Assembly: GCF_004799325.1 (NCBI RefSeq)
Contig: NZ_SSMD01000002.1
Span: 1 to 64,000 of the forward strand
Origin: Thalassobius vesicularis
Lineage (GTDB): Bacteria > Pseudomonadota > Alphaproteobacteria > Rhodobacterales > Rhodobacteraceae
Direction of reading: 5' to 3'
Length of the DNA: 64,000 nucleotides
Shown here: piece by piece, positions 1 through 64,000 of the stretch
How positions within the stretch are numbered: the stretch's first letter is position 1
Layout of the letters: every line of letters starts with the position of its first letter
Position numbers and translations under genes: made by a program
Notes under the pieces: model-generated
The model's input: the letters and a program-made list of their open reading frames with translations, nothing else
What the model was told of the DNA's origin: nothing
Database searches by the model: none

Positions 1-234
1 CAGCACGGCTTTAGAGTGTCGATGAGCGGCAAGGGAAATTGTTATGACAACTCCGCGGTGGAGACCTTCTTCAAAACAATCAAGGCCGAGTTGATCTGGC
101 GGCACTCCTGGCCAACGCGGCGGGCGAATGAGATGGCGATCTTCAACTACATAAACGGCTTCTACAATCCGCGCCGACGGCACTCAGCCCTCGGCTGGAA
201 AAGCCCCGTGGCCTTCGAACGGAAAGTGGCCTAA
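1..234 (+). pseudogene. IS3-family transposase OrfB, C-terminal fragment
   Basis: The reading frame is open from base 1, so the gene is cut by the window edge or was already truncated. The 77 visible residues are the end of an rve/integrase-core DDE domain. GNCYDNSAVETFFKTIK carries the catalytic Glu followed seven residues later by Lys, as in IS3-family OrfB proteins, and YNPRRRHSALG is the usual family tail. The first two catalytic Asp residues are not in the window. The fragment sits at the edge of accessory DNA and is followed closely by what looks like the element's right end. The family is clear; whether the element is complete cannot be judged from here. Confidence 0.85.
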
Positions 235-244
235 ACGAGCACTT

Positions 245-272
245 GGGGCGGCACAAAAACGGGACAGGTCCA
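245..272 (+). repeat. Probable right terminal inverted repeat of the IS3-family element
   Basis: Eleven bases after the transposase stop there is a stretch ending in GGGACAGGTCCA. Read on the other strand it begins TGGACCTGTCCCG. IS3-family elements typically start TG and end CA, and their terminal repeat lies just outside OrfB. The left copy is not in the window, so the pairing is inferred from position and ends only. Confidence 0.55.
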
Positions 273-408
273 CAATCATGCGGTGGCGCGGCGTGCCGTT
301 CGCCTATATGAATCGGGAAACCCAGCAGAACCGGCCCAGAGCGGTCATTGCGAATCTGAGCCTATGCTGGGGCGCCGAAACACAGAAGCGGACCTTCTTA
401 CCAACAGA

Positions 409-1236
409 CTATCGCCTAAAATAGTGCTCAGGAGCATTGGACTTGAGCTTCAAAGACGAAGGCTTCAGAAACCTGAAGTTTTCGTCCCGCCATTCTAAGT
501 CCTCGCCTGTTCCATCAGAAGCTAAAGGCAATCCACAAACTGAGCGTCGATGATCTTTGCAGAAACCAACTGGTTTGGCGAAGCCGGTGGTGCCAAGACT
601 GGCGATCTGGGGAAGCCCGCCGGTCATTGGGTCCTCCGCAGTCTCGATCACATCCCACAGCGCCCGGAAGACTGATCGGGACGTATTGCCCGCCTCTCGA
701 ATGCGCCGTTCCCAGAATGCGCGATGCTTTGAAGCCCCGCTTCCAGCGCCGAAGAACTGCCCCGGATCGTCTACTAGGTTCTTTTTTCCATCAGCTCGGA
801 ATTCTAGCTCCTTGTCAGACCAACTATGAGTCCCAGCTTCTTTCACGGTCCTCCAGAGACGGAAGTCGCAACTTTCACCTTCACCGTCGCGAAGGCCATG
901 AAGGACGTGGAGCCCATTGCTCTTTGAATTAGGAAACTCTGCCGTCGCCGATTGCAGGTAGGCCACGAAAGCTAGGTGCCGATCTTTCGGGGTACTATGT
1001 GCAAGTCGAGAGGCTGAATAGTCGAATATCTCGCAAACCTGAGAGACTACGGTACTTTGACTCACGACATCTCCCGCGAACCCAAAAATGTCTGGACTAC
1101 TCTTGCACCAGTAGATCTTTCTGCCGTAGTCCCAGGTTTGACCCGAAACTTTCCAAGTTAGACGACTATCGCTCGCAAAGGTCAGGGCCGAAGGGGCTCC
1201 ATTTTGGTAGGATAGCCAAGCGATCGTCGTAGTCAT
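409..1236 (-). CDS. Proteasome/HslV-type Ntn-hydrolase-like protein
   Basis: 275 residues; I do not recognise a named family, but the N-terminal half follows the proteasome beta/HslV pattern. After the initiator Met comes TTTIAWLS, a Thr that would be exposed by Met removal. Then ASDSRLTW supplies the Asp17-like position, GRKIYW the Lys33-like position and GFAGDVVSQST matches the GFAGGTAD stretch of HslV. Near residue 165, GAGSGASKHRA resembles the GSG motif that shapes the active site. The C-terminal 80 residues have no match I can name. The gene lies 270 bp downstream of, and in the same direction as, a HipA-like kinase pair, next to IS and tRNA boundaries. Proteolytic or amidohydrolase activity is inference; the substrate is unknown. 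Confidence 0.6.
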   Translation of the reverse strand: MTTTIAWLSYQNGAPSALTFASDSRLTWKVSGQTWDYGRKIYWCKSSPDIFGFAGDVVSQSTVVSQVCEIFDYSASRLAHSTPKDRHLAFVAYLQSATAEFPNSKSNGLHVLHGLRDGEGESCDFRLWRTVKEAGTHSWSDKELEFRADGKKNLVDDPGQFFGAGSGASKHRAFWERRIREAGNTSRSVFRALWDVIETAEDPMTGGLPQIASLGTTGFAKPVGFCKDHRRSVCGLPLASDGTGEDLEWRDENFRFLKPSSLKLKSNAPEHYFRR

Positions 1237-1508
1237 CTAGAGACAGCATCCCTTCAAATCAAAGACAAGATTCGTGACTGAATGAAACCACATCTATGCA
1301 ATGAGAGCCATGTTTTTGATATCGGCAATGGCCACAGAACGCTCGTTTGGCCGATTGCTATCACATGGTGACGGCCGACGCCGGCCATCCGTAGATGGCA
1401 CAAACCCTGCACTGCAGTTTACCCAATTCGGACAATATCTGGCCATCAGCATTGAGCGCTGAGAAGAGGATCGTTACGCGGGCCTGTGGCTTCGCCCCTA
1501 ATAGGTAT

Positions 1509-2432
1509 CTATGCCGCCTCAGCCTTGAGAACGTGATCCCCAATCTGCTGGTATGTCTCAAGCGGGCGCAGTCTTAGTTGTTTTTCATCTGCCTGCTCTT
1601 CCAATTCTTTCAGAGCTTCTTCCAAACGACGTTGCTGCTTGTCTGACACTTGTGGATCATCTTTCGCAGGCCGCTGCAGGATCATTTCATAGTTCCGGGC
1701 AGCTATGCTGTTATGGTCCCGGACCTGAACTGTATTCAAATCCCAAAGGCGCAATTTAACCAGTTCAAATGACCTAGGGAGAGACGAGGCTTTGAGAGTT
1801 CCGAAATTTGCAACCAATCGCGAGCCCGAGAAATCAATTACAGGTTCTTGACTGTTCCTTTTCGCGCGTCGCTGTCTGTTTTCACGAAGGTCAGCACTAA
1901 AGAAATCTGCGAAACCGACCCTTTTGCTTTTGACATAGTCGCAAACGAGGAAAGGAAGGCGGTCACCGGAACCTTCTGTCTCAGCGGCAACTTCCACGAA
2001 TTCCCTTGAACGGGAGTCTTGTGCCATGCCGGATTGGTAGAGCGACGAAAGCGCGGCCATCCAGCTTTTAGCAATTCCTTCGAGGCTATTGCCCTCGGCC
2101 TCCCGCGTATCGCCAAACGCAATTCCTGACACCGCTGGGTCCGGTTCGGCAATCGCCCGACCTGCGCGCTTAGCCAAGTCCTCTTGAAGGTACTCACCTG
2201 CGATCTGGATCGCGCTTATGGCGCCACGTGCATTAGAACCGTAGAAGCAGGTCAGGCGCTCAAGTTCGTTGGCCCACTCGAGATGGAAGCTCTGGTCATT
2301 GAAGGCAGCCACGCCCACGACGAACCTCTCATATGAACCGGAAATCGGCTCAAAGAACACGGGTACCCACTGCGCCCGAACTCCGTCGCGCAACTGTGGA
2401 AACACTTTCGTATCAAGCGAAATTTCCATCAT
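1509..2432 (-). CDS. Unrecognised companion of HipA-like kinase (possibly DUF3037-like)
   Basis: 307 residues with no signal peptide or membrane segment. The start region, with WVPVFFEP then ERFVVGVAAF, recalls DUF3037 proteins, which I remember as frequent neighbours of HipA-like kinases, but the match is weak. The last 70 residues are charged and glutamine/glutamate-rich (KQQRRLEEALKELEEQADEK), a likely helix or short coiled coil. The start codon overlaps the stop of the kinase gene (ATG GTA TGA TGG), so the two are probably translationally coupled; ATG at 2432 and 2429 are both possible. The coupling argues that the two proteins work together. Confidence 0.55.
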   Translation of the reverse strand: MMEISLDTKVFPQLRDGVRAQWVPVFFEPISGSYERFVVGVAAFNDQSFHLEWANELERLTCFYGSNARGAISAIQIAGEYLQEDLAKRAGRAIAEPDPAVSGIAFGDTREAEGNSLEGIAKSWMAALSSLYQSGMAQDSRSREFVEVAAETEGSGDRLPFLVCDYVKSKRVGFADFFSADLRENRQRRAKRNSQEPVIDFSGSRLVANFGTLKASSLPRSFELVKLRLWDLNTVQVRDHNSIAARNYEMILQRPAKDDPQVSDKQQRRLEEALKELEEQADEKQLRLRPLETYQQIGDHVLKAEAA

Positions 2433-3226
2433 ACCATCTGCGGCACACCTAGTGCCTTGCTTGCGTCAAGCGGCACTCTAGCCGTTCTTTTCTCAAGAAA
2501 CTCTTTCAGCGCTTCGACATACTGTAGCGGCAACAGGTCAGCAATGCGACTGTTTTGCGAGATCTCACCGGCATCGAAGCCGTCGATCTCAACGCCAAAC
2601 TGTCGCGCGGCCTTCGCACATTTTTTCTTTTGCTCCAAGGTCAAGGACTGCGTTAACCAGAGCCCCAGCTTGTTCAGATACTGTACATCCGGGTCTAAAC
2701 CTTCGGGTTTCCATTCCGGGCCGGTGAAGCAGTGACCATGGTCAATAAGCCAAAATTCGCTGTTGCCACCGAACAGCAAGTTTCCGGCGTGCCGATCCAC
2801 GTTTGCGATCCAAGTATCGTATGCATACAGATGACCCAGATTGCCCCACTGTGCAATCTCAGCCAACAGCGCCTGTCTTCCGGCTGCATCCGACCCTTGC
2901 CATCGGTACGTGACATTCGGAACCTTCACATCGACACTAACGAAGACTAGGCGCGAGCCGTCTGCCGTGTTCGGCGCTTTGCTCACGCTTAGAACCCCAG
3001 GGCGAACGAGTCCCAAATATCCGTCCGGAATCGGCAGCCCCACTTCACGTGCAAGGCAATGAGCAACCAATTCATTACAGAGTTGCACGATGTTTAGGTC
3101 TTTAATTATCGCCTGTTGGACTTCGCCATCTGCTGTTAGAACCTGTCCGCGAAAGGTGTCGTTGACATTATTCTCTTTGAAGCCAGTGGCCCCAGCCAAA
3201 ACGGTTGCGAGTTGAATTTCGGACAT
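2429..3226 (-). CDS. HipA-like serine/threonine kinase
   Basis: 265 residues from the ATG at 3226, chosen over an in-frame ATG at 3274 because CAGGAA lies 8 bases upstream of 3226. The kinase signature is YDTWIANVDRHAGNLLF, a HipA/PI3K-like catalytic loop (W-I-x-N-x-D-R-H-x-x-N), followed by LIDHGHCF in the metal-binding position. The protein is shorter than E. coli HipA (about 440 residues) and lacks its N-terminal subdomain, so it belongs with the compact HipA-like group. There is no HipB-like DNA-binding partner next to it. Instead it overlaps the companion gene at 1509-2432 and is followed by an Ntn-hydrolase-like gene. A toxin, defence or regulatory role is inference from family and setting. 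Confidence 0.75.
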   Translation of the reverse strand: MSEIQLATVLAGATGFKENNVNDTFRGQVLTADGEVQQAIIKDLNIVQLCNELVAHCLAREVGLPIPDGYLGLVRPGVLSVSKAPNTADGSRLVFVSVDVKVPNVTYRWQGSDAAGRQALLAEIAQWGNLGHLYAYDTWIANVDRHAGNLLFGGNSEFWLIDHGHCFTGPEWKPEGLDPDVQYLNKLGLWLTQSLTLEQKKKCAKAARQFGVEIDGFDAGEISQNSRIADLLPLQYVEALKEFLEKRTARVPLDASKALGVPQMV

Positions 3227-3985
3227 TAAATTTCCTGAATAACCGCGAATACACCCGGCACCATTGATACACACGCAAAGCGAGAGTCGGCAAGCACTAA
3301 GGCAGAAGCGAATTCAGTCACGTGGGCGTGAGGCCGAGATACCGGATCGCGACGTTCTGGCGGATATTTCTCTTATCCGCCGCCACCGGGCGGGGGGGGA
3401 TACGGGCAAGCGGCTGTTCGCATTCTTCGTGCGTAGTGTCTATTGTAGCAGGTGCAGCGAACGGCAGCTCTCCGCCCAGTGCTGAGCACATCGATCTTGG
3501 CCTGGCAGGCTTAGCGGAATGTCCGCTTCCGCGGTGAATCCCAAGCGGGTTCGCGCTCGCGGCGATCTTCCGGAATCCGCCCATGGTGTCCATCGCACGC
3601 ACTCTTGGGGACTACGCTCCACGCGTGGTATTGTTTACCTTTTGTCGACGAATGAGACTTCCTAAAGATGAAGATTAAACAGACAAGAGCTTGGGGGCGA
3701 TGGCCAGCGCTTTCAGGATGCCAAAGAGATGACGACCATATAAACCCGCCGTTTCGCTGTCTTTAACAGCTTCAAGGCGCGACTGTCTGATTGCGGAACG
3801 GGTACGAAGTCGCCATTTCCTGTAGAGGCAGATAGATAAGTCGGTAGTCTCGCAGCCGCAGCGGGACAAGAAATCGAAGCCGATTATCTATCTCCAATCG
3901 CTTTCCAAAAGGTGGACTAAAAGGTGGACTGCACCCAAACAAAACAATGCAAACATCTGTAAATATTAGATTTTATCTGATTGCA
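3227..3985. other. 759-bp stretch without a supported gene at island end
   Basis: I see no reading frame with credible protein character here. The short frames on both strands are rich in Arg/Ser/Pro and lack ribosome sites. The part around 3430-3545 resembles the degenerate intergenic sequence often left beside mobile DNA. The last 80 bases before the tRNA-Thr gene are AT-rich and contain the tandem GGTGGA motif described separately. An integrase gene, expected in an integrated element, is not present here. Confidence 0.5.
3910..3929 (+). repeat. Tandem GGTGGA motif, candidate integrase arm site of the tRNA-Thr island
   Basis: AGGTGGACTAAAAGGTGGAC, two GGTGGA units with a 12-bp period, ending 56 nt before the CCA end of tRNA-Thr. 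Near-copies with the same period and orientation occur at 50958-50977 (54 nt before tRNA-Leu) and at 48279-48298. Position and spacing suggest protein-binding arm sites beside an attachment site; this is inference. Confidence 0.5.
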
Positions 3986-4061
3986 TGGTGCCCCCAGAGA
4001 GACTCGAACTCCCGACCCACTGATTACAAATCAGTTGCTCTACCAGCTGAGCTATAGGGGC
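3986..4061 (-). tRNA. tRNA-Thr(TGT)
   Basis: 76 nt including an encoded CCA. The minus strand gives acceptor GCCCCTA pairing with TGGGGGC, D-arm AGCTCAGCTGGTAGAGC, anticodon stem-loop CTGATTTGTAATCAG with anticodon TGT, and T-arm GGGAGTTCGAGTCTCTC. Its 3' end faces the accessory DNA at 1-3985, the usual side for integration of tRNA-targeting elements. No second copy of the 3' end lies between base 1 and the tRNA, so the other boundary of the island is outside the window or lost. Confidence 0.97.
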
Positions 4062-4106
4062 ACTCGGTCGTGAAATAGGCGATGGATTGGCCGCCTGCAA
4101 GCGGAT

Positions 4107-5768
4107 TTAGCGGCTGGCGCGGGCCAGAAGGACGACCGCTGCAAGCCCCACTAGGATCACCAGAACCGCAGCGGGCGAGGCGTCGCCCAGGTTTTCCAGG
4201 CTGGCCTGATCGTGCACGCGGGTGGCCAGGGTGTTGAAGTTGAACGGGCGCAGCAGCAGGGTCGCGGGCAACTCTTTCACGCAGTCCACGAAGACCAGCA
4301 GTAGGGCCGAGCCGATCGAGCCTCGGATCAGCGGGAAATAGACCTGGCGCAGCACCTGTCCCCGTGTGCGACCCAGCGAGCGGGCGGCCATCGGCAAGGA
4401 CGGCGACACGCGACCCATCGCGGCATCCGCAGCCCCCTGTGCAATCGCGAAGAAGCGCACGCCGTAGGCCAGGATCAGCGCAAAGGCCGAGCCGGTCAGC
4501 ACAAGGCCGATGTCGATGCCAGTCAGCAGCTCGATCGTGTCGGCCATCATGTTGTCGAGGATCGCCAGCGGGATCAGGATGCCGACGCCCAGCACAGCAC
4601 CGGGGGCGGCGTAGCCGATGGTGGTCAGCGGCAGCAGAAGGCGGGGCAACTGACGGCCCGACAGGCGGACGCCGTAGACCATGAACACCGCCGCCAGCAC
4701 CGTCACCAGCGCGGCAATCCCGCCGACCATCAGGGTGTTGAGAAACGAGTCGACCAGACGGGGATCGGACCAACGCTCGGCATTCTCGATCGCGTGATGC
4801 AGGATCACGCCTGCGGGCAGCACAAAGCCCATCAGGAACGGGATCAGGCAGGCGATCAGGGCGATCCACCCGGCGGCACCTTTCAGCTGGGCGCGCTCGG
4901 TCGGTCGGGGGCGGTTCGACAGGTTGAAAAAACGGCTTTTGCGGCGGCTGACCTTTTCCAGAGAGACGAGCATCACCACCATGACCAGCACGACACAGGC
5001 GATCTGGGCCGCGCCGCCGGCGTTGTTGCTTTCCAGCCAGACGCTGAAAATGCCGGTCGTCAGGGTCTGGACGGCAAAGTAATCCACGGTGCCGAAATCG
5101 TTCACCGTCTCCATCATCACGACGGCCATACCGGCGGCGATGGCGGGGCGGGCCAGCGGCAGGGCGACGCGGCGGAACCGCTGGATCGCGCCTGCGCCCA
5201 GCGACATGGCGACCTCTTCGGTGGCACCGGATTGTTCGCGAAAGGCGGCACGCGCCAGCAGGTAGACATAGGGATACAGCGCCGCCGACAGCACGATCAC
5301 CGCCGCCCCAAGCGAGCGGATTTGCGGGAACCAGTAATCCCGGGCCGAGGTCCAGCCGAACAGCGCGCGCAGGCCGGTTTGCACCGGGCCGGCATACTCC
5401 ATCAAATCCACCAGCGCGTAGGCCCCGACATAGGCGGGGATGGCCAGCGGCAGCAGCAGCAGCCACTCAAGCCAGCTGGACAGCGGGAACCTGTAGCGCG
5501 CGATGATCCAGGCAGAGCCGGTGCCGACCATGCCCGCCAACACGCCAACCGAACCCATCAGCAACAGCGTCGTGCCCAGATAGCGCGGCAACGTGGTAGA
5601 CAGCAGGTGCGGCCAAATATTGTCGGTCGGGTTCAGCGCGATCCAGATCACCGCAAGAATCGGCAGCAGGACCACGGCCGCGATCAACGCTGCCCCGATC
5701 GACCAAAGACTGGCGGGGGCGCGGCGGGCAGCGGCCGTTGAACGGGCGGAAAGAGTGGTATCGCTCAT
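4107..5768 (-). CDS. Ferric-iron type ABC transporter permease (FbpB family)
   Basis: 553 residues, the double-length permease of the FbpB/SfuB/ThiP type: two consecutive binding-protein-dependent transport domains of about six membrane helices each, separated near residue 280-300 by a charged cytoplasmic stretch (EKVSRRKSRFF). EAA-like loops can be seen in each half (VAMSLGAGAIQRFRRVALPLARPA and the region of RSLGRTRGQVLRQVYFPL). It would move Fe(III), or a related cation or thiamine-like solute, through the inner membrane. The binding protein and ATPase are not adjacent. The ATG at 5768 has AGGAAG six bases upstream. tRNA-Thr follows 46 bp downstream. Confidence 0.88.
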   Translation of the reverse strand: MSDTTLSARSTAAARRAPASLWSIGAALIAAVVLLPILAVIWIALNPTDNIWPHLLSTTLPRYLGTTLLLMGSVGVLAGMVGTGSAWIIARYRFPLSSWLEWLLLLPLAIPAYVGAYALVDLMEYAGPVQTGLRALFGWTSARDYWFPQIRSLGAAVIVLSAALYPYVYLLARAAFREQSGATEEVAMSLGAGAIQRFRRVALPLARPAIAAGMAVVMMETVNDFGTVDYFAVQTLTTGIFSVWLESNNAGGAAQIACVVLVMVVMLVSLEKVSRRKSRFFNLSNRPRPTERAQLKGAAGWIALIACLIPFLMGFVLPAGVILHHAIENAERWSDPRLVDSFLNTLMVGGIAALVTVLAAVFMVYGVRLSGRQLPRLLLPLTTIGYAAPGAVLGVGILIPLAILDNMMADTIELLTGIDIGLVLTGSAFALILAYGVRFFAIAQGAADAAMGRVSPSLPMAARSLGRTRGQVLRQVYFPLIRGSIGSALLLVFVDCVKELPATLLLRPFNFNTLATRVHDQASLENLGDASPAAVLVILVGLAAVVLLARASR

Positions 5769-5876
5769 GGCGCTTCCTTGCCTGAATCCGGTTTAACTGT
5801 CCAGAAAAGACCTTATTATTGCCCAGTGCCCGGAGTAGAACCAAAGGGCAAGAGGCACGGACGCAGTAGAAAACCG

Positions 5877-6752
5877 ATGAAAATCATCCTCCATGCAGGC
5901 GTACACGCCACGGACGAAGATCGCCTGGTGAAATGCCTGCTCAAGAACGCTGGCATGCTGGCCCCGCTTGGGGTGGCCGTGCCGGGGCCGTCGCGCTACC
6001 GGGTGCTGATCCGCGAAACGCTGGGGGCGATGGACCAGGCGACGCTGTCGCCCAATGCGCGCGACGTGATTTTGGACGACATTATCGAGGGCGACCAGCC
6101 TGAACGCCTGCTGCTGTCCAACGACAATTTCTTTGGCGTGCCCAAGGGGGCGGTGTCCAAGGGCGTTTTCTATCCCGGCGCCGAGGTGAAGCTGCAAAAG
6201 CTGTGCCAGCTGTTCGACGTCGACGATGTCGAGCTGTTCCTGAGCCTGCGCAACCCAGCCACCTTTCTGCCCGCAGTTCTGGCCCTGTCGCCGGACATGC
6301 CGTTCGAGACGTTCCTGGCGGGGTCAGACCCGGCGCGCCTGCGCTGGTCGGCCCTGATCGAGCGGATCCGCACCGCCCTGCCCGACCTTCCGATCACCAT
6401 CTGGTGTAACGAGGATACCGCGCTGATCTGGCCGGAAATCCTGCGCGAGCTAATGGGCCTGCCCGAAGGCGAAAAGATCAACGGCGGCTTCGACCTGCTC
6501 GGAGAGCTGATGTCGACCGAAGGCATGCAGCGGTTCCGCGCCTACCTGAAGCAGCACCCGATCATGACGGACGATCAGAAACGCCGGGTGATCTCGGCCT
6601 TTCTGGACAAATTCGCGCGGCCCGAGGCCATGGAAATGGAAATCGACCTGCCCGGTTGGACCGAACAGGTCGTCAATCATATCACCGCCCTGTATGAACA
6701 GGATCTGAAGCGGATCGCCGCGATCCCCGGCGTGCGGATGCTGCAAGCCTGA
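5877..6752 (+). CDS. Hypothetical protein, sulfotransferase-like N-terminus
   Basis: 291 residues from the ATG at 5877; an upstream in-frame ATG at 5778 would add 33 residues of non-family character that overlap the divergent permease promoter. The opening MKIILHAGVHATDEDRLVKC has the beta-strand/loop rhythm of sulfotransferase-like P-loop proteins (compare IxHIGxHKTGT), but the lysine and threonines of a PAPS-binding loop are missing. No signal peptide or membrane segment is seen. The C-terminal part carries LPGWTEQVVNHITALYEQD, common in unannotated Roseobacter proteins of this size. It converges with gapR. Function unknown. Confidence 0.7.
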   Translation: MKIILHAGVHATDEDRLVKCLLKNAGMLAPLGVAVPGPSRYRVLIRETLGAMDQATLSPNARDVILDDIIEGDQPERLLLSNDNFFGVPKGAVSKGVFYPGAEVKLQKLCQLFDVDDVELFLSLRNPATFLPAVLALSPDMPFETFLAGSDPARLRWSALIERIRTALPDLPITIWCNEDTALIWPEILRELMGLPEGEKINGGFDLLGELMSTEGMQRFRAYLKQHPIMTDDQKRRVISAFLDKFARPEAMEMEIDLPGWTEQVVNHITALYEQDLKRIAAIPGVRMLQA

Positions 6753-6761
6753 GCCAAAGGC

Positions 6762-7031
6762 TCAGGACATGCCCAGCGCTTCTTTGTACATTTCCAGAAC
6801 CGCCTCTTCCTCGGCGATGTCGTTCTTGTCGCGTTTGCGCAGCGCGATGATCTTGCGCATGACCTTGGTGTCGTAGCCACGACCCTTGGCCTCGGCCATC
6901 ACCTCTTTCTGCTGGTCGGCGATGTCTTTCTTTTCCATCTCCAGCCGCTCGAAACGCTCGATGAACTGGCGCAGCTCGCCGGCGGTCACACGGTAGTTGG
7001 CTTCGGCCTGATCTTCGATGATGTCCTGCAT
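6762..7031 (-). CDS. gapR: GapR, nucleoid-associated DUF2312 protein
   Basis: 89 residues from the ATG at 7031; an earlier ATG at 7094 would add a basic, Pro/Arg-rich leader not found in the family. The sequence is the compact all-helical UPF0335/DUF2312 type: GELRQFIERFERLEMEKKDIADQ, then the conserved AEAKGRGYDTKVMRKII with LRKRDKNDIAEEE. In Caulobacter GapR clamps around overtwisted DNA ahead of forks and RNA polymerase and helps gyrase and topoisomerase IV. The strongly charged first helix is the expected coiled coil. It is a single-gene unit, convergent with the hypothetical gene at 5877-6752. Confidence 0.93.
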   Translation of the reverse strand: MQDIIEDQAEANYRVTAGELRQFIERFERLEMEKKDIADQQKEVMAEAKGRGYDTKVMRKIIALRKRDKNDIAEEEAVLEMYKEALGMS

Positions 7032-7190
7032 GGTCTGCCCTTCCGGATGTCTGGTTTGGGGCAAATCCCTACCCGCCCGACGCCCCCGCCGCAAGAGCGC
7101 CGCACCCCCCGATGCGAAAATGCGCCGCGTTGCGCGCCATCGCGCAACCTGCTAGGTCGCCCGCACAACACTACGACCCGGAGGTGCGAC

Positions 7191-7406
7191 GTGGACATTC
7201 TGATTTGGGGCGGTGCGGCGATTTCTGTCGTGGGTCTGCTGGGGCTGGTCTACTGCATCTTCCGCGTAGCCAAGGCCAAGCGCGCCAATCTGGGCGACGA
7301 CGCCCTGCGCGAGGCCGTCAAGAAGGTGGTCCCGATCAATCTGGGGGCGTTGTTCCTATCGGTCATCGGCCTGATGATGGTGATTCTGGGCGTCTTCCTG
7401 GGCTAA
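7191..7406 (+). CDS. Small two-helix membrane protein
   Basis: 71 residues from a GTG at 7191, preferred because GGAGGT lies six bases upstream; no in-frame ATG is suitably placed. Two hydrophobic helices (residues about 3-24 and 47-70) flank a basic, soluble stretch, FRVAKAKRANLGDDALREAVKK. This matches a common small hypothetical protein of Rhodobacteraceae, but I know of no function. The gene converges with, and ends one base short of, the FadB-like gene. It lies downstream of the divergent gapR promoter. Confidence 0.75.
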   Translation: MDILIWGGAAISVVGLLGLVYCIFRVAKAKRANLGDDALREAVKKVVPINLGALFLSVIGLMMVILGVFLG

Positions 7407-7407
7407 G

Positions 7408-9471
7408 TCAGCCGATCCTGCGCCGGCTGCGGCCGATGGCGTTCAGGACATCCAGGTGCTCTCCGTTCTTGATCAGCCCGGCAATGCCGGGGTCCTGCGC
7501 GAACAGGCGCGGGGCGTCTGCTGCATGCGGTTTCATCGCTCGCGCCAGAGTGAACAGGCCGATCCGGTCGGCGGAATTCATCGGCCCACCGCGCGCCGCC
7601 GCAAAGCCGTGATGGCGGATCATCACCAGATCAATGTCCGACGGCCGCAACGCCACGTCCTCGCGCAGGAGGCGCGCGCCCTCGTTCATCATGGCGCCAA
7701 GGCACAGGTGCAGGATTTCGGTCTTGGTCAATGCTTTGCCGGCAACATCGGACCGCCGAGGCTGCGGTTGATCCTCAGCCCAGTCGTAAAACCCGCCGCC
7801 GTGGCTGCGCCCGCCGCGCCCTTCGGCCAGCAGCGCATCGACCAGAGCCAAATGCCCCAGCGCGTGGGATTGGGCGTTGTGCAATTGCGCCGCACGCCGC
7901 TGGATCGCGGCCAGCCCCTGCATGTCCATTGCCTTGAACACGCCGTAGGGCAAAATCCCGGTGAGCGCCGCGTCCACCTGCGCCGGGGTGGCGCCCAGAT
8001 GCACCGCGTAAGCCGCCGCATCGCGAAGGGCGGCAGTCACCCTCCCCCCGATCGTTCCCCCACCCGAGCCGCAGCGGATCGACAGCACGCCGATCCGGTT
8101 CAGCATCTCGCCCGCCGTGACCAGCGACCGGGCAGTGGTCGAGGGGCCGGGGATCAGCTCGGCCAGCCGATAGCGCGGCTCGGCCGGTTGCAGGTATAGC
8201 CCCGCGACCTGCCCCACCCGCCCGAAGGCTTGCCCGATCGGGCCGATGGGCAGCGTGCCGGTATGCGACAGAACCACCGCCGTGGCGGGCATCACCTGTT
8301 CCAGCGCGGCAAAGACCTGCGCCTTGGTGTGGGCATTATCGGCCACTGCCTCGACCACCAGGTCCGAGGATGCGAGATCGCGCAGGTCCGATGTCGTAGT
8401 CAACTGGGTCAGGCAGGCGCGGCGGGTTTCCGGGTCTGTCTGGGCGGCCTCCATCATCCGGTCCAGCCGGGATTGCGCGGCGGCAATCGCCTCGGCGCTG
8501 CGTTCAAACCACGTCACCGGCAGGCCCGCCAGCAGCGCGCTGTGCACCAGCGTGACAGCCGAGACCCCGCCCCCGACGACGCCCAGACGATCCACCCGGT
8601 CGGGCTTGGCCATCGTGGCCTCGGGCATGTTGTGCGCGCGGCGCAGCGCCAGTTGGACATGCAGCAGGCCCTGCGCGTAGCCGGACTCGGCGCATTCGGC
8701 AAAGGCCAGCTCCTCGAACTCCTCAGCGATTTCAAAGGGCAGCAGCTGCGCGCGCTCGACGCAATCCAGCAGGCGTTGTTCGGTGATCGGTGCGTCCGGC
8801 CCCAGCGCCTCCCGGCAATCGCGCAAGGCTTTCTGGAACGCGGCGGGGTTGGCGAACCCGTCAGCCCGGTCGCGCACCCGGCGCAGCGGCACGGTGCCGT
8901 CGATCATGCGTAACAGGCGAATGGCGGCGGCTTTCTCGGCCGCTTCGGGCACGATCTCGTCGAACAGCGGGGCCGTGCGCGGGTGGCCAACCACCACCGC
9001 CTGCCCCGACAGCAGCAGCGCCAGCGCCTTGTCCGCGCCCAACAGCCGTGTCAGCCGCTGCGTCCCCCCCGCCGAGGGGATCAGCCCCAACGCGATGTCG
9101 GGCATCCCCACCTTGGCCGTGGCCAGCGCGACCCGGCCATGCGCGGCGAGCGCCAGTTCCAGCCCTCCGCCAAGGGCCAGGCCGAAAATCACCGCGACGA
9201 CGGGCTTCGCGCTGTCCTCGATCTGGTGACACAAAGCGCGCAAGGACGGTTCGCCTTCGCGCATCTCGGGCGCAGCGGCGTTAAACCCGGTTGAGAACAG
9301 CCCCTCGGAGCCGCTCAGAAGGATGCCCTTGACCTGATCGTCCTGCGCAAGCGCCGTCAGCGCGGCGGACAAATCGGCGCGGACAACTGGACCCAGAAAA
9401 TTACGCGGAGGATTGGCAAGGCGCAGGATGGCGATGGGCCCTGCCCTCTCGATCCGGATTTTCTGGCTCAA
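7408..9471 (-). CDS. FadB-like enoyl-CoA hydratase/3-hydroxyacyl-CoA dehydrogenase with degenerate active sites
   Basis: 687 residues with the usual order of the multifunctional beta-oxidation protein: crotonase domain (about 1-190), linker, NAD-binding 3-hydroxyacyl-CoA dehydrogenase domain (about 290-470) and C-terminal HCDH repeats. Key positions differ. The crotonase has MPDIALGLIP where the family has a catalytic Glu (PE-x-x-LG). The dinucleotide loop reads GVVGGGVSA. The dehydrogenase His of GLHFFNP is replaced in GLYLQPAE, the Ser region reads HTGTL, and GFIGNR has become GTIGGR. The frame is intact over its full length, so this is not an ordinary pseudogene. It may be a divergent enzyme or a non-catalytic paralogue. 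A thiolase partner is not adjacent. Confidence 0.82.
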   Translation of the reverse strand: MSQKIRIERAGPIAILRLANPPRNFLGPVVRADLSAALTALAQDDQVKGILLSGSEGLFSTGFNAAAPEMREGEPSLRALCHQIEDSAKPVVAVIFGLALGGGLELALAAHGRVALATAKVGMPDIALGLIPSAGGTQRLTRLLGADKALALLLSGQAVVVGHPRTAPLFDEIVPEAAEKAAAIRLLRMIDGTVPLRRVRDRADGFANPAAFQKALRDCREALGPDAPITEQRLLDCVERAQLLPFEIAEEFEELAFAECAESGYAQGLLHVQLALRRAHNMPEATMAKPDRVDRLGVVGGGVSAVTLVHSALLAGLPVTWFERSAEAIAAAQSRLDRMMEAAQTDPETRRACLTQLTTTSDLRDLASSDLVVEAVADNAHTKAQVFAALEQVMPATAVVLSHTGTLPIGPIGQAFGRVGQVAGLYLQPAEPRYRLAELIPGPSTTARSLVTAGEMLNRIGVLSIRCGSGGGTIGGRVTAALRDAAAYAVHLGATPAQVDAALTGILPYGVFKAMDMQGLAAIQRRAAQLHNAQSHALGHLALVDALLAEGRGGRSHGGGFYDWAEDQPQPRRSDVAGKALTKTEILHLCLGAMMNEGARLLREDVALRPSDIDLVMIRHHGFAAARGGPMNSADRIGLFTLARAMKPHAADAPRLFAQDPGIAGLIKNGEHLDVLNAIGRSRRRIG

Positions 9472-9590
9472 ACCGCGCCCTCCCTCGAATAGCTCAGGGG
9501 CGCCATTTGCGACAGCGACCCTGCGGTTTACTGTGCAAAAAGCGCCCCCGGCTTTGCAACCCCCACGGGGCTATGTGTGCGATGTGCCGA

Positions 9591-9806
9591 TCAGAGCGGC
9601 ATGTTGTCGAAACGATCCTCGATTTCCTCTTCGACGGCGCGCGCATCCAGATCCTGCAGTCGCTGCGGAATGTCGAAACCGGCCAGGCGCATCTTTTCGA
9701 CGGTCTTATGCAGCTCGGCCTGGATTTCGTGGCGCACGTCATCCGACGCCTGCGTGATCTCGGTTTCGAGTTTCTGGATCAGATCCAGGAAAGTCTGTTC
9801 AGCCAT
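9591..9806 (-). CDS. Small conserved helical protein
   Basis: 71 residues, MAEQTFLDLIQKLETEITQ onwards, with a heptad-like pattern of hydrophobic residues and many Glu/Gln/Asp (about a third acidic). It looks like one long helical hairpin or coiled coil. No signal peptide. AGGAGAAAGACA precedes the ATG at 9806. It lies 25 bp downstream of the DksA-type gene on the same strand and could be cotranscribed with it. Related small proteins occur in Roseobacter genomes as hypotheticals; no function is known to me. Confidence 0.7.
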   Translation of the reverse strand: MAEQTFLDLIQKLETEITQASDDVRHEIQAELHKTVEKMRLAGFDIPQRLQDLDARAVEEEIEDRFDNMPL

Positions 9807-9831
9807 TGTCTTTCTCCTCTCAGTGCGCGGA

Positions 9832-10149
9832 TCAACCCGCGCATTTCCGGCAAAGGGGGGCGGCGGGCAGGACGTTCAGACGCTCGGCCGAAATCTCGTC
9901 CCCGCATTTGACGCAATATCCGTATTCGCCCTCGCGAATCCGCTGCAAGGCGGCGCGAATGCCCCGAATCTCCTCCTGACCGGCATGGCCAAGCGATTCC
10001 AGAACCTCTTCGCCTTCTCGCTCGACGGCCAACTCCTCCCAGTCCTTGGAGTGCGGAGCATCCAGCTCATCCTCGATCTCGTGCAGGCGGCTGTCCAGTT
10101 CGGCCAGCCGAGACAGCAGCATCTGCTGATATTTTGCCACGTCTTTCAT
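9832..10149 (-). CDS. DksA/TraR-family C4 zinc-finger protein
   Basis: 105 residues from the ATG at 10149, preceded by AGGAAACGCG; an in-frame ATG at 10263 is too far upstream and adds low-quality sequence. An N-terminal helical hairpin (about 1-65, with the acidic EDELDAPHSKDWEE) leads into a zinc finger, YGYCVKCGDEISAERL ... PLCRKC. Like DksA it may enter the RNA polymerase secondary channel and adjust promoter response to ppGpp, but it is shorter than DksA (about 150) and its hairpin tip lacks a clear DxxDxA. It lies next to the persulfide operon, divergent from it by 160 bp. Confidence 0.87.
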   Translation of the reverse strand: MKDVAKYQQMLLSRLAELDSRLHEIEDELDAPHSKDWEELAVEREGEEVLESLGHAGQEEIRGIRAALQRIREGEYGYCVKCGDEISAERLNVLPAAPLCRKCAG

Positions 10150-10261
10150 CGCGTTTCCTCCTGATTGCTCAGCAGATTGGCACGGGATTGCCTGCGCCTC
10201 CTTGACCCAAATCAACAGTTGAAACCCCACTTTGCAGCTGCGGCGTAACAGGGGCCTTGTC

Positions 10262-10285
10262 ACATATGCGTAAAAGTATATATGT
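10262..10285. promoter_or_regulatory. Inverted repeat in persulfide-operon promoter
   Basis: Perfect 6-bp arms ACATAT and ATATGT separated by 12 bp, 25 bp before the ATG at 10310. It does not fit the ATTC-N8-GAAT pattern seen at the sox operators. The site overlaps an AT-rich stretch that could hold the -10 element. A regulator is not encoded beside it, so the cognate protein is unknown. Confidence 0.45.
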
Positions 10286-10309
10286 TAAGCGAAATGGAGG
10301 ACCCCTCGT

Positions 10310-11173
10310 ATGAAACCTGAAGTCACCGCATTCTTCGACAACGCCACGAACACGATTTCCTATGTCGTGCGTGACCCCGCCGGCAGCGCCTGCGCCGTGA
10401 TCGACTCGGTTCTGGATTTCGACTACTCGTCGGGTCGCACCGACACGAAATCCGCGGACGCCGTCATCAAGTTCGTTCAGGACAACAACCTGACCGTCGA
10501 ATGGCTGCTGGAAAGCCACGTGCATGCCGACCACCTGTCGGCCGCGCCCTACATCCAGCAAAAGACCGGCGGCAAGATCGGCATCGGCCAGAACATCACC
10601 ATCGTGCAGGACACGTTCGGCAAGGTCTTCAACGAAGGCACCGAGTTCCAGCGCGACGGCAGCCAGTTCGACCGCCTGTTCAAAGAGGGCGACAGCTTTC
10701 ACATTGGCCAGCTGCGCGGTGACGTGCTGCACACCCCCGGCCACACCCCGGCCTGCCTGACCTACGTGATCGGTGACGCGGCATTCGTTGGCGACACGCT
10801 GTTCATGCCCGATTTCGGCACCGCGCGCTGCGACTTCCCGGGTGGCTCGGCGGAAACGCTCTATGCCTCGATCCAGAAGATCCTGACGCTGCCCGACGAC
10901 ACCCGCATCTTCGTCGGCCACGACTACAAGGCCCCGGGCCGCGATACCTATGCCTGGGAAACCACCGTGGGCGAGCAGAAAGCCCGTAACATCCACGTCG
11001 CCAGCGACAAGGACCGCGACACCTTTGTCAAAATGCGGACCGAGCGCGACGCGACCCTGGGCATGCCCAAGCTGATCATCCCCTCGCTGCAGGTCAACAT
11101 GCGCGCGGGCCAGATGCCGCCGGCGGATGAAAAGGGCGACGTGTTCCTGAAGGTCCCGGTCAACAAGCTCTGA
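10310..11173 (+). CDS. MBL-fold persulfide dioxygenase (ETHE1/Blh type)
   Basis: 287 residues, first gene of the 10310-12578 operon. The metallo-beta-lactamase metal motif is SHVHADHLSAAPY, followed by HTPGHTPA and VGHDYKAPGR, giving the His/Asp set of the mono-iron ETHE1 group. The family oxidises glutathione persulfide to sulfite using O2. The insert after ADHLSAA and the length match the Blh proteins of bigR operons. The start is an ATG with GGAGG upstream at 10296-10300. The genes that follow encode sulfur-compound transporters and a DUF442 protein, which supports a role in H2S/persulfide detoxification. The reaction is inferred from family. Confidence 0.88.
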   Translation: MKPEVTAFFDNATNTISYVVRDPAGSACAVIDSVLDFDYSSGRTDTKSADAVIKFVQDNNLTVEWLLESHVHADHLSAAPYIQQKTGGKIGIGQNITIVQDTFGKVFNEGTEFQRDGSQFDRLFKEGDSFHIGQLRGDVLHTPGHTPACLTYVIGDAAFVGDTLFMPDFGTARCDFPGGSAETLYASIQKILTLPDDTRIFVGHDYKAPGRDTYAWETTVGEQKARNIHVASDKDRDTFVKMRTERDATLGMPKLIIPSLQVNMRAGQMPPADEKGDVFLKVPVNKL

Positions 11174-11192
11174 TCCGGCCTCATCAAACACG

Positions 11193-11233
11193 GGCCCTGC
11201 GACCTGCGCGAACTCGGGTGGCAGGGCCTTTTT
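11193..11233 (+). terminator. Intrinsic terminator or attenuator after the dioxygenase gene
   Basis: Stem GGCCCTGC / GCAGGGCC with a 20-nt loop, followed by TTTTT. It lies between the dioxygenase gene and the transporter genes and may lower expression of the latter relative to the first gene. Confidence 0.7.
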
Positions 11234-11279
11234 CGTCTCTGACGGACACAAAAAACATAACAGGGAAAAGGAAACGCAA

Positions 11280-11717
11280 ATGATGAACTCGATCCCCATC
11301 GACTGGATATGGGGCCTTGTGGGGGGCCTGCTGATCGGCACCGGAGGCGCCGTCTACCTGCTGGCCAATGGCCGCATCATGGGGGCCAGCGGCATTCTGG
11401 GCGGGCTGGTCGATCGCACCGGCTGGGACACATGGAAGGAACGCGTGGTCTTTCTGCTGGGCGTGTTCCTGCTGCCGATACCGCTCTATCCGCTGTACCG
11501 CGAGGTCGACACCCACGTCACCGGCAACTGGGCCGTGCTGATCGCCGCCGGTCTGCTGGTGGGCATCGGCACCCGTTTCGCCAATGGCTGCACCTCGGGT
11601 CACGGGGTCTGCGGCATCTCGCGCTTCTCGCTGCGCGGGATCGTGGCGACGGTGTTCTACATCATCGCGGGCGGCGTCGCCGTCATCATTTTCCGTCATC
11701 TGTTGGGGATCGTCTGA
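11280..11717 (+). CDS. YeeE/YedE-type sulfur transporter, first half
   Basis: 145 residues with four hydrophobic segments. RFANGCTSGHGVCGISRFS is the Cys-containing motif of TsuA/YeeE proteins, which carry thiosulfate through the membrane by hydrogen-bonding with conserved cysteines. Full-length TsuA has both halves in one chain; here the second half is the next gene, with the TGA stop overlapping its ATG (TGATG). Either ATG at 11280 or 11283 can serve; AAAAGGAAA precedes them. Partner of the persulfide dioxygenase operon. Whether the cargo is thiosulfate, sulfide or persulfide cannot be read from sequence. Confidence 0.85.
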   Translation: MMNSIPIDWIWGLVGGLLIGTGGAVYLLANGRIMGASGILGGLVDRTGWDTWKERVVFLLGVFLLPIPLYPLYREVDTHVTGNWAVLIAAGLLVGIGTRFANGCTSGHGVCGISRFSLRGIVATVFYIIAGGVAVIIFRHLLGIV

Positions 11718-12151
11718 TGCAGCGTCTTTTCTATGCTTTCGTGGCTGGCGGCCTGTTCGGCGCGGGCCTGTTCGTATCCGGCATGACCGACACCACCAAG
11801 GTGCAGGGCTGGCTGGACGTGTTCGGCGACTGGGATCCGACCCTGGCCTTTGTGATGGGCGGCGCGATCATCCCGATGTTCATCGCGTGGCGCTTTGTGC
11901 CGGGGCGTAAACCCTTGGTCGGCGGCGATTTTCCCAAGCTACCCCGCCCCGAGGTCAACCGCGACCTGGTGCTGGGCTCGACCCTGTTCGGCTTTGGCTG
12001 GGGGCTGGCCGGATTGTGCCCGGGGCCCTCGGTCGCCTCGCTGTCCTATGGCGGCGTGGGACATTGGGTTTTCTTTGCCGCGATGATGGCCGGCATGGCG
12101 ATTACACCGGCGCTGCGCGTCTCACTGGACAGGGCGGTGCCGGCGGAATAA
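11717..12151 (+). CDS. YeeE/YedE-type sulfur transporter, second half (DUF6691)
   Basis: 144 residues, four hydrophobic segments, with the conserved GLAGLCPGPSVASL motif of the partner half of split YeeE/YedE transporters. The ATG shares one base with the stop of the preceding gene, so coupled translation and a two-subunit transporter are likely. An Arg/Lys-rich loop, WRFVPGRKPLVGG, separates the halves. The DUF442 gene begins 10 bp downstream. As with its partner, the transported sulfur species is not known. Confidence 0.85.
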   Translation: MQRLFYAFVAGGLFGAGLFVSGMTDTTKVQGWLDVFGDWDPTLAFVMGGAIIPMFIAWRFVPGRKPLVGGDFPKLPRPEVNRDLVLGSTLFGFGWGLAGLCPGPSVASLSYGGVGHWVFFAAMMAGMAITPALRVSLDRAVPAE

Positions 12152-12161
12152 AGCGGAGATC

Positions 12162-12578
12162 ATGCAGATCCGTCAAATCACCCCCCGCTACTCCGTCAGC
12201 CCCCAGATCGACCCCGAGGATCTGGCCGCCATCAAGGCGGCCGGGTTCACCAAGGTGATCTGCAACCGCCCCGACGTGGAAAACCCGCCCAGCCACTATG
12301 CCGACGCGATGGCCGTCGCCGCGCAAGAGGCCGGGCTGGAGTTTTTCGTCCTGCCGTTGACTCACCAGACCATGACGCCCGACAACATCTCGGCGCAAAT
12401 GGCGGCCGTCGACGCCTCGGACGGGCCCGTACTGGCCTATTGCGCGTCGGGTACGCGCTGCACCGTGATCTGGGCGCTGGCCCAGGCCGGTCAGATGTCC
12501 GCCGATGACATCCTGGCGACAGCCTACAAGGCGGGTTACGACCTGTCCGGTCTGCGCCCGCGGCTGGAACAGGCCTGA
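12162..12578 (+). CDS. DUF442/TIGR01244 phosphatase-like, sulfurtransferase-like protein
   Basis: 138 residues with the dual-specificity-phosphatase loop AYCASGTRCT (C-x5-R) near residue 93-100. This domain is fused to, or sits next to, persulfide dioxygenases in Blh-type operons, where it is thought to act as a sulfurtransferase rather than a protein phosphatase. The N-terminal QITPRYSVSPQIDPEDLAA matches the family start. It is the last gene of the persulfide operon and converges with the FliM/N-like gene with only 4 bp between stops. Persulfide handling is inferred from neighbours. Confidence 0.85.
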   Translation: MQIRQITPRYSVSPQIDPEDLAAIKAAGFTKVICNRPDVENPPSHYADAMAVAAQEAGLEFFVLPLTHQTMTPDNISAQMAAVDASDGPVLAYCASGTRCTVIWALAQAGQMSADDILATAYKAGYDLSGLRPRLEQA

Positions 12579-12582
12579 CCCT

Positions 12583-13776
12583 CTATTTTGAACGGACCGG
12601 AACGGGCAGATCCTTCATGAACGTTCCGGCGCCCTGCTCCTCCTCGTCGAGGCTGCCCAAGGACAGCGCGTTCATGGGGGCGTCCAGATCGGATAGCCCC
12701 AACTCGCTCAGCAATGCCTCGGTCCCGGTCGGGTCTTCGCGGATGACTTTCTGAACCTCCTTTGGTTTTTCGACCTTGGGCGCAGGCTTTTCCGCCGCAA
12801 CCGGGGCTGGAGGCGCGCGACGCGGACGCGGCGGTTCGACTAGTGCAGGGTCGGACAGATCGACTTGCGATAGTTGGGGCAATTTTACAGCCATCTGTGG
12901 TGCCCCAACGGTGCGCGGCGGGCCGAAACTGGTCAGACGCACCGCCCGATTGCCACCCAACTTGCCCAGCACCCCCGAGGCCACAACCTGACGATCGCCG
13001 GTATGCAGCCGCACCTCGCTCAGCGCTGCCAGCGGGATCGTCAGAACATCGCCGGGTTTGAGCAATGCGATCTGATCCAGGCTCAGCTCCTGCCGGTGCA
13101 GGATCGTCTCCAACGTGGCGGGCGCGTCCATGACCCCGTCCTGAATCGTCAGCGCGGGCTTTGCCTCGGTCGTTTCGGCACTTTGCGGCGGCAGGGGAAC
13201 GGGCAGCGCTAGCAGCACCTCTCCGGTCCGTTGCGACTGGCCGATCTGCAGGTTCAGCCGATAGGTCTGATACTCCGCATCCGGCAATTGCGCCGCCAGT
13301 TGCCGCAAATCGCTGACCCAACTGCCGAAATGAAACCCAGACAAGTGAGCGACATCCCCGGACTCGGCCAGCAGCTGCCGGAAACCGGACAGCGTGCCGT
13401 CAATCAGCGGCATCGCCACGGCGGCATCCGTGCGGGTGACTGGGCGGGCAGCGGCGGGCTTTTCCTTGACCGAGCCCAGGGTCTGCACCTCGACCAGCGC
13501 GGTCAGGCATTGCAGGTCCAGCACGATCAGCCCCGGCGCGCCGTCGTCCTGATCCAGCGACACCATCAGCCCACCGGCGGCGACCTGCCCCAGCAGGCTG
13601 TCACGATCAAGGCTGCCGTCCTGTGCATCCACCACGACCAGCGGCAGGTTCAGCCCCAGCTGCGCCGCCCTCTCGACCGAGCGGCACAGCGCGCGCATGG
13701 GCGAAATGACCCGAGATTCGCGCCCGATTTTCGCGGCCTCGGCCTTTCGTCGCAGAATGTTGTTGCCTTTGCTCAT
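12583..13776 (-). CDS. FliM/FliN-type flagellar motor switch protein (SpoA domain)
   Basis: 397 residues. The middle holds a FliM-like region and residues about 215-290 form a SpoA/FliN domain (LSLDQIALLKPGDVLTIPL, then VVASGVLGKLGGNRAVRLT). The C-terminus is a long Pro/Lys/Glu-rich linker (RPRRAPPAPVAAEKPAPKVEKPKE) followed by an acidic tail, unlike classic FliM. It stands alone here, without flagellar neighbours. Roseobacters carry such orphan FliM/N genes; the product probably belongs to the switch complex that turns chemotaxis signals into motor reversal. Confidence is good for the domain and moderate for the exact role. Confidence 0.8.
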   Translation of the reverse strand: MSKGNNILRRKAEAAKIGRESRVISPMRALCRSVERAAQLGLNLPLVVVDAQDGSLDRDSLLGQVAAGGLMVSLDQDDGAPGLIVLDLQCLTALVEVQTLGSVKEKPAAARPVTRTDAAVAMPLIDGTLSGFRQLLAESGDVAHLSGFHFGSWVSDLRQLAAQLPDAEYQTYRLNLQIGQSQRTGEVLLALPVPLPPQSAETTEAKPALTIQDGVMDAPATLETILHRQELSLDQIALLKPGDVLTIPLAALSEVRLHTGDRQVVASGVLGKLGGNRAVRLTSFGPPRTVGAPQMAVKLPQLSQVDLSDPALVEPPRPRRAPPAPVAAEKPAPKVEKPKEVQKVIREDPTGTEALLSELGLSDLDAPMNALSLGSLDEEEQGAGTFMKDLPVPVRSK

Positions 13777-13861
13777 GATTCCGATCGGCCAACGCCGCGT
13801 TCTGCGGCCAACGCCCCGACCCTAAACCGGGCTTTCTTAGCAAAGGATTACCAGCCGCGAA

Positions 13862-16549
13862 TTATTCCGCCGCTTTTGCCGCCTTCATCGGCAGGCTAAC
13901 GCGGAACGCCGCCCCGCCCTGCCCCGGCAGATAGGAAATCGCGCCGTCCAGACGGGCCATGATTTCCCGGCAGATGGCCAGACCCAGACCCGCGCCGCCC
14001 GCCTTCTTCTGATCGCTGATCCGGCTGAATTTCTCGAAAATCAGCGCCTGCGAGTCAGACGGAATCCCCGAGCCGTTATCGACGAAATCCACCAGCAGAT
14101 ACCCGTCCCGACGCGTGACGCGGATGGCCAGGTTGGGATGCTCGGCGTCGCAGTATTTCTGCGCGTTGGCGATCAGGTTGATGAACACCTGCGCCAGACG
14201 GTCCAGATCGGTGAAGATCGGGATGTTTTCCAGCGCCCGCACCCGCACCATGCGCAGGCCCGCCGTCTGCACGCCGGTGGCGTTCACCGCGTGCTCGATC
14301 ACCTCGGACAGGTTGCCGTGCTGCATGTTCAGGCTGACCTGACCGTTTTCCAGCACCGACAGGTCCAGCAGGTCGTCCAGCAGGCGGGTCAGGCGGATCG
14401 CCTCGGAGTGGATGATGCCGGCGTATTTGTCCAGCTCGGCCTCGGACAGCCCATCGGCATCGCGCAGGATTTCCGAGAACGACCGGATCGAGGTCATCGG
14501 CGTGCGCAGCTCGTGGCTGATCTGGGACAGGAAGGCGTCCTTTTGCACCGACAGCTGGGTCAGCTTCTCGTTGGCGGCGCGCAGCTGGCGGGCGGTGCGG
14601 GTCAGCTCGGCGGATTTCGCCTCCAGCTGGCTGGAATATTCCATCATCTGCGCGGTTTCATCGGCCACGGCCAGCAGATCCTCGACCGAGACGGTGGCCC
14701 GCCCCATGATCTGCCCCACCATCGCATGGGCCGTCGCCGCCCCGACCGAGCCGGACAGTTCACGCTCCAGCCGTTGCAGGAATTCCGGCGAGGGTTCAGG
14801 CAGGTAGCCAGCCAGGCCCTGCGTCGCCGCCTCGCGCTGGAAAAAGCTTTGCGCCTCAACCGCGCCAAGGATGCGCTGCGCCATCACCATCAGGTCCTCG
14901 GACTGCGCGATGCCGCCCGACCAGCCCTGCGGGTTGCCCGAGTGCTGGAACACGTTGACGAATTGCGCGCCCTGCAGCCGCTCCATCGGTTTCGGGAAGG
15001 TGGCCAGCGACACGACCACGAACACGACCGAATTTAGCAGCAGCGACCACATCACCGTGTGCACCAGCGGGTTCATCCCCCCGATGCCGAACAGCGCCTG
15101 CGGCCGTAGCCAGCCGATACCCAAGGGGCCGTGCGCCAGAATCTCGGCGCTCATGAACAGGGACGGGCCAAAGCTGGGCAGCAGCAGGCTGTAGACCCAG
15201 ATGACAAAGCCCACGACCAGCCCCGCCAGTGCCCCCAGGCGCGTTGCGCCGCGCCAGAAGATGCCCCCCATCAACGGCGGCAGAAATTGCGCCACCCCCG
15301 CGAAGGAGATCAGGCCGATCGAGGCCAGCGCCGCACCGCCCCCGGAAAAGCGGTAATACAGATAGCCCAGCGCCAGAACGCCCGCGATGGACATCCGCCG
15401 CGCCAGCAGCACGACATGGCGCACATCGCCCGAGATCATCGCCCCGCCGCCCGTCAGCGTCAGCCAGATCGGCATGACGATGTGGTTCGACACCATCGTG
15501 GACAGCGCAATCGCCGCCACGATCACCATCGAGGTGGCCGAGCTGAACCCGCCCAGAAAAGACAGCATCGCCAGCCCGTCGCGACCCTGACTCAGCGGCA
15601 CGGTCAGCACGAACTGGTCGGGGTTGGAGCCCTTGGGCATCAGCTCCAGCCCGGTCACAGCAATGGGGACGACGAACAGGCTCATCAGCATCAGGTAGGT
15701 CGGGAACGCCCAAGAGGCGGTGCGCAGGTGGTTCTCGTCGTCGTTTTCCACGACCAGCACCTGGAACATCCGCGGCAGGGTCAGGAACGCAGCCGCCGAC
15801 AGAAAGATCAGCGCCGCCCAGCGCCCGTTATGCATCTGCCACTGGCCAATGTCTGACGCGTCAATCCGGGCCAGCGTCTCGGACACGCCGCCGCCAACGC
15901 CCCAGACCACGAAGACCCCCACGGCGACCAGCGCGAACAGCTTGACCACCGCCTCGACCGCGATGGCCATGACGACGCCGTGGTGACGCTCGTTCGCATC
16001 CAGGTTGCGGGTGCCGAACAGCACGGTGAACAGCGCCAGACCCGCCGCGACCCACAGCGCCGTGGCATCGCTGTCACCGATCTGGCGGACCGACGGGTCA
16101 TACAGAGCAAAGCTGGAAAAGGACGAGGTCACCGACTGCAATTGCAGCGCGATATAGGGCGTGGTGCCGATCACCGCGACAATCGTCACGAACACGGCCA
16201 GCGAGTTCGACTTACCATATCGCGACGAAATCAGGTCGGCGATCGAGGTGATGCGCTGCGTGCGTCCGATCCGTACCAGCTTGCGCAAGCCCCACCACCA
16301 GCCCAGCATGACCAGCGTCGGCCCGATATAGATCGTCAGGTATTCCAGCCCCGAGCGCGCCGCATAGCCCACCGCGCCGTAGAACGTCCAGGCGGTGCAA
16401 TAGATCGACAGTGACAGCGTGTACACGACCGGAGACCGCAGCCATCCCCCGCGCCCGCGCGCCGCCGCACGCTCGGCCATGAAGGCGACCAGGAACAGCA
16501 TGGCGACATAGCCCAGGCAGACCGCGACCAGCAGGTTCAGCGCGCCCAT
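13862..16549 (-). CDS. Sodium/solute-symporter-fused sensor histidine kinase
   Basis: 895 residues. About 1-520 is a Na+/solute symporter (SSSF) domain with 12-13 membrane helices. About 560-650 is a helical signalling linker. The HisKA dimerisation helix carries QISHELRTPM, and the ATPase domain has DNGSGIP and GGAGLGLAIC. No receiver domain is attached. CbrA and CrbS kinases have this plan and sense the flux of amino acids or acetate. It is the last gene of a three-gene set, with the receiver gene (16817-17182) and a small membrane protein (16551-16817) packed against it without gaps. A nutrient-sensing role is likely; the ligand is unknown. Confidence 0.9.
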   Translation of the reverse strand: MGALNLLVAVCLGYVAMLFLVAFMAERAAARGRGGWLRSPVVYTLSLSIYCTAWTFYGAVGYAARSGLEYLTIYIGPTLVMLGWWWGLRKLVRIGRTQRITSIADLISSRYGKSNSLAVFVTIVAVIGTTPYIALQLQSVTSSFSSFALYDPSVRQIGDSDATALWVAAGLALFTVLFGTRNLDANERHHGVVMAIAVEAVVKLFALVAVGVFVVWGVGGGVSETLARIDASDIGQWQMHNGRWAALIFLSAAAFLTLPRMFQVLVVENDDENHLRTASWAFPTYLMLMSLFVVPIAVTGLELMPKGSNPDQFVLTVPLSQGRDGLAMLSFLGGFSSATSMVIVAAIALSTMVSNHIVMPIWLTLTGGGAMISGDVRHVVLLARRMSIAGVLALGYLYYRFSGGGAALASIGLISFAGVAQFLPPLMGGIFWRGATRLGALAGLVVGFVIWVYSLLLPSFGPSLFMSAEILAHGPLGIGWLRPQALFGIGGMNPLVHTVMWSLLLNSVVFVVVSLATFPKPMERLQGAQFVNVFQHSGNPQGWSGGIAQSEDLMVMAQRILGAVEAQSFFQREAATQGLAGYLPEPSPEFLQRLERELSGSVGAATAHAMVGQIMGRATVSVEDLLAVADETAQMMEYSSQLEAKSAELTRTARQLRAANEKLTQLSVQKDAFLSQISHELRTPMTSIRSFSEILRDADGLSEAELDKYAGIIHSEAIRLTRLLDDLLDLSVLENGQVSLNMQHGNLSEVIEHAVNATGVQTAGLRMVRVRALENIPIFTDLDRLAQVFINLIANAQKYCDAEHPNLAIRVTRRDGYLLVDFVDNGSGIPSDSQALIFEKFSRISDQKKAGGAGLGLAICREIMARLDGAISYLPGQGGAAFRVSLPMKAAKAAE

Positions 16550-16550
16550 G

Positions 16551-16817
16551 TCAGTTTCCTTCCGTGGGCTCGGTATCGGCGTCCGGCTCCAGCCAGCGCG
16601 ACAGCGCCAGCGAAATCAGGACCAGCCCCAGCCACACCCCAAAGATATACAGCATCGCCTTTGACGTACTGATCCCGTACGGCCCCGGCGGCGCCCACAG
16701 CACCGGCACCCCCCACAGCAAGGCACCCAGGAACGGCATCAGCCGCGCCGCGTCGCGGACCCGCCGCTGCCGATAGCTTTTGCGTTCCAGAAACAGCGAG
16801 GGCCGGATCTTTGCCAT
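16551..16817 (-). CDS. Small membrane protein, possible symporter small subunit
   Basis: 88 residues with two hydrophobic helices (about 26-43 and 52-72) and a basic N-terminus. The size and topology resemble the small subunits (DUF485/DUF3311/DUF4212 type) encoded beside Na+/solute symporters. The ATG shares one base with the receiver gene's stop (TGATG), and the histidine kinase, whose N-terminus is a symporter, starts one base after this gene. That packing suggests the protein partners the symporter domain of the kinase. Confidence 0.7.
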   Translation of the reverse strand: MAKIRPSLFLERKSYRQRRVRDAARLMPFLGALLWGVPVLWAPPGPYGISTSKAMLYIFGVWLGLVLISLALSRWLEPDADTEPTEGN

Positions 16818-17182
16818 CAGGGCACCAGTTGCCGGACGACCTCCAGCACTTCGGCATTCGAGAAGGGCTTGGTCATGAAACGGCTGGCACCGATCTTCTG
16901 CGCCATCTCGCGGTCCTTGGACTGGCCGCGCGCGGTCAGCATCAGCACCGGCAATTCGCGGGTGCGGTCGGCCTCGCGCAGGTCGGACAGGATGTCATAC
17001 CCGCTGCGCCCGGGCAGCATGACGTCCAGAATCACCAGATCGGGGGACTTGGCATTCACGACCGAAACCGCGTCATGCCCGTTGGAATGCGTATCCACGC
17101 GCCAACCATCTCGCGACAGGATGAAACTGATCGCTTCGATGATGTTCGGCTCATCCTCGATCACAAGGACATGTTTGCCCAT
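16817..17182 (-). CDS. Single-domain response regulator (CheY-like)
   Basis: 121 residues, a lone receiver domain. The acidic pocket is VIEDEPN, the phospho-acceptor Asp is in LVILDVMLPGRSG, the switch Thr in LMLTARG and the Lys in MTKPF. There is no DNA-binding or other output domain, so the signal must pass through protein contacts or a phosphorelay. It is the first gene of the unit with the symporter-type kinase and is its probable substrate. CrbS-type kinases normally use a DNA-binding LuxR-type partner, so the lack of an output domain is notable. Confidence 0.92.
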   Translation of the reverse strand: MGKHVLVIEDEPNIIEAISFILSRDGWRVDTHSNGHDAVSVVNAKSPDLVILDVMLPGRSGYDILSDLREADRTRELPVLMLTARGQSKDREMAQKIGASRFMTKPFSNAEVLEVVRQLVP

Positions 17183-17262
17183 GCAGTCGTCCCCTCCCAG
17201 AGCGTGCAGTCATTTCCGTTCTGCATTTATCGGCAAACTCGGGCCGCGTGTCAAAACAGATG

Positions 17263-18576
17263 TCAGAACCCGTCGGTCAAAATTGATGGTTCCCGGCGTC
17301 CCGGGCAGTTTTCGCGGGGGCAGATCCGACAGCTGACCCCCACTTCGGCGGGCAGATCCCGCGTCCGTTCACCCGCCTCGACCGGCAGGATCAACATGTA
17401 GGCCTCGAACAGCGGCGGCTCGTCGAAACTGACCGGGGCCGAGGGCTGCGCGATCGAGTAGGTGCGGAACACGCCCCCGCCCCGTCCGGCCTGCCGCACC
17501 ACCTGCACCACCGGCATCATCGGGCGCGACAGCGCACGAAACAAGGGCCACAGCGGACAAGCCGCCCCAAAGCGCGGCAGCATGAACCCGTTCAGCGCCT
17601 TGCGGAATGTCATCGTCCCCGAGGCGTCGCAACTGACCAGCCCCACCGGGCTGCCAGCCGCCGATTCCGGGATCTCGGCCAGCCGGCGCATCACCGTCGC
17701 CAGATCGGTCTCGAAATGTCGCGCCAGCGCCGAAGGGTCCAGCCCATGCTGCGACAGCGCCGCAATCGTCTGGATCAGCGGCATGGTGCGGGCGTCCTTG
17801 GCATAGCGGCCCAGATACGTGCGCGCCATCGCCCGCGCGGCGGCGGATTGCAGCACGTCCTGCTGCGCGATCAGGGAATCGACATCCACCTCGCCGCCCT
17901 GTTCCAGCACAGGCATGTGATAGCCGCTGTCGCCCAGAAACGCGTCCAGCTCGTCCTGGGGAGAGCTCAGCTCGAACTCCTCCTCGTCCTCGTTGCTGTC
18001 CAGATAGCCCACCAGCGCCTTGGCACTATGCGCCAGCCGGTCCGCGTCTTCGTTGATGTTGCGGTGAAAGCGGTCGCGCCATTCCGGCTCCAGCCCCTTG
18101 GTTTCGGCCAAGATGGCAGCGGTCGAGCGGATCGCCGTGATGGTCGAGATCATCTCGTGCAGAGCGGCGGCCAGATGGGGGTCGTGGGTCAGCCGGTCGG
18201 ACAGGGTTTCGACGGTGCGCTCCAGCTCCAGCACGCGGCGGTGGCGGCGTTCCAGCAGCTGCGCCCAACCCGGAAAGCGGCCCGCGAAATCCTCCAGCGC
18301 GTCGGTTTCCGCCCCGGCCGTGGGGTCCGCAGCCCGCGCTTCGCGCAGGGTCGAGATCAGCGCCGCCTCGGCCCCCTCGGTCAAAGCGGACGGTTCCACC
18401 CCCAACGCGCGGGCGATGCCCAGCAACAATTTCCCCCCGATTCTCCTTCGGTTATGCTCGATCAGATTGAGGTAAGAGGCAGAAATATCCACGTCACGTG
18501 CCAGATCGGTCTGACGCATCCCCAGCATCATGCGTCGTTCCCGGATGCGGGTTCCTGTCAACTGACGTTGCGGCAT
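17263..18576 (-). CDS. Short-chain fatty acyl transcriptional regulator (XRE family, ScfR/RamB-like)
   Basis: 437 residues from the ATG at 18576. Residues about 1-65 form an XRE helix-turn-helix (RIRERRMMLGMRQTDLARDV, SASYLNLIEHNRRRIGG). The C-terminal domain is of the short-chain acyl regulator type and ends in the Cys motif SCRICPRENCPGRREPS. Relatives control acetate, propionate and glyoxylate-bypass genes. It is divergent from the substrate-binding protein gene at 18795, with 218 bp between them containing CAGTA-TGC-TACTG at 18633-18645, a possible operator. Together with the nearby 3-hydroxybutyrate dehydrogenase and acyl-CoA ligase this hints at short-chain acid control. Confidence 0.85.
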   Translation of the reverse strand: MPQRQLTGTRIRERRMMLGMRQTDLARDVDISASYLNLIEHNRRRIGGKLLLGIARALGVEPSALTEGAEAALISTLREARAADPTAGAETDALEDFAGRFPGWAQLLERRHRRVLELERTVETLSDRLTHDPHLAAALHEMISTITAIRSTAAILAETKGLEPEWRDRFHRNINEDADRLAHSAKALVGYLDSNEDEEEFELSSPQDELDAFLGDSGYHMPVLEQGGEVDVDSLIAQQDVLQSAAARAMARTYLGRYAKDARTMPLIQTIAALSQHGLDPSALARHFETDLATVMRRLAEIPESAAGSPVGLVSCDASGTMTFRKALNGFMLPRFGAACPLWPLFRALSRPMMPVVQVVRQAGRGGGVFRTYSIAQPSAPVSFDEPPLFEAYMLILPVEAGERTRDLPAEVGVSCRICPRENCPGRREPSILTDGF

Positions 18577-18794
18577 GCTTTTTCCTATCCTTATCAAGCA
18601 CATTCTGCAGCGCGGAATAATTTGTTTACACAGTATGCTACTGCATTGTGATTTTCTTTACAAAAAAATTGTTTCGTTCAAGGACGTTGTTGCGAAGTTT
18701 TCTTATCCGGCCTGATAATGGTTTTGCACAAACTGTGCTTGCAGTTGCGCGCAAGAGGAGGCCGCAACCGCATTTCACGAAACGGGAGGATTAA

Positions 18795-20141
18795 ATGTCC
18801 AATACCAAACTGACTCGCCGTGGCGTGCTGAAGTCAGGTGCCGTTGCCGGCGCCGGCGTCGCACTTCCGACGATCTTCACCGCGTCCTCGGCCGCAGCCT
18901 TTACCAACGAGCCGACCGGCCCGTCGGTTACCCTGGGCTTCAACGTGCCGCAGACCGGCCCCTACGCGGATGAAGGTGCAGACGAACTGCGCGCATTCCA
19001 GCTGGCGGTCGAGCACCTGAACGGCGGTGGCGACGGCGGTATGCTGGGGACTTTCAGCTCGAAGGCGCTGAAGGGCAACGGCATCCTGGGCAAAGAGGTG
19101 AAATTCGTCACCGGCGATACCCAGACCAAGTCGGACGCCGCACGCGCTTCGGCCAAGTCGATGATCGAAAAAGACGGCGCCATCATGATCTCGGGCGGTT
19201 CGTCCTCGGGTGTGGCCGTTGCAGTGCAGGGCCTGTGCCAAGAGGCCGGCATCATCTTCATGGCGGGCCTGACCCACTCGAACGACACCACCGGCAAGGA
19301 CAAGAAGGCAAACGGTTTCCGTCACTTCTTCAACGCCTACATGTCGGGCGCTGCTCTGGCACCCGTGCTGTCGAAGCTGTATGGCAACGACCGCCGCGCC
19401 TATCACCTGACCGCAGACTACACCTGGGGCTGGACCCAGCAGGCGTCGATCGCGGCCGCAACCGAGGCCCTGGGCTGGCAGACCGTCAACAACGTGCTGA
19501 CCCCGCTGGCGCAGACGGACTTCTCGTCCTACATCGCTCCGGTGCTGAACTCGGGCGCAGATGTTCTGGTTCTGAACCACTACGGCGGGAACATGGTCAA
19601 CTCGCTGACCAACGCCGTGCAGTTCGGCCTGCGTGACAAGCAGGTGAACGGCAAGAACTTCGAGATCGTCGTTCCGCTGTACTCCGAGCTGATGGCCAAG
19701 GGCGCCGGTGCCAACATCAAGGGCATCGTCGGTTCGCAGAACTGGGACTGGAAACTGCAGGACGAAGGCACCAAGGCATTCGTTCAGTCGTTCGGCACCA
19801 AGTACGGCTTCCCGCCGTCGCAGGCTGCACAGACCTGCTATGCTCAGACCATCCTGTACGCAGATGCTGTCGAGCGCGCCGGTTCGTTCAACCCCTGCGC
19901 CGTGGCCGAAGCCCTGGAAGGCTTCGAATTCGACGGCCTGGGCAACGGCAAGACGTTGTACCGCAAAGACGACCACCAGTGCTTCAAAGACGTGCTGGTT
20001 GTGCGCGGTGCAATGACCCCGGAAAGCGAATTCCACCTCGTGGAAATCGTCGAGGTCACCCCGACCGAGCAAGTCACCTATGCCCCCGATCACCCGATGT
20101 TCGCGGGCGGCGCACTGGGCACCTGCAACCCGGGCGCCTGA
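18795..20141 (+). CDS. ABC transporter substrate-binding protein (HAAT type, Tat-exported)
   Basis: 448 residues. A twin-arginine signal is present: TRRGVLKSGAVAGAGVALP followed by a hydrophobic run and an Ala-rich cleavage region near residue 35. The mature part is a two-lobe periplasmic binding protein of the branched-chain amino acid/amide group, with VTLGFNVPQTGPYADEGAD at its start. It heads the operon with two permeases and two ATPases. The ligand is not evident; the divergent acyl regulator and downstream 3-hydroxybutyrate dehydrogenase make short-chain acids as plausible as amino acids or urea. GGAGG precedes the ATG. A hairpin follows the stop. Confidence 0.88.
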   Translation: MSNTKLTRRGVLKSGAVAGAGVALPTIFTASSAAAFTNEPTGPSVTLGFNVPQTGPYADEGADELRAFQLAVEHLNGGGDGGMLGTFSSKALKGNGILGKEVKFVTGDTQTKSDAARASAKSMIEKDGAIMISGGSSSGVAVAVQGLCQEAGIIFMAGLTHSNDTTGKDKKANGFRHFFNAYMSGAALAPVLSKLYGNDRRAYHLTADYTWGWTQQASIAAATEALGWQTVNNVLTPLAQTDFSSYIAPVLNSGADVLVLNHYGGNMVNSLTNAVQFGLRDKQVNGKNFEIVVPLYSELMAKGAGANIKGIVGSQNWDWKLQDEGTKAFVQSFGTKYGFPPSQAAQTCYAQTILYADAVERAGSFNPCAVAEALEGFEFDGLGNGKTLYRKDDHQCFKDVLVVRGAMTPESEFHLVEIVEVTPTEQVTYAPDHPMFAGGALGTCNPGA

Positions 20142-20159
20142 TCCAAGCCATGACCAACG

Positions 20160-20187
20160 GGGGCCGCGCCAGCGCGCGGCCCCTTTT
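20160..20187 (+). terminator. Intercistronic hairpin after the binding-protein gene
   Basis: A perfect 10-bp stem GGGGCCGCGC / GCGCGGCCCC with loop CAGC is followed by TTTT. It lies between the binding-protein gene and the permease genes, so it can act as a partial terminator that also protects the upstream message, giving more binding protein than membrane subunits. Confidence 0.75.
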
Positions 20188-20260
20188 CAGACAGCGTGCC
20201 CCCGGGCGCGCCCTGTCGGCATGGCCGGCCACCAATTGAACAACACCCAAGGTGGGGACA

Positions 20261-21292
20261 ATGGACGCATTTATCCTTCAAATCCTGAACGGGCTCGACA
20301 AGGGCTCGGCCTATGCGCTGATCGCGCTGGGTCTGACACTGATCTTCGGTACGCTGGGCGTGGTGAACTTCGCCCACGGCGCGCTTTTCATGATCGGCGC
20401 ATTCTGCTCGGTCACTCTGTCGAAACTGCTGAACCTCAGCTACGAGGTGGTTGACCCCACCAAGAAAGACTTCCTGGGGCGGCCGTTGGTCGAAAAGCAC
20501 ACCTACATCGAAAGCTGGTTCGGCCCCGAAACGGGGGCGGCGATCATCGACTGGTCGGTTCCCCTTGCGATCCTGTTCTCGATCCCGATCATGATCGGGA
20601 TCGGCTTCGTGATGGAGCGCGGCCTGATCAAGCATTTCTACAAGCGTCCTCATGCCGACCAGATCCTGGTGACCTTCGGCCTGGCCATCGTGCTGCAGGA
20701 AATCGTCAAGTATTTCTACGGCGCGAACCCGATCCCCACCCCGGCCCCGGCGGCCTTCACCGGATCGTTCGATTTCGGCACCATGCTGGGCTTTGATCCG
20801 AACACCGTGATCTACCCGTACTGGCGCCTGGTCTACTTCAGCTTCGCGGCCCTCATCATCGGTGCGGTCTTTGCCTTCCTGCAGTTCACCACCTTCGGGA
20901 TGGTCGTGCGCGCGGGCATGGCGGATCGTGAAACCGTGGGCCTGCTGGGCATCAATATCGACAAGCGTTTCACCATCATGTTCGGCCTTGCGGCTGCGGT
21001 GGCGGGCTTGGCGGGCGTCATGTACGCGCCGATCAACTCGCCGAACTATCACATGGGCATGGATTTCCTGGTGCTGAGTTTCGTGGTTGTGGTTGTCGGC
21101 GGCATGGGGTCCCTTCCGGGCGCTGTCGCCGCCGGCTTCCTTCTGGGTATTCTGGAAAGCTTCGCCTCGATGAACGAGATCAAGTCCCTGATCCCCGGGA
21201 TTGACCAGATCATCATCTACCTTGTCGCAATCATCATTCTGCTGACGCGTCCCCGTGGCCTGATGGGTCGCAAAGGCGTGATGGAGGACTAA
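20261..21292 (+). CDS. Branched-chain-type ABC permease LivH family
   Basis: 343 residues from the ATG at 20261 (AAGG eight bases upstream); an in-frame GTG at 20252 is possible. Eight or so membrane helices. The family signature ALIALGLTLIFGTLGVVNFAHG is split around the first helices and the cytoplasmic loop GMVVRAGMADRETVGLLGIN contacts the ATPase. A polar insert of about 50 residues (VDPTKKDFLGRPLVEKHTY onward) between helices is longer than in E. coli LivH. It works with the LivM homologue that starts 3 bp downstream. Same operon as the binding protein. Confidence 0.9.
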   Translation: MDAFILQILNGLDKGSAYALIALGLTLIFGTLGVVNFAHGALFMIGAFCSVTLSKLLNLSYEVVDPTKKDFLGRPLVEKHTYIESWFGPETGAAIIDWSVPLAILFSIPIMIGIGFVMERGLIKHFYKRPHADQILVTFGLAIVLQEIVKYFYGANPIPTPAPAAFTGSFDFGTMLGFDPNTVIYPYWRLVYFSFAALIIGAVFAFLQFTTFGMVVRAGMADRETVGLLGINIDKRFTIMFGLAAAVAGLAGVMYAPINSPNYHMGMDFLVLSFVVVVVGGMGSLPGAVAAGFLLGILESFASMNEIKSLIPGIDQIIIYLVAIIILLTRPRGLMGRKGVMED

Positions 21293-21295
21293 TCC

Positions 21296-22495
21296 ATGCT
21301 GGGTCTCAACAAGAAAGACGCAACCCTTCTGCTGCTGGTCGCCATCCTTGCCCTGTGCGCACCGTTCATCCTGAACCCCTTCCCCGAAGGCAGTGCACTG
21401 GCGCAATTCAACGCGGGTTATCCCGACCTGATGCAGCGTTTCGTGATCTTTGGCATCTTCGCCATCGGCTTCAACATCCTGTTCGGTCTGACCGGCTACC
21501 TCTCGTTCGGCCACGCGGCCTTTCTGGGGGTGGGGTCCTACTCGGCGGTGTGGATGTTCAAGCTGCTCAGCATGAACGTGATCCCCGCCATCATCCTGTC
21601 GATGATCGTCTCGGGCCTGTTCGCGGTGGTGATCGGCTTCGTGTCGCTGCGCCGCTCGGGGATCTACTTCTCGATCCTGACGCTGGCCTTCGCGCAGATG
21701 AGCTTCAACCTGGCCTACTCGGTGCTGACGCCCATCACCAACGGTGAAACCGGCCTGCAGCTGACGCTGAACGACCCCCGTATTTTGGGCGAGTCGGCGA
21801 CGGCGGATGGCTCGATCCCGGTGACCAACCTGTTCGGGCTGGAAATGCGCTCGACCTTCCAGATGGATGTCGGTGCGTGGCTGTTCCAGTTCAACGTCGG
21901 CTACTACCTGTGCGCCTTCATCATGCTGCTGGCCTTCTACCTCAGCCTGCGGATCTTCCGCTCGCCCTTCGGGATGATGCTGCGCGCAGTGAAATCGAAC
22001 CAGCAGCGTATGCGCTACACCGGTCTGAACCCGCGTCCGTACACCCTGGCTGCTTTCGTGATCTCGGGCATGTATGCCGGCCTGGCCGGTGGCCTGATGG
22101 CCTCGATGGACCCGCTTGCAGGCGCCGAGCGTATGCAGTGGACCGCTTCGGGCGAGGTTGTTCTGATGACCATCCTCGGCGGTGCCGGCACCCTGATCGG
22201 CCCGGTTCTGGGCGCAGGCTTCATCAAGTACTTCGAGAACATCTTCTCGAAGATCAACGACAACGTCCTGCACGGCTGGTTCAGCTTCATGCCGGACGGG
22301 CTTGAGGACTTCGTGGTCGGCATCGTTCACCCCTTCATCGGTAAGGGCTGGCACCTGACCCTGGGCATCCTGTTCATGCTGGTCGTGATCTTCCTGCCTG
22401 GTGGCCTGGTCGAAGGCGGACAGCGCATTGCCAGAGCCCTGCGCAAGGACAAGTCCGACGACAAGTCCAACGCCAAATCCAACCCTGCGGAATAA
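21296..22495 (+). CDS. Branched-chain-type ABC permease LivM family
   Basis: 399 residues with about nine hydrophobic segments. The LivM motif [20 protein letters not shown] lies near residue 62-80 and the coupling loop [16 protein letters not shown] near 230. Compared with simple LivM it has an extra loop of about 40 residues ([19 protein letters not shown]), as in urea and amide transporters. The C-terminus ends in a Lys/Asp/Ser-rich tail ([16 protein letters not shown]). The start lies 3 bp after the LivH stop, so coupled translation is likely. Confidence 0.9.
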
Positions 22496-22507
22496 GGAGA
22501 CAACTCA

Positions 22508-23263
22508 ATGGGTATCCTTGAAGTCAAAGGCGTGAACAAACGCTTCGGCGGTCTGCAGGCCCTGGGCAATGTGAACCTCAGCGTGCGCGAAAACACCGTG
22601 CACGCGATCATCGGGCCGAACGGCGCGGGCAAATCCACCCTGCTGAACTGCCTGGTGGGCAAGCTGATCCCCGACACCGGGTCCGTCATGTTCGACGGCA
22701 ACTCGGTGCTGGGGCGCCAGCCGCACGAGATCAACCAGATGGGCATCAGCCGCGTGTTCCAGACGCCCGAGATCTTTGGTGATCTCACCGTCATGGAAAA
22801 CATGATGATCCCGATCTTCGCCAAGCGGGACGGCGCGTTCCGGATGCATGCCGTCGGCAACATGATGTCCGAAAAGGACATCGTGGAAGCCGCGGAAAAG
22901 ATGCTGGTCGACATGAACATGGCCGACAAGCGCAACATGCACACCGCCTCGATGTCGCGCGGCGACAAGCGGCGGCTGGAAATCGGCATGTGCCTGGCGC
23001 AGGAACCGCGTCTGCTGTTGCTGGACGAACCCACCGCCGGCATGGCGCGGGCCGACACCAACAACACGATCGACCTGCTCAAGCAGATCAAGGCCGAGCG
23101 CGACATCACCATCGCGATCATCGAACACGACATGCACGTGGTGTTCAGCCTTGCCGACCGCATCACCGTTCTGGCCCAGGGTACCCCCCTGGTCGAGGAC
23201 GACCCGCAGAACATCAAGGGCAACCCCAAGGTGCGCGAAGCGTATCTGGGCGAGTCCGCGTAA
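22508..23263 (+). CDS. ABC transporter ATPase, LivG type
   Basis: 251 residues. Walker A GPNGAGKST, Q-loop near VFQTPEIFGDLTV, Walker B LLLLDEPTAGM and the switch His in IIEHDM are all present. The signature motif reads MSRGDKRRLEIG rather than LSGGQ, as in many LivG-like ATPases of amide transporters. It supplies one of the two nucleotide-binding sites, with the 23276-24031 product as the likely other. AAGGAG precedes the ATG. Operon position and family agree. Confidence 0.92.
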   Translation: MGILEVKGVNKRFGGLQALGNVNLSVRENTVHAIIGPNGAGKSTLLNCLVGKLIPDTGSVMFDGNSVLGRQPHEINQMGISRVFQTPEIFGDLTVMENMMIPIFAKRDGAFRMHAVGNMMSEKDIVEAAEKMLVDMNMADKRNMHTASMSRGDKRRLEIGMCLAQEPRLLLLDEPTAGMARADTNNTIDLLKQIKAERDITIAIIEHDMHVVFSLADRITVLAQGTPLVEDDPQNIKGNPKVREAYLGESA

Positions 23264-23275
23264 GGAGAGCCTGAC

Positions 23276-24031
23276 ATGAACGTCAAACCCGACTTCTCCA
23301 AGGGCCATAACCTGGCCGAAACCGCCCCCGCCTACCTGTCGGTCTGGGACATCCACGCGTATTACGGTGAAAGCTACATCGTGCAGGGCGTCTCCTTTAA
23401 CGTCCACGAAGGCGAGATCCTGGCGCTGCTGGGCCGCAACGGTGCGGGCAAGACCTCGACCCTGCGCGCGATTGCCCGTCTGGACAACCCCGCGATCCAC
23501 AAGGGCGAGGTCTGGCTGGACCACCAGCCGCTGCACCTGATGAGCAGCTACAAGGCCGCGCAGTCGGGTATCGGTCTGGTCCCCGAAGACCGCCGCATCA
23601 TCCCCGGCCTGACGGTCGAGGAAAACCTGAAGCTGGCCCAGATCGCGCCGCCCATCGGCTGGTCGATCGAACGCCTGTACGAACTGTTCCCCCGTCTGGG
23701 CGAGCGCCGCAATCAGGAAGGCGTCACCCTGTCGGGCGGCGAACAGCAGATGCTGGCCATCGCCCGCGCGTTGGCGCGGGATATCAAGGTGCTGCTGCTG
23801 GACGAACCCTACGAAGGCCTTGCCCCCGTGATCGTGGACGAGATCGAGCGCACCCTGCGCAAGATCAAGGAACAGGGCATCACCACCGTGATCGTGGAAC
23901 AGAACGCCGTGCGCGCGCTGGAACTGTCCGACCGCGCCGTGATCCTGGATACCGGCAACGTGGTTTATGACGGCTCGGCCGGCGAAGTGCTGTCCAACAA
24001 AGAGCTGCGCGAAGAATATCTGGCCATCTGA
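23276..24031 (+). CDS. ABC transporter ATPase, LivF type
   Basis: 251 residues. Walker A LGRNGAGKTS, signature LSGGEQQMLAIARAL, Walker B VLLLDEPYEGLAP and switch His replaced in VIVEQNA, as is usual in LivF. It pairs with the LivG-type ATPase encoded 12 bp upstream. An N-terminal extension of about 25 residues before the first strand (SVWDIHAYYGES) is longer than in E. coli LivF. It is the last gene of the transporter operon; a GC-rich stem at 24040-24074 without a U-tract and a true terminator at 24140 follow. Confidence 0.92.
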   Translation: MNVKPDFSKGHNLAETAPAYLSVWDIHAYYGESYIVQGVSFNVHEGEILALLGRNGAGKTSTLRAIARLDNPAIHKGEVWLDHQPLHLMSSYKAAQSGIGLVPEDRRIIPGLTVEENLKLAQIAPPIGWSIERLYELFPRLGERRNQEGVTLSGGEQQMLAIARALARDIKVLLLDEPYEGLAPVIVDEIERTLRKIKEQGITTVIVEQNAVRALELSDRAVILDTGNVVYDGSAGEVLSNKELREEYLAI

Positions 24032-24139
24032 GCCAGATCGGCCCGCCCTGTACTGCTGCTTGTCGGGGCGGGCCAACAATAATCAAGGGACCCCTCTCTC
24101 CTGACGCCGAAGGCGCCAAGCCCTTCGACCGACACCTCG

Positions 24140-24168
24140 CCCGTCCCTCCTCCTGGGACGGGATTTTT
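24140..24168 (+). terminator. Intrinsic terminator of the ABC transporter operon
   Basis: Stem CCCGTCCC / GGGACGGG with a 7-nt loop, followed by ATTTTT. It lies 109 bp after the LivF-type gene and 12 bp before the 3' end of the convergent lysine-rich gene. Confidence 0.8.
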
Positions 24169-24180
24169 CTTGTCAGGCGG

Positions 24181-24615
24181 TCACTTCTTCTTGGACTTCT
24201 TGGACTTCTTGGCCTTTTTCTTCGACTTGGCCTTGCCGCCCTTTTTCTTTTTCTTGTCCTTCTTGGGCTTGCCGTCCTTCTTGGACTTCTTCTTCGACTT
24301 GCCCTTCTTCTTGGATTTCTTGGACTTCTTGGCCTTGGGCGCGTCCTCGGCCACCTCGGCGACCTCTTCAACGGCCTCAGGCACTGGTTCCGGCTCAGGC
24401 TGCGCAACAACCTCCGCCACCGGCTCACCCGGCAGGACCGAGACCAGATCCTGCGCCTCGCGGATCAGCATCACGGCCCGCGCCGGGCCGATCCCCGACA
24501 CCTTGGTCAGGACCGCCGGGTCTGCAGCTGCCAGATCGGCGGCGGTATGCACCCCCAGATCGGCTAATTGCGCCGCAATTGCGGGACCAATGCCCTTAAC
24601 GTCGGTCGTACTCAT
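24181..24615 (-). CDS. Helix-hairpin-helix protein with long lysine-rich tail
   Basis: 144 residues from the ATG at 24615, which has GGAGAG six bases upstream. Residues about 1-60 form two helix-hairpin-helix units (VKGIGPAIAAQLADLGV, VSGIGPARAVMLI). An acidic Pro/Glu/Val-rich linker follows (about 62-92), then a tail of about 50 residues made almost only of Lys with Ser, Gly, Asp and Pro (repeats of KKSKK). The plan recalls histone-H1-like or PhaM-like DNA-binding tails. It lies just downstream of a 3-hydroxybutyrate dehydrogenase gene. DNA binding is likely; a link to polyhydroxybutyrate granules or nucleoid structure is inference. Confidence 0.75.
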   Translation of the reverse strand: MSTTDVKGIGPAIAAQLADLGVHTAADLAAADPAVLTKVSGIGPARAVMLIREAQDLVSVLPGEPVAEVVAQPEPEPVPEAVEEVAEVAEDAPKAKKSKKSKKKGKSKKKSKKDGKPKKDKKKKKGGKAKSKKKAKKSKKSKKK

Positions 24616-24668
24616 CTGTCTCTCCATCACTTGTGGCAGCCCTCGGCAGCCGAAAATTCGCACATACA

Positions 24669-24680
24669 ATGTATATACAT
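24669..24680. promoter_or_regulatory. Palindrome upstream of the lysine-rich protein gene
   Basis: ATGTATATACAT, a perfect 12-bp palindrome 54 bp before the start of the lysine-tailed gene, set inside larger arms TCGCA (left) and TGCGA (right). Its place in the short gap after the 3-hydroxybutyrate dehydrogenase stop suggests an operator or promoter element for a separate transcript. Confidence 0.35.
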
Positions 24681-24707
24681 TTGCGAGACATTCAAGCCCA
24701 TGCGGCG

Positions 24708-25511
24708 CTATTGCGCGGTCCAGCCTCCGTCCACCGGGATCGCGGTTCCGGTCACGTTGTGGGCAATCGGCGCGCATAACCACAGCGCCAGCGCGCCGAT
24801 CTCGGACGGGTCCGACATCCGCCCCGAGGGCTGTTTCTCGGTCACCAGATCGGCGATGCCCGCGTCCCGATCGCCGCCAAACTGCGCCACACGCGCGTCG
24901 ATCTGCGGGCCCAGAATCGCGGTCTCGGTCCAGCCAGGGCAGATGCAATTCACCGTCACCCCGCCCTTGGCCCGCTGCCCCTGCGCCGCATATTCCAGCG
25001 CAGCGACGCGGCTCAGCCCGACCAGCCCGAATTTCGCGGCCACGTAGGGCGCCTTTTCCTTGCTGGCCACCAGCCCATGCACCGAGGCGATGTTGATGAC
25101 CCGGCCATAGCCGCGCTCGGCCATCTTCGGCAGCGCCGCCTGCATCGTGTAGAACGCCGCCGACAGGTTGATCTGCAGAATCGCCTCCCACTTCTCGCGC
25201 GGCATGTCCTTCAGCGGCGCGGTGTGCTGGATGCCGGCGTTATTCACCAGAATATCCGCCCCGCCCCAAGCCTCGACCGCGTCCATCAGCCCGGCAATCT
25301 GATCGGGGTCGCGCAGATCACCCGGAAAATACTCGGCCTGAGGCGACCCCTTCGCGCGCAGCCGTTCGCAGACCTCGTGGATCTGCGCATCGCCCGCAAT
25401 GCCATGCACCGCGATACGCGCGCCCGCTGCGGCCAGCCCTTCGGCAATCGCCAGCCCGATCCCCTGAACCGAGCCCGTCACCAGCGCCGTTTTCCCTGCC
25501 AGATCCATCAT
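24708..25511 (-). CDS. bdhA: 3-hydroxybutyrate dehydrogenase
   Basis: 267 residues, classical short-chain dehydrogenase. It has the TGSVQGIG cofactor loop, NNAGIQH, the catalytic Ser in NIASVHG and the Y-x3-K in APYVAAKFG, plus the long substrate loop GWTETAILGPQ typical of the 3-hydroxybutyrate enzymes. It oxidises (R)-3-hydroxybutyrate to acetoacetate with NAD+, the entry step for stored or imported hydroxybutyrate. The tandem start ATGATG overlaps the acyl-CoA ligase stop (ATGATGA), so the two are coupled. The pair suggests ketone-body or short-chain acid use. Confidence 0.88.
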   Translation of the reverse strand: MMDLAGKTALVTGSVQGIGLAIAEGLAAAGARIAVHGIAGDAQIHEVCERLRAKGSPQAEYFPGDLRDPDQIAGLMDAVEAWGGADILVNNAGIQHTAPLKDMPREKWEAILQINLSAAFYTMQAALPKMAERGYGRVINIASVHGLVASKEKAPYVAAKFGLVGLSRVAALEYAAQGQRAKGGVTVNCICPGWTETAILGPQIDARVAQFGGDRDAGIADLVTEKQPSGRMSDPSEIGALALWLCAPIAHNVTGTAIPVDGGWTAQ

Positions 25512-27028
25512 TTCGCCATCTCCTTCAGTCGCTCGCGCAGCTCGGTTTTCAGCACCTTGCCGTAGTTGTTCTTGGGCAGCTCGCTCAGCTGGTAATAATC
25601 CTTGGGCCGCTTGAACCGCGCGATCCGGTCCAGGCAATGCGCGTCCAGCGCCGCCGGATCGACATCCGCACCGGGCACCGGCACCACGAAGGCGACGACA
25701 TCCTCGCCCCATTCCGGATCGGGGCGGCCGACCACGCTGACCTCGTGCACGTCGGGGTGGGTCAGCAGCGCCTCTTCGACCTCGCGCGGGTAGATGTTTG
25801 TGCCGCCCGAGATGATCAGGTCCTTGGATCGGTCCTGCATCGTCACATAGCCGTCTTCGTCCATGAAACCGACATCACCGGTCAGCAGCCAGCCATCGAC
25901 GATGGTTTTCGCCGTCGCCTCGGGGTTCTGCCAATAGCCCGGCATCGCCAGATCGCCGCGCACCATGATTTCACCGGGCTGTCCGGCGGGCAGCGGGTTG
26001 CCCTCGGCATCGCCGATCCGCACCTCGACCGGGGCCTGCGCCCGCCCGACCGAGGCCAGACGTTCCCGCCACCGCGGGTGCTGACGATCGGCCACTTCCT
26101 CGCGGGTCAGCGCGGTCACACCCATCGGCGCCTCGCCCTGCCCGTAGATCTGGATGAAGATCGGGCCGAAATGATCAACCGCATCAATGATGTCAGCCAC
26201 GTACATCGGCCCCCCGCCATAAACGATCGAGCGCAACCCCTCGCCCAGCTCTCCGGTCGCCTTGGCGACATGGGTCAGGCGTTTCACCATCGTGGGGGCC
26301 GCGAACATCTGGATGTTGTGGTGATGGCGGGCCAGCTCGAAAATCTCGGCCTCGTCAAAGCCGCCCGAGACCGGGCAGACATGCCGCGCGCCCATCAGCA
26401 CGTGGATCATGTTGTAGATACCCGCGCCGTGGCTCATCGGGGCGGCGTACAGCACACTGTCCTCGGCCCGCACCTGATCGACGTTCGACAGGTAGGCCAG
26501 CGACATCACCACCAGCATCCGGTGCGTGATCATCACCCCCTTGGGCCGCCCCGTCGTGCCCGAGGTGTAGAACAGCCAGCACAGATCGCCCGGCGCGCGC
26601 TGGACGGGGGGCAGCGGGTCCGCCGCCAGAACCTGATCGAACACGGGGCGTTTGACGTCGATCACCGGGCAGCTCACGTCCGCCTCGTACAGCGCCTCGG
26701 ACAATCCGGGCGAGGAAAACGCCACCTTCGCCCCGGCGTTCTCGATGATCCAGGCAGCCTCGCGGCCGTGCAGCTTGGCGTTGATCGGCACCACGGCCGC
26801 CCCGGCATACCAGATGCCGTATTGCGCGATCAGGAACTCTGGCGTGTTCTTCATGAAGATCGCCACCCGGTCCCCCGGCGCGATCCCCTGCTGCGTCAGC
26901 CAGCCCGCGACCCGCATCGCCTGTTCGTGGAACCCGCCGTAATCCGCAACCTGTTGCTGCCCCGAAAACAAGGCCGGACGGCCCGGCGCGATCTGTGCCT
27001 GCCTTTGCAGCCAAAACCCGATGTTCAT
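25508..27028 (-). CDS. Class I adenylate-forming acyl-CoA ligase
   Basis: 506 residues from the ATG at 27028, with GGAGGAG nine bases upstream. The AMP-binding motif is WLFYTSGTTGRPKGVM, with GWLLTGDVGFMDEDGY at the hinge and DLIISGGTNIYPREVE and a C-terminal catalytic Lys in KNNYGKVLK. It activates a carboxylic acid as acyl-AMP and joins it to CoA. The substrate is not readable; its coupling to 3-hydroxybutyrate dehydrogenase suggests acetoacetate or another short acid, but medium- or aryl-acids cannot be excluded. A PAS-LuxR regulator is divergent from it by 136 bp. Confidence 0.87.
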   Translation of the reverse strand: MNIGFWLQRQAQIAPGRPALFSGQQQVADYGGFHEQAMRVAGWLTQQGIAPGDRVAIFMKNTPEFLIAQYGIWYAGAAVVPINAKLHGREAAWIIENAGAKVAFSSPGLSEALYEADVSCPVIDVKRPVFDQVLAADPLPPVQRAPGDLCWLFYTSGTTGRPKGVMITHRMLVVMSLAYLSNVDQVRAEDSVLYAAPMSHGAGIYNMIHVLMGARHVCPVSGGFDEAEIFELARHHHNIQMFAAPTMVKRLTHVAKATGELGEGLRSIVYGGGPMYVADIIDAVDHFGPIFIQIYGQGEAPMGVTALTREEVADRQHPRWRERLASVGRAQAPVEVRIGDAEGNPLPAGQPGEIMVRGDLAMPGYWQNPEATAKTIVDGWLLTGDVGFMDEDGYVTMQDRSKDLIISGGTNIYPREVEEALLTHPDVHEVSVVGRPDPEWGEDVVAFVVPVPGADVDPAALDAHCLDRIARFKRPKDYYQLSELPKNNYGKVLKTELRERLKEMAK

Positions 27029-27164
27029 CGGCTCCTCCCTCAAATCTCCCACACTCAGGAAATCACGACCACGCCGGCCATGCAATTTCGTAGAAACACG
27101 CGGCGCGACTGGTAGAACTACCTATGCTTTGCATCGCCGCGCGAAACTTGGCATATCTTCCCGC

Positions 27165-27707
27165 ATGAGCCTGTCCGACACCGCCTTTGAATACGCACCC
27201 ATCGGCCTGTGCATGCTGGAAAACCGCATCATTTCCGGCTGCAACCGGGAATTCGCCAAGATATTCGGCGGCCAGATGTCCGATTTCCAGGGCGTGCCCT
27301 TCGCGCATTTCTACCCCTCGATGGAGGATTACGAACGCATTGGCGCGCGCGGTCTGGCCCAGATGCGCAAGACCGGCACCTATGCCGACGAACGCGTGAT
27401 GCGCCGCCGCTCGGGCGAGCTGTTCTGGTGCCGCGTCCGGGGCCAGTCGCTGACCCCCGAGGACCCGTTTCGCAAAGGCATCTGGTCGCTGTCCGACCTG
27501 TCCGAGGACCGCCCCATCGTGCAACTGTCCCAGCGCGAACGCGAGGTGGCGATCCTGACCTGCCGCGGCATGACCAGCAAGGAAATCGGGCTTGAGCTGG
27601 AGCTGTCCTACCGCACCGTCGAACTCTATCGCGCGCGCCTGCTGGAGAAATTCCAGGCGCGCAAACTGGCCGAACTGGTGGCGAAACTGTCGGGGATGCC
27701 GCTGTAG
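27165..27707 (+). CDS. PAS-LuxR transcriptional regulator
   Basis: 180 residues from the ATG at 27165. About 1-115 form a PAS domain (FEYAPIGLCMLENRIISGCN, then RRRSGELFWCRVRGQSL). About 118-180 is a LuxR/GerE helix-turn-helix (LSQREREVAILTCRGMTSKEIG, SYRTVELYRARLLEKF). No receiver domain. It is probably a one-component sensor that controls the divergent acyl-CoA ligase and bdhA genes. The PAS ligand is unknown; no heme or flavin Cys/His pattern stands out. Confidence 0.87.
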   Translation: MSLSDTAFEYAPIGLCMLENRIISGCNREFAKIFGGQMSDFQGVPFAHFYPSMEDYERIGARGLAQMRKTGTYADERVMRRRSGELFWCRVRGQSLTPEDPFRKGIWSLSDLSEDRPIVQLSQREREVAILTCRGMTSKEIGLELELSYRTVELYRARLLEKFQARKLAELVAKLSGMPL

Positions 27708-27883
27708 GAAAAGGGTGTTTTTCGCTGCATATGCATTTTCCCCCTCGCAATTCCCGGCCAAAAGGCCCAAATTCCCGGGGCAGAAAGGGCGCTTTCCGCG
27801 CCGTAAATCATCGCCTATAAGGCTGCCAGAATGGCATCGGGCTGCATCCGTAGGGCAGCCAACCGTAACCGGTCGAGGATACA

Positions 27884-28369
27884 ATGACTAAGAAAAACCA
27901 TGACTCCGACGTGGACTTCATTCAGGCACTGGCCGAGCTTCTGCGCGCCAACGACCTGACCGAGCTGGAAGTGATGCGCGAATACGGCGACAACGACAGC
28001 CTGAACGTGCGTGTCAGCCGCCAGCAGCAGATCGTGACGCAGGTCGCCGCCGCAGCCCCCATGGCCGCAGCCGCCGCACCGGCAGCCCCCGCCGCAGCCG
28101 CCGCTGCCGCACCCGTGGCCGATCCGGCCAGCCACCCGGGCGCCGTGACCTCTCCGATGGTCGGCACCGTCTACCTGCAGGCCGAACCCGGCGCGCCCTC
28201 CTTCGTGTCGGTCGGTGCCCAGGTCAAAGAGGGTGACACCCTGCTGATCATCGAGGCCATGAAGACGATGAACCACATCCCGGCGCCCAAATCCGGCACC
28301 GTGAAGCGCATCCTGGTCGAGGACAGCTCGGCCGTGGAATTCGGCGCGCCGCTGATGATCATCGAATAA
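27884..28369 (+). CDS. accB: Biotin carboxyl carrier protein of acetyl-CoA carboxylase
   Basis: 161 residues. N-terminal helical domain ([21 protein letters not shown]), an Ala/Pro-rich mobile linker (about 50-85), and the biotinyl domain with the biotin-accepting Lys in [11 protein letters not shown]. It carries CO2 between biotin carboxylase and carboxyltransferase in the first step of fatty-acid synthesis. accC follows 10 bp later. The 176 bp upstream hold a likely promoter region with the palindrome TGCATATGCA at 27726-27735. Confidence 0.95.
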
Positions 28370-28379
28370 GGGCCCGGCC

Positions 28380-29729
28380 ATGTTCGATAAAATCCTGATT
28401 GCCAACCGCGGGGAAATCGCGCTGCGCGTGATCCGCGCCTGCCGCGAGATGGGCATTCAGTCCGTCGCGGTCCACTCCACCGCTGACGCCGACGCGATGC
28501 ATGTCCGCATGGCAGACGAGGCCGTCTGCATCGGCCCGCCCTCTTCGGTGCAAAGCTACCTGTCAATCCCGGCGATCATCTCGGCCTGTGAAATCACCGG
28601 CGCGCAGGCGATCCACCCGGGCTATGGCTTCCTGTCGGAAAACGCCAACTTCGTGCAGATCGTCGAAGATCACGGCATCACCTTCATCGGCCCCACCGCG
28701 GCGCATATCCGCATCATGGGCGACAAGATCACCGCCAAGGAAACCGCCAAAGAGCTGGGGATCCCCGTGGTGCCCGGTTCCGCCGGTGGTGTGCCCACCG
28801 TTGAAGACGCCAAGAAGATCGGGGCCGAGTTCGGCTATCCGGTGATCATCAAGGCCACCGCCGGTGGCGGCGGTCGCGGCATGAAGGTCGCCCGCAACGA
28901 GGCCGAGATGGAAACCGCCTTCCGCACCGCCCGGTCGGAAGCCAAGGCCGCCTTCGGCAATGACGAAGTCTATATCGAGAAATACCTGACCACGCCCCGC
29001 CACATCGAGATTCAGGTCTTCGGCGACGGCAACGGCAAAGGTGTGCATCTGGGCGAACGCGACTGCTCGCTCCAGCGCCGTCACCAAAAGGTGTTCGAAG
29101 AGGCCCCCGGCCCCTGCATCACCCCCGAAGAGCGCGCCCGCATCGGCAAGATCTGCGCCGACGCCATCGGCAAGATGGGCTATCGCGGCGCCGGCACGAT
29201 CGAGTTCCTCTATGAAAAGGGCGAATTCTACTTCATCGAGATGAACACCCGCCTGCAGGTGGAACACCCGGTGACCGAGTCGATCTTCGGCGTCGATCTG
29301 GTGCGCGAACAAATCCGCGTGGCCGAGGGCCTGCCGATGTCGTTCGGCCAAGAGGATCTGGTCATCAACGGCCACTCGATCGAGGTGCGCATCAACGCCG
29401 AGAAACTGCCGAACTTCTCGCCCTGTCCGGGCAAGATCACCGCGTTCCACGCCCCCGGCGGGCTGGGTGTGCGGATGGATTCGGCGCTGTATGACGGCTA
29501 CTCGATCCCGCCCTATTACGACAGCCTGATCGGCAAGCTCATCGTGCACGGCCGCGACCGTCCCGAGGCGCTGGCCCGTCTGAATCGCGCCCTGGGCGAG
29601 CTGATCGTGGACGGCATCGACACCACGCTGCCGCTGTTCCACGCCCTGCTGCAAGAGGACGACATCCACAGCGGCAACTACAACATCCACTGGCTGGAAA
29701 AGTGGCTCGAAGCCAACATGGCCAAGTGA
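28380..29729 (+). CDS. accC: Biotin carboxylase subunit of acetyl-CoA carboxylase
   Basis: 449 residues, the standard length. ATP-grasp fold with the glycine-rich lid [13 protein letters not shown], the catalytic region [16 protein letters not shown], and [17 protein letters not shown] at the N-terminus. It carboxylates biotin on AccB using ATP and bicarbonate. It lies 10 bp after accB, in the usual accBC arrangement; the carboxyltransferase genes are elsewhere. A terminator follows directly. Confidence 0.97.
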
Positions 29730-29735
29730 CATCCC

Positions 29736-29764
29736 GGCCGGGCCCGCAAGGACCCGGCCTTTTT
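29736..29764 (+). terminator. Intrinsic terminator after accC
   Basis: Stem GGCCGGG / CCCGGCC with a 10-nt loop and a T-run, starting 7 bp after the accC stop and 15 bp before the aat start. Confidence 0.85.
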
Positions 29765-29778
29765 CTACAGGGCAGCAC

Positions 29779-30429
29779 ATGGCCAGGGACGACCTGATTC
29801 TGACACCCGAACTGCTGCTGAACGCCTATGCCTCGGGCGTCTTTCCCATGGCCGAAACCCGCGACGCGCCCGAGATCTTCTGGGTCGATCCGCGCCGCCG
29901 TGGCGTGTTCCCGCTGGACCGCTTCCACATCTCGCGCAGCCTGGCCCGCCGGTTGCGCCGCCCCGATTACCAGATCCGCATCAACAGCGATTTCGCGGGC
30001 GTTGTGAACGGCTGCGCCGACCGCCCCGAGACCTGGATCAACGACGAAATCTTCGGCCTTTACATGCAGTTGCACGCTCTCGGCTTTGCCCATTCGCTCG
30101 AAGTGTGGATGGATGATGCCCTTGTCGGCGGCGTCTACGGCGTCACTCTGGGCCGCGCGTTCTTTGGCGAAAGCATGTTCTCGCGCCGTCCGAATGCGTC
30201 AAAAATCGCGCTGGCCTGGCTGGTGGATCGGCTGAACGTGGCTGGGTTCACGCTGTTCGACACGCAGTTCATTACCCCGCATCTGGCCAGCCTTGGCGCC
30301 ATTGAAATCCCGCGCGCACGCTACCGCGCGCTACTGGATCAGGCGCTCGAGGGCGACGCGGATTTTACCGGACCGCCCCTGCCCCGCTCCGCTCAGGAAG
30401 TCTTGCAGCGCAGCACCCACACGTCATAG
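29779..30429 (+). CDS. aat: Leucyl/phenylalanyl-tRNA--protein transferase
   Basis: 216 residues. Family marks are LLLNAYASGVFPMAE, FWVDPRRRGVFPLDRFHIS, GVYGVTLGRAFFGESMFSR and FDTQFITPHLASLGA. The enzyme adds Leu or Phe to N-terminal Arg/Lys of proteins, making them N-degron substrates for ClpAP. The clpX and clpP genes lie a few kilobases away but are not in one operon with it. Its 3' end overlaps the convergent DUF2155 gene by 37 bp. Confidence 0.95.
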   Translation: MARDDLILTPELLLNAYASGVFPMAETRDAPEIFWVDPRRRGVFPLDRFHISRSLARRLRRPDYQIRINSDFAGVVNGCADRPETWINDEIFGLYMQLHALGFAHSLEVWMDDALVGGVYGVTLGRAFFGESMFSRRPNASKIALAWLVDRLNVAGFTLFDTQFITPHLASLGAIEIPRARYRALLDQALEGDADFTGPPLPRSAQEVLQRSTHTS

Positions 30430-30776
30430 CGCGAATGATCCAGCGCGTTCAGCGCCGGGGACGAGGCCAGCATCCAGCCCTGGAACACCGGCTCTGCGGC
30501 GCCGTCCTCTCGGATCGTCAGATAGGCATAGGCGTCGCCCGCCGGGTTCCCCTCGGGGTAGCGGCATTCGCCCAAATCGATCACCAGACGCTGGAACCGC
30601 ACGCTGGTGCCGTTCAGAATCTCGATGTCCTGGAATTGCGCGTTCACCTTGTCCAGCCCGCGCAGAACCGCGCCGGCGCCGGTGGCCGCCATTTCCTTGG
30701 CCTGATCGGGGATGGAATCATCCTGCGCCACGGCCGCACCGGCCAGCAGCATCAGCGCGGCCAGCCAGCGGATCAT
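30393..30776 (-). CDS. DUF2155 exported protein
   Basis: 127 residues with an N-terminal signal peptide (MIRWLAALMLLAGAAVA, cleavage before QDDS). The mature part, with LDKVNAQFQDIEILNG, LGECRYPEGN and VFQGWMLASSPALNALDHSRYDVWVLRC, is the DUF2155 family, found beside NDUFA12 and aat in alphaproteobacteria. Two Cys could form a periplasmic disulfide. Its function is not known to me. Its start overlaps the stop of the mlaD-like gene by 4 bp, and its 3' end overlaps aat on the other strand. Confidence 0.85.
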   Translation of the reverse strand: MIRWLAALMLLAGAAVAQDDSIPDQAKEMAATGAGAVLRGLDKVNAQFQDIEILNGTSVRFQRLVIDLGECRYPEGNPAGDAYAYLTIREDGAAEPVFQGWMLASSPALNALDHSRYDVWVLRCKTS

Positions 30777-31243
30777 TCCGTCGTCCCCTTTTCAGAGCCA
30801 GAGCCCGACCCGCTGACGAATTTCAACAGCAGGCTGACCAGCGACACCGCGCCTTGGGTGTCCTCGATCTCGGAACCGGGTTCAAAGTTGAACGGCGACC
30901 CGCCGGGCACGATCTCCACGAAGTTGCCGCCCAGCAGCCCCTCGGATGCGACCACGACCGCGCTGTCATCGGGAATCTCGATCCCTTCGGCAACGCTGAT
31001 CACGGTGTCGGCGCGAAACGTCTTGGGGTTCAGCTTCAGGTCGGTGACGGTGCCGATCTTGACCCCGGCCAGCCGCACATCGGTGCCCACCGTGACCCCC
31101 TCGGCCGAGCGGAACGAGGCGCTCAGCGGGTAGCCCGTCGTGGATTTGGAAAAGCCGGTGATCTGGCCCGCATAGGCCACGAATCCGATGGCGACGGCCA
31201 GAACCGCGCCACCGACGAAGACTTCGGTTTTGTTTTCAGACAT
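30773..31243 (-). CDS. MlaD-family (MCE domain) lipid-transport protein
   Basis: 156 residues from the ATG at 31243. One N-terminal membrane helix (about 8-26) is followed by an MCE/MlaD domain (SASFRSAEGVTVGTDVRLAGVKIG, then EGIEIPDDSAVVVASEGLLGG). Such proteins form periplasmic hexamers that carry phospholipids between the membranes. Here the gene is not with mlaE/mlaF but sits between NDUFA12 and DUF2155, an arrangement common in Rhodobacteraceae. The short Ser/Gly-rich C-terminus may be flexible. Confidence 0.88.
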   Translation of the reverse strand: MSENKTEVFVGGAVLAVAIGFVAYAGQITGFSKSTTGYPLSASFRSAEGVTVGTDVRLAGVKIGTVTDLKLNPKTFRADTVISVAEGIEIPDDSAVVVASEGLLGGNFVEIVPGGSPFNFEPGSEIEDTQGAVSLVSLLLKFVSGSGSGSEKGTTE

Positions 31244-31253
31244 GTCGGGCCCC

Positions 31254-31637
31254 TTATTCGGGCTGCCAGGCCTCGTAATCGGCGCGCTCATCCGGGCGGG
31301 TGCGACGGATCGAACCAGCCGGGGCAAATGCCAGCGCCGAGCCGGTCAGGTTTTCCTGATGCGGCTTTTCCCAAGTTTTGTGCGCCAGCGGCTTGTTGCC
31401 CGGTGCGTTGTCAAAGGTGTGGTGCAGCCAGCCGTGCCAGTCGGGGCTGATGCGCGAGGCCTCGACCTCACCGTTGAACATGACCCAGCGGCGCTTGCCG
31501 TCCTTGCTGCGATAGAAGACATTGCCCTGCTCGTCTTCGCCGACCTTGACGCCCTTGCGCGCGGTGTACAGCTGGGTGTTCAGGGTTGCGCCGTTCCACC
31601 AGGTGACCGCGCGAAGAACAGTGTTCAGAATGCCCAT
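31254..31637 (-). CDS. NADH:ubiquinone oxidoreductase subunit NDUFA12
   Basis: 127 residues from the ATG at 31637, preceded by GGAGAG. The family run [25 protein letters not shown] is clear and the length fits alphaproteobacterial NDUFA12 (B17.2), an accessory subunit of complex I shared with mitochondria. It sits on the matrix/cytoplasmic arm. The nuo operon is not in this window; separate location is normal. The mlaD-like gene starts 10 bp downstream, so the two are probably cotranscribed. Confidence 0.93.
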
Positions 31638-31707
31638 GGGTCTCTCCAAAATGTCTTGCCCTCGTATGGACCAATTCCCGGCAAAGGTCCAGTCCCGGAG
31701 GGCCATG

Positions 31708-31732
31708 AAAAAGGCGGGCAAGGCCCGCCTTT
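31708..31732 (-). terminator. Intrinsic terminator of clpX
   Basis: Stem of 10 bp (AAAGGCGGGC / GCCCGCCTTT on the plus strand) with a 3-nt loop; on the minus strand it ends in a T-run. It lies 22 bp after the clpX stop. Confidence 0.8.
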
Positions 31733-31754
31733 CGGATTTTCGCCGATGCCCGCG

Positions 31755-33017
31755 TCAGCCTGCGCTGGCGCCTTCCTTCTTGGCCTCGGAATAGATCATC
31801 AGCGGTTTCGCCGCCGAGGTCGCCGCTTCTTCGTTCACGACCACTTCGTCAACATCCGCCATGCCCGGCAGTTCGAACATCGTGTCCAGCAGGATGTCCT
31901 CCAGGATCGACCGCAGGCCGCGTGCGCCGGTCTTGCGCTGGATGGCGCGTTTGGCGATGGCGCTCAGCGCGTCGTCGGTAAAGGACAGCTGCACGTCTTC
32001 CAGCTCGAACAGGCGCTGGTACTGCTTGACCAGGGCGTTCTTCGGCTCGGTCAGGATGGTGACCAGCGCGGCCTCGTCCAGATCCTCCAGCGTGGCGATC
32101 ACGGGCAGACGGCCCACGAATTCCGGGATCAGGCCGAATTTCAGCAGGTCCTCGGGCTCCAGCTCGCGGAAGGTTTCGCCGATGCCTTTTTCGCTTTCGT
32201 CACGCACGTCCGCGCCAAAGCCCATCGCGCTGCCCTTGCCGCGCTGCTTGATGATCCGGTCCAGCCCCGCAAAGGCGCCACCGCAGATGAACAGGATGTT
32301 GGTCGTGTCCACCTGCAGGAATTCCTGCTGCGGATGCTTGCGCCCGCCCTGCGGCGGCACCGAGGCAACGGTGCCTTCCATCAGCTTCAGCAGGGCCTGC
32401 TGTACGCCCTCGCCCGACACGTCGCGGGTGATCGAGGGGTTTTCCGACTTGCGGGTGATCTTGTCGACCTCGTCGATATAGACGATGCCGCGCTGCGCGC
32501 GCTCGACGTTGTATTCCGACGATTGCAGCAGCTTCAGGATGATGTTTTCCACGTCTTCGCCCACATAACCGGCTTCGGTCAGCGTGGTCGCGTCCGCCAT
32601 GGTGAATGGCACATCCAGAATCCGCGCCAGCGTTTGCGCCAGCAGCGTCTTGCCGCAGCCGGTCGGGCCGATCAGCAGGATGTTCGACTTCGACAGCTCG
32701 ATATCGTTGGTTTTCTGGCTGTGGTTCAGGCGCTTGTAGTGGTTGTGCACGGCCACCGACAGCACGCGTTTCGCCCGCTGCTGACCGATCACGTAGTCGT
32801 CCAGCACCTTGCAGATATCGCGCGGGGTCGGCACGCCCTCGCTGGATTTCAGCCCCGAGGACTTGGTCTCTTCGCGGATGATGTCCATGCACAGCTCGAC
32901 GCATTCGTCGCAGATGAACACGGTCGGGCCGGCGATCAGCTTGCGCACCTCGTGCTGGCTTTTGCCGCAGAAGCTGCAATAGAGCGTGTTTTTGCTATCG
33001 CCCGAGTTATTCGCCAT
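31755..33017 (-). CDS. clpX: ATP-dependent Clp protease ATPase ClpX
   Basis: 420 residues from the ATG at 33017. N-terminal zinc-binding domain with LYCSFCGKS and [13 protein letters not shown]+ module with Walker [11 protein letters not shown], Walker [10 protein letters not shown], the pore loop in GYVGEDVEN and the ClpP-docking IGF-type loop near GFGADVRD. It unfolds tagged proteins and feeds them to ClpP. clpP is 145 bp upstream on the same strand, the usual clpP-clpX order. The C-terminus has an Ala/Lys/Glu-rich tail of about 20 residues. Confidence 0.97.
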
Positions 33018-33162
33018 GTCGTCCCTTTCAGGCCTCGTCTTGCTTGTCGGTTCCGGCTTGCGACTGCCGCGCGCCACCCTTGGACAGGCAGCTTAGGGCA
33101 GCAGTTGCGCGCCTACAATGTCAAAAACGCCCCCGCCCGATCACAAGCCGGGGCGCCGTCCG

Positions 33163-33792
33163 TTACGCCTTTTCTTCGGCCTTTGCGCGGCTCGAAACGA
33201 TCTCGTCGATCAGGCCCCAGTCCTTGGCTTCTTCCGGCGACATGAAGTTGTCACGCTCCAGCGCGCGCTCCACCTCTTCCAGGGTGCGGCCGGTGTGCTT
33301 GACGTAAATCTCGTTCAGGCGGGTTTTCAGCTTCTGGGTTTCCTGGGCGTGGATCATGATGTCCGTCGCCTGGCCCTGATAGCCGCCGCTGGGCTGGTGC
33401 ACCATCACGCGGCTGTTGGGCAGGCTGAAACGCATCCCCGCCTCACCGGCCGTCAGCAGCAGCGACCCCATCGACGCCGCCTGACCGATCACCAGCGTGC
33501 TGACCTTGGGCTTGATGTACTGCATCGTGTCATAGATCGACAGGCCGCTGGTCACCACGCCACCAGGGCTGTTGATATACATGCTGATTTCCTTCGACGG
33601 ATTCTCCGCCTCCAGGTGCAGCAGCTGGGCCACGATCAGGCTGGACATGCCGTCATGCACCGGGCCCGACAGAAAAATGATCCGCTCTTTCAGCAGACGC
33701 GAAAAGATATCGTAGGCGCGTTCGCCACGGCTGGTCTGCTCCACCACCATCGGGACCAGAGTGTTCATGTAAACGTCAATAGGGTCTTTCAT
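33163..33792 (-). CDS. clpP: ATP-dependent Clp protease proteolytic subunit ClpP
   Basis: 209 residues from the ATG at 33792; upstream in-frame ATG at 33951 adds unrelated sequence. Catalytic Ser in GQAASMGS, His in MVHQPSGG and Asp in [13 protein letters not shown]. It forms the two-ring tetradecamer that degrades substrates given by ClpX or ClpA. The N-terminus [20 protein letters not shown] matches the processed pro-form of alphaproteobacteria. Located directly upstream of clpX. Confidence 0.97.
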
Positions 33793-33914
33793 ATCCGCTC
33801 GCCTGTTGTTGGTTCCGCACCTATACGCACCTCGTGCCAACAGAGTCTTAGTGTTGCGGTGGGGGGGCTGCAAGGGCCGATGCGGATTTTGCCCCCTGCC
33901 CGGCGCCAGACATG

Positions 33915-33948
33915 AAAAACCCGCGGATGCACCGGGCAACCGCGGGTT
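33915..33948 (-). terminator. Intrinsic terminator of hemA
   Basis: Stem AACCCGCGG / CCGCGGGTT with a 13-nt loop; on the minus strand it runs into a T-run. It lies 22 bp after the hemA stop and before the clpP promoter region. Confidence 0.8.
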
Positions 33949-33969
33949 CAAATGTCCATACGTCGGCGT

Positions 33970-35193
33970 TTACTGCGCGGCGATCGGCTGGCGGGCCAGC
34001 TTGCACTCGCCCCACAGCGATTTCAGCGCGCCGACCAGGCGGTCCATATCCTCGGCCGTGTGCACCGGCGAGGGCGTGATCCGCAGCCGCTCCGTCCCCT
34101 TGGGAACGGTCGGGTAGTTGATCGGCTGGATGTAGATGCCGTGATCGGCCATCAGCCGGTCCGAGATATACTTGCACTTCACCGGGTCGCCCACCATCAC
34201 CGGGATGATGTGGCTGGGGTTCGGGATATGGCCGATGCCGATCTCGTCCAGACGCGCGCGCAGCTGTGCCACGCGGTCCTGCTGGCCCTGACGCTCCGCA
34301 TCCGACTGCTTCAGATGCCGGATCGAGGCCACAGCCCCAGCCGCCACATGCGGCGGCAGCGCGGTGGTAAAGATGAACCCGCTGGCGAAAGAGCGCACGA
34401 AATCAATCAGTTCAGCCGAGCCGGTGATATAGCCGCCGACCACGCCGAATGCCTTGCCCAGCGTGCCTTCGATGATGTCGATGCGCTGCATCAGACCCTC
34501 ACGCTCGGCGACACCGCCGCCGCGCGGGCCGTACATGCCAACGGCGTGCACTTCGTCGATATAGGTCATCGCGTTGTACTTGTCGGCCAGATCGCAGATC
34601 TCCTCGATCGGGGCGATATCGCCGTCCATCGAGTAGACCGATTCAAACGCGATCAGCTTGGGCGTGTCCTGCGGCAGCTCGGCCAGCTTGGCCTCAAGGT
34701 CGGCCAGATCGTTGTGCTTCCACACCATGCAGCGGGCGCGCGAATGGCGGATGCCCTCGATCATCGAGGCATGGTTCAGCGCGTCCGACAGGATCACCAG
34801 ACCTGGGATTTTCGCGCCCAGCGTGCCCAGCGTCGCCCAGTTCGAGACATAGCCGCTGGTGAACAGTAGCGCGGCCTCTTTACCGTGCAGATCGGCCAGC
34901 TCGGCCTCCAGCTCGACATGGTCATGGGTGGTGCCGCTGATGTTGCGGGTGCCGCCTGCGCCTGCGCCGCTGCGGTCCAGCGCGCTGTGCATCGCGGCCA
35001 GAACGTCAGGATGCTGCCCCATGCCCAGATAGTCGTTCGAGCACCAGATCGTCACATCGCGTTCCGCACCGTCCTTGCGGAAGGTGGCCTTGGGGAACTC
35101 GCCCAGATGCCGTTCCAGATCCGCGAAGACGCGATAGTTGCCTTCGTCGCGCAGCCGGGCCAGCGACTCCTTGAAAAATCCCTGATAGTCCAT
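33970..35193 (-). CDS. hemA: 5-aminolevulinate synthase
   Basis: 407 residues from the ATG at 35193. PLP-dependent alpha-oxoamine synthase with the Schiff-base Lys in [14 protein letters not shown], the substrate loop [15 protein letters not shown] and [13 protein letters not shown]. It condenses glycine and succinyl-CoA to 5-aminolevulinate, the first step of heme synthesis in alphaproteobacteria (C4 pathway). It follows the sox locus, whose c-type cytochromes raise heme demand, but is separated by a terminator. No FNR-like TTGAT-N4-ATCAA site is visible directly upstream. Confidence 0.97.
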
Positions 35194-35390
35194 GCCGTCG
35201 GGGTTTCCTTTTTCTGTTCCTTGCATCCGGGCCAGCCGGGTGCCGCGTTTTCCAGTCCGCCGAACATAGCAGCCCGGCCTACCCGAGACTACCATTGATG
35301 TTGCGGCATATTCCCCTCCTTTAGGAGCATACCGCCCGGAAAACAATCTGCCGCCCTGGGGTCAGTCAGGGGGCGCTCCTCCCTATAGTA

Positions 35391-35414
35391 AAAGGGGCCG
35401 GTTTCCCGGCCCCT
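35391..35414 (-). terminator. Intrinsic terminator of the sox operon after soxD
   Basis: Stem AGGGGCCGG / CCGGCCCCT with a 4-nt loop; on the minus strand it is followed by TTTTACT. It begins 11 bp after the soxD stop and ends the sox transcript, so soxEFGH do not follow here. Confidence 0.8.
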
Positions 35415-35424
35415 CGCCCCTCGC

Positions 35425-36489
35425 TTATTGCGAGTGGGATTTCAGATAGGCGATGACCGCCGCGATGTCTTCGTCCGACTTCAGGCCGGCAAAGGACATC
35501 TTGGTCTTCGAGACAAAGTCCTTCGGCTTGGTCAGGAAGGCATGCATGGTCTCGTCGTTCCAGACGGTGCCCGCTTCGCCCATTTCCTTCATGGTCTTCG
35601 AGTACTTGAAGCCATCCTCGGCACCCAGCACGCGGCCCATCACGTGGTTCAGCTGCGGGCCGGTCTTGTTCTTGGCGCCATCACCCACCTGGTGGCAGGA
35701 CTTGCACTTCTTGAAGACCTTCTCGCCGGCTTCCACCAGCGCCGGGTCCAGCGCGGCCTCTTGCTTGGCTTCTTCCTTGGCGGGCTCTGCGGCGGCTTCT
35801 TCCTTGGCCGGTTCGGCTGCGGGCTCTGCCGCGGCTTCTTCGGCCATGTCTTCGCCACCGTGATCCGGCGTCACGTCCAGAACGGCCGCGCGCATGGTGA
35901 TCTTGACCTCGTGTTCCTTGCAGTTCTCCATGCAAGGTTCAGTCCAGAAATGCTTCTCGGACTCTTCGCGGTCATCCACGATGAAGCCTTCGGCATTGGG
36001 CATCTGCACCTCAAGGAAGTTCTCGTTCGACAGAACGAAGTCATCCTCGACCAGATCGTTCGAGTACAGGATATACGCCACGATCGCATAGACGTCGTCG
36101 TCGCTCATGGTCTGGGCGGCGCCAAACGGCATCGAGCGGCGCACGTAGTCATAGGTCGTCGACAGGTAGGGCCAGTACGATCCCACCGTCTTCAGCGGGT
36201 CCTTGCGGTCCAGCGTGTCCATGCCACCGGCCAGCTTGGGCCAGTTGTCCACGCCCTCGGCGAATTCACCGTGGCAGATCGCGCAGTTTTCCGAGAACAC
36301 CATCTCGCCATCCTCGACCGAGCCCGAGCCAACCGGCAGACCGGTGCCATCGGGCGAAATGTCGTGGTCCCAGGCGGCGACCTCTTCGGGCAGGGCGGCG
36401 CGGCCCAGGCCGAACTGGCCTGCGGCGGCGGGCATCGCGGCAAAGGCAGCGATCGCGGTCCCGATCAGGAGATTACGATACTTCGACAT
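35425..36489 (-). CDS. soxD: SoxD, diheme cytochrome c subunit of sulfur dehydrogenase
   Basis: 354 residues from the ATG at 36489. Signal peptide (about 1-22, ending AAAG). First heme domain with CAICH near residue 67, second with CKSCH near 275. Between them lies an Ala/Glu/Lys-rich linker built of near-repeats of EPAKEEAA. SoxD accepts electrons from the molybdenum subunit SoxC in Sox(CD)2, which oxidises the sulfane sulfur on SoxY by six electrons. The start overlaps the 3' end of soxC by 17 bp, so they are coupled. The second domain resembles the soluble cytochrome c encoded at 54779. Confidence 0.95.
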   Translation of the reverse strand: MSKYRNLLIGTAIAAFAAMPAAAGQFGLGRAALPEEVAAWDHDISPDGTGLPVGSGSVEDGEMVFSENCAICHGEFAEGVDNWPKLAGGMDTLDRKDPLKTVGSYWPYLSTTYDYVRRSMPFGAAQTMSDDDVYAIVAYILYSNDLVEDDFVLSNENFLEVQMPNAEGFIVDDREESEKHFWTEPCMENCKEHEVKITMRAAVLDVTPDHGGEDMAEEAAAEPAAEPAKEEAAAEPAKEEAKQEAALDPALVEAGEKVFKKCKSCHQVGDGAKNKTGPQLNHVMGRVLGAEDGFKYSKTMKEMGEAGTVWNDETMHAFLTKPKDFVSKTKMSFAGLKSDEDIAAVIAYLKSHSQ

Positions 36490-37759
36490 TCTCTGCCTCC
36501 CCGTTTGCTTTGACCCACCAGGTCTGGATGCAGTTGTTGTGGTAGATCGAGTTCTCGCCACGCACTTCGCGCAGCATGTGTTTGGTCGGCTGGACATAGC
36601 CGGTCTCGTCCATGGCGCGCGATTGCAGCAGCATCTCTTCGCCAGTCCAGGTGGTGTCCAGATAGAACCGGGTCAGCGCCATCGGCTGGCCGGGGTTGGC
36701 CAGACGCGCGGTTTCCCAGGTCTTGCCGCCGTCCTTCGAGACGTCCACGCGGGTGATCGCACCGCGACCCGACCATGCCAGGCCGGTGATGACCAGCGGG
36801 CCGTGGCCGTGCTTGATCGGCGATTGCGGGCTGGGGCTGGTGACGACCGATTTGGCGTCCATGACCCAGGTCCACTTGCGCGAGGTGCCGTTTTCCAGCG
36901 TGTCGGTGTATTTCGAGGTCTCCTCGCGGCTTTCCACCGCTTGATCGGTCACCTCGATGCGCCGCAGCCACTTGACCCACATGTTGCCTTCCCAGCCGGG
37001 AACGACCAGACGCACCGGATAGCCGTGCTCTTTGCGCAGGGCTTCGCCGTTGGCCTTGAACGCGATCATCACGTCGTCCAGCGCCTTTTCCATCGGGATC
37101 GAGCGGCCGTTCGAGGACGCATCCGCGCCTTCGACATAGATCCACTTGTCTTTCAGATCGCCCGCTTTGCCCAGGCCTGCCTCTTCCAGCAGGGTGCGCA
37201 GCGACACGCCGGTATATTCCATGTTGTGGATCATGCCGTGGGTGAACTGCGCGCCGTTCAGCTGCGCGCCCGCCCATTCCATGCCGGTGTTGGCCGCGCA
37301 TTCCAGGAAGAACGTCTTGTTCACGCGCGGGAAGCGCTCCAGATCTTCGTAGGTAAAGATCAGCTCCTGATCGACCAGACCGTTGATCATCAGGCGGTAG
37401 TCTTCCTTCTTCAGCTCGATCGCGCCCGAGTGGTGGCGTTCGAACGCGCAGCCCTGCGGGGTGATGGTGCCATCCAGCGCATGGATCGGCGAGAAGTTGA
37501 TCGAGCTGATCGTGTCAGCCGTCAGCCATTCCACGTTGCGACGGATCACATCGCCTTCGTACTGGATCGGCAGGCCGTACGGGGTGGCGTCCACGCCGTC
37601 GCCGGTGCCCATGGCCCAGCTTTGTTTTTCGGTGATCAGGGGATCGGGGGTTGCGGCGCTGGCGGCCCCTGCCCCGGCAATCGCACCGGCCGTCGACGCC
37701 AGGGTCCCTTTCAGGAACGCGCGCCGCGACGGGGCCTTGCCTTTGAAGCGGACTGTCAT
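36473..37759 (-). CDS. soxC: SoxC, molybdenum subunit of sulfur dehydrogenase
   Basis: 428 residues. A Tat signal leads (SRRAFLKGTLASTAGAIAGAG), as needed for a cofactor-loaded enzyme. The sulfite-oxidase fold follows; the molybdenum-ligand Cys is in FLECAANTGMEW, with HNMEYTGVSLRTLLEEAGL and WEGNMWVKWLRRI further on. With SoxD it makes the sulfane dehydrogenase that allows complete oxidation of thiosulfate without sulfur globules. A palindromic SoxR-type site lies 27 bp upstream, so soxCD may be transcribed partly on their own. Confidence 0.96.
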   Translation of the reverse strand: MTVRFKGKAPSRRAFLKGTLASTAGAIAGAGAASAATPDPLITEKQSWAMGTGDGVDATPYGLPIQYEGDVIRRNVEWLTADTISSINFSPIHALDGTITPQGCAFERHHSGAIELKKEDYRLMINGLVDQELIFTYEDLERFPRVNKTFFLECAANTGMEWAGAQLNGAQFTHGMIHNMEYTGVSLRTLLEEAGLGKAGDLKDKWIYVEGADASSNGRSIPMEKALDDVMIAFKANGEALRKEHGYPVRLVVPGWEGNMWVKWLRRIEVTDQAVESREETSKYTDTLENGTSRKWTWVMDAKSVVTSPSPQSPIKHGHGPLVITGLAWSGRGAITRVDVSKDGGKTWETARLANPGQPMALTRFYLDTTWTGEEMLLQSRAMDETGYVQPTKHMLREVRGENSIYHNNCIQTWWVKANGEAENVEVS

Positions 37760-37785
37760 CTGTCTTTGCCTCCTCGTTACATTAT

Positions 37786-37807
37786 CAAATTCATTTACGT
37801 GAATTTG
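37786..37807. promoter_or_regulatory. SoxR-type operator upstream of soxC
   Basis: Inverted repeat with perfect 8-bp arms CAAATTCA and TGAATTTG around TTTACG; it contains ATTC-N8-GAAT at 37789-37804, the pattern reported for SoxR/SqrR/BigR-type ArsR repressors. It lies in the 83-bp gap between soxB and soxC. Confidence 0.75.
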
Positions 37808-37842
37808 TGCGGTGGAAAAAGTGCGCGATTGTCGCGGGGGCT

Positions 37843-39540
37843 TTACGCCCCCACCACTTTCACGTTGTCGTGCGGGGTGACGGTGACGGTGCCCATCTTC
37901 TTGATGTGCGCCTCGACCACGTCCCAGATCTGCGGGCCTTCGGTGCCCTCGTTGACGCTGGCCCAGCCGGCAACCTGATAGGTCTTGGCCGGGTCGATCG
38001 CCTCGCCGGTTTTCAGCAGGGTCATCTCGCTGATGCGCTGGCCCTGCGGCTTCGAAACGTCGATCTTGTAGCCCATGCCGCCGATGCGAACCATGTCCCC
38101 GCCCTGCTGGTAGTAGGGGTCGGTGTTGAACAGGTTATCGGCCACGTCTTCCATGATGACTCCGATGAATTCGCCCGTCATTTCAGTCCGATAGGCGGCA
38201 CCATAGGTCATCGAGGTGACGTTCCAGATGTCTTCGCGGGTGATGTCCTGGCCCGGCAGGATCGACGGACCCCAGCGCACGCCCGGCGACATCGCGATGT
38301 CGGCCTCGCGCTCGCTCAGCAGGGCGTCGCAGATCAGGTCGTCCCAGGTGCCGTTGAAGTTGCCGCGGCGGTACAGCAGGCTGTCGGTCTTGCCGATCAC
38401 CTCGGTCATCTGCTCCAGGTACGGGGCGCGCTGTTCGTCGATGATCGCCGCGACCTCTTTGTCGCCCTCGATCACGTCCGAGAAGATCGGGATCAGCTTG
38501 TGGCGGAAGCCCATCATGCGGCCGTCGCGGATGTCCAGATCGACGCGGCTGACGAATTTCCCGTTCGAGCCCGACGCGATGATGATCGTGTCGCCCGCCA
38601 GCACCGGTTCCGGCACGGCGTCATGGGTGTGGCCCGACAGGATCACGTCGATGCCGGTCACGCGGGTGGCCATCTTCTTGTCCACGTCGAAACCGTTGTG
38701 CGACAGCAGCACGACCAGCTCGGCGCCCTCGGCACGGACCTCGTCGACGACTTCCTGCATCCGCTCGTCACGGATACCGAACGAGTATTCCGGGAACATC
38801 CAGCGCGGGTTCGCGATGGGCATGTAGGGGAAGGCCTGGCCGATCACGGCGATCTTCACGCCGCCGCGCTCGAACATGCGGTAGGATTCGAACTTGTCCG
38901 ACGGCTCGTCCCATTCGGCGTCGAAAATGTTCGCGCCCAGGGCCGCGTACGGCAGGCTGCCGACCAGCTCCTCGACCCGGGCCGAGCCCAGCGTGAATTC
39001 CCAGTGGAAGGTCATCGCGTCGGGTTTCAGCGCGTTCATCACGTTGACCATGTCCTGGCCGGCGGTGTGATAGCAGGTGTAGGACCCGTGCCACGTATCG
39101 CCGCCATCCAGCAGCAGCGCGTCGGGGCGGTCGCCGCGGATCGCGTTGATCACGGTCGCCACGCGGTCCAGGCCGCCCACCTTGCCATAGGCCTGCGCCA
39201 GCGAGGTGAAGTCGTTATAGGTCAGCGCGTAGGCGCTCGGCGAGCCGTCCTCGATGCCGTACATCTTGCGGTAATCCGCGCCGGTGACGTGGGGCACCTG
39301 CCCGTATGCGTCGCCCACGCCCAGGTTGATCTCGGGTTCGCGGAAATAGATCGGCTTCAGCTGGGCATGAATATCGGTGACGTGGATCAGCGTGACGTTG
39401 CCGAACGTGTCGAACTTCAGCAGCTCATCCTGGGTCAGTTTCTGCTGCGCCGCGAGGCGGGCCCAATTGCCGAAACCGGATGCGCCCAGCATCGCGGATG
39501 CGGCCATACTTACCTGTAGAAAATCGCGGCGAGAGATCAT
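37843..39540 (-). CDS. soxB: SoxB, thiosulfohydrolase
   Basis: 565 residues from the ATG at 39540; a Tat-type signal opens it (ISRRDFLQVSMAASAMLG). The calcineurin-like di-metal (Mn) domain shows HVTDIHAQLKP, LLDGGDTWHGSY, VLLSHNGFDVD and ILSGHTHDAV, and a 5'-nucleotidase C-terminal domain follows. It releases sulfate by hydrolysis of the sulfonate end of the thiosulfonate bound to the SoxY cysteine. The gap of 145 bp to soxA is larger than others in the operon. Confidence 0.97.
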   Translation of the reverse strand: MISRRDFLQVSMAASAMLGASGFGNWARLAAQQKLTQDELLKFDTFGNVTLIHVTDIHAQLKPIYFREPEINLGVGDAYGQVPHVTGADYRKMYGIEDGSPSAYALTYNDFTSLAQAYGKVGGLDRVATVINAIRGDRPDALLLDGGDTWHGSYTCYHTAGQDMVNVMNALKPDAMTFHWEFTLGSARVEELVGSLPYAALGANIFDAEWDEPSDKFESYRMFERGGVKIAVIGQAFPYMPIANPRWMFPEYSFGIRDERMQEVVDEVRAEGAELVVLLSHNGFDVDKKMATRVTGIDVILSGHTHDAVPEPVLAGDTIIIASGSNGKFVSRVDLDIRDGRMMGFRHKLIPIFSDVIEGDKEVAAIIDEQRAPYLEQMTEVIGKTDSLLYRRGNFNGTWDDLICDALLSEREADIAMSPGVRWGPSILPGQDITREDIWNVTSMTYGAAYRTEMTGEFIGVIMEDVADNLFNTDPYYQQGGDMVRIGGMGYKIDVSKPQGQRISEMTLLKTGEAIDPAKTYQVAGWASVNEGTEGPQIWDVVEAHIKKMGTVTVTPHDNVKVVGA

Positions 39541-39685
39541 GGCTCTGTTAACTCCGAGCAGTTTGAGTGGTCCAAGTCCCCTGACCACACTCGGTCAGAG
39601 GTCAGGCCATATTGGCCTTGAATTTCAATGTGTTGCAATCTTTTTGGGGTCACGAGGGCGGCGTTGGCCGCCCTCGAAACTAGGC

Positions 39686-40537
39686 TTAGTTGCGGATCGA
39701 GGGGCCCTCGACCGACAGGCCGTTGCCGCGGCTGGCGACGTACAGTTCCAGCGCGATGAACTCCGGCGAACCTTCTTTGTAGGTCTCGGCGCGGGTGTCG
39801 CGGACGCAACCCTTGAAGCGGTTATGCACACCGTTCAGCTTTGCGTTCTTCAGGCGATACGCCGGGAAGCCGTTGATCTGACCCTGCGACAGGTGGTCGG
39901 CGCGGATCATGTTGCCATAGTTCTGCTCGTGGCAGCTGGCGCAGGACAGATCCAGCTGACCGGTGCGGGTGTAGTACAGCTCTTTGCCCTGCTCCCAGGT
40001 CGCCTGTGCCGGCCCGTCGATTGCAACGTTGACGGGCATGCCGCGCGACTGCAGCGAGATCAGGCCAACCATGTTGGTCATCTCGTCGCCAGCATATTTC
40101 AGCTCTTCTGCACCCATGCGGGTGGTGCGGCAGTCGTTGATCTGCATTTCCAGAGTGCGAACTTCGCCAGCGGCCTCGTTCCACTTGGGATAGACAGCGC
40201 GAACGCCCTTCATGCTTTCTGCTTCGCCGTGGCACGAGGCGCAGGATTTGCCCTCGGACCCGTCGACCGCGTTCCACATTTCGGCCGCCGCTTCAACGCC
40301 CAGCATGCCGGCGTTGTCAAAGTCGTCCATCTGCATTTTCTGGGTGTCGTCGTCCCGGAAATGCCAGCCCGAGATCACTTCGCTCAGCGCACCATCCAGG
40401 TGCGCCGGCGCGGCGGTCTTGGTGACCATTTCCAGTTCGCCGTTGATGACCAGCTTGTCATCGTCCGCATCGGCCAGCGACAGTGTCGGCAGGGCCAGCG
40501 CCAGTGCGGCGATTGCAGTCATTTGCTTGAATTTCAT
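39686..40537 (-). CDS. soxA: SoxA, diheme subunit of the SoxAX cytochrome
   Basis: 283 residues with a Sec signal (MKFKQMTAIAALALALPTLSLA). Two heme c sites are present, CASCHGEAES and CASCHEQNYG, so it is the diheme form. The catalytic Cys with an Arg four residues before it lies in NRFKGCVRDTRAE; in related SoxA this Cys ligates heme as a persulfide. With SoxX it joins thiosulfate to the Cys of SoxY oxidatively. It follows soxZ by 60 bp. Confidence 0.96.
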   Translation of the reverse strand: MKFKQMTAIAALALALPTLSLADADDDKLVINGELEMVTKTAAPAHLDGALSEVISGWHFRDDDTQKMQMDDFDNAGMLGVEAAAEMWNAVDGSEGKSCASCHGEAESMKGVRAVYPKWNEAAGEVRTLEMQINDCRTTRMGAEELKYAGDEMTNMVGLISLQSRGMPVNVAIDGPAQATWEQGKELYYTRTGQLDLSCASCHEQNYGNMIRADHLSQGQINGFPAYRLKNAKLNGVHNRFKGCVRDTRAETYKEGSPEFIALELYVASRGNGLSVEGPSIRN

Positions 40538-40597
40538 CTAGCTTCCTCCCTGAAGCGGCCTTGTTTCCATGCGGAAACAAGGCGCTCTTATTGTTAA

Positions 40598-40927
40598 TTA
40601 GCTGACCGCGATCGCTTTCTTGTCGGTGTAGACCGACCCGTCGTCGTCGTACCAGGTGAACAGCAGCTCACCGGATTCGGGGACGACGGCTTCGAATTCG
40701 AAATACGGGTTGGTCGAGATCGCCGCTTCCATCTTGATGTCGATCACGGACTTGCCGTTGAACTCGCAGGTGAAGCGGTTGATGATCGAACGCGGGATGA
40801 CCGAGCCATCCTTGTTCTTGCGCTGACCCGATTCCATGTTGTGGCTGATCAGGGTCTTCAGCACGATCGCTTCGCCAGCTTTCGCCGACTTGGGGGCTTT
40901 GATGCGGGGTTTAACGCCATCTGCCAT
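40598..40927 (-). CDS. soxZ: SoxZ, carrier-complex partner of SoxY
   Basis: 109 residues, no signal peptide; it is exported with SoxY, which carries the Tat signal. The immunoglobulin-like fold shows PRIKAPKSAKAGEAIVLKTL and HNMESGQRKN, then EFEAVVPESGELLFTWYDDDGS. SoxYZ is the heterodimer that presents the sulfur substrate to the other Sox proteins. AGGAGTA precedes the ATG, 26 bp after soxY. Confidence 0.96.
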   Translation of the reverse strand: MADGVKPRIKAPKSAKAGEAIVLKTLISHNMESGQRKNKDGSVIPRSIINRFTCEFNGKSVIDIKMEAAISTNPYFEFEAVVPESGELLFTWYDDDGSVYTDKKAIAVS

Positions 40928-40953
40928 TTTTGTGTACTCCTACTGGATCCTGA

Positions 40954-41370
40954 TTAGCCGCCGCAGCCGCCGATGGTGACCTTGACGGTCGACGACGCCT
41001 TGGCGAACGAACCGTCGGCCATCTTGGCGATGGCGACCACGTCCTGGGTGCCTGCCAGACGGATACGGGTCGAGGCCGAATGTGCGCCGGCCAGCTCGCC
41101 GAAGTTGAAGGTGGCCACGCCCGGGGTCGGGTTGCCAGCCGCCAGCAGCAGGATCGCGGTTGCGCCCTCTGCCGAAACCGAAACCGGCACGGTGTTGCCG
41201 TTTTCAGCGATTTCCGGTGCGGTCAGGGTAACGCCTGCGTCGGCCATTGCTGCACCACCGGTGAAGGCGGCGATTGCGTCGTCGGCCGCTGCATTGACCC
41301 GGAACGGCAGAACGGTCAGTGCCGCAGCCCCCAGCCCAAGCGCCAGCGTGTCGCGTCTTGAGAATTCCAT
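40954..41370 (-). CDS. soxY: SoxY, sulfur-carrying subunit
   Basis: 138 residues from the ATG at 41370, chosen over ATGs at 41403 and 41388 because AAGGAGACG lies directly upstream of it. A Tat signal (FSRRDTLALGLGAAALTVLP) opens the protein. The C-terminus is VTIGGCGG, the swinging arm whose Cys carries the thiosulfate-derived sulfur through the cycle. The Ig-like body includes LLLAAGNPTPGVATFNFGEL. It precedes soxZ by 26 bp in the operon. Confidence 0.96.
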   Translation of the reverse strand: MEFSRRDTLALGLGAAALTVLPFRVNAAADDAIAAFTGGAAMADAGVTLTAPEIAENGNTVPVSVSAEGATAILLLAAGNPTPGVATFNFGELAGAHSASTRIRLAGTQDVVAIAKMADGSFAKASSTVKVTIGGCGG

Positions 41371-41399
41371 CTTCGTCTCCTTGTTCATGTACCTGCTGA

Positions 41400-41870
41400 T
41401 CACTTCAGGGTGCTCAGGAAGGCAACAACGTCTTCAATTTGTTCAGCCGACAGCAGCGGGCTCAGCGGGCCCGAAGGCGCCTTGCCGGTGTAGTCGTCAC
41501 CCGGGCGGGTAAACCCATCAACCTTGTAATAGGCGGGCATGACCGTGCCTTCGAAGGTGTTCTTCGAGTTGGTCAGGATGCCACGCAGCTCGGCGACCGA
41601 GCGGTTCTCGCCAACGCCATCCAGCATCGGGCCGACGTTCCCGGGAAAGGACAGGTCGGTGCGTGCTTCGATGTTGTGGCAGGCAACGCAGTTGCCCTGC
41701 TTCTTGTCAGAAAACACCTTGAAACCCTGTTCGGGGTTGCCGGGTGCGCCGGTCAGCGATGCTTCGACGGCGCCATCGTCGGTAAACACCACATCCGCAG
41801 GTGCCACCGGGTTGGCGAATGCCGCGCCGGCAGCCAGCGATGCCGCCAGTGTCAGAGTTGTAAGCCGCAT
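41400..41870 (-). CDS. soxX: SoxX, monoheme subunit of SoxAX
   Basis: 156 residues from the ATG at 41870, with GGGAGGA six bases upstream. Sec signal (about 1-20). One heme site, GNCVACHNIEAR, and a likely axial Met in GTVMPAYYK. It takes electrons from SoxA during coupling of thiosulfate to SoxY. It is the first gene of the soxXYZABCD stretch; the promoter region upstream carries a nested palindrome, a candidate SoxR site. Confidence 0.95.
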   Translation of the reverse strand: MRLTTLTLAASLAAGAAFANPVAPADVVFTDDGAVEASLTGAPGNPEQGFKVFSDKKQGNCVACHNIEARTDLSFPGNVGPMLDGVGENRSVAELRGILTNSKNTFEGTVMPAYYKVDGFTRPGDDYTGKAPSGPLSPLLSAEQIEDVVAFLSTLK

Positions 41871-41939
41871 GATTCCTCCCATGGATTTGTTTTTTGGCTG
41901 TGCTAGCTCGGTATACCGTAGTTTACCGCGCATCATTAA

Positions 41940-41982
41940 CGCAACAACAAATTCACTTCTGTGAATTTTTTTGATTGTTGCG
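41940..41982. promoter_or_regulatory. Nested palindromes (SoxR-type operator) upstream of soxX
   Basis: Inner repeat AAATTCAC-TTCT-GTGAATTT at 41949-41968 contains ATTC-N8-GAAT. Outer perfect arms CGCAACAA (41940-41947) and TTGTTGCG (41975-41982) surround it. The site lies 70-112 bp before the soxX start. In Paracoccus, SoxR binds the soxW-soxX and soxS-soxV gaps, matching this position. Confidence 0.78.
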
Positions 41983-41989
41983 TATTCGA

Positions 41990-42571
41990 TTATTCTGATT
42001 TCGCTTTGTTGCGCTCTTCGATTCGGCGCGCGTGGTAGCGTTGGAAATCCTCACCGTTATCAAGATCGTAGCGTTTTTCCTTCACCCAGGTAAACATATC
42101 CAAAGTGGTAGAACGCCCGAATGCGCCGGGCATGATCGCCACCGCCTGCATCGGCGCGGGCTTGTCGGCCGAGACCTCCTCGGGCAGGAAAATCACGGTG
42201 GGCGTGAACAGAATCCCCCACTTCCGCATCATTGCGGATTGCTCCATTTCCTCGCCATCCAGGTCGATCGCGGCATCGTTTCCGTGCAGGTTCATCTGCA
42301 CGACAAAAAAGTTATCCTCGATGAACTGCGACAACTCGGGGTCGGGATAAACGTCCTCGTGCATCTTCTTGCAGTAGATGCAGCCGCGCTGTTCCACCAT
42401 GATGACCAAGCGCTTGCCCTCGGCATTGGCCTCGGCCAGATCCTCGCTCAGGTCCTTGAACGTGTCGCGAAACCAGGGCTCCTTGTGCAGCCCGTCATCG
42501 CCCATTTCGGCCGCCATCGCGGGCATCGCCAGCCCGACCATCGCCGCCAGTACCATCAGAAACCGTTTCAT
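41990..42571 (-). CDS. soxW: SoxW, periplasmic thioredoxin
   Basis: 193 residues from the ATG at 42571. Signal peptide (about 1-21). A thioredoxin-like domain of the DsbE/DUF255 kind has the redox motif GCIYCKKM, then YPDPELSQFIEDNF and the cis-Pro in LFTPTVIFLP. It receives electrons from SoxV (CcdA) and keeps SoxY reducible. It lies 21 bp after soxV, with which it is probably cotranscribed, and is followed by the soxX operator. Confidence 0.93.
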   Translation of the reverse strand: MKRFLMVLAAMVGLAMPAMAAEMGDDGLHKEPWFRDTFKDLSEDLAEANAEGKRLVIMVEQRGCIYCKKMHEDVYPDPELSQFIEDNFFVVQMNLHGNDAAIDLDGEEMEQSAMMRKWGILFTPTVIFLPEEVSADKPAPMQAVAIMPGAFGRSTTLDMFTWVKEKRYDLDNGEDFQRYHARRIEERNKAKSE

Positions 42572-42592
42572 CTGCGTCCTCCCTTTCAAAGA

Positions 42593-43330
42593 TCAACCGA
42601 CGCTGGAAAACCAGGGAACCCAGCGAATCATCGCGTCCGAGATCAGATTGACCGCGTCGGTCGCGATCAGGATCGCAAAGACGATCAGCATGGCCCCCAT
42701 TACCTTTTCAACATAGCCCAGATATTTGCGGTTGCGCTGCATCCAGCGCAGGAACGGTTTCGCGAACAGTGCCGCCACAATAAACGGGGCAGTCATGGAC
42801 AAACCGTAAACCAGCAGCAGCAAACCGCCGCGCCAGATGTCGCCCATGCCCGAGGCGATCATCAGGATCGAGGCCAGCGCCGGCCCCACGCAGGGCGTCC
42901 AGCCAAAGCCGAAGGCCAGCCCCATCAGGTAGGCGCCCAGGATCGTGCTCGGCTCGGCCTTGCTGTTGATCTTGGCCTCGCGGTACAGCAGGCCGATCTT
43001 GAAAATCCCCAGGAAATGCAGGCCGAACAGGAACAGCACGCCCGCCGCGACATAGCTCAGCGGTTGCTTCCACTGCGCCACCGCCGATCCCAGCGCCGTC
43101 GCCCCCATGCCCAGCATCACGAAGATCGAGCTGACCCCCAGCGCGAAAAACACGGCCGAGATCACCAGACGCCGTTGCGCGCCCGGGGCGATTGCGCCAT
43201 CCTCGCGCAGCTCGGACATGGAAATGCCCGCCATGTAGCACAGGTAGAACGGCACCATCGGCAGAATACAGGGGGTAAAAAAGCTCAGAAGCCCCGCCAG
43301 TGCCGCCCCGGCAAAGGAAATGTCCAGCAT
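42593..43330 (-). CDS. soxV: SoxV, CcdA-type thiol-disulfide transporter
   Basis: 245 residues with six membrane helices, the CcdA plan. Conserved Cys lie in FFTPCILPMVPFYLCYMAG (helix 1) and in FGFGWTPCVGPALAS (helix 4). It carries reducing power from cytoplasmic thioredoxin to periplasmic SoxW. AAGGAG precedes the ATG at 43330. It starts the minus-strand sox unit, divergent from soxS with 72 bp between starts. Confidence 0.95.
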   Translation of the reverse strand: MLDISFAGAALAGLLSFFTPCILPMVPFYLCYMAGISMSELREDGAIAPGAQRRLVISAVFFALGVSSIFVMLGMGATALGSAVAQWKQPLSYVAAGVLFLFGLHFLGIFKIGLLYREAKINSKAEPSTILGAYLMGLAFGFGWTPCVGPALASILMIASGMGDIWRGGLLLLVYGLSMTAPFIVAALFAKPFLRWMQRNRKYLGYVEKVMGAMLIVFAILIATDAVNLISDAMIRWVPWFSSVG

Positions 43331-43343
43331 CCGAGCGACTCCT

Positions 43344-43370
43344 TGAATAATTCACATATTCATATTATGT
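43344..43370. promoter_or_regulatory. Candidate SoxR half-sites in the soxV-soxS gap
   Basis: The palindrome TGAATAATTCA at 43344-43354 overlaps an 8-bp direct repeat, ATTCACAT then ATTCATAT (43350-43365). The ATTC half-site is as at the other operators, but the GAAT of the spaced palindrome is absent. The divergent position matches a SoxR-bound gap in Paracoccus. Confidence 0.45.
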
Positions 43371-43402
43371 TGTGCATCAACAAGCCGTCAATCGGGTGTT
43401 TC

Positions 43403-43774
43403 ATGAGCCTGCGTGTTTTCCTTCTTTCCCTTGCAACCTGGGCCGCCACCCTGCTGCCGCTGCACGCGACCGAGCTGATCATGGTCGAGCGTCAGGGCTG
43501 CTCCTATTGCGTCGAGTGGAAGGCCAAGCTGGGCCCGATCTACCCCAACACCCCCGAAGGCGCCTTTGCCCCGCTGCGCATGGTGGACCTGTCGGACGGT
43601 CTGCCCCAAGACATCAGCTTTGCCCGCAAGGTCGTCTACACCCCCACCTTTGTCCTGGTGGAAAACAATACCGAGATCGGCAGGATCGAAGGATACCCCG
43701 GCGAAGATTTCTTCTGGGGACTGCTGGACATGATGCTGAAGGCCAAGACCGATTACATGAAATCGTCAAGTTGA
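43403..43774 (+). CDS. soxS: SoxS, periplasmic thiol-disulfide protein
   Basis: 123 residues from the ATG at 43403; an in-frame ATG at 43367 would add 12 residues before the signal peptide and sits inside the putative operator. The signal peptide is about 1-23. A thioredoxin fold carries GCSYCVEWK and the cis-Pro of YTPTFVLV. SoxS reactivates SoxY by reduction in Paracoccus. It heads the plus-strand soxS-soxR-soxT group. Confidence 0.88.
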   Translation: MSLRVFLLSLATWAATLLPLHATELIMVERQGCSYCVEWKAKLGPIYPNTPEGAFAPLRMVDLSDGLPQDISFARKVVYTPTFVLVENNTEIGRIEGYPGEDFFWGLLDMMLKAKTDYMKSSS

Positions 43775-43873
43775 CGTAAGGACCGCTGCGACGCAGCGTC
43801 CGGATGGACTTCTTGACAAAAACAGTATACGACCTCGCTCAAGAGGCCACATAACGCCAAAAAGGGACAGGCG

Positions 43874-44212
43874 ATGACACTCCCGGTGTTCTCAGACACC
43901 ATCACGGATCAAGAGATGGACCGCATCGTGGATAACGCCACGAATGCGTCGAACTTCCTCAAGGCGGTCAGCCACGAGGGACGGATGCTGATCCTGTGTC
44001 ACCTCGTCACCGGCGAAAAATCCGTCACCGAACTCGAAGAGCTGCTCTCGGCCCGTCAGGCCGCCGTGTCCCAGCAGCTGTCGCGCCTGCGTCTCGAAGG
44101 GCTGGTCGTGCCCCGCCGCGATGGCAAGGCGATCTATTACCGTTTGGCGGACGACAAACCCCGGCGTATACTCGAACTCGTCTACGAGCTGTTCTGCAAC
44201 GACGACTGCTGA
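43874..44212 (+). CDS. soxR: SoxR, ArsR-family repressor of sox genes
   Basis: 112 residues. Winged helix-turn-helix with SVTELEELLSARQAAVSQQL as recognition region. Cysteines stand at LILCHLV (about 42) and in the C-terminal FCNDDC, the pair used by SqrR/BigR-type sensors to form a polysulfide bridge that releases DNA. It lies 100 bp after soxS. The two palindromic sites at 37786 and 41940 are its obvious targets, and it may also act on the operon at 10310, although no matching site is visible there. Confidence 0.92.
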   Translation: MTLPVFSDTITDQEMDRIVDNATNASNFLKAVSHEGRMLILCHLVTGEKSVTELEELLSARQAAVSQQLSRLRLEGLVVPRRDGKAIYYRLADDKPRRILELVYELFCNDDC

Positions 44213-44251
44213 GCAGCCACCGACAGCGCGAATACTGGGAGGAGTCGGGGG

Positions 44252-45310
44252 ATGCGGGAAATCCTGAGCGACGAAATGCTTGTGGCCTTTGTGGGCCTGT
44301 TCGGCGGCCTGCTTTTGGGCCTTGCCGCGCGGCTGGGCCGCTTCTGCACGATGGGCGCGATCGAGGATCTGCTCTACGGCGGCTCGGACCGGCGGATGCG
44401 GATGTGGGCGCTGGCCATCGGCGTCGCGGTCATGGGCAGCTTTGGCCTGTCGGCGCTGGGGTTTCTGGACACCGGCAAATCCTACTACCTGTCGATCCGC
44501 TGGATGCCCTTTGCCTCGATCCTCGGCGGGCTGATCTTCGGCTACGGCATGGCGCTGGCAGGCAACTGCGGCTACGGCTCCATCGCGCGTCTGGGCGGCG
44601 GCGACCTGCGCGCCTTCGTCATCGTGCTGGTGATGGGCGTGTCGGCCTACGTGGTGCTGTCCGGCCCGCTGGCCTCGCTGCGCGTGATGATCTTTCCGCA
44701 AAACGACGTCGTGAATGACATGCCCCCGGGCCTGGCGCATCTGCTGGGCAGCTGGACGGGGATGTCCATCAACACGATGGGCCTGGCCATCGGCACGCTG
44801 ATCGTGCTGGGGGCGCTGGCCTCGCGCGGATTCCTGGGCGATTGGCAGAGCATCTTCTGGTCGGCGGTTGTCGGCCTCGCCATCACCACGGGCTGGGCGG
44901 GCAGCTACTGGGTCGCCTCGACCGGCTTCACCCCGGTGCCGGTGGTCTCGCACAGCTTCTCGGCCCCGGTGGGCGAAAGCCTGCTGTATTTCATGACCGC
45001 CTCGGCGCGGGCCCCGTCCTTTGCGGTTGGCTCGGTCGTGGGCGTGATCCTGGGGGCCTTCGTCGGATCGCTGATCAAGGGCCATTTCCGCTGGGAAGCC
45101 TGCGAAGACCCGCGCGAGCTGCGTCGCCAGATCACCGGAGCCGCCCTGATGGGCGTCGGCGCCGTGCTGGCCCTGGGCTGCACCATCGGCCAGGGGTTGA
45201 GCGCGTTTTCCATGCTGGCGTTTTCGGCGCCCGTGACCTTCCTTGCGATCTTCGCTGGCGCGGCGTTGGGATTGCGGCAGTTGATCGAAGGGTTCGAACC
45301 GGTCGAATAA
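44252..45310 (+). CDS. soxT: SoxT-type YeeE/YedE sulfur transporter
   Basis: 352 residues, about ten hydrophobic segments, both YeeE halves in one chain. Cys motifs are ARLGRFCTMGAIED, ALAGNCGYGSIARLGGGD and LGCTIGQGLSAFSMLA, as in TsuA-type thiosulfate transporters. It stands 39 bp after soxR in the same direction, where sox loci often carry soxT. It may import a sulfur compound into the cytoplasm, perhaps so that SoxR can sense it. It is about twice the size of the split transporter at 11280-12151. Confidence 0.85.
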   Translation: MREILSDEMLVAFVGLFGGLLLGLAARLGRFCTMGAIEDLLYGGSDRRMRMWALAIGVAVMGSFGLSALGFLDTGKSYYLSIRWMPFASILGGLIFGYGMALAGNCGYGSIARLGGGDLRAFVIVLVMGVSAYVVLSGPLASLRVMIFPQNDVVNDMPPGLAHLLGSWTGMSINTMGLAIGTLIVLGALASRGFLGDWQSIFWSAVVGLAITTGWAGSYWVASTGFTPVPVVSHSFSAPVGESLLYFMTASARAPSFAVGSVVGVILGAFVGSLIKGHFRWEACEDPRELRRQITGAALMGVGAVLALGCTIGQGLSAFSMLAFSAPVTFLAIFAGAALGLRQLIEGFEPVE

Positions 45311-45343
45311 GGCGGTGCGCTGCGCGCGCAGGGTTGGTTTGGA

Positions 45344-45376
45344 TGGGGGTTTCACCCCCAAACCCCCAGAGTATTT
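45344..45376. repeat. REP-like GC hairpin element
   Basis: TGGGGG-TTTCA-type hairpin with CCCCCA, followed by AACCCCCAGAGTATTT. I recall this kind of sequence as a dispersed intergenic element in Rhodobacteraceae. It lies between soxT and the terminator at 45446. Confidence 0.45.
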
Positions 45377-45445
45377 CGTTCAGAAAGAAGCGTACGTTTT
45401 TTTGGGAAAATCTGGCGATTCTGCGGGTTAAGCAGAGGTGAAGAA

Positions 45446-45466
45446 GGGGCCCGGAGGCCCCTTTTT
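45446..45466 (+). terminator. Terminator between soxT and the acyl-CoA dehydrogenase gene
   Basis: Stem GGGGCC / GGCCCC with loop CGGA, followed by TTTTT on the plus strand. It abuts the stop of the convergent dehydrogenase gene and can serve both directions. Confidence 0.75.
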
Positions 45467-46695
45467 CAGACTTTCTGCTGCGTGTATTTGCGCAGCTCGG
45501 TGCGGGCGATCTGGCGGCGGTGCACCGCGTCAGGGCCATCCGCCAGGCGCAGGGTGCGCACGTGGGTCCAGGCATGGGCCAGCGGCGTGTCCTGGCTAAC
45601 CCCTTGGGCACCATAGATTTGTGCCGCTTCGTCGATGACTTTCAGCGCCATGCGCGGGGCCACGGTCTTGATCATCGAGATCCACGGAGCCGCGGCGCGC
45701 GCGTCGCCCTGATCCATGTACCAGGCGGCTTTCAGGCACAGCAGGCGGGCCTGTTCGATCTCCATCCGGCATTCGGCGATGATGTCGTAATTCGCGCCCA
45801 AGTGCGCGATTTGCTTACCAAAAGCCTCGCGCGAGAGGGCGCGTTTGCACAGCAGCTCCAGCGCCGCTTCGGCCTGACCGATGGCGCGCATGCAGTGGTG
45901 GATGCGGCCCGGTCCAAGGCGGCCTTGCGAAATCTCGAAGCCGCGGCCTTCGCCGAGCAGCAGGTTTTCCTTTGGAATCCGCACGTTGGTGAAGCGCATA
46001 TGCATGTGGCCATGCGGCGCGTCGTCCTGGCCGTAGACTTCCATCGGGCGCAGGATTTCGATGCCGGGGGTGCCGGCCGGGACCACGACCATCGAGTGCT
46101 GCTTGTGTTTCGGCAGCTCGTCCCCGCCGGTTTTCACCATGACGATGTAGACCTTGCAGCGCGGATCGCCCGCCCCCGAAGCCCACCATTTTTCGCCGTT
46201 CAGCACGTATTCGTTGCCGTCCAGCACGCAGGACATCGAGATATTCGTGGCGTCGGACGAGGCGACATCGGGCTCGGTCATGCAATAGGCCGAACGGATC
46301 TGGCCGGCCAGAAGCGGCTCAAGCCATTGTTTTTTCATGGCTTCCGATCCGTACCGCTCGAACACTTCCATGTTGCCCGTGTCGGGGGCCGAGCAGTTGA
46401 ACACCTCGGCGCCCAGCGGCGACTTGCCCATTTCCTCGGCGAAGTAGGCGTATTCGACGGTGGTCAGGCCAAAGCCCTTGTCACTGTCGGTGAGAAAGAA
46501 GTTCCACAACCCTTCGGCTTTGGCCTTGGCCTTCAGCGTCTCCAGGATTTCCGTCTGGCGCGCGGTGAACTGCCAGCGGTCGCCGGTGGCGACTTCTTTC
46601 TCGTATTCTTCTGCCAGCGGCGCGATCTCGTCCCGCACCATCGCGGCGACGCGATCCAGCAGCTTTCGGTTCTCCTCCCTGATCCCGAAGTCCAT
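45466..46695 (-). CDS. Acyl-CoA dehydrogenase family protein
   Basis: 409 residues, flavoprotein of the acyl-CoA dehydrogenase fold. YCMTEPDVASSDATN is the FAD/substrate motif, and EKWWASGAGD and GRLGPGRIHHCMRAIGQ follow; IYGAQGVSQDTPLAHAWTHVRTLRLADGPDAVHRRQIAR closes the protein. The usual catalytic Glu near position 370 is represented by the G-A-Q-G region of the long-chain/ACAD11-like subgroup. It would introduce a 2,3-double bond into an acyl-CoA and give electrons to ETF. It converges with the sox locus and is not part of it. The acyl chain is unknown. Confidence 0.9.
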   Translation of the reverse strand: MDFGIREENRKLLDRVAAMVRDEIAPLAEEYEKEVATGDRWQFTARQTEILETLKAKAKAEGLWNFFLTDSDKGFGLTTVEYAYFAEEMGKSPLGAEVFNCSAPDTGNMEVFERYGSEAMKKQWLEPLLAGQIRSAYCMTEPDVASSDATNISMSCVLDGNEYVLNGEKWWASGAGDPRCKVYIVMVKTGGDELPKHKQHSMVVVPAGTPGIEILRPMEVYGQDDAPHGHMHMRFTNVRIPKENLLLGEGRGFEISQGRLGPGRIHHCMRAIGQAEAALELLCKRALSREAFGKQIAHLGANYDIIAECRMEIEQARLLCLKAAWYMDQGDARAAAPWISMIKTVAPRMALKVIDEAAQIYGAQGVSQDTPLAHAWTHVRTLRLADGPDAVHRRQIARTELRKYTQQKV

Positions 46696-46797
46696 CTCTC
46701 TCCCTCATTCCTCATTGCAGAATTTCATTCCACACCAAATACACCACGGCCCGAGGCCGAAAGAAAGCGGGAAACGGGGGTGTTTGAAAAAACGACG

Positions 46798-48042
46798 CTA
46801 GGTCACAGCGGCCGAGGGTTGGTAGGCGTGCTTGACCAGCCGGATGAAGGTTTGCGTGCCGATGAAGTACAGGGTCTGGGCTGCGTGACGCTGTTTCAGC
46901 GCGGTCGCGACACGGGTCAGTTCTGCGGCGTCTTCATAGTGGATCTGGGCGGCGACGCGCCCTTCGGCCAGCGCGCGATCATAGTGCAGATAGCCGCGTG
47001 TGCCGGTCAGGGCGATCTCGTGGAAAGGCGCGTGCAGGTGATGGCTGATGTAGCCGGTGATTCCGGAGGCATCCTTGTCATCCGGCAGCGAGACCACGAA
47101 AACCACCTGTTGGCTTGCAGTCAGTTGGGACAGGAACCCGCGATCCAGAGAAGCCGCGTTGATGCAGGCGTCGAAATACACCCCCTGCCCGAGCTGCCCG
47201 AAAGCAGCCGACTGGCCGGTGACATCGGTCGGGGCAATCTCGCGCCCCAGCAGTTCGCAGGCCGCGCGATGGGCCAGCGCCTGATCCTGCACGATCCAAT
47301 CCGGCAGCAGCGGTTGGCTTTCCGCCGGGGTGACCACGACGACGCGGTCTGCGGGCACCACACCCAGACGGTCGTTCCAGGCGGACACATCCTCGGGGCA
47401 GACCAATCGCGGACTCAATGCGCCGGCAAACAGCTTGTTCGCAGCCACATCCTCGACCGTTGGTCCCAGACTTGCCGGGTGTTCCAACATGATCGAGGTG
47501 ACGACGGCCACGCGCGAGGGGATATGCCCAACCTCGTCATACGCAGCGCCGCGCCCCCCTTCGAGGATCACCCAATCGACCTGTTGATCGCGGAAATGCA
47601 ATAGCGACATCAGCAGGAACACCCCGAACGGCGACAGGTACTGGTCGCCCGCTAACCGCGCTTCGGCCCGCTCCAACGCGGGGCGCAGGCGGTCGAACAG
47701 CGCGATGAACTCGGCCTTTGTCGGGGCGACGCCATTCACACGCATGCGGTCGTTATGCTCGATCTCTTCGGGTGAAACCATCAGGCCGGCTCGCTGCCCC
47801 GTCGCCTGTTCGACCAGCCGCGCAATCATGCGCGAGGTGGTCCCTTTCCCTTTCGAGCCGGTGATGCGGACAGTGCGCTCGGGCGGCGGCAGCAGATCCA
47901 GCTCTGCCGCGATGGTCAGGATCAGCGCCGGATCGCGGATTTCACGGTCATGCCGCCCCTCAAGGCGCGGTTTGCGCCGCATGAACGACGCGTAGATCGC
48001 ATCCATTGTCCGATTGAATTCGGGGTCGTCGCGCCAAGACAT
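46798..48042 (-). CDS. Orphan Mur-ligase-family protein (FolC/CapB-like)
   Basis: 414 residues. P-loop GSKGKGTTSRMIARL, middle motif SIMLEHPASLGPTVEDVAANK, with EH and Lys in the metal- and carbamate-type positions of Mur ligases. Compared with FolC (GLDHTEFLGDT) and CapB/PgsB (EDHMDVMGPTLDEIAEAF) it is closer to CapB in the second motif but FolC-like in the P-loop. It should make an amide bond through an acyl phosphate. No folate, peptidoglycan or polyglutamate genes are adjacent, so substrate and pathway are unknown. Confidence 0.75.
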   Translation of the reverse strand: MSWRDDPEFNRTMDAIYASFMRRKPRLEGRHDREIRDPALILTIAAELDLLPPPERTVRITGSKGKGTTSRMIARLVEQATGQRAGLMVSPEEIEHNDRMRVNGVAPTKAEFIALFDRLRPALERAEARLAGDQYLSPFGVFLLMSLLHFRDQQVDWVILEGGRGAAYDEVGHIPSRVAVVTSIMLEHPASLGPTVEDVAANKLFAGALSPRLVCPEDVSAWNDRLGVVPADRVVVVTPAESQPLLPDWIVQDQALAHRAACELLGREIAPTDVTGQSAAFGQLGQGVYFDACINAASLDRGFLSQLTASQQVVFVVSLPDDKDASGITGYISHHLHAPFHEIALTGTRGYLHYDRALAEGRVAAQIHYEDAAELTRVATALKQRHAAQTLYFIGTQTFIRLVKHAYQPSAAVT

Positions 48043-48123
48043 TCGGGTTCCGCTCTGAAGGGGTCAGATGCAGGCAAAAGACGGGGAATGTCGGGAAATG
48101 TCCACCCAAATCAGGGGGTGAGA

Positions 48124-48137
48124 TGGTGCGGCCGAGA
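48124..48137. repeat. Left attachment repeat (attL) of the tRNA-Leu island
   Basis: TGGTGCGGCCGAGA, identical over 14 bp to 51032-51045, the CCA end, discriminator and acceptor stem of tRNA-Leu. Its place 163 bp before a P4-type integrase gene is the classic layout of an integrated element. Confidence 0.85.
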
Positions 48138-48278
48138 TGCTTTGAAGACTTGAACGCGCCTATTCGTGGCTGTTTCCGTGTGTTTCACCTATTCAGATAT
48201 TTTCACATTTTTTCAACTACTTAGGTGTATTTTTTGTTTCCTTTTGTTTCTACTTGTTTCACTCTGTCCCAGCAATTG

Positions 48279-48298
48279 AGGTGGATACAGAGGTGGAC
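48279..48298 (+). repeat. Tandem GGTGGA motif before the integrase start
   Basis: AGGTGGATACAGAGGTGGAC, two GGTGGA units with a 12-bp period; 16 of 20 bases match 3910-3929. The second unit is also where a Shine-Dalgarno sequence for the GTG at 48301 would lie, so it may have two roles. Confidence 0.5.
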
Positions 48299-48300
48299 GG

Positions 48301-48960
48301 GTGCCCGCGCTTAACAAACTAACCGCGCTGAAGGTGAAAGCCCTTCCTCCCGGTAAATTCAATGACGGAGGTGGGCTGTGGCTTCACAAGCGTACCGATG
48401 GCGGTGGCCAATGGTTCCTCCGGGTTCAAATCCACGGAAGGCGTCGGGAAATGGGGCTTGGCTCCCTGTCCGAGGTCAGCCTTAAAGAAGCCCGCGACAG
48501 CGCGGAACGATGGCGTGCCGTGGTGCGTGAAGGCAAAGACCCGATCAAAGAGCGACAGCGTCTGCTCAGGGAGGCAGCAAAAGTCAATCACACGCTGGCG
48601 TCGGTTGCCGAAGAAGCATACGAGGCCCGCAAAGCCGAGTTGAAGAATGATGGCAAGGCCGGTCGTTGGTTTTCCCCACTTGCGCTCCACGTATTGCCGA
48701 GGCTGGGAAAAGTACCGATTGAAGAGATCGACCAACAAGACATCAAGAACACCCTAGCGCCGATCTGGCACAGCAAAGGTGAGACCGCAAACAAGGCGAT
48801 GAGCCGATTGGGTATCGTCATGAACTACGCTGCGGCCATGGGATTGGAAGTTGATCTGCAAGCAACCGCCAAGGCGAGGGCATTGCTCGGAAAGTCCCGG
48901 CAAAAACGCAAACATATCCCCGCGATGCCGTGGCAAGAAGTGCCTGCTTTCTATGCCATC
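48301..48960 (+). pseudogene. P4-type tyrosine integrase, truncated
   Basis: GTG start at 48301. About 220 residues are integrase: the DUF4102 N-terminal domain (GKFNDGGGLWLHKRTDGG, RRREMGLGSLSEVSLKEARD) and the SAM-like core-binding domain (HVLPRLGKVPIEEIDQQDI) up to IPAMPWQEVPAFYA. From about 48958 the frame runs into unrelated DNA, so the catalytic Arg, His-x-x-Arg and Tyr are all missing. The protein would normally be about 400 residues. The element can no longer move by itself. Confidence 0.88.
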
Positions 48961-48964
48961 CCAG

Positions 48965-50630
48965 CAACTTTTCGGCGCGACGAGTTCTATCGTCATCGCA
49001 AGGTTCTTGAATTCACCCTTCCTTACGCCCTGGACGATATCTGCCGGAAGCGCACTTGCTCCGCCAGTCACAACAAGAATTCTAAGACCGTCGGCCTTGT
49101 AGGGATGGGCATGAAGGTATGCCGTTATCTGTCGGACAATTTCCGCGACGAGGCTGGAGTGTATCCTATCGCCCGAAGCCGTACCTCCTGACGAGGCTGC
49201 TCTCTGAAAGTTCTCCGTCCAACCGCGTTCGCCGTCCGCGAAGAGAATATGTCCATCAGCCGCAGAGTGGATCGAGGGCTGCTGGTGAGGCGAAAGCCCC
49301 TGGATCCAATTCAGATACAGCGCCTCATTCTGCTCGTTCAGACGCAGAGTGCCGTCGATAGCATCCGCGGCCAGCTGAGATGACTTCGAAAGGTAGGCGG
49401 CAATCCACCTGAGCTTAAGGGGGTGTGACTGAAGCATGAGCACTCGGTCACCGTCGAAACCCTGCACGCAATCAGCATTCAGAAACTCTATCATGCCGGC
49501 TGGGACGTCGCCGTCCGGGATAAAGGCCCTGCGCGCCTCTGCTAGCAACGCCGACCACTGATCAAACACGTTGTTCAGCAATTCAGAGGAGAGACCATCC
49601 TTGCCCGCCTCATCCCGGAACCCTGATCGGATTTCCACCAATCGATTAATGATTGGATGCTGGAGGACATCCTCTGGGAGTGGCCGCGCGCTGCCATTCT
49701 CAAATGGCAGAACACGATGAGCCACTTCCTCAATCCAAGCCTCGCCACCCCGGTTCGAGGGTGCATGGTGCTCAGCGGTGACGGCTACTCTGTCCTCCCC
49801 GCAGACTGAAATCCAGAAAAGCGCAATGTAAGCCAGATCATCAGGCAGCCACTCGACGGCCAACTCGCTGTCGATCTCCGAGCCTTCTTCTCCATTCACG
49901 AGAACGAACTCGAGCGGAACGGGCAGCCAGACGGTTCCCTCGTCCTCCTCCGAAGACGCGGCATCCGAGGTCTCGGCGTCAGGATCGATCTCCTTCTTGA
50001 GCGGGGGGACAGGGCTTTGCCTCGTCAGGCGCTCATCGATATCGAGGGAAACCGATCCAATCCCATCTGCCAGAGAGTTCCGGATTTCGATTAGAGATCG
50101 TCCGTACAGGAAGGCAAAGAGCCCGATGGTTGAGGCATGTTGATCGCCGGCGACGGCGCCGATCCGCAGCTCGATCCTGTAATCGCCATCCTCAATAGCG
50201 TTCCTTTCTCGGAAATCTCCTGCAACCTTCGATAGCTTGATCAGGGGGTTCTCGACTCTCTCGACGGCGGGCGCGGCAAGTTTCTCGACCATTCGAAGCG
50301 TCTGCTTGGACAGCAGATCTTTCAACTGAAGCAGGCTGACATCCGCTGGCTCGCTCTCAAGAAACTTTCGGGCGTCGTCTCCCGATCTGTTGTTCAATCC
50401 GATCTCCACCGCGAGATCGTCAAATTCAGGCTTCCTCGACGAAGCGGTGTCCATGATCTCTTCTGCCACGCGCTGCCCCAGAGGCAGGCCTTTCACGTCC
50501 TTGCTGAAGACCTGTTCGAAGATCCGGTAGGGGATTTCCTCTCGTCTGTGCCTGGTCGGAGCGAGGCAGTATGTGGAGCATTCCTTACGCCAATGGACCT
50601 GCACATCGGGCTCGTAGGCTTCACCTTGCT
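48965..50630 (-). pseudogene. Internal fragment of a large protein, possibly a phage-defence ATPase
   Basis: An open frame runs from 50712 to 48754, but its first 27 codons are antisense to an IS21-family fragment and its last 60-70 are antisense to the integrase, so the true gene sequence is about 555 codons cut at both ends. Notable stretches are VLMLQSHPLKLRWIAAYLS and PYKADGLRILVVTGGASALP, which recall very large defence-linked ATP-binding proteins such as DptH, but I cannot fix the family. No Walker motif is in the part left. The lack of stops suggests a recent break. Confidence 0.5.
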
Positions 50631-50631
50631 C

Positions 50632-50808
50632 AGCTTCTCGGAATCGGCGCAGGTATTTGGCGATGCCAAGATGACCAGTGAGCTGCTCGACCGGCTCACA
50701 CACCGTTGCCACATCCTCGAAACCGGCGACGACAGTTATCGCTTCAAGGCCAGCTCCGAGGCGGCAAAGAAAAAACGAAAGAAGACGACGACTTTGACCA
50801 CAACATAA
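50632..50808 (+). pseudogene. IS21-family IstB-like helper ATPase, C-terminal fragment
   Basis: The last 58 codons of an IstB protein: VFGDAKMTSELLDRLTHRC, then ILETGDDSYRFK, ending in a Lys/Thr-rich tail. The expected Trp of FSEW is Ser here. Everything upstream (the ATPase core and the istA transposase) is missing, replaced by the reverse-oriented fragment. The IS21 right end follows at 50829-50879. Confidence 0.85.
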
Positions 50809-50828
50809 CCGCTGATAAACAATAAGGG

Positions 50829-50879
50829 TGGGTCAAATCTCGGTGAAAATACCGGGTCACTTCTCAGCGGAAATCAACA
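50829..50879. mobile_element. Right end of an IS21-family element
   Basis: Two imperfect tandem repeats, GGGTCAAATCTCGGTGAAAA and GGGTCACTTCTCAGCGGAAA, lead to the terminal AAATCAACA (TGTTGATTT on the other strand). Multiple 20-bp end repeats next to istB are typical of IS21. No left end is present in the window. Confidence 0.75.
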
Positions 50880-50957
50880 GGCATGGACAACCAACTTTTA
50901 CGTAAGTTGCCTTCCTCTGCCAATTAACACCGGCAACTAGCCTTAGTGGGGCTTACA

Positions 50958-50977
50958 AGGTGGGTTCATGGGTGGAC
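50958..50977 (+). repeat. Tandem GGTGGA motif beside tRNA-Leu
   Basis: AGGTGGGTTCATGGGTGGAC, two GGTGGR units with a 12-bp period, 54 nt before the CCA end of tRNA-Leu. The copy at 3910-3929 stands 56 nt before tRNA-Thr in the same orientation, which supports an att-associated role. Confidence 0.5.
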
Positions 50978-51031
50978 GAAATAGATCTCAACCGAGTAAG
51001 ATCCCGTAATAAAACAACTTTCTTGGAAAGT

Positions 51032-51118
51032 TGGTGCGGCCGAGAAGACTCGAACTTCCACTCCGGTTAAAGAACAGCGACCTCAACGCTGCGCGTCTAC
51101 CAATTCCGCCACGGCCGC
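51032..51118 (-). tRNA. tRNA-Leu(GAG), also the right attachment site of the island
   Basis: 87 nt with encoded CCA; long variable arm as in tRNA-Leu. Minus strand: acceptor GCGGCCG with CGGCCGC, anticodon stem-loop GCAGCGTTGAGGTCGCTG with GAG, T-arm GGAAGTTCGAGTCTTCT. The first 14 plus-strand bases (51032-51045) are repeated at 48124-48137, so the tRNA was the integration target and stays intact. Confidence 0.97.
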
Positions 51119-51196
51119 ACGTGATCAGGTAGTGGGGCGCGTATAGACGAGGGCGGCGCGGTTGTGAAGGGGCAATTTCGCGGATCGGCCAAAGCA

Positions 51197-51223
51197 AAAG
51201 GGCCGGTCAGTGACCGGCCCTTT
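51197..51223 (-). terminator. Terminator of the peptidoglycan-binding protein gene
   Basis: Long perfect stem AAAGGGCCGGTCA / TGACCGGCCCTTT around a single base (so a small loop forms from the inner bases). It lies 19 bp after the stop at 51242 and is almost symmetric, with A/T runs on both sides. Confidence 0.8.
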
Positions 51224-51241
51224 CTTTGATGTATCCTGCGG

Positions 51242-52840
51242 TTATTCCATCTTGAAGGTGGGCAGGGTCGAGGCCGGGCTGGCCGTCGGCAGACCGCCAC
51301 CGTTCAGCGCCGCCGAGGCCGCGCGGATCACGTCCATCCGCTCGGGCTGGCCGGGGGCAAAGACGGGCTCCACACCGCTGTCCAGCGCCTGCAGCGCCAT
51401 GTCATACCAGGGCTGTGCCAGTTGCGCCGATTGCGGGGCGCCAAAGCCTTGCGACAGGTGGTGACCCACCAGTTCGGCATAGGGGGTCTGGCCGACGCCG
51501 ACCATCAGCAGGGCCGATCCCAGCGCCACGTCCATCTTGTCGCGGCGATAGCCCGAGTAGAGGCAGATGCGCGCGGTCGCAGCCAGTTGCTGGATCGACA
51601 TGTTCGAGCCCAGAACGAACTTCTGCACGTCGCCCTTCAGGGACATCGCGTCCGAGCTGCCCAAGCTGTCGACATAGGGCTGCAGCGCCGGGCCGAACGC
51701 GTCGCATTGCGTGTCGATCTGGGCCTGGCTGGCGCCTTGCACCTTGGCGGCCATCGCCTCGCCGGTGCCGATGGCATAGGTCCGGGTCAGGCAGAACTGC
51801 TCGGACAGGGCCAGGTCGGGATCACGCAGGTTCGACACGGTCATGAAACCGCCATTGGAATTGGTCAGCAGGCTGACCTTGCTGCAATGGCTGGCCAGCG
51901 ACGCCTGCGGCGGCTCGCTCGGGGCCATGTTGAACGGCTTGATCGTCGCCATGCCGCCGGACTGCCCCGACGCCATCACGGTGGACGGCGCGGCGGGCTG
52001 CATCGGCGCGGGTTGGGCCGGCGCTGCGGCTGTCATCGTGCCCTGCTCGCGCAGCGAACAGGTGGTCAGATGGCAGCTGAAGCTGGCCGGGGTCACGCCG
52101 CGCGCCTGGAAATCAATGCGGCGATAGCCTTCGGGCGCCGAGGCAAAGACCATCACGGTGCAATGCGACGCGCCGCACCAGAACGAGCTGCCCGACACCG
52201 AGGTATCCAGGATGTAGTCGTTCTTGCCGTCATTGTTCATATCCGCCAGCTGCATGAAGCCCGACCGCTGCATCAGCTGCTCGGCGCTGGGTTCGGTGCT
52301 GGAGGCGATCTCGTCAATCGCATTGCTGACTTCGATCGGCAGGCCGCCGTAGCCGGTGGAATAGCCTGCGGTACGGGTGCCCTGCGCCTCGTCACGCCAG
52401 ACGATCAGCACGCCGCGCACGCCCTGCGGGCCCTGCATCGCCTTGATGACCTGCGGGCCGCCGATCTGCGCGCGGTTGTAGGACGAAACCAGGAAGTCAC
52501 GCTCGTACTGGGTCAGCTGGCCGGTGGCCGGATAGCCCATGAATGCCTGATAGTTCGCAACGGCCTGACGCGACCGCGACCCCATCACGCCATCTGCGGT
52601 GCCCGCTGGAAACCCGAAATAGTTCAACGAGGTCTGCACCTCGCGGTTCTGCTGTCGGGTGACCGAGTTGGCGTTGTTGGTATAAGTGCGTCGCTTGTTC
52701 TTGTTGGCCTCGTTGACGATGACCCCGCCAATCAGACCGCCGACAATCGCCGCGCCAAGATTATCTGCAAAGACAGGGGCAGTCATAGAGGTCAGGACCA
52801 AAGCTGCCGCCAAGGTGGTTTTAAGCGTCTTGGAAATCAT
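51242..52840 (-). CDS. Exported protein with peptidoglycan-binding domain
   Basis: 532 residues. Signal peptide (about 1-25, ending VFADN), a glycine zipper-like helix (LGAAIVGGLIGGVIVNEANK), then a PGBD-1-type domain (QTSLNYFGFPAGTADGVMGSRSRQAV, about 68-110). The middle has ADMNNDGKNDYILDTSVSGSSFW, a secreted VCBS/FG-GAP-like Ca-binding look, and a C-terminal helical domain of about 180 residues follows a Met/Pro/Ala-rich linker. It is probably an envelope protein tied to the cell wall; no enzymatic motif is seen. The upstream 118 bp separate it from divergent lipB. Confidence 0.8.
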   Translation of the reverse strand: MISKTLKTTLAAALVLTSMTAPVFADNLGAAIVGGLIGGVIVNEANKNKRRTYTNNANSVTRQQNREVQTSLNYFGFPAGTADGVMGSRSRQAVANYQAFMGYPATGQLTQYERDFLVSSYNRAQIGGPQVIKAMQGPQGVRGVLIVWRDEAQGTRTAGYSTGYGGLPIEVSNAIDEIASSTEPSAEQLMQRSGFMQLADMNNDGKNDYILDTSVSGSSFWCGASHCTVMVFASAPEGYRRIDFQARGVTPASFSCHLTTCSLREQGTMTAAAPAQPAPMQPAAPSTVMASGQSGGMATIKPFNMAPSEPPQASLASHCSKVSLLTNSNGGFMTVSNLRDPDLALSEQFCLTRTYAIGTGEAMAAKVQGASQAQIDTQCDAFGPALQPYVDSLGSSDAMSLKGDVQKFVLGSNMSIQQLAATARICLYSGYRRDKMDVALGSALLMVGVGQTPYAELVGHHLSQGFGAPQSAQLAQPWYDMALQALDSGVEPVFAPGQPERMDVIRAASAALNGGGLPTASPASTLPTFKME

Positions 52841-52958
52841 CCCTTGCGCTCCTTATAAAGTGAAACAATGGAATCAGCGTAGCCCAGACCTTTCGGACGG
52901 GCGACAAAAAACGCCCTGCTGCCTCCTGCATTTGTAGGGCTGGAACGGAAAAACACAC

Positions 52959-53612
52959 ATGGTCGAGTGGATTACGACAGAGGGCCTGACCGGATATGAC
53001 GACGCCGTCGCCTTCATGGAGGCCCGCGCGGCTGCAATTCATGCAGGTGAGTCGGACGAATGCATCTGGCTGGTCGAGCATCCGCCGCTCTACACCGCTG
53101 GCACCTCGGCCAAGCCTGCGGACCTGACAGACCCCGACCGCTTTCCGGTCTACCCGTCCAAACGCGGCGGGCAGTACACCTATCACGGGCCGGGGCAGCG
53201 GGTGGTCTATGTGATGCTGGACGTGGCCAAGCGCGGGCATGACGTGCGCAAGTTCGTGCAGCAGCTAGAGGAATGGGTGATCGCCACGCTGGACCAGTTC
53301 AACGTGAAGGGCGAAATCCGCGAGGGCCGCGTCGGCGTCTGGGTCGTGCGCAATGACCGTCCGCTGCGGTTCGACGGCAAACCGCAAGAGGACAAGATCG
53401 CGGCGATTGGCATCCGACTGCGCAAATGGGTCAGCTTCCACGGGATCTCGATCAACGTGGAGCCGGACCTGAGCCATTTTTCCGGCATCGTGCCCTGCGG
53501 CATCACCGAGCATGGCGTCACCAGCCTGGTCGATCTGGGATTACCGGTCGAAATGGGCGATCTGGACGTCGCGCTGCGCGTAACGTTCGAGAAAGTGTTC
53601 GGCGAGGGGTAA
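52959..53612 (+). CDS. lipB: Octanoyl-[ACP]:protein N-octanoyltransferase
   Basis: 217 residues. LipB marks are [20 protein letters not shown], the Lys in [17 protein letters not shown] and the catalytic Cys in [17 protein letters not shown]. It moves octanoyl groups from acyl carrier protein to lipoyl domains, where LipA inserts sulfur. It is monocistronic here, divergent from the peptidoglycan-binding gene. Convergent with argC, 41 bp apart. Confidence 0.96.
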
Positions 53613-53653
53613 GCCCCCTCGCCCGCCCTGACGGGCTGTTTCGGTCAGCGCGC

Positions 53654-54562
53654 TCAGGCGCCGATCATCAGGTCCAGGTTCTGGACGGCAGCGCCCGAAG
53701 CGCCCTTTCCCAGGTTATCCAGCACCGCGATCAGAACCACGCGCCCGGTGGCCGCGTCGCCGCGCACCGAGATGTTCAGGAAATTGGTGTCGTTCAGCTC
53801 GGTCGGCACGATGCGGCTGTCCTGATCCTCGATCGGCATGACGCGGATGTTGCCGCCGGTGCCATAATGGGCCGACAGCGCATCATGCAGCGACTGCATG
53901 GTTGCCCCGGTGCCCAGCGAGGACAGGTGCAGCGGGATCTGCACGGCCATGCCTTGCGCGAAATTGCCCACGGCGGGGACAAAGATCGGCGTCACCGACA
54001 GGCCGGCGTATTTCACGATCTCCGGCAGGTGCTTGTGCTTCTGGCCGGTGGCATAGACGAAATGCGCAGGCGCGGTGCCGTCCTCATACTCGCCGATCAT
54101 CGCCTTGCCGCCGCCGGTATAGCCCGACACGGCGTTGATGGTGATCGGGAAATCGGCCGGAATCTGACCCGCCGCAACCAGCGGGGCCAGCAGCGCGATT
54201 GCGCCGGTCGAGTAGCAGCCCGGATTGGCGACATAGCGCGCAGACTTGATCCGCTCGGCCTGGGCGGCCGACAGCTCGGGCAGGCCAAAGGCCCAATCGG
54301 GATTGACCCGGTGCGCGGTCGAGGCGTCGATGATCCGCACCTTCAGATCGGCAGACAGCGCGACGGCAGCCTTGGCCGCATCGTCGGGCAGGCACAGGAT
54401 CGCCACGTCGGCCTCGGCAAAAGCCTCGTACCGGGCGGAATCCTCTTTCCTCCGCGCGGGATCAACCTGCACCAACTGGATGTCCGGGCGCGAGATCAGG
54501 CGGTCACGGATCTGCAACCCCGTGGTTCCGGCTTCGCCGTCAATGAATACCTTGGTCGTCAT
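53654..54562 (-). CDS. argC: N-acetyl-gamma-glutamyl-phosphate reductase (type 2)
   Basis: 302 residues, the short type-2 length. NADP-binding start KVFIDGEAGTTGLQIRDRL, catalytic Cys in VANPGCYSTGAIALL and later GYTGGGKAMIGEYE and VYATGQKHKHLPEI. It reduces N-acetylglutamyl phosphate to the semialdehyde in arginine synthesis. GGAGGACGCC precedes the ATG at 54562. Nearby carA at 58433, which makes carbamoyl phosphate for arginine and pyrimidines, is not in the same operon. Confidence 0.95.
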   Translation of the reverse strand: MTTKVFIDGEAGTTGLQIRDRLISRPDIQLVQVDPARRKEDSARYEAFAEADVAILCLPDDAAKAAVALSADLKVRIIDASTAHRVNPDWAFGLPELSAAQAERIKSARYVANPGCYSTGAIALLAPLVAAGQIPADFPITINAVSGYTGGGKAMIGEYEDGTAPAHFVYATGQKHKHLPEIVKYAGLSVTPIFVPAVGNFAQGMAVQIPLHLSSLGTGATMQSLHDALSAHYGTGGNIRVMPIEDQDSRIVPTELNDTNFLNISVRGDAATGRVVLIAVLDNLGKGASGAAVQNLDLMIGA

Positions 54563-54778
54563 GGCGTCCTCCTGATCTGTTTGATATGGTTCCCTCGCCT
54601 ACATCGGCAAGCCGCAAAGCAGAAGTCCCCTCGGCATCAAATCGCCGAAAAAGCCCCGCAAACCCGCGCATTTTCCCGAAGTGCGACAATTCTGCCGGAG
54701 AAACGACTGTTGCCCCTGAGCTTGGGTGCAGTAGATATACGGTCAACGTCTAACCCCAACCGACACAGAGGAAAGCTA

Positions 54779-55168
54779 ATGAAAATCGCACTGATCGCTT
54801 CCGCCGCCCTGCTGGCCCTGGCCGCACCCGCCATCGCCGGCGACGCCGCAAAGGGCGAAGACCTGTTCAAGAAATGCAAATCCTGCCACATGATCGTGGC
54901 ACCCGATGGCACCGAGATCCAGAAGGGCGGCAAGACCGGCCCGAACCTGTATGGCGTTGTTGGCCACACTGCAGGCAAAGTCGACGGCTTCAAATATTCC
55001 AAGGCGCTGGCTGCTGCCGATTTCGTGTGGGACGAGGCAAAAATCGCTGAGTTCGTCGTCGACCCCAAAGCCTTCCTGGGCGACAAGTCGAAGATGACCT
55101 TCAAGCTGAAAAAAGGCGGCGAAGATGTCGCGGCCTACCTGGCATCGGTCGGTCCGAAGTCCGAGTAA
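54779..55168 (+). CDS. Soluble cytochrome c (c2/c550 type)
   Basis: 129 residues. Signal peptide (about 1-20, ending PAIA), mature class I cytochrome with KKCKSCHMI and axial Met in DKSKMTFKL. The insertion DGTEIQKGGKTGPNLYG and the rest resemble alphaproteobacterial c550 or c2. It may carry electrons from the bc1 complex or from Sox proteins to the oxidase. AGGAAAGCTA precedes the ATG. ctaD follows after a 308-bp gap with its own promoter region. Confidence 0.93.
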   Translation: MKIALIASAALLALAAPAIAGDAAKGEDLFKKCKSCHMIVAPDGTEIQKGGKTGPNLYGVVGHTAGKVDGFKYSKALAAADFVWDEAKIAEFVVDPKAFLGDKSKMTFKLKKGGEDVAAYLASVGPKSE

Positions 55169-55476
55169 TCCTCGGCCCTCAGCAAGATCAGAAACGGCGC
55201 GCGGCACACCACCGCGCGCCGTTTTCATGTCTGGGAAATGCATGATTTCGTACGATTCGCGCCGAAAACCGTACGGCACCCCGCAGCAACGGCCCGGACG
55301 GTATGCAGCCCCGGCAAAGCAACCGGAATTTCAACAGGGTGCGACAAAATTATTTGACCTAGATCAAATTCAGCAATTGCCGCCATCCGCGCGGCATTCT
55401 AAAACCGGAATTGGACCGCGGGCGCAGGGAGTCACTCTCTCTGCGCCTTTCAACACACCAACAGGAGGCACAGAGT
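55169..55476. other. 308-bp regulatory region between cytochrome c and ctaD
   Basis: No gene is visible. The first part has a GC-rich hairpin region near 55196-55222 (GGCGCGCGGC with CCGCGCGCCG), likely the terminator of the cytochrome gene. The second part holds an FNR-type box at 55354-55367 and ends in AGGAGG at 55463-55468, the ctaD ribosome site. Confidence 0.6.
55354..55367. promoter_or_regulatory. FnrL/FNR-type box upstream of ctaD
   Basis: TTGACCTAGATCAA, one mismatch from the consensus TTGAT-N4-ATCAA, 110 bp before the ctaD start. It suggests oxygen-dependent control of the oxidase by an FNR-family regulator. The regulator gene is not in the window. Confidence 0.7.
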
Positions 55477-57150
55477 ATGGCAGACGCAGCCATCCACGGC
55501 CACGGACATCACGATGAGCGCGGGTTCTTCACCCGCTGGTTCATGTCCACGAACCACAAGGATATCGGTATCCTTTACCTGATCACGTCGGCACTCGTCG
55601 GCCTGGTCTCTGTTTGTTTCACCGTTTACATGCGCCTCGAGCTGATGGAGCCCGGCGTGCAGTACATGTGCCTGGAAGGCGCGCGCTTTACCGCCGCTGC
55701 CGCCGGCGAATGTACCCCGAACGGTCACCTCTGGAACGTCATGATCACCTATCACGGCGTTCTGATGATGTTCTTCGTCGTGATCCCCGCCCTGTTCGGC
55801 GGCTTCGGCAACTACTTCATGCCGCTGCAGATCGGCGCGCCGGACATGGCGTTCCCGCGCATGAACAACCTGTCGTTCTGGCTGTATTTCGCAGGCACCT
55901 CGCTGGGCGTCGCCTCGCTGCTGAGCCCCGGTGGCAACGGTCAGCTGGGGTCGGGCGTGGGCTGGGTTCTGTACCCGCCGCTGTCGACCACCGAAGGCGG
56001 CATGTCGATGGACCTGGCGATCTTCGCGGTGCACGTTTCGGGTGCTTCGTCGATCCTGGGCGCGATCAACATGATCACCACCTTCCTTAACATGCGTGCC
56101 CCCGGCATGACCCTGTTCAAGGTTCCGCTGTTCTCGTGGTCGATCTTCGTCACCTCGTGGCTGATCCTGCTGTCGCTGCCGGTTCTGGCAGGCGCAATCA
56201 CCATGCTGCTGACCGACCGTAACTTCGGCACCACCTTCTTTGACCCCGCTGGTGGCGGCGACCCGATCCTGTACCAGCACATCCTGTGGTTCTTCGGTCA
56301 CCCCGAAGTGTACATCGTGATCCTGCCCGGCTTTGGCCTGGTCAGCCACGTGTTCGCCACCTTCGCACGCAAGCCGGTCTTCGGTTACCTGCCGATGGTG
56401 TGGGCACTGATCGCGATCGGCGCACTGGGCTTTGTCGTGTGGGCGCACCACATGTACACCGTTGGCATGTCGCTGACCCAGCAGTCCTACTTCATGCTGG
56501 CCACGATGGTCATCGCGGTTCCGACCGGCGTTAAGATCTTCTCGTGGATTGCAACGCTGTGGGGCGGCTCGATCGAGTTCAAGACCCCGATGCTGTTCGC
56601 CTTCGGCTTCCTGGTGCTGTTCACCATCGGTGGCGTGACCGGGATCGTCCTGAGCCAGGCTGGCGTGGACCGCGCATATCACGACACCTACTACGTCGTG
56701 GCGCACTTCCACTACACCATGTCGATGGGTGCGGCCTTTACCATCTTTGCCGGGATTTACTTCTATCTGGGCAAGATGTCGGGCCGTCAGTACCCCGAGT
56801 TCTTCGGCAAGCTGCACTTCTGGATGTTCTTCATCGGCGTCAACCTGACGTTCTTCCCGCAGCACTTCCTGGGTCGCCAGGGCATGCCGCGCCGCTACAT
56901 CGACTATCCCGAGGCCTTCGCCTACTGGAACAAGATCTCGTCGATGGGTGCGTTCCTGTCCTTCGCCTCGTTCGTGCTGTTCTTCGGTATCGTGATCTAC
57001 ACCCTGCTGAAGGGCAAGCGCGTCACCGAGAACAACTACTGGAACGAATACGCGGATACCCTGGAATGGACCCTGCCCTCGCCGCCGCCCGAACATACGT
57101 TCGAAACGCTGCCCAAGCAGGAAGACTGGGACAAGGGCCACGCGCACTAA
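55477..57150 (+). CDS. ctaD: Cytochrome c oxidase subunit I (aa3 type)
   Basis: 557 residues from the ATG at 55477, with AGGAGG eight bases upstream. Twelve membrane helices. Heme and CuB ligands are in [15 protein letters not shown] (His), [17 protein letters not shown] (His-Tyr crosslink), WAHHMYTVG (two His) and [12 protein letters not shown] (two His). It reduces O2 to water and pumps protons. Subunits II and III (ctaC, ctaE) are not adjacent, which is common for this lineage. It lies next to the cytochrome c gene that may feed it. Confidence 0.97.
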
Positions 57151-57175
57151 GCGCCACAGCCTGATCCGAAATACC

Positions 57176-57210
57176 GCAGGCCCCGGAGATGATCCGGGGC
57201 CTGCTTTTTT
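57176..57210 (+). terminator. Intrinsic terminator of ctaD
   Basis: Perfect 11-bp stem GCAGGCCCCGG / CCGGGGCCTGC with a 7-nt loop, followed by TTTTTT, 26 bp after the ctaD stop. Confidence 0.9.
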
Positions 57211-57232
57211 ATGAAAGCAGCAGAAAGCGCCC

Positions 57233-57727
57233 ATGCCGTATCAGTGGACCACCGAGGACAGCACCAACGCCCCGCAGCTGCGGCTGTGGCCGCACAGGTC
57301 ACTGCCGCGCCGGGGCTTTGCGGCGATGATCCTGCTGGCCTTCGTACTGGGGACGGTGCCGCTGTACGGGTTGATCGGGACGGTGTTCCTGTGGGGGCTG
57401 TTGCCGTTCATCCTGGCGATGGTGGGCGCGCTGTGGTGGGGGCTGGAGAGGTCCTATCGCGACGCCGAGATCCTGGAGACGCTGACCCTGCGCCCCGACG
57501 ACATGCTGGAGCTGCGACACGTCCCTGCCAAGGGCGAGGCGCAAAGCTGGGAGTGCAACGTCTACTGGACCCGGGTCGAGATGCACGTTCAGGGCGGCCC
57601 GGTGCCGTTCTACCTGACGCTGGCCGGCAACGGCCGCCTGGTCGAGATCGGCAGCTTCCTGTCCGAGGACGAACGCAAGGCCCTGCACGGCGAGCTGGCC
57701 GACTTCATCCGCAGCCACCGCAAATAA
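57233..57727 (+). CDS. DUF2244 membrane protein
   Basis: 164 residues. Two hydrophobic helices in tandem (about 30-68) flanked by soluble parts; the C-terminal half has LELRHVPAKGEAQSWECNVYW and LVEIGSFLSEDERKAL, the DUF2244 pattern. Such genes accompany cytochrome oxidase or assembly genes in alphaproteobacteria, but the function is unknown to me. It lies 82 bp after ctaD behind a terminator. It converges with the YqeY-like gene over a shared terminator. Confidence 0.85.
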   Translation: MPYQWTTEDSTNAPQLRLWPHRSLPRRGFAAMILLAFVLGTVPLYGLIGTVFLWGLLPFILAMVGALWWGLERSYRDAEILETLTLRPDDMLELRHVPAKGEAQSWECNVYWTRVEMHVQGGPVPFYLTLAGNGRLVEIGSFLSEDERKALHGELADFIRSHRK

Positions 57728-57730
57728 AAA

Positions 57731-57747
57731 GGGCCCCGAAGGGCCCC
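57731..57747. terminator. Bidirectional terminator
   Basis: Stem GGGCCCC / GGGGCCC with loop GAA between the DUF2244 stop and the YqeY-like stop. A-run before it (TTTTT on the minus strand) favours termination of the minus-strand gene. Confidence 0.8.
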
Positions 57748-57770
57748 TTGGTCACCGTATCCGGCGCAGA

Positions 57771-58232
57771 TCAGGCCGACAGGCGATCCTTGACCAGCGG
57801 GCCGACCGCGCCGAAATCCATCTGGCCGGTGTATTTGCCCTTCAGCTCGCCCATGACCTTGCCCATGTCGCGAATCGAGCTGGCCCCGATTGCGGCAATC
57901 GCGGCGTCCACGGCGGCGGTCACCTCGTCGGCGCTCAGCTGGCGCGGCAGGAAATCCTCGATCACCGGGACTTCGGCCAGTTCCCGTTCGGCCAGGTCCA
58001 GACGGCCGCCCTCTTCGTAGGTGCGCGCGCTTTCCTGGCGCTGCTTCACCATTTTACCAAGAATGGCCAGAACTTCGCTGTCATCGACTCCGTCATCGCG
58101 CCCATCCCCACGGGCTGCGATATCGCGATCCTTGATGGCGGCGTTGATCAGGCGCAGAGTGGACAGGCGCGCGGCGTCCTTGTCCTTCATGGCCTGTTTC
58201 AGGGCCGTGTTGATCCGGTCTCGGAGTTGCAT
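57771..58232 (-). CDS. GatB/YqeY domain protein
   Basis: 153 residues. The YqeY pattern is clear: LRDRINTALKQAMKDKDAARLSTLRLI, then ILGKMVKQRQESARTYEEGGR and DMGKVMGELKGKYTGQMDFG. The domain is shared with the tRNA-binding tail of the GatB amidotransferase subunit. Stand-alone YqeY is widespread but its role is not settled; it may touch tRNA. It is divergent from carA (200 bp), which is the usual alphaproteobacterial neighbourhood. Confidence 0.92.
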   Translation of the reverse strand: MQLRDRINTALKQAMKDKDAARLSTLRLINAAIKDRDIAARGDGRDDGVDDSEVLAILGKMVKQRQESARTYEEGGRLDLAERELAEVPVIEDFLPRQLSADEVTAAVDAAIAAIGASSIRDMGKVMGELKGKYTGQMDFGAVGPLVKDRLSA

Positions 58233-58432
58233 ATGGTCCCATCCCCTAGGGTGTGCATTGACGGCGGACCCTACTCAATCCGGGCGGATCAGGCAAGTTG
58301 CGCTGTCGTCACGTCAACGGGCTTGTTTTTCTGGCCCGTCAAAGCCACGTTTTCAGGGGCATCCGCCCTTGACCCCATCCGCCCCGAGCCGTAGAACCCC
58401 GCCAATTTGTCCCCCATCAGGAGCACCAAGCC

Positions 58433-59590
58433 ATGGCCCAGACGCCCTCTACCCGACCGACTGCCTGCCTTGTCCTTTCCGATGGGTCGATCTTCTACGG
58501 CACCGGGTTCGGCGCGACCGGCGTCACCACCGCCGAGCTGTGCTTCAACACCGCGATGACCGGGTACCAGGAAATCATGACCGACCCGTCCTACGCGGGC
58601 CAGATCGTGACCTTTACCTTCCCGCATATTGGCAATGTCGGCGTGAACCCCGACGATGACGAAACCGGCGATCCGGTGGCCGAGGGCATGGTGGTGAAGT
58701 GGGACCCGACCGAGCCCAGCAACTGGCGCGCGGCCGAGCGTCTGACCGATTGGATGGCCCGTCGTGGCCGTATCGCGATCGGTGGCGTGGACACCCGCCG
58801 CCTGACCCGCGCGATCCGTCAGGCCGGTGCGCCGCACGTGGCACTGGCGCATGATCCCGAGGGTAATTTCGACATCGAGGCGCTGGTCGCCAAGGCACGC
58901 TCCTTCCCCGGTCTGGTCGGGCTGGACCTGGCCAAGGACGTCACCTGCGCGCAATCCTATCGCTGGGATGAAATGCGGTGGGCCTGGCCCGCGGGCTACA
59001 CCCGCCTGAGCGAGCCCAAACACAAGGTCGTCGCCGTCGATTTCGGCGCCAAGCGCAACATCCTGCGCTGCCTGGCCTCGGTCGGCTGCGACGTGATCGT
59101 GCTGCCCGCCTCGGCCACCGCCGAGGAGGTGCTGTCGCACAACCCCGATGGCGTGTTCCTGTCGAACGGCCCCGGCGACCCCGCAGCGACCGGCAAATAT
59201 GCCGTGCCGATGATCCAGGGCGTGCTGGCGGCGGATCTGCCGGTCTTTGGCATCTGCCTGGGCCACCAGATGCTGGCGCTGGCCGTTGGCGGCAAGACCA
59301 TCAAGATGAACCACGGCCACCACGGCGCCAACCACCCCGTCAAGGACGTGACCACCGGCAAGGTCGAGATCACCTCGATGAACCACGGTTTCGCGGTGGA
59401 TGCTCAAAGCCTGCCCGCCGGCGTCAGCGAGACCCACGTGTCGCTGTTTGACGGCTCGAACTGCGGCATCGCGATGGACGGGCGCCCGGTGTTCAGCGTG
59501 CAGCACCACCCCGAGGCCAGCCCCGGCCCGCAGGACAGCTTCTACCTGTTCGAGCGTTTCGCGGCGGATATGGCCGCGCGTAAGGCCTGA
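58433..59590 (+). CDS. carA: Carbamoyl-phosphate synthase small subunit
   Basis: 385 residues. N-terminal CarA domain (LVLSDGSIFYGTGFGATG, CFNTAMTGYQEIMTDPSY) and a class I glutamine amidotransferase domain with nucleophile Cys in FGICLGHQMLAL and His/Glu in QHHPEASPG. It frees ammonia from glutamine and channels it to CarB to make carbamoyl phosphate for arginine and pyrimidines. carB is not in the window. AGGAGCACC precedes the ATG. Confidence 0.97.
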   Translation: MAQTPSTRPTACLVLSDGSIFYGTGFGATGVTTAELCFNTAMTGYQEIMTDPSYAGQIVTFTFPHIGNVGVNPDDDETGDPVAEGMVVKWDPTEPSNWRAAERLTDWMARRGRIAIGGVDTRRLTRAIRQAGAPHVALAHDPEGNFDIEALVAKARSFPGLVGLDLAKDVTCAQSYRWDEMRWAWPAGYTRLSEPKHKVVAVDFGAKRNILRCLASVGCDVIVLPASATAEEVLSHNPDGVFLSNGPGDPAATGKYAVPMIQGVLAADLPVFGICLGHQMLALAVGGKTIKMNHGHHGANHPVKDVTTGKVEITSMNHGFAVDAQSLPAGVSETHVSLFDGSNCGIAMDGRPVFSVQHHPEASPGPQDSFYLFERFAADMAARKA

Positions 59591-59660
59591 TTAACGGGTC
59601 TTAACCAGACGTTAACACCTCGTACGGCACTCTCCGGACATTCGGGTCAGGAGGGTGCCG

Positions 59661-61550
59661 TTGTCATTTCAGGATCGGGCTCCTTTACGCAGCGCAGCGC
59701 ACAGGTCTTTCGGGCAGTTCCTGATGGACGCAGGCGTGCTGTCCTCGGCGCAGATGCTGCGCGCGCGGGCGGACCTGGCCAGCATGGAGGCCGAGCTGAG
59801 CGATGTCCTGATCGCCCGTGGCATCCTGAGCGCGGAAAGCGCGGCCGATTGGGCGGCGGACTGGCTGGGCGCGCCGCGGTTTTCGCCCGACATGATGCGC
59901 CCCGACGCGACGATGGTCGAACAGGCGGGCCTGCTGACCTGCCTGCACCTGTCGGTGCTGCCGCTGGGACGTGATGGCGGCGTGACGCTGGTCGCCACCG
60001 CCCGGGCTGAACGGTTCGACCGGCAGATGGCGGGATTGCCCGTCGATTGGGGTGTAATCCAGCCCGTGATCGCCACGCAGGCCGAGGTGCAGGCCGCACT
60101 GGCCCGGCTGGGTCGCCCGGCGCTGACCCAACAGGCGCAGGCCCGCCCCCCCGCCTCTGAAAGCTGTCGCGGATGGGAGGGCGTCACGCGCCTGCGCATC
60201 CTGTTGACCGGCCTGACGCTGCTTTGCGCGTTGATGTTGACGATCTGGCAGCCCGAATGGGTGTTCAGCCTGCTGACGCTGTGGGCCGGGTTCACGCTGG
60301 TCGTCGCGGGCGCGCTGAAACTGGCGGCGATGGTGGCCCATGTCACGGCCCCTGCCCCGCCCCCCGATCCGCCCTTGCAGCCCGGTCAGAAACGCCCGCG
60401 CATCTCTGTGCTGGTGCCGCTGTTCCGCGAGACCGAGGTGGCGACGGTGCTGCTGAAACGGCTGGAGCGGCTGAGCTATCCCAAGGCGCTGCTGGACGTG
60501 GTGCTGGTGCTGGAGGAAACCGACACCCTGACGCAAGAGGCGATCGCCGCCTCGACACTGCCGCACTGGATGCGCGTCGTCGTGGTGCCGGACGGCCAGC
60601 CCCGCACGAAACCGCGCGCGATGAACTATGCGCTGGATTTCTGCCGGGGTGACATCATCGGCATTTTCGACGCCGAGGACGCGCCCGAGCCGGATCAGCT
60701 GGACAAGGTCGCCGCGCGCTTCATGGCCGCGCCCGACGATCTGGTCTGCCTGCAGGGCGTGCTGGACTATTACAACGCGCGGCAGAACTGGCTCGCGCGC
60801 TGTTTCACCATCGAATACGCGACGTGGTTCCGGGTGATGATGCCGGGGCTGGCGCGGCTGGGCTTTGCCATCCCGCTGGGCGGCACCACGCTGTATTTCC
60901 GCCGCGCCCCGCTGGAACAGCTGGGCGGCTGGGACGCCCATAACGTGACCGAAGACGCCGATCTGGGGTTCCGTCTGGCGCGCCACGGCTACCGGACCGA
61001 GATGCTGCACACCACGACCCGCGAAGAGGCGAACTGCCGGACGGTGCCCTGGGTCAAGCAACGCTCGCGCTGGCTGAAGGGGTACATGGTCACCTACATG
61101 GTCCACATGCGCCGCCCCGCGCGGCTGTTCCGGCAATTGGGGGCGTGGAAATTCCTGGGCTTTCAGGCGCATTTCATCACGGCGCTGTCGCAATTCCTGC
61201 TGGCGCCGCTGCTGTGGTCGATGTGGCTGATCGTGCTGGGTGCCTATCACCCGCTGAGCGCGGTCGTCCCCTCGGGGCTGATCGCCGCGATGGGGGGCAT
61301 GTTCTTTACGGTCGAGATCTGCGCGATGCTGGCGGCGACTCTGGCGGTGTCAGGCCCCGCGCATCGCCACCTGCTGCTGTGGATTCCCAGCCTGCACCTG
61401 TATTTCCCGCTGGGCGTTCTGGCCGCGTACAAGGCGCTGTACGAGCTGGTCTTTGCCCCGTTCTACTGGGACAAGACCAACCACGGCCTGTCGCTGCCCG
61501 GCTCAGGCGTTCGAGGCGTCCAGCTTCAGCCGGGTGATGAAAGCCTTTGA
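59661..61550 (+). CDS. Family 2 glycosyltransferase with MshEN-like N-terminal domain
   Basis: 629 residues if translation starts at the TTG at 59661, which lies six bases after AGGAGG (59649-59654); the GTG at 59655 would leave no spacing. Residues about 10-150 resemble the GspE/MshE N-terminal domain (FGQFLMDAGVLSSAQMLRAR), a fold that binds c-di-GMP in some proteins. Membrane helices at about 180-225 come next, then a GT2 core: DAEDAPEPDQLDKV, TEDADLGFRLARHGY and the Q-x-x-R-W-type KQRSRWLKG. Four more helices follow. It likely makes or exports a beta-linked polysaccharide. The last 48 bp overlap the convergent GntR gene. Confidence 0.85.
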   Translation: MSFQDRAPLRSAAHRSFGQFLMDAGVLSSAQMLRARADLASMEAELSDVLIARGILSAESAADWAADWLGAPRFSPDMMRPDATMVEQAGLLTCLHLSVLPLGRDGGVTLVATARAERFDRQMAGLPVDWGVIQPVIATQAEVQAALARLGRPALTQQAQARPPASESCRGWEGVTRLRILLTGLTLLCALMLTIWQPEWVFSLLTLWAGFTLVVAGALKLAAMVAHVTAPAPPPDPPLQPGQKRPRISVLVPLFRETEVATVLLKRLERLSYPKALLDVVLVLEETDTLTQEAIAASTLPHWMRVVVVPDGQPRTKPRAMNYALDFCRGDIIGIFDAEDAPEPDQLDKVAARFMAAPDDLVCLQGVLDYYNARQNWLARCFTIEYATWFRVMMPGLARLGFAIPLGGTTLYFRRAPLEQLGGWDAHNVTEDADLGFRLARHGYRTEMLHTTTREEANCRTVPWVKQRSRWLKGYMVTYMVHMRRPARLFRQLGAWKFLGFQAHFITALSQFLLAPLLWSMWLIVLGAYHPLSAVVPSGLIAAMGGMFFTVEICAMLAATLAVSGPAHRHLLLWIPSLHLYFPLGVLAAYKALYELVFAPFYWDKTNHGLSLPGSGVRGVQLQPGDESL

Positions 61551-62126
61551 AATGTGGTCTTTCAGCGCCTCATAGGCGCGATCCTCGTTATGGGTGCGGA
61601 TCGCGTCGACGATGGCGGTGTGCTCGGCCAGCGCCACCTCGCCGCGCCCTTCGGCCGCCAGCGAGGTCGTCGCCATCAACGCCATCGAGCGATGCACCAG
61701 GTCCAGCTGCTGCACCAGGTAGCGGTTGTGCGAGGCCAGATGAATCTGCTTGTGGAACCGCCGGTTCGCCCGCGACAGCGCATGCGGATTGCCCAGCAAC
61801 GCCGCGTCTTCCTCAACCATCTCGGACAGAACGCGCACCTCCTCGGGGGTGGCGTGGCGGGCGGCCAGACGAGCGGCCAGACCCTCCAGCTCGGCGCGCA
61901 CGACGTAAAGCTCGGACAGCTGGTTGTGATCCAGCGAGGCCACGATCAGGCTGCGCCCGTCGCGCGCCAGAAGGGATTGTGTCTCAAGCCGCTGCAGCGC
62001 CTCGCGGATCGGAGTCCGCGACACACCGAACCGGTCGGCCAGCTCGCTTTCGACCAAGCGATCACCCGGACGGTATGTTCCTTCGTCGATTGCTTCGAGT
62101 ATCAGCGTATATGCGTCTTTCTGCAC
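61503..62126 (-). CDS. GntR-family regulator (FadR-type, FCD domain)
   Basis: 207 residues from the GTG at 62126, which has AGGAA upstream; an in-frame GTG at 62165 would add 13 residues. Winged helix at about 5-65 (LVESELADRFGVSRTPIREAL), then an all-helical FCD ligand domain with metal-binding type His residues (ANRRFHKQIHLASHN). It would repress catabolic genes for an organic acid. It stands divergent from the HAD nucleotidase gene. Its end overlaps the glycosyltransferase gene. Confidence 0.9.
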   Translation of the reverse strand: MQKDAYTLILEAIDEGTYRPGDRLVESELADRFGVSRTPIREALQRLETQSLLARDGRSLIVASLDHNQLSELYVVRAELEGLAARLAARHATPEEVRVLSEMVEEDAALLGNPHALSRANRRFHKQIHLASHNRYLVQQLDLVHRSMALMATTSLAAEGRGEVALAEHTAIVDAIRTHNEDRAYEALKDHISKAFITRLKLDASNA

Positions 62127-62238
62127 CGCCTGTTCCTTTTCCCATCCCCATTCGCATCCGGTCACAGTAAGCCCGTGTTTCGCCTGCGATCAAGCCCAGC
62201 TTCTTGCGCCTTTCGTCGCGGCAATCTAGCGTCGGATC

Positions 62239-62883
62239 ATGCCAAAGGAAGCTTTCAGTCACGTCACTTTCTGGGTTTTCGACCTGGACAACACGCTTTA
62301 CCCGCCCCGCGCGCGCCTGTTCGACCAGATCGAACAGCGCATGACGGCCTATGTGATGCGGTCCTTGGGCGTGGATCAGGCCCGCGCGAACCACCTGCGG
62401 CAACACTATTGGCAGACCTACGGCACCACGCTGGCCGGGCTGATGCACGAGCATGACGTGGACCCGCTGCCCTATCTGGACGAGGTGCACCAGATCAGCC
62501 TGTCGCATCTGGAACCCGACAGCGCCCTTGCCGCGGCGATCACCGCCCTGCCGGGGCGCAAGATCGTCTACACCAACGGCAGCGCACCCTATGCGCGGCG
62601 GGTGCTAGAGGCGCGCGGGCTGGACGGGCTGTTCGATGCGGTATACGGCGTTGAAAACGCTGGGTTTATCCCCAAGCCGCAACCCGACGCATTTCGCAAG
62701 ATATTCGAGGCCGACGGGCTGGACCCGACCCGCGCCGCCATGTTCGAGGACGACCCGCGCAACCTGGCCGCCCCCCATGCAATGGGGATGCGGACGGTGC
62801 ACGTCGCCCCCGCCCCGCATCAGGCCGAGCATATCCACCACCACACCGACGACCTGGCTGATTTCCTGACCCGTCTGCGCTGA
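62239..62883 (+). CDS. HAD-superfamily pyrimidine 5'-nucleotidase
   Basis: 214 residues. HAD motifs: WVFDLDNTLYPP (nucleophile Asp and acid Asp), VYTNGSAPYA (motif II), KPQPDAFRK (motif III Lys) and MFEDDPRNL (motif IV). This is the family of yeast Sdt1/Phm8-like pyrimidine 5'-nucleotidases, which remove phosphate from UMP/CMP-type nucleotides. It is monocistronic. Its promoter region is shared with the divergent GntR gene, but a regulatory link is not shown. Confidence 0.9.
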   Translation: MPKEAFSHVTFWVFDLDNTLYPPRARLFDQIEQRMTAYVMRSLGVDQARANHLRQHYWQTYGTTLAGLMHEHDVDPLPYLDEVHQISLSHLEPDSALAAAITALPGRKIVYTNGSAPYARRVLEARGLDGLFDAVYGVENAGFIPKPQPDAFRKIFEADGLDPTRAAMFEDDPRNLAAPHAMGMRTVHVAPAPHQAEHIHHHTDDLADFLTRLR

Positions 62884-62989
62884 CGCATTTGTGATCGCGT
62901 CCGCTTGCCGCAGTGCGGCAATCCGGCTCATTAAATTCGCAAACGTGAATGTTAAATGGCTCTTTACCCTCATTTAACAGGATAACGAC

Positions 62990-63193
62990 ATGACCGCGAT
63001 CGACGCCACCAACGCCCCCGCAACCGAAACCAAGACATCCTCGCCCGATACGATCCTCCTGCTGGCGACCCTGCTGGCGCTGGTCGCCTGGGGTGCCTCG
63101 GTGTTCTTCTTTGGTGTGCCCGGTCTGTACATCCCCGCGCTGGCGCTGGTGCCGGTGATGTATGTGCTGCTGATCATCATCTCTCGGGGATGA
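62990..63193 (+). CDS. Small two-helix membrane protein
   Basis: 67 residues. A polar Thr/Ala/Asp N-terminus of about 20 residues is followed by two hydrophobic helices (about 21-40 and 45-63). ATTTAACAGGATAACGAC precedes the ATG, with AGGA eight bases upstream. Similar short proteins are common hypotheticals in Roseobacters. It lies between the HAD gene and the ubiH-like gene; function unknown. Confidence 0.65.
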   Translation: MTAIDATNAPATETKTSSPDTILLLATLLALVAWGASVFFFGVPGLYIPALALVPVMYVLLIIISRG

Positions 63194-63255
63194 CAGGATG
63201 CCGCTTGGAATGCCCCCCTGTTTGGCACTAGGTTGCCGCGCAGGAGGCATTCCAG

Positions 63256-64000
63256 ATGAGCACCCAAGACGTTGATATCCTGGTCTCCGGCGGCGGCGTC
63301 GCCGGGTTGACCGCCGCGGCCGTGTTCGGATCGGCCGGTTTCTCGGTCCTGTGCGTGGACCCGACCCCCCCTGTGACAGAGCGTGACGCCGCCGGTTCCG
63401 ACCTGCGGACGACGGCGTTTTTGCAACCCGCGCAGGCTCTGCTAGAGCGCGCGGGCCTGTGGCAGCGTCTGGACGCCTATGCCGCGCCGTTGCAGATCAT
63501 GCGGATCGTGGATGCAGGCGGCGCGGTGCCCGAGCCGAGAATCGTCAAGGATTTCAATGCCTCAGACATTTCCGAGCGGCCGTTTGGCTGGAACCTGCCC
63601 AACTGGCTGCTGCGCCGGGAAATGGTGGCGCGACTGGCCGAGATGCCCAATGTCGAGTTTCGCCCCGGCACCGGCACCGCCAGCCTGTTCACCCGCGAAG
63701 CCGAAGCCCGCGTTGGCCTGAGCGACGGCACGATGGTGCGCGCACGGCTGGTGATCGCGGCGGACGGGCGAAACTCGCCAGTGCGCGAGGCGGCGGGCGT
63801 GAAGGTGAAGACCATCCGCTACGGTCAAAAGGCGCTGGCCTTTGCCGTCACCCATCCGATTCCGCATGAGAATGTGTCTACCGAGATTCACCGCTCGGGC
63901 GGGCCGTTCACGCTGGTGCCCCTGCCCGATTACAACGGTCTGCCCTCCTCGGCCATTGTGTGGATGGAGCGCGGGCCCGAGGTGCTGCGGCTGGCCGAGC
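63256..64000 (+). CDS. UbiH/UbiF/COQ6-family FAD monooxygenase, 5' part
   Basis: 248 residues visible from the ATG at 63256, preceded by AGGAGG; the gene runs off the window's right edge. The N-terminal dinucleotide fold is DVDILVSGGGVAGLTAAAVF, with LRTTAFLQPA and the DG motif ARLVIAADGRNSPVREAAG. The family hydroxylates the ring of ubiquinone precursors; which position cannot be told from this part. No other ubiquinone genes are in the window. Confidence 0.9.
   Translation, partial: MSTQDVDILVSGGGVAGLTAAAVFGSAGFSVLCVDPTPPVTERDAAGSDLRTTAFLQPAQALLERAGLWQRLDAYAAPLQIMRIVDAGGAVPEPRIVKDFNASDISERPFGWNLPNWLLRREMVARLAEMPNVEFRPGTGTASLFTREAEARVGLSDGTMVRARLVIAADGRNSPVREAAGVKVKTIRYGQKALAFAVTHPIPHENVSTEIHRSGGPFTLVPLPDYNGLPSSAIVWMERGPEVLRLAE

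Follow-up and report, generated by a model that had tools for sequence, protein, structure and literature searches.

Fuchs, Alva and Lupas described 22 new proteasome-like families in 2021 (PMC8665760). No genomic context suggestive of function was reported for these families (PMC8665760). Two further proteins of this type are relevant here. BPH was suggested to work without an unfoldase, by analogy with the uncapped 20S, and in connectase helices H1-H2 are missing and an insertion follows S3, before S4 (PMC8665760). No report linking proteasome-like proteins to phage defence was found among the literature matches listed, which were mostly open-access and included PMC13022661.

We analysed a window that spans positions 1-64000 of contig C2, part of a draft genome of 3.79 Mb. 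The window carries a gene for a proteasome-like Ntn hydrolase, and the contig ends 408 bases past it. On balance, we favour reading its product as a competent solitary N-terminal-threonine hydrolase that is carried as island cargo and is possibly a defence accessory.

Gene, predicted fold and proposed active site

The open reading frame at 409-1236 named in the preliminary description is real. It has 275 codons and lies on the minus strand, which that description had left out. On the coding strand, an in-frame TAG stands immediately 5' of the ATG, so no start lies further upstream in frame and Thr is residue 2. Among 52 aligned members, the window protein included, 34 have a Met-Thr or Met-Ser start without an upstream alternative, and 18 have one. 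A Met that precedes Thr is cleaved off by methionine aminopeptidase. A promoter scan of window positions 200-4200 detected nothing. The features of the locus are collected in Table 1.

Table 1. Features of the Ntn hydrolase gene and its surroundings (window positions).
Feature	Position	Strand	Basis
Proteasome-like Ntn hydrolase gene, 275 aa	409..1236	-	ORF list, AlphaFold2 model, Foldseek, conservation
Thr2, proposed catalytic	1231-1233	-	conservation
Asp23 (in ASDSR), proposed catalytic	1168-1170	-	conservation
Lys40 (in GRKIYW), proposed catalytic	1117-1119	-	conservation
Loop Gly52-Gly55 (GFAG)	1072-1083	-	conservation
IS3-family transposase gene, 3' end, cut by contig end	1..234	+	
307-aa protein, no known family, co-directional, 272 bp upstream of Ntn gene	1509..2432	-	
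HipA-like kinase	2429..3274	-	PF20613 HipA_2, E 1.2e-8; weak PADLOC match PDC-M66A, E 9.6e-6
tRNA-Thr (TGT)	3986..4061	-	
Putative island segment	1..3985	.	GC shift; insertion at tRNA inferred

The AlphaFold2 model of the window protein was built from 48 sequences and had a pLDDT of 88 and a pTM of 0.88. Foldseek matched it to 766 PDB chains at E ≤ 1e-3, and the best 50 listed were all proteasome entries with a probability of 1.00. The TM-scores of these 50 were 0.45-0.55 when normalised by the query and up to 0.70 when normalised by the target. Among viral structures, 8 matches were obtained at E ≤ 1e-3, one of them a phage protein named HslV. The model shows helix pairs H1-H2 and H3-H4 with a beta-sheet core; helices 166-181 and 186-199 were taken as H3 and H4, connected by the loop 182-185. 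In this prediction, the protein has the beta-sheet core and helix pairs H1-H4 by which proteasome-like families are recognised. The fold had been named beforehand as a point on which the assignment would turn, and AlphaFold2 and Foldseek both gave a proteasome fold. According to the model, the window protein almost certainly has the proteasome Ntn fold.

The three strands in residues 210-233, after the last helix pair, were taken as the last core strands. The preliminary description had claimed a C-terminal domain of some 80 unmatched residues, but the model shows a tail of only about 40 residues (235-275), which has one short strand and is helix-free. Anbu shares a proteasome-like, non-HslV fold with the window protein and carries a coiled-coil helix, H5, at its C-terminus (PMC8665760), whereas the window model has no helix beyond residue 199.

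Conservation was counted in a 52-row alignment of members that included the window protein. The 48-row alignment is the same without the plasmid rows L004-L007. Excluded from the 52 rows were four fragments (L008, L030, L064 and L069), the distant L020 and L021, L018, whose sequence source is that of L047, and L024, which is near L031. Position 2 was Thr in 50 rows and Ser in 2, and position 23 was Asp in 51 and Glu in 1. Lys40, Gly55, Gly165 and Gly167 were invariant. Position 52, the equivalent of the oxyanion glycine (Gly47), was Gly in 42 rows, Ala in 7, Ser in 2 and Thr in 1. The window protein has its GSG motif at residues 165-167, and the middle residue of this motif was Ser in 35 rows, Thr in 15 and Leu in 2. 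Therefore, the residues named in the preliminary description (Thr2, ASDSR, GRKIYW, GFAG and GSG) are present and are conserved beyond chance across the 52 members, and its expectation that homologues would keep the Thr, Asp and Lys held. Further conserved residues lie away from the proposed active site (W7, W28, SR 186-187, GGxPQ 206-210 and W249).

HslV has the Thr-Thr start in common with the window protein, and a short, non-significant hhalign match places its Asp17, Lys33 and GFAG opposite Asp23, Lys40 and GFAG. In the register of this non-significant match, Thr2, Asp23, Lys40 and the 52-55 loop follow the order of Thr1, Asp17, Lys33 and Gly47-Gly50 of HslV at roughly the same spacing. A difference is that HslV has 174 aa, whereas the window protein is about 100 residues longer and has no PF00227 match. 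In proteasome-like families the mature protein begins with Thr or Ser and has equivalents of Asp17 and Lys33 (PMC8665760); the sequences indicate the same for the members studied here.

In the proposed mechanism, methionine aminopeptidase would remove Met1 and Thr2 would become the nucleophile, so that a propeptide would be unneeded. Lys40 would act as Lys33 does and Asp23 as Asp17 does, with the oxyanion site formed by the Gly52-Gly55 loop. The protein is very probably an active N-terminal Thr hydrolase. As for the earlier claim that no ATPase adjoins the gene, none was seen by eye among the open reading frames at 1.2-9.5 kb on one side; the other side consists of only 408 bases of contig. 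As no dedicated AAA+ unfoldase was found, the substrate may be exposed or unfolded segments, or one specific partner.

Relation to known families and distribution

Searched alone, the window protein gave nothing significant in Pfam, NCBIfam, PADLOC or the PDB sequences, and a PADLOC match was absent even at E ≤ 1. The proteasome models of Pfam and NCBIfam matched none of 48 members (Pfam at E ≤ 0.1). The family profile, searched against PDB sequences at E ≤ 10, gave only four matches, all of them proteasome beta (E 0.21-0.66). The PHROG 'peptidase HslV family' was matched by 2 of the 48 members. Comparing the family profile with those of HslV and Anbu gave no significant match, and the positive control (HslV against Anbu) failed as well; the comparison was too weak and was not used as evidence. 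Judged from its sequences, this is a proteasome-type family without a Pfam or NCBIfam model, and its comparison with the 22 published families is by their descriptions only. The suggestion of a new branch holds insofar as no Pfam or NCBIfam model covers the family, but many unnamed branches have already been published (PMC8665760).

The 22 families, chiefly the PMI group and other group II families, share the Ntn proteasome-like fold and the Thr/Asp/Lys site with the window protein, and they are also alike in having no propeptide and no co-occurring AAA+ partner (PMC8665760). There are three differences. PMI-2 to PMI-6 have an H3-H4 insertion (PMC8665760), whereas the window model has none at loop 182-185. 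The window model, set against the 22 families, has no long loop after H1-H2. Anti-phage genes adjoin several family loci here, whereas no suggestive context was given for the 22 (PMC8665760). Separately, L020:5932-6792 and L021:6563-7492 encode distant relatives with extra segments and without GSG, and these resemble the PMI-family description in PMC8665760.

Two PF00227 matches were found in this genome, and both lie elsewhere than the Ntn gene. From sequence, we take two genes of this genome to be HslV and an Anbu-like gene, the latter presumably so by its MTYCVG start and its neighbours. The idea that the Ntn gene is this genome's HslV or Anbu was ruled out, since both lie elsewhere. With HslV and the Anbu-like gene, the Ntn gene brings the proteasome-type genes of this genome to three. 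The Anbu-like gene (L002:1492-2232) is on the window's contig, about 71 kb beyond the window.

Pattern scans found 43 family loci among 73 matched stretches in genomes and 5 among 42 in the virus collection. The window protein alone found none in the virus collection, and three members used as queries found none in phage records. Six plasmid records carry the family at 23-29% identity (tblastn), and a profile search added more. Family loci are labelled Pseudomonadota, Bacteroidota, Actinomycetota, Cyanobacteriota, Acidobacteriota, Chloroflexota, Gemmatimonadota and Omnitrophota, which makes at least eight phyla. For several of these eight, the label comes from single metagenome bins; a ninth phylum is contributed by Arcobacter plasmids. 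Within its own class the gene is rare. It was present in 1 of 61 relatives, 1 of 289 genomes and 1 of 385 genomes, and each time the one was this genome. In the phylum, 7 of 398 genomes had it, this genome included, and two of the 7 were weak. Among the 41 genomes known to hold the family, 40 have it in a single place (one of them as a fragment only), and the remaining one, Thiothrix fructosivorans, has a family gene broken in two pieces (L064:6001-6370). In a tree of the 52 rows, the window protein sat on a long branch, and its identity to the other rows did not exceed 35%.

Window locus and neighbourhoods of family members

GC was 0.50-0.57 in 1-3985 and 0.57-0.71 from 3.9 to 12 kb, and the low-GC stretch starts at the 3' end of tRNA-Thr. 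The segment 1-3985 is putatively part of an island inserted at tRNA-Thr, the other end of which is off the contig. The tRNA-Thr with the GC shift, the IS3 end, the plasmid records, the virus-collection contigs and the one place per genome are signs of mobility, and the Ntn gene is probably carried on mobile DNA. Next to it, the HipA-like kinase gene and the 307-aa gene overlap by 4 bases; this pair (1509-3274) is possibly an unnamed toxin-antitoxin or defence pair. PADLOC gave the weak PDC-M66A match as the only one among the window's own neighbours.

At several other loci the gene was tightly placed among defence genes. In L005:2538-6822, SIR2 (7e-177) and HerA (4e-288) are followed by the Ntn gene as the third gene, 40 bp after HerA and on the same strand. 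L016:2696-6884 has a SIR2-HerA operon with the Ntn gene in the same third place, 40 bp after HerA and on the same strand. The L016 HerA is broken by one in-frame stop, so this operon may be dead. The Ntn gene was absent from the 3.5-kb flanks of the five next plasmid HerA matches, indicating that it is at most optional in SIR2-HerA. In L041, AbiLi (2e-75) and AbiLii (2e-10) precede the Ntn gene, which starts 46 bp after AbiLii on the same strand. In Nostoc (L032:2295-8477), it lies within a type I restriction-modification operon, between HsdR (3e-255) and HsdM (1e-221). In L038 it is flanked by presumed RNA-repair genes, Pnkp and Hen1 (from Pfam families, with the placement by eye). Neighbours scanned at L006, L007, L033 and L039 gave nothing in PADLOC at E ≤ 1e-6, and L062, L065 and L068 adjoin apparent housekeeping genes (by eye).

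The neighbour test covered 28 loci whose contigs were 95 kb or longer. Of these, 25 came from the 43 genome loci and three from a genome search; the L005, L041 and L032 operons fall outside this set. Gene calling relied on a simple codon-usage script instead of a standard caller, and the two nearest called genes of at least 100 aa on each side counted as neighbours (101 proteins). Controls were drawn from random windows on those contigs (99 proteins from 27 windows, L108 yielding no protein). At E ≤ 1e-12, the 101 neighbour proteins matched 114 PADLOC models, whereas the 99 control proteins matched 11. PADLOC models are redundant and this tally names no proteins; hence 20 of the 101 focal proteins were scanned singly. 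At least 11 of the 28 loci had a PADLOC match among their near neighbours, which is a lower bound. The matches were HerA (L016), Old (L019), RT-TIR (L027), AbiO/Nhi (L028), cll (L042), PDC-S06 (L044 and L060), the SIR2-like PDC-S25 (L048), PD-T7-1 (L056) and Drt3b (L058). L061 was counted as presumed positive because three members match PDC-S06; L060 and L061, both among the 11, are near-copies. PDC-S68 was also matched in the pooled tally, with its protein assigned to no locus. Single proteins scanned from L017, L038, L046, L049, L053 and L059 had no PADLOC match, nor did two of the proteins scanned from L044 and L048.

The control matches were 13 model-protein pairs that were not traced to proteins (mad3 3, JetC 4, JetD 2, IetA 3 and TRIP13 1), and these 13 set the strict ceiling for control loci. 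The number of control loci is at most 7 if models of the same name share a protein, and 5 if JetC falls on the same protein as JetD, and IetA on the same as TRIP13. Judged by P-loop motifs, it may be 4. Thus, probably 4-7 of 28 control windows had a defence match. One-sided Fisher tests gave p = 0.20 for 11 versus 7 of 28 and p = 0.07 for 11 versus 5 of 28. When general models were dropped, which was decided once the data had been seen, the counts were 9-10 versus 1 (p = 0.003-0.006). As the excess per locus is weak, the defence association is a lead, and an excess by loci is not established.

Phage integrase was the commonest Pfam family among the neighbours (4 of 101 proteins). No fixed partner emerged: when neighbours were clustered, groups had two or three members, and several were duplicate islands or transposases. 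The only partner common to loci beyond these was SIR2-HerA, at two loci.

Possible functions

The Ntn gene would travel as self-standing cargo on islands, plasmids and virus-collection contigs, often among anti-phage genes, and its product would most likely be an accessory hydrolase of such islands. A defence-related role for the family is plausible, if somewhat short of probable. The anti-phage loci give a testable functional hint with named operons, a context that the 2021 survey did not have, and a family found in at least eight phyla is a small single-gene target for experimenters. A bolder version holds that a solitary, horizontally moving proteasome-type threonine hydrolase is an unrecognised anti-phage add-on, cutting or joining a specific protein after infection. 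We regard this as rather unlikely. Such an add-on could fit systems unrelated to one another: SIR2-HerA, AbiL and type I restriction, as well as loci of the PrrC-like and reverse-transcriptase kinds. Where it accompanies SIR2-HerA, its unfoldase might even be the HerA ring. Were the defence role correct, the proteasome fold would be linked to bacterial immunity.

Alternatively, an active Ntn hydrolase may serve the mobile element itself, for example by processing an element protein, with the defence genes as mere co-riders on the island. The differing contexts of family members, the frequency of phage integrase among neighbours and the presence of the gene on virus-collection contigs are consistent with such a passenger. 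Still, the tight same-strand placement after HerA (L005 and L016) and AbiLii (L041) and the position within HsdR-HsdM (L032) argue against it, and we think it somewhat unlikely. A homo-oligomeric ring could instead dispose of unfolded proteins unaided by an unfoldase, as suggested for BPH (PMC8665760). This would agree with the H1-H2 and H3-H4 pairs of the modelled proteasome fold and with the absence of an AAA+ unfoldase beside the gene on the one side seen in the window. However, the sparse distribution is unlike that of a housekeeping gene, and the genome already has HslV and Anbu; solitary proteostasis is an unlikely function here. Conserved positions away from the proposed active site are a hint of one particular substrate or partner, and connectase, a monomeric archaeal enzyme, shows that the fold is capable of specific protein ligation (PMC8665760). 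A ligase or amidase of this kind is nevertheless quite improbable, since connectase is without H1-H2 and has the S3-S4 insertion (PMC8665760), whereas in the window model H1-H2 are present and no insertion of that length is seen.

Two further explanations carry little weight. Non-catalytic proteasome-like subunits exist, such as alpha subunits (PMC8665760), and a catalytically dead relative might act as a scaffold; with Thr or Ser at position 2 in 52/52 members, Asp23 in 51/52 and Lys40 in 52/52, this is very unlikely. The Ntn gene might also be the third component of the HipA-kinase operon, with which it shares strand and order in the window. This is hardly credible, because the kinase and 307-aa pair occurs without the Ntn gene on Marinobacter (L130) and Rahnella (L131) plasmids (4-kb flanks), a 272-bp gap separates them here, and the pair was seen by eye at no other family locus among those listed. 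The pair was dropped as part of the Ntn system, as it stands without the gene on these two plasmids.

Genes just downstream of the Ntn gene showed RxxxxH-like motifs in L004, L007 and L033 (by pattern) and in L035 (by eye). A HEPN partner was considered and dropped, being neither shown nor excluded; the gene that was modelled is that of L027, which is other than the RxxxxH-motif genes. This downstream gene (L027:6859-7653) had no PDB structure match at E ≤ 1e-3 and no sequence match at E ≤ 1. Its model (pLDDT 84) was mostly helical, with an NxxKHG-like motif, and relatives of the protein were found in four other genomes.
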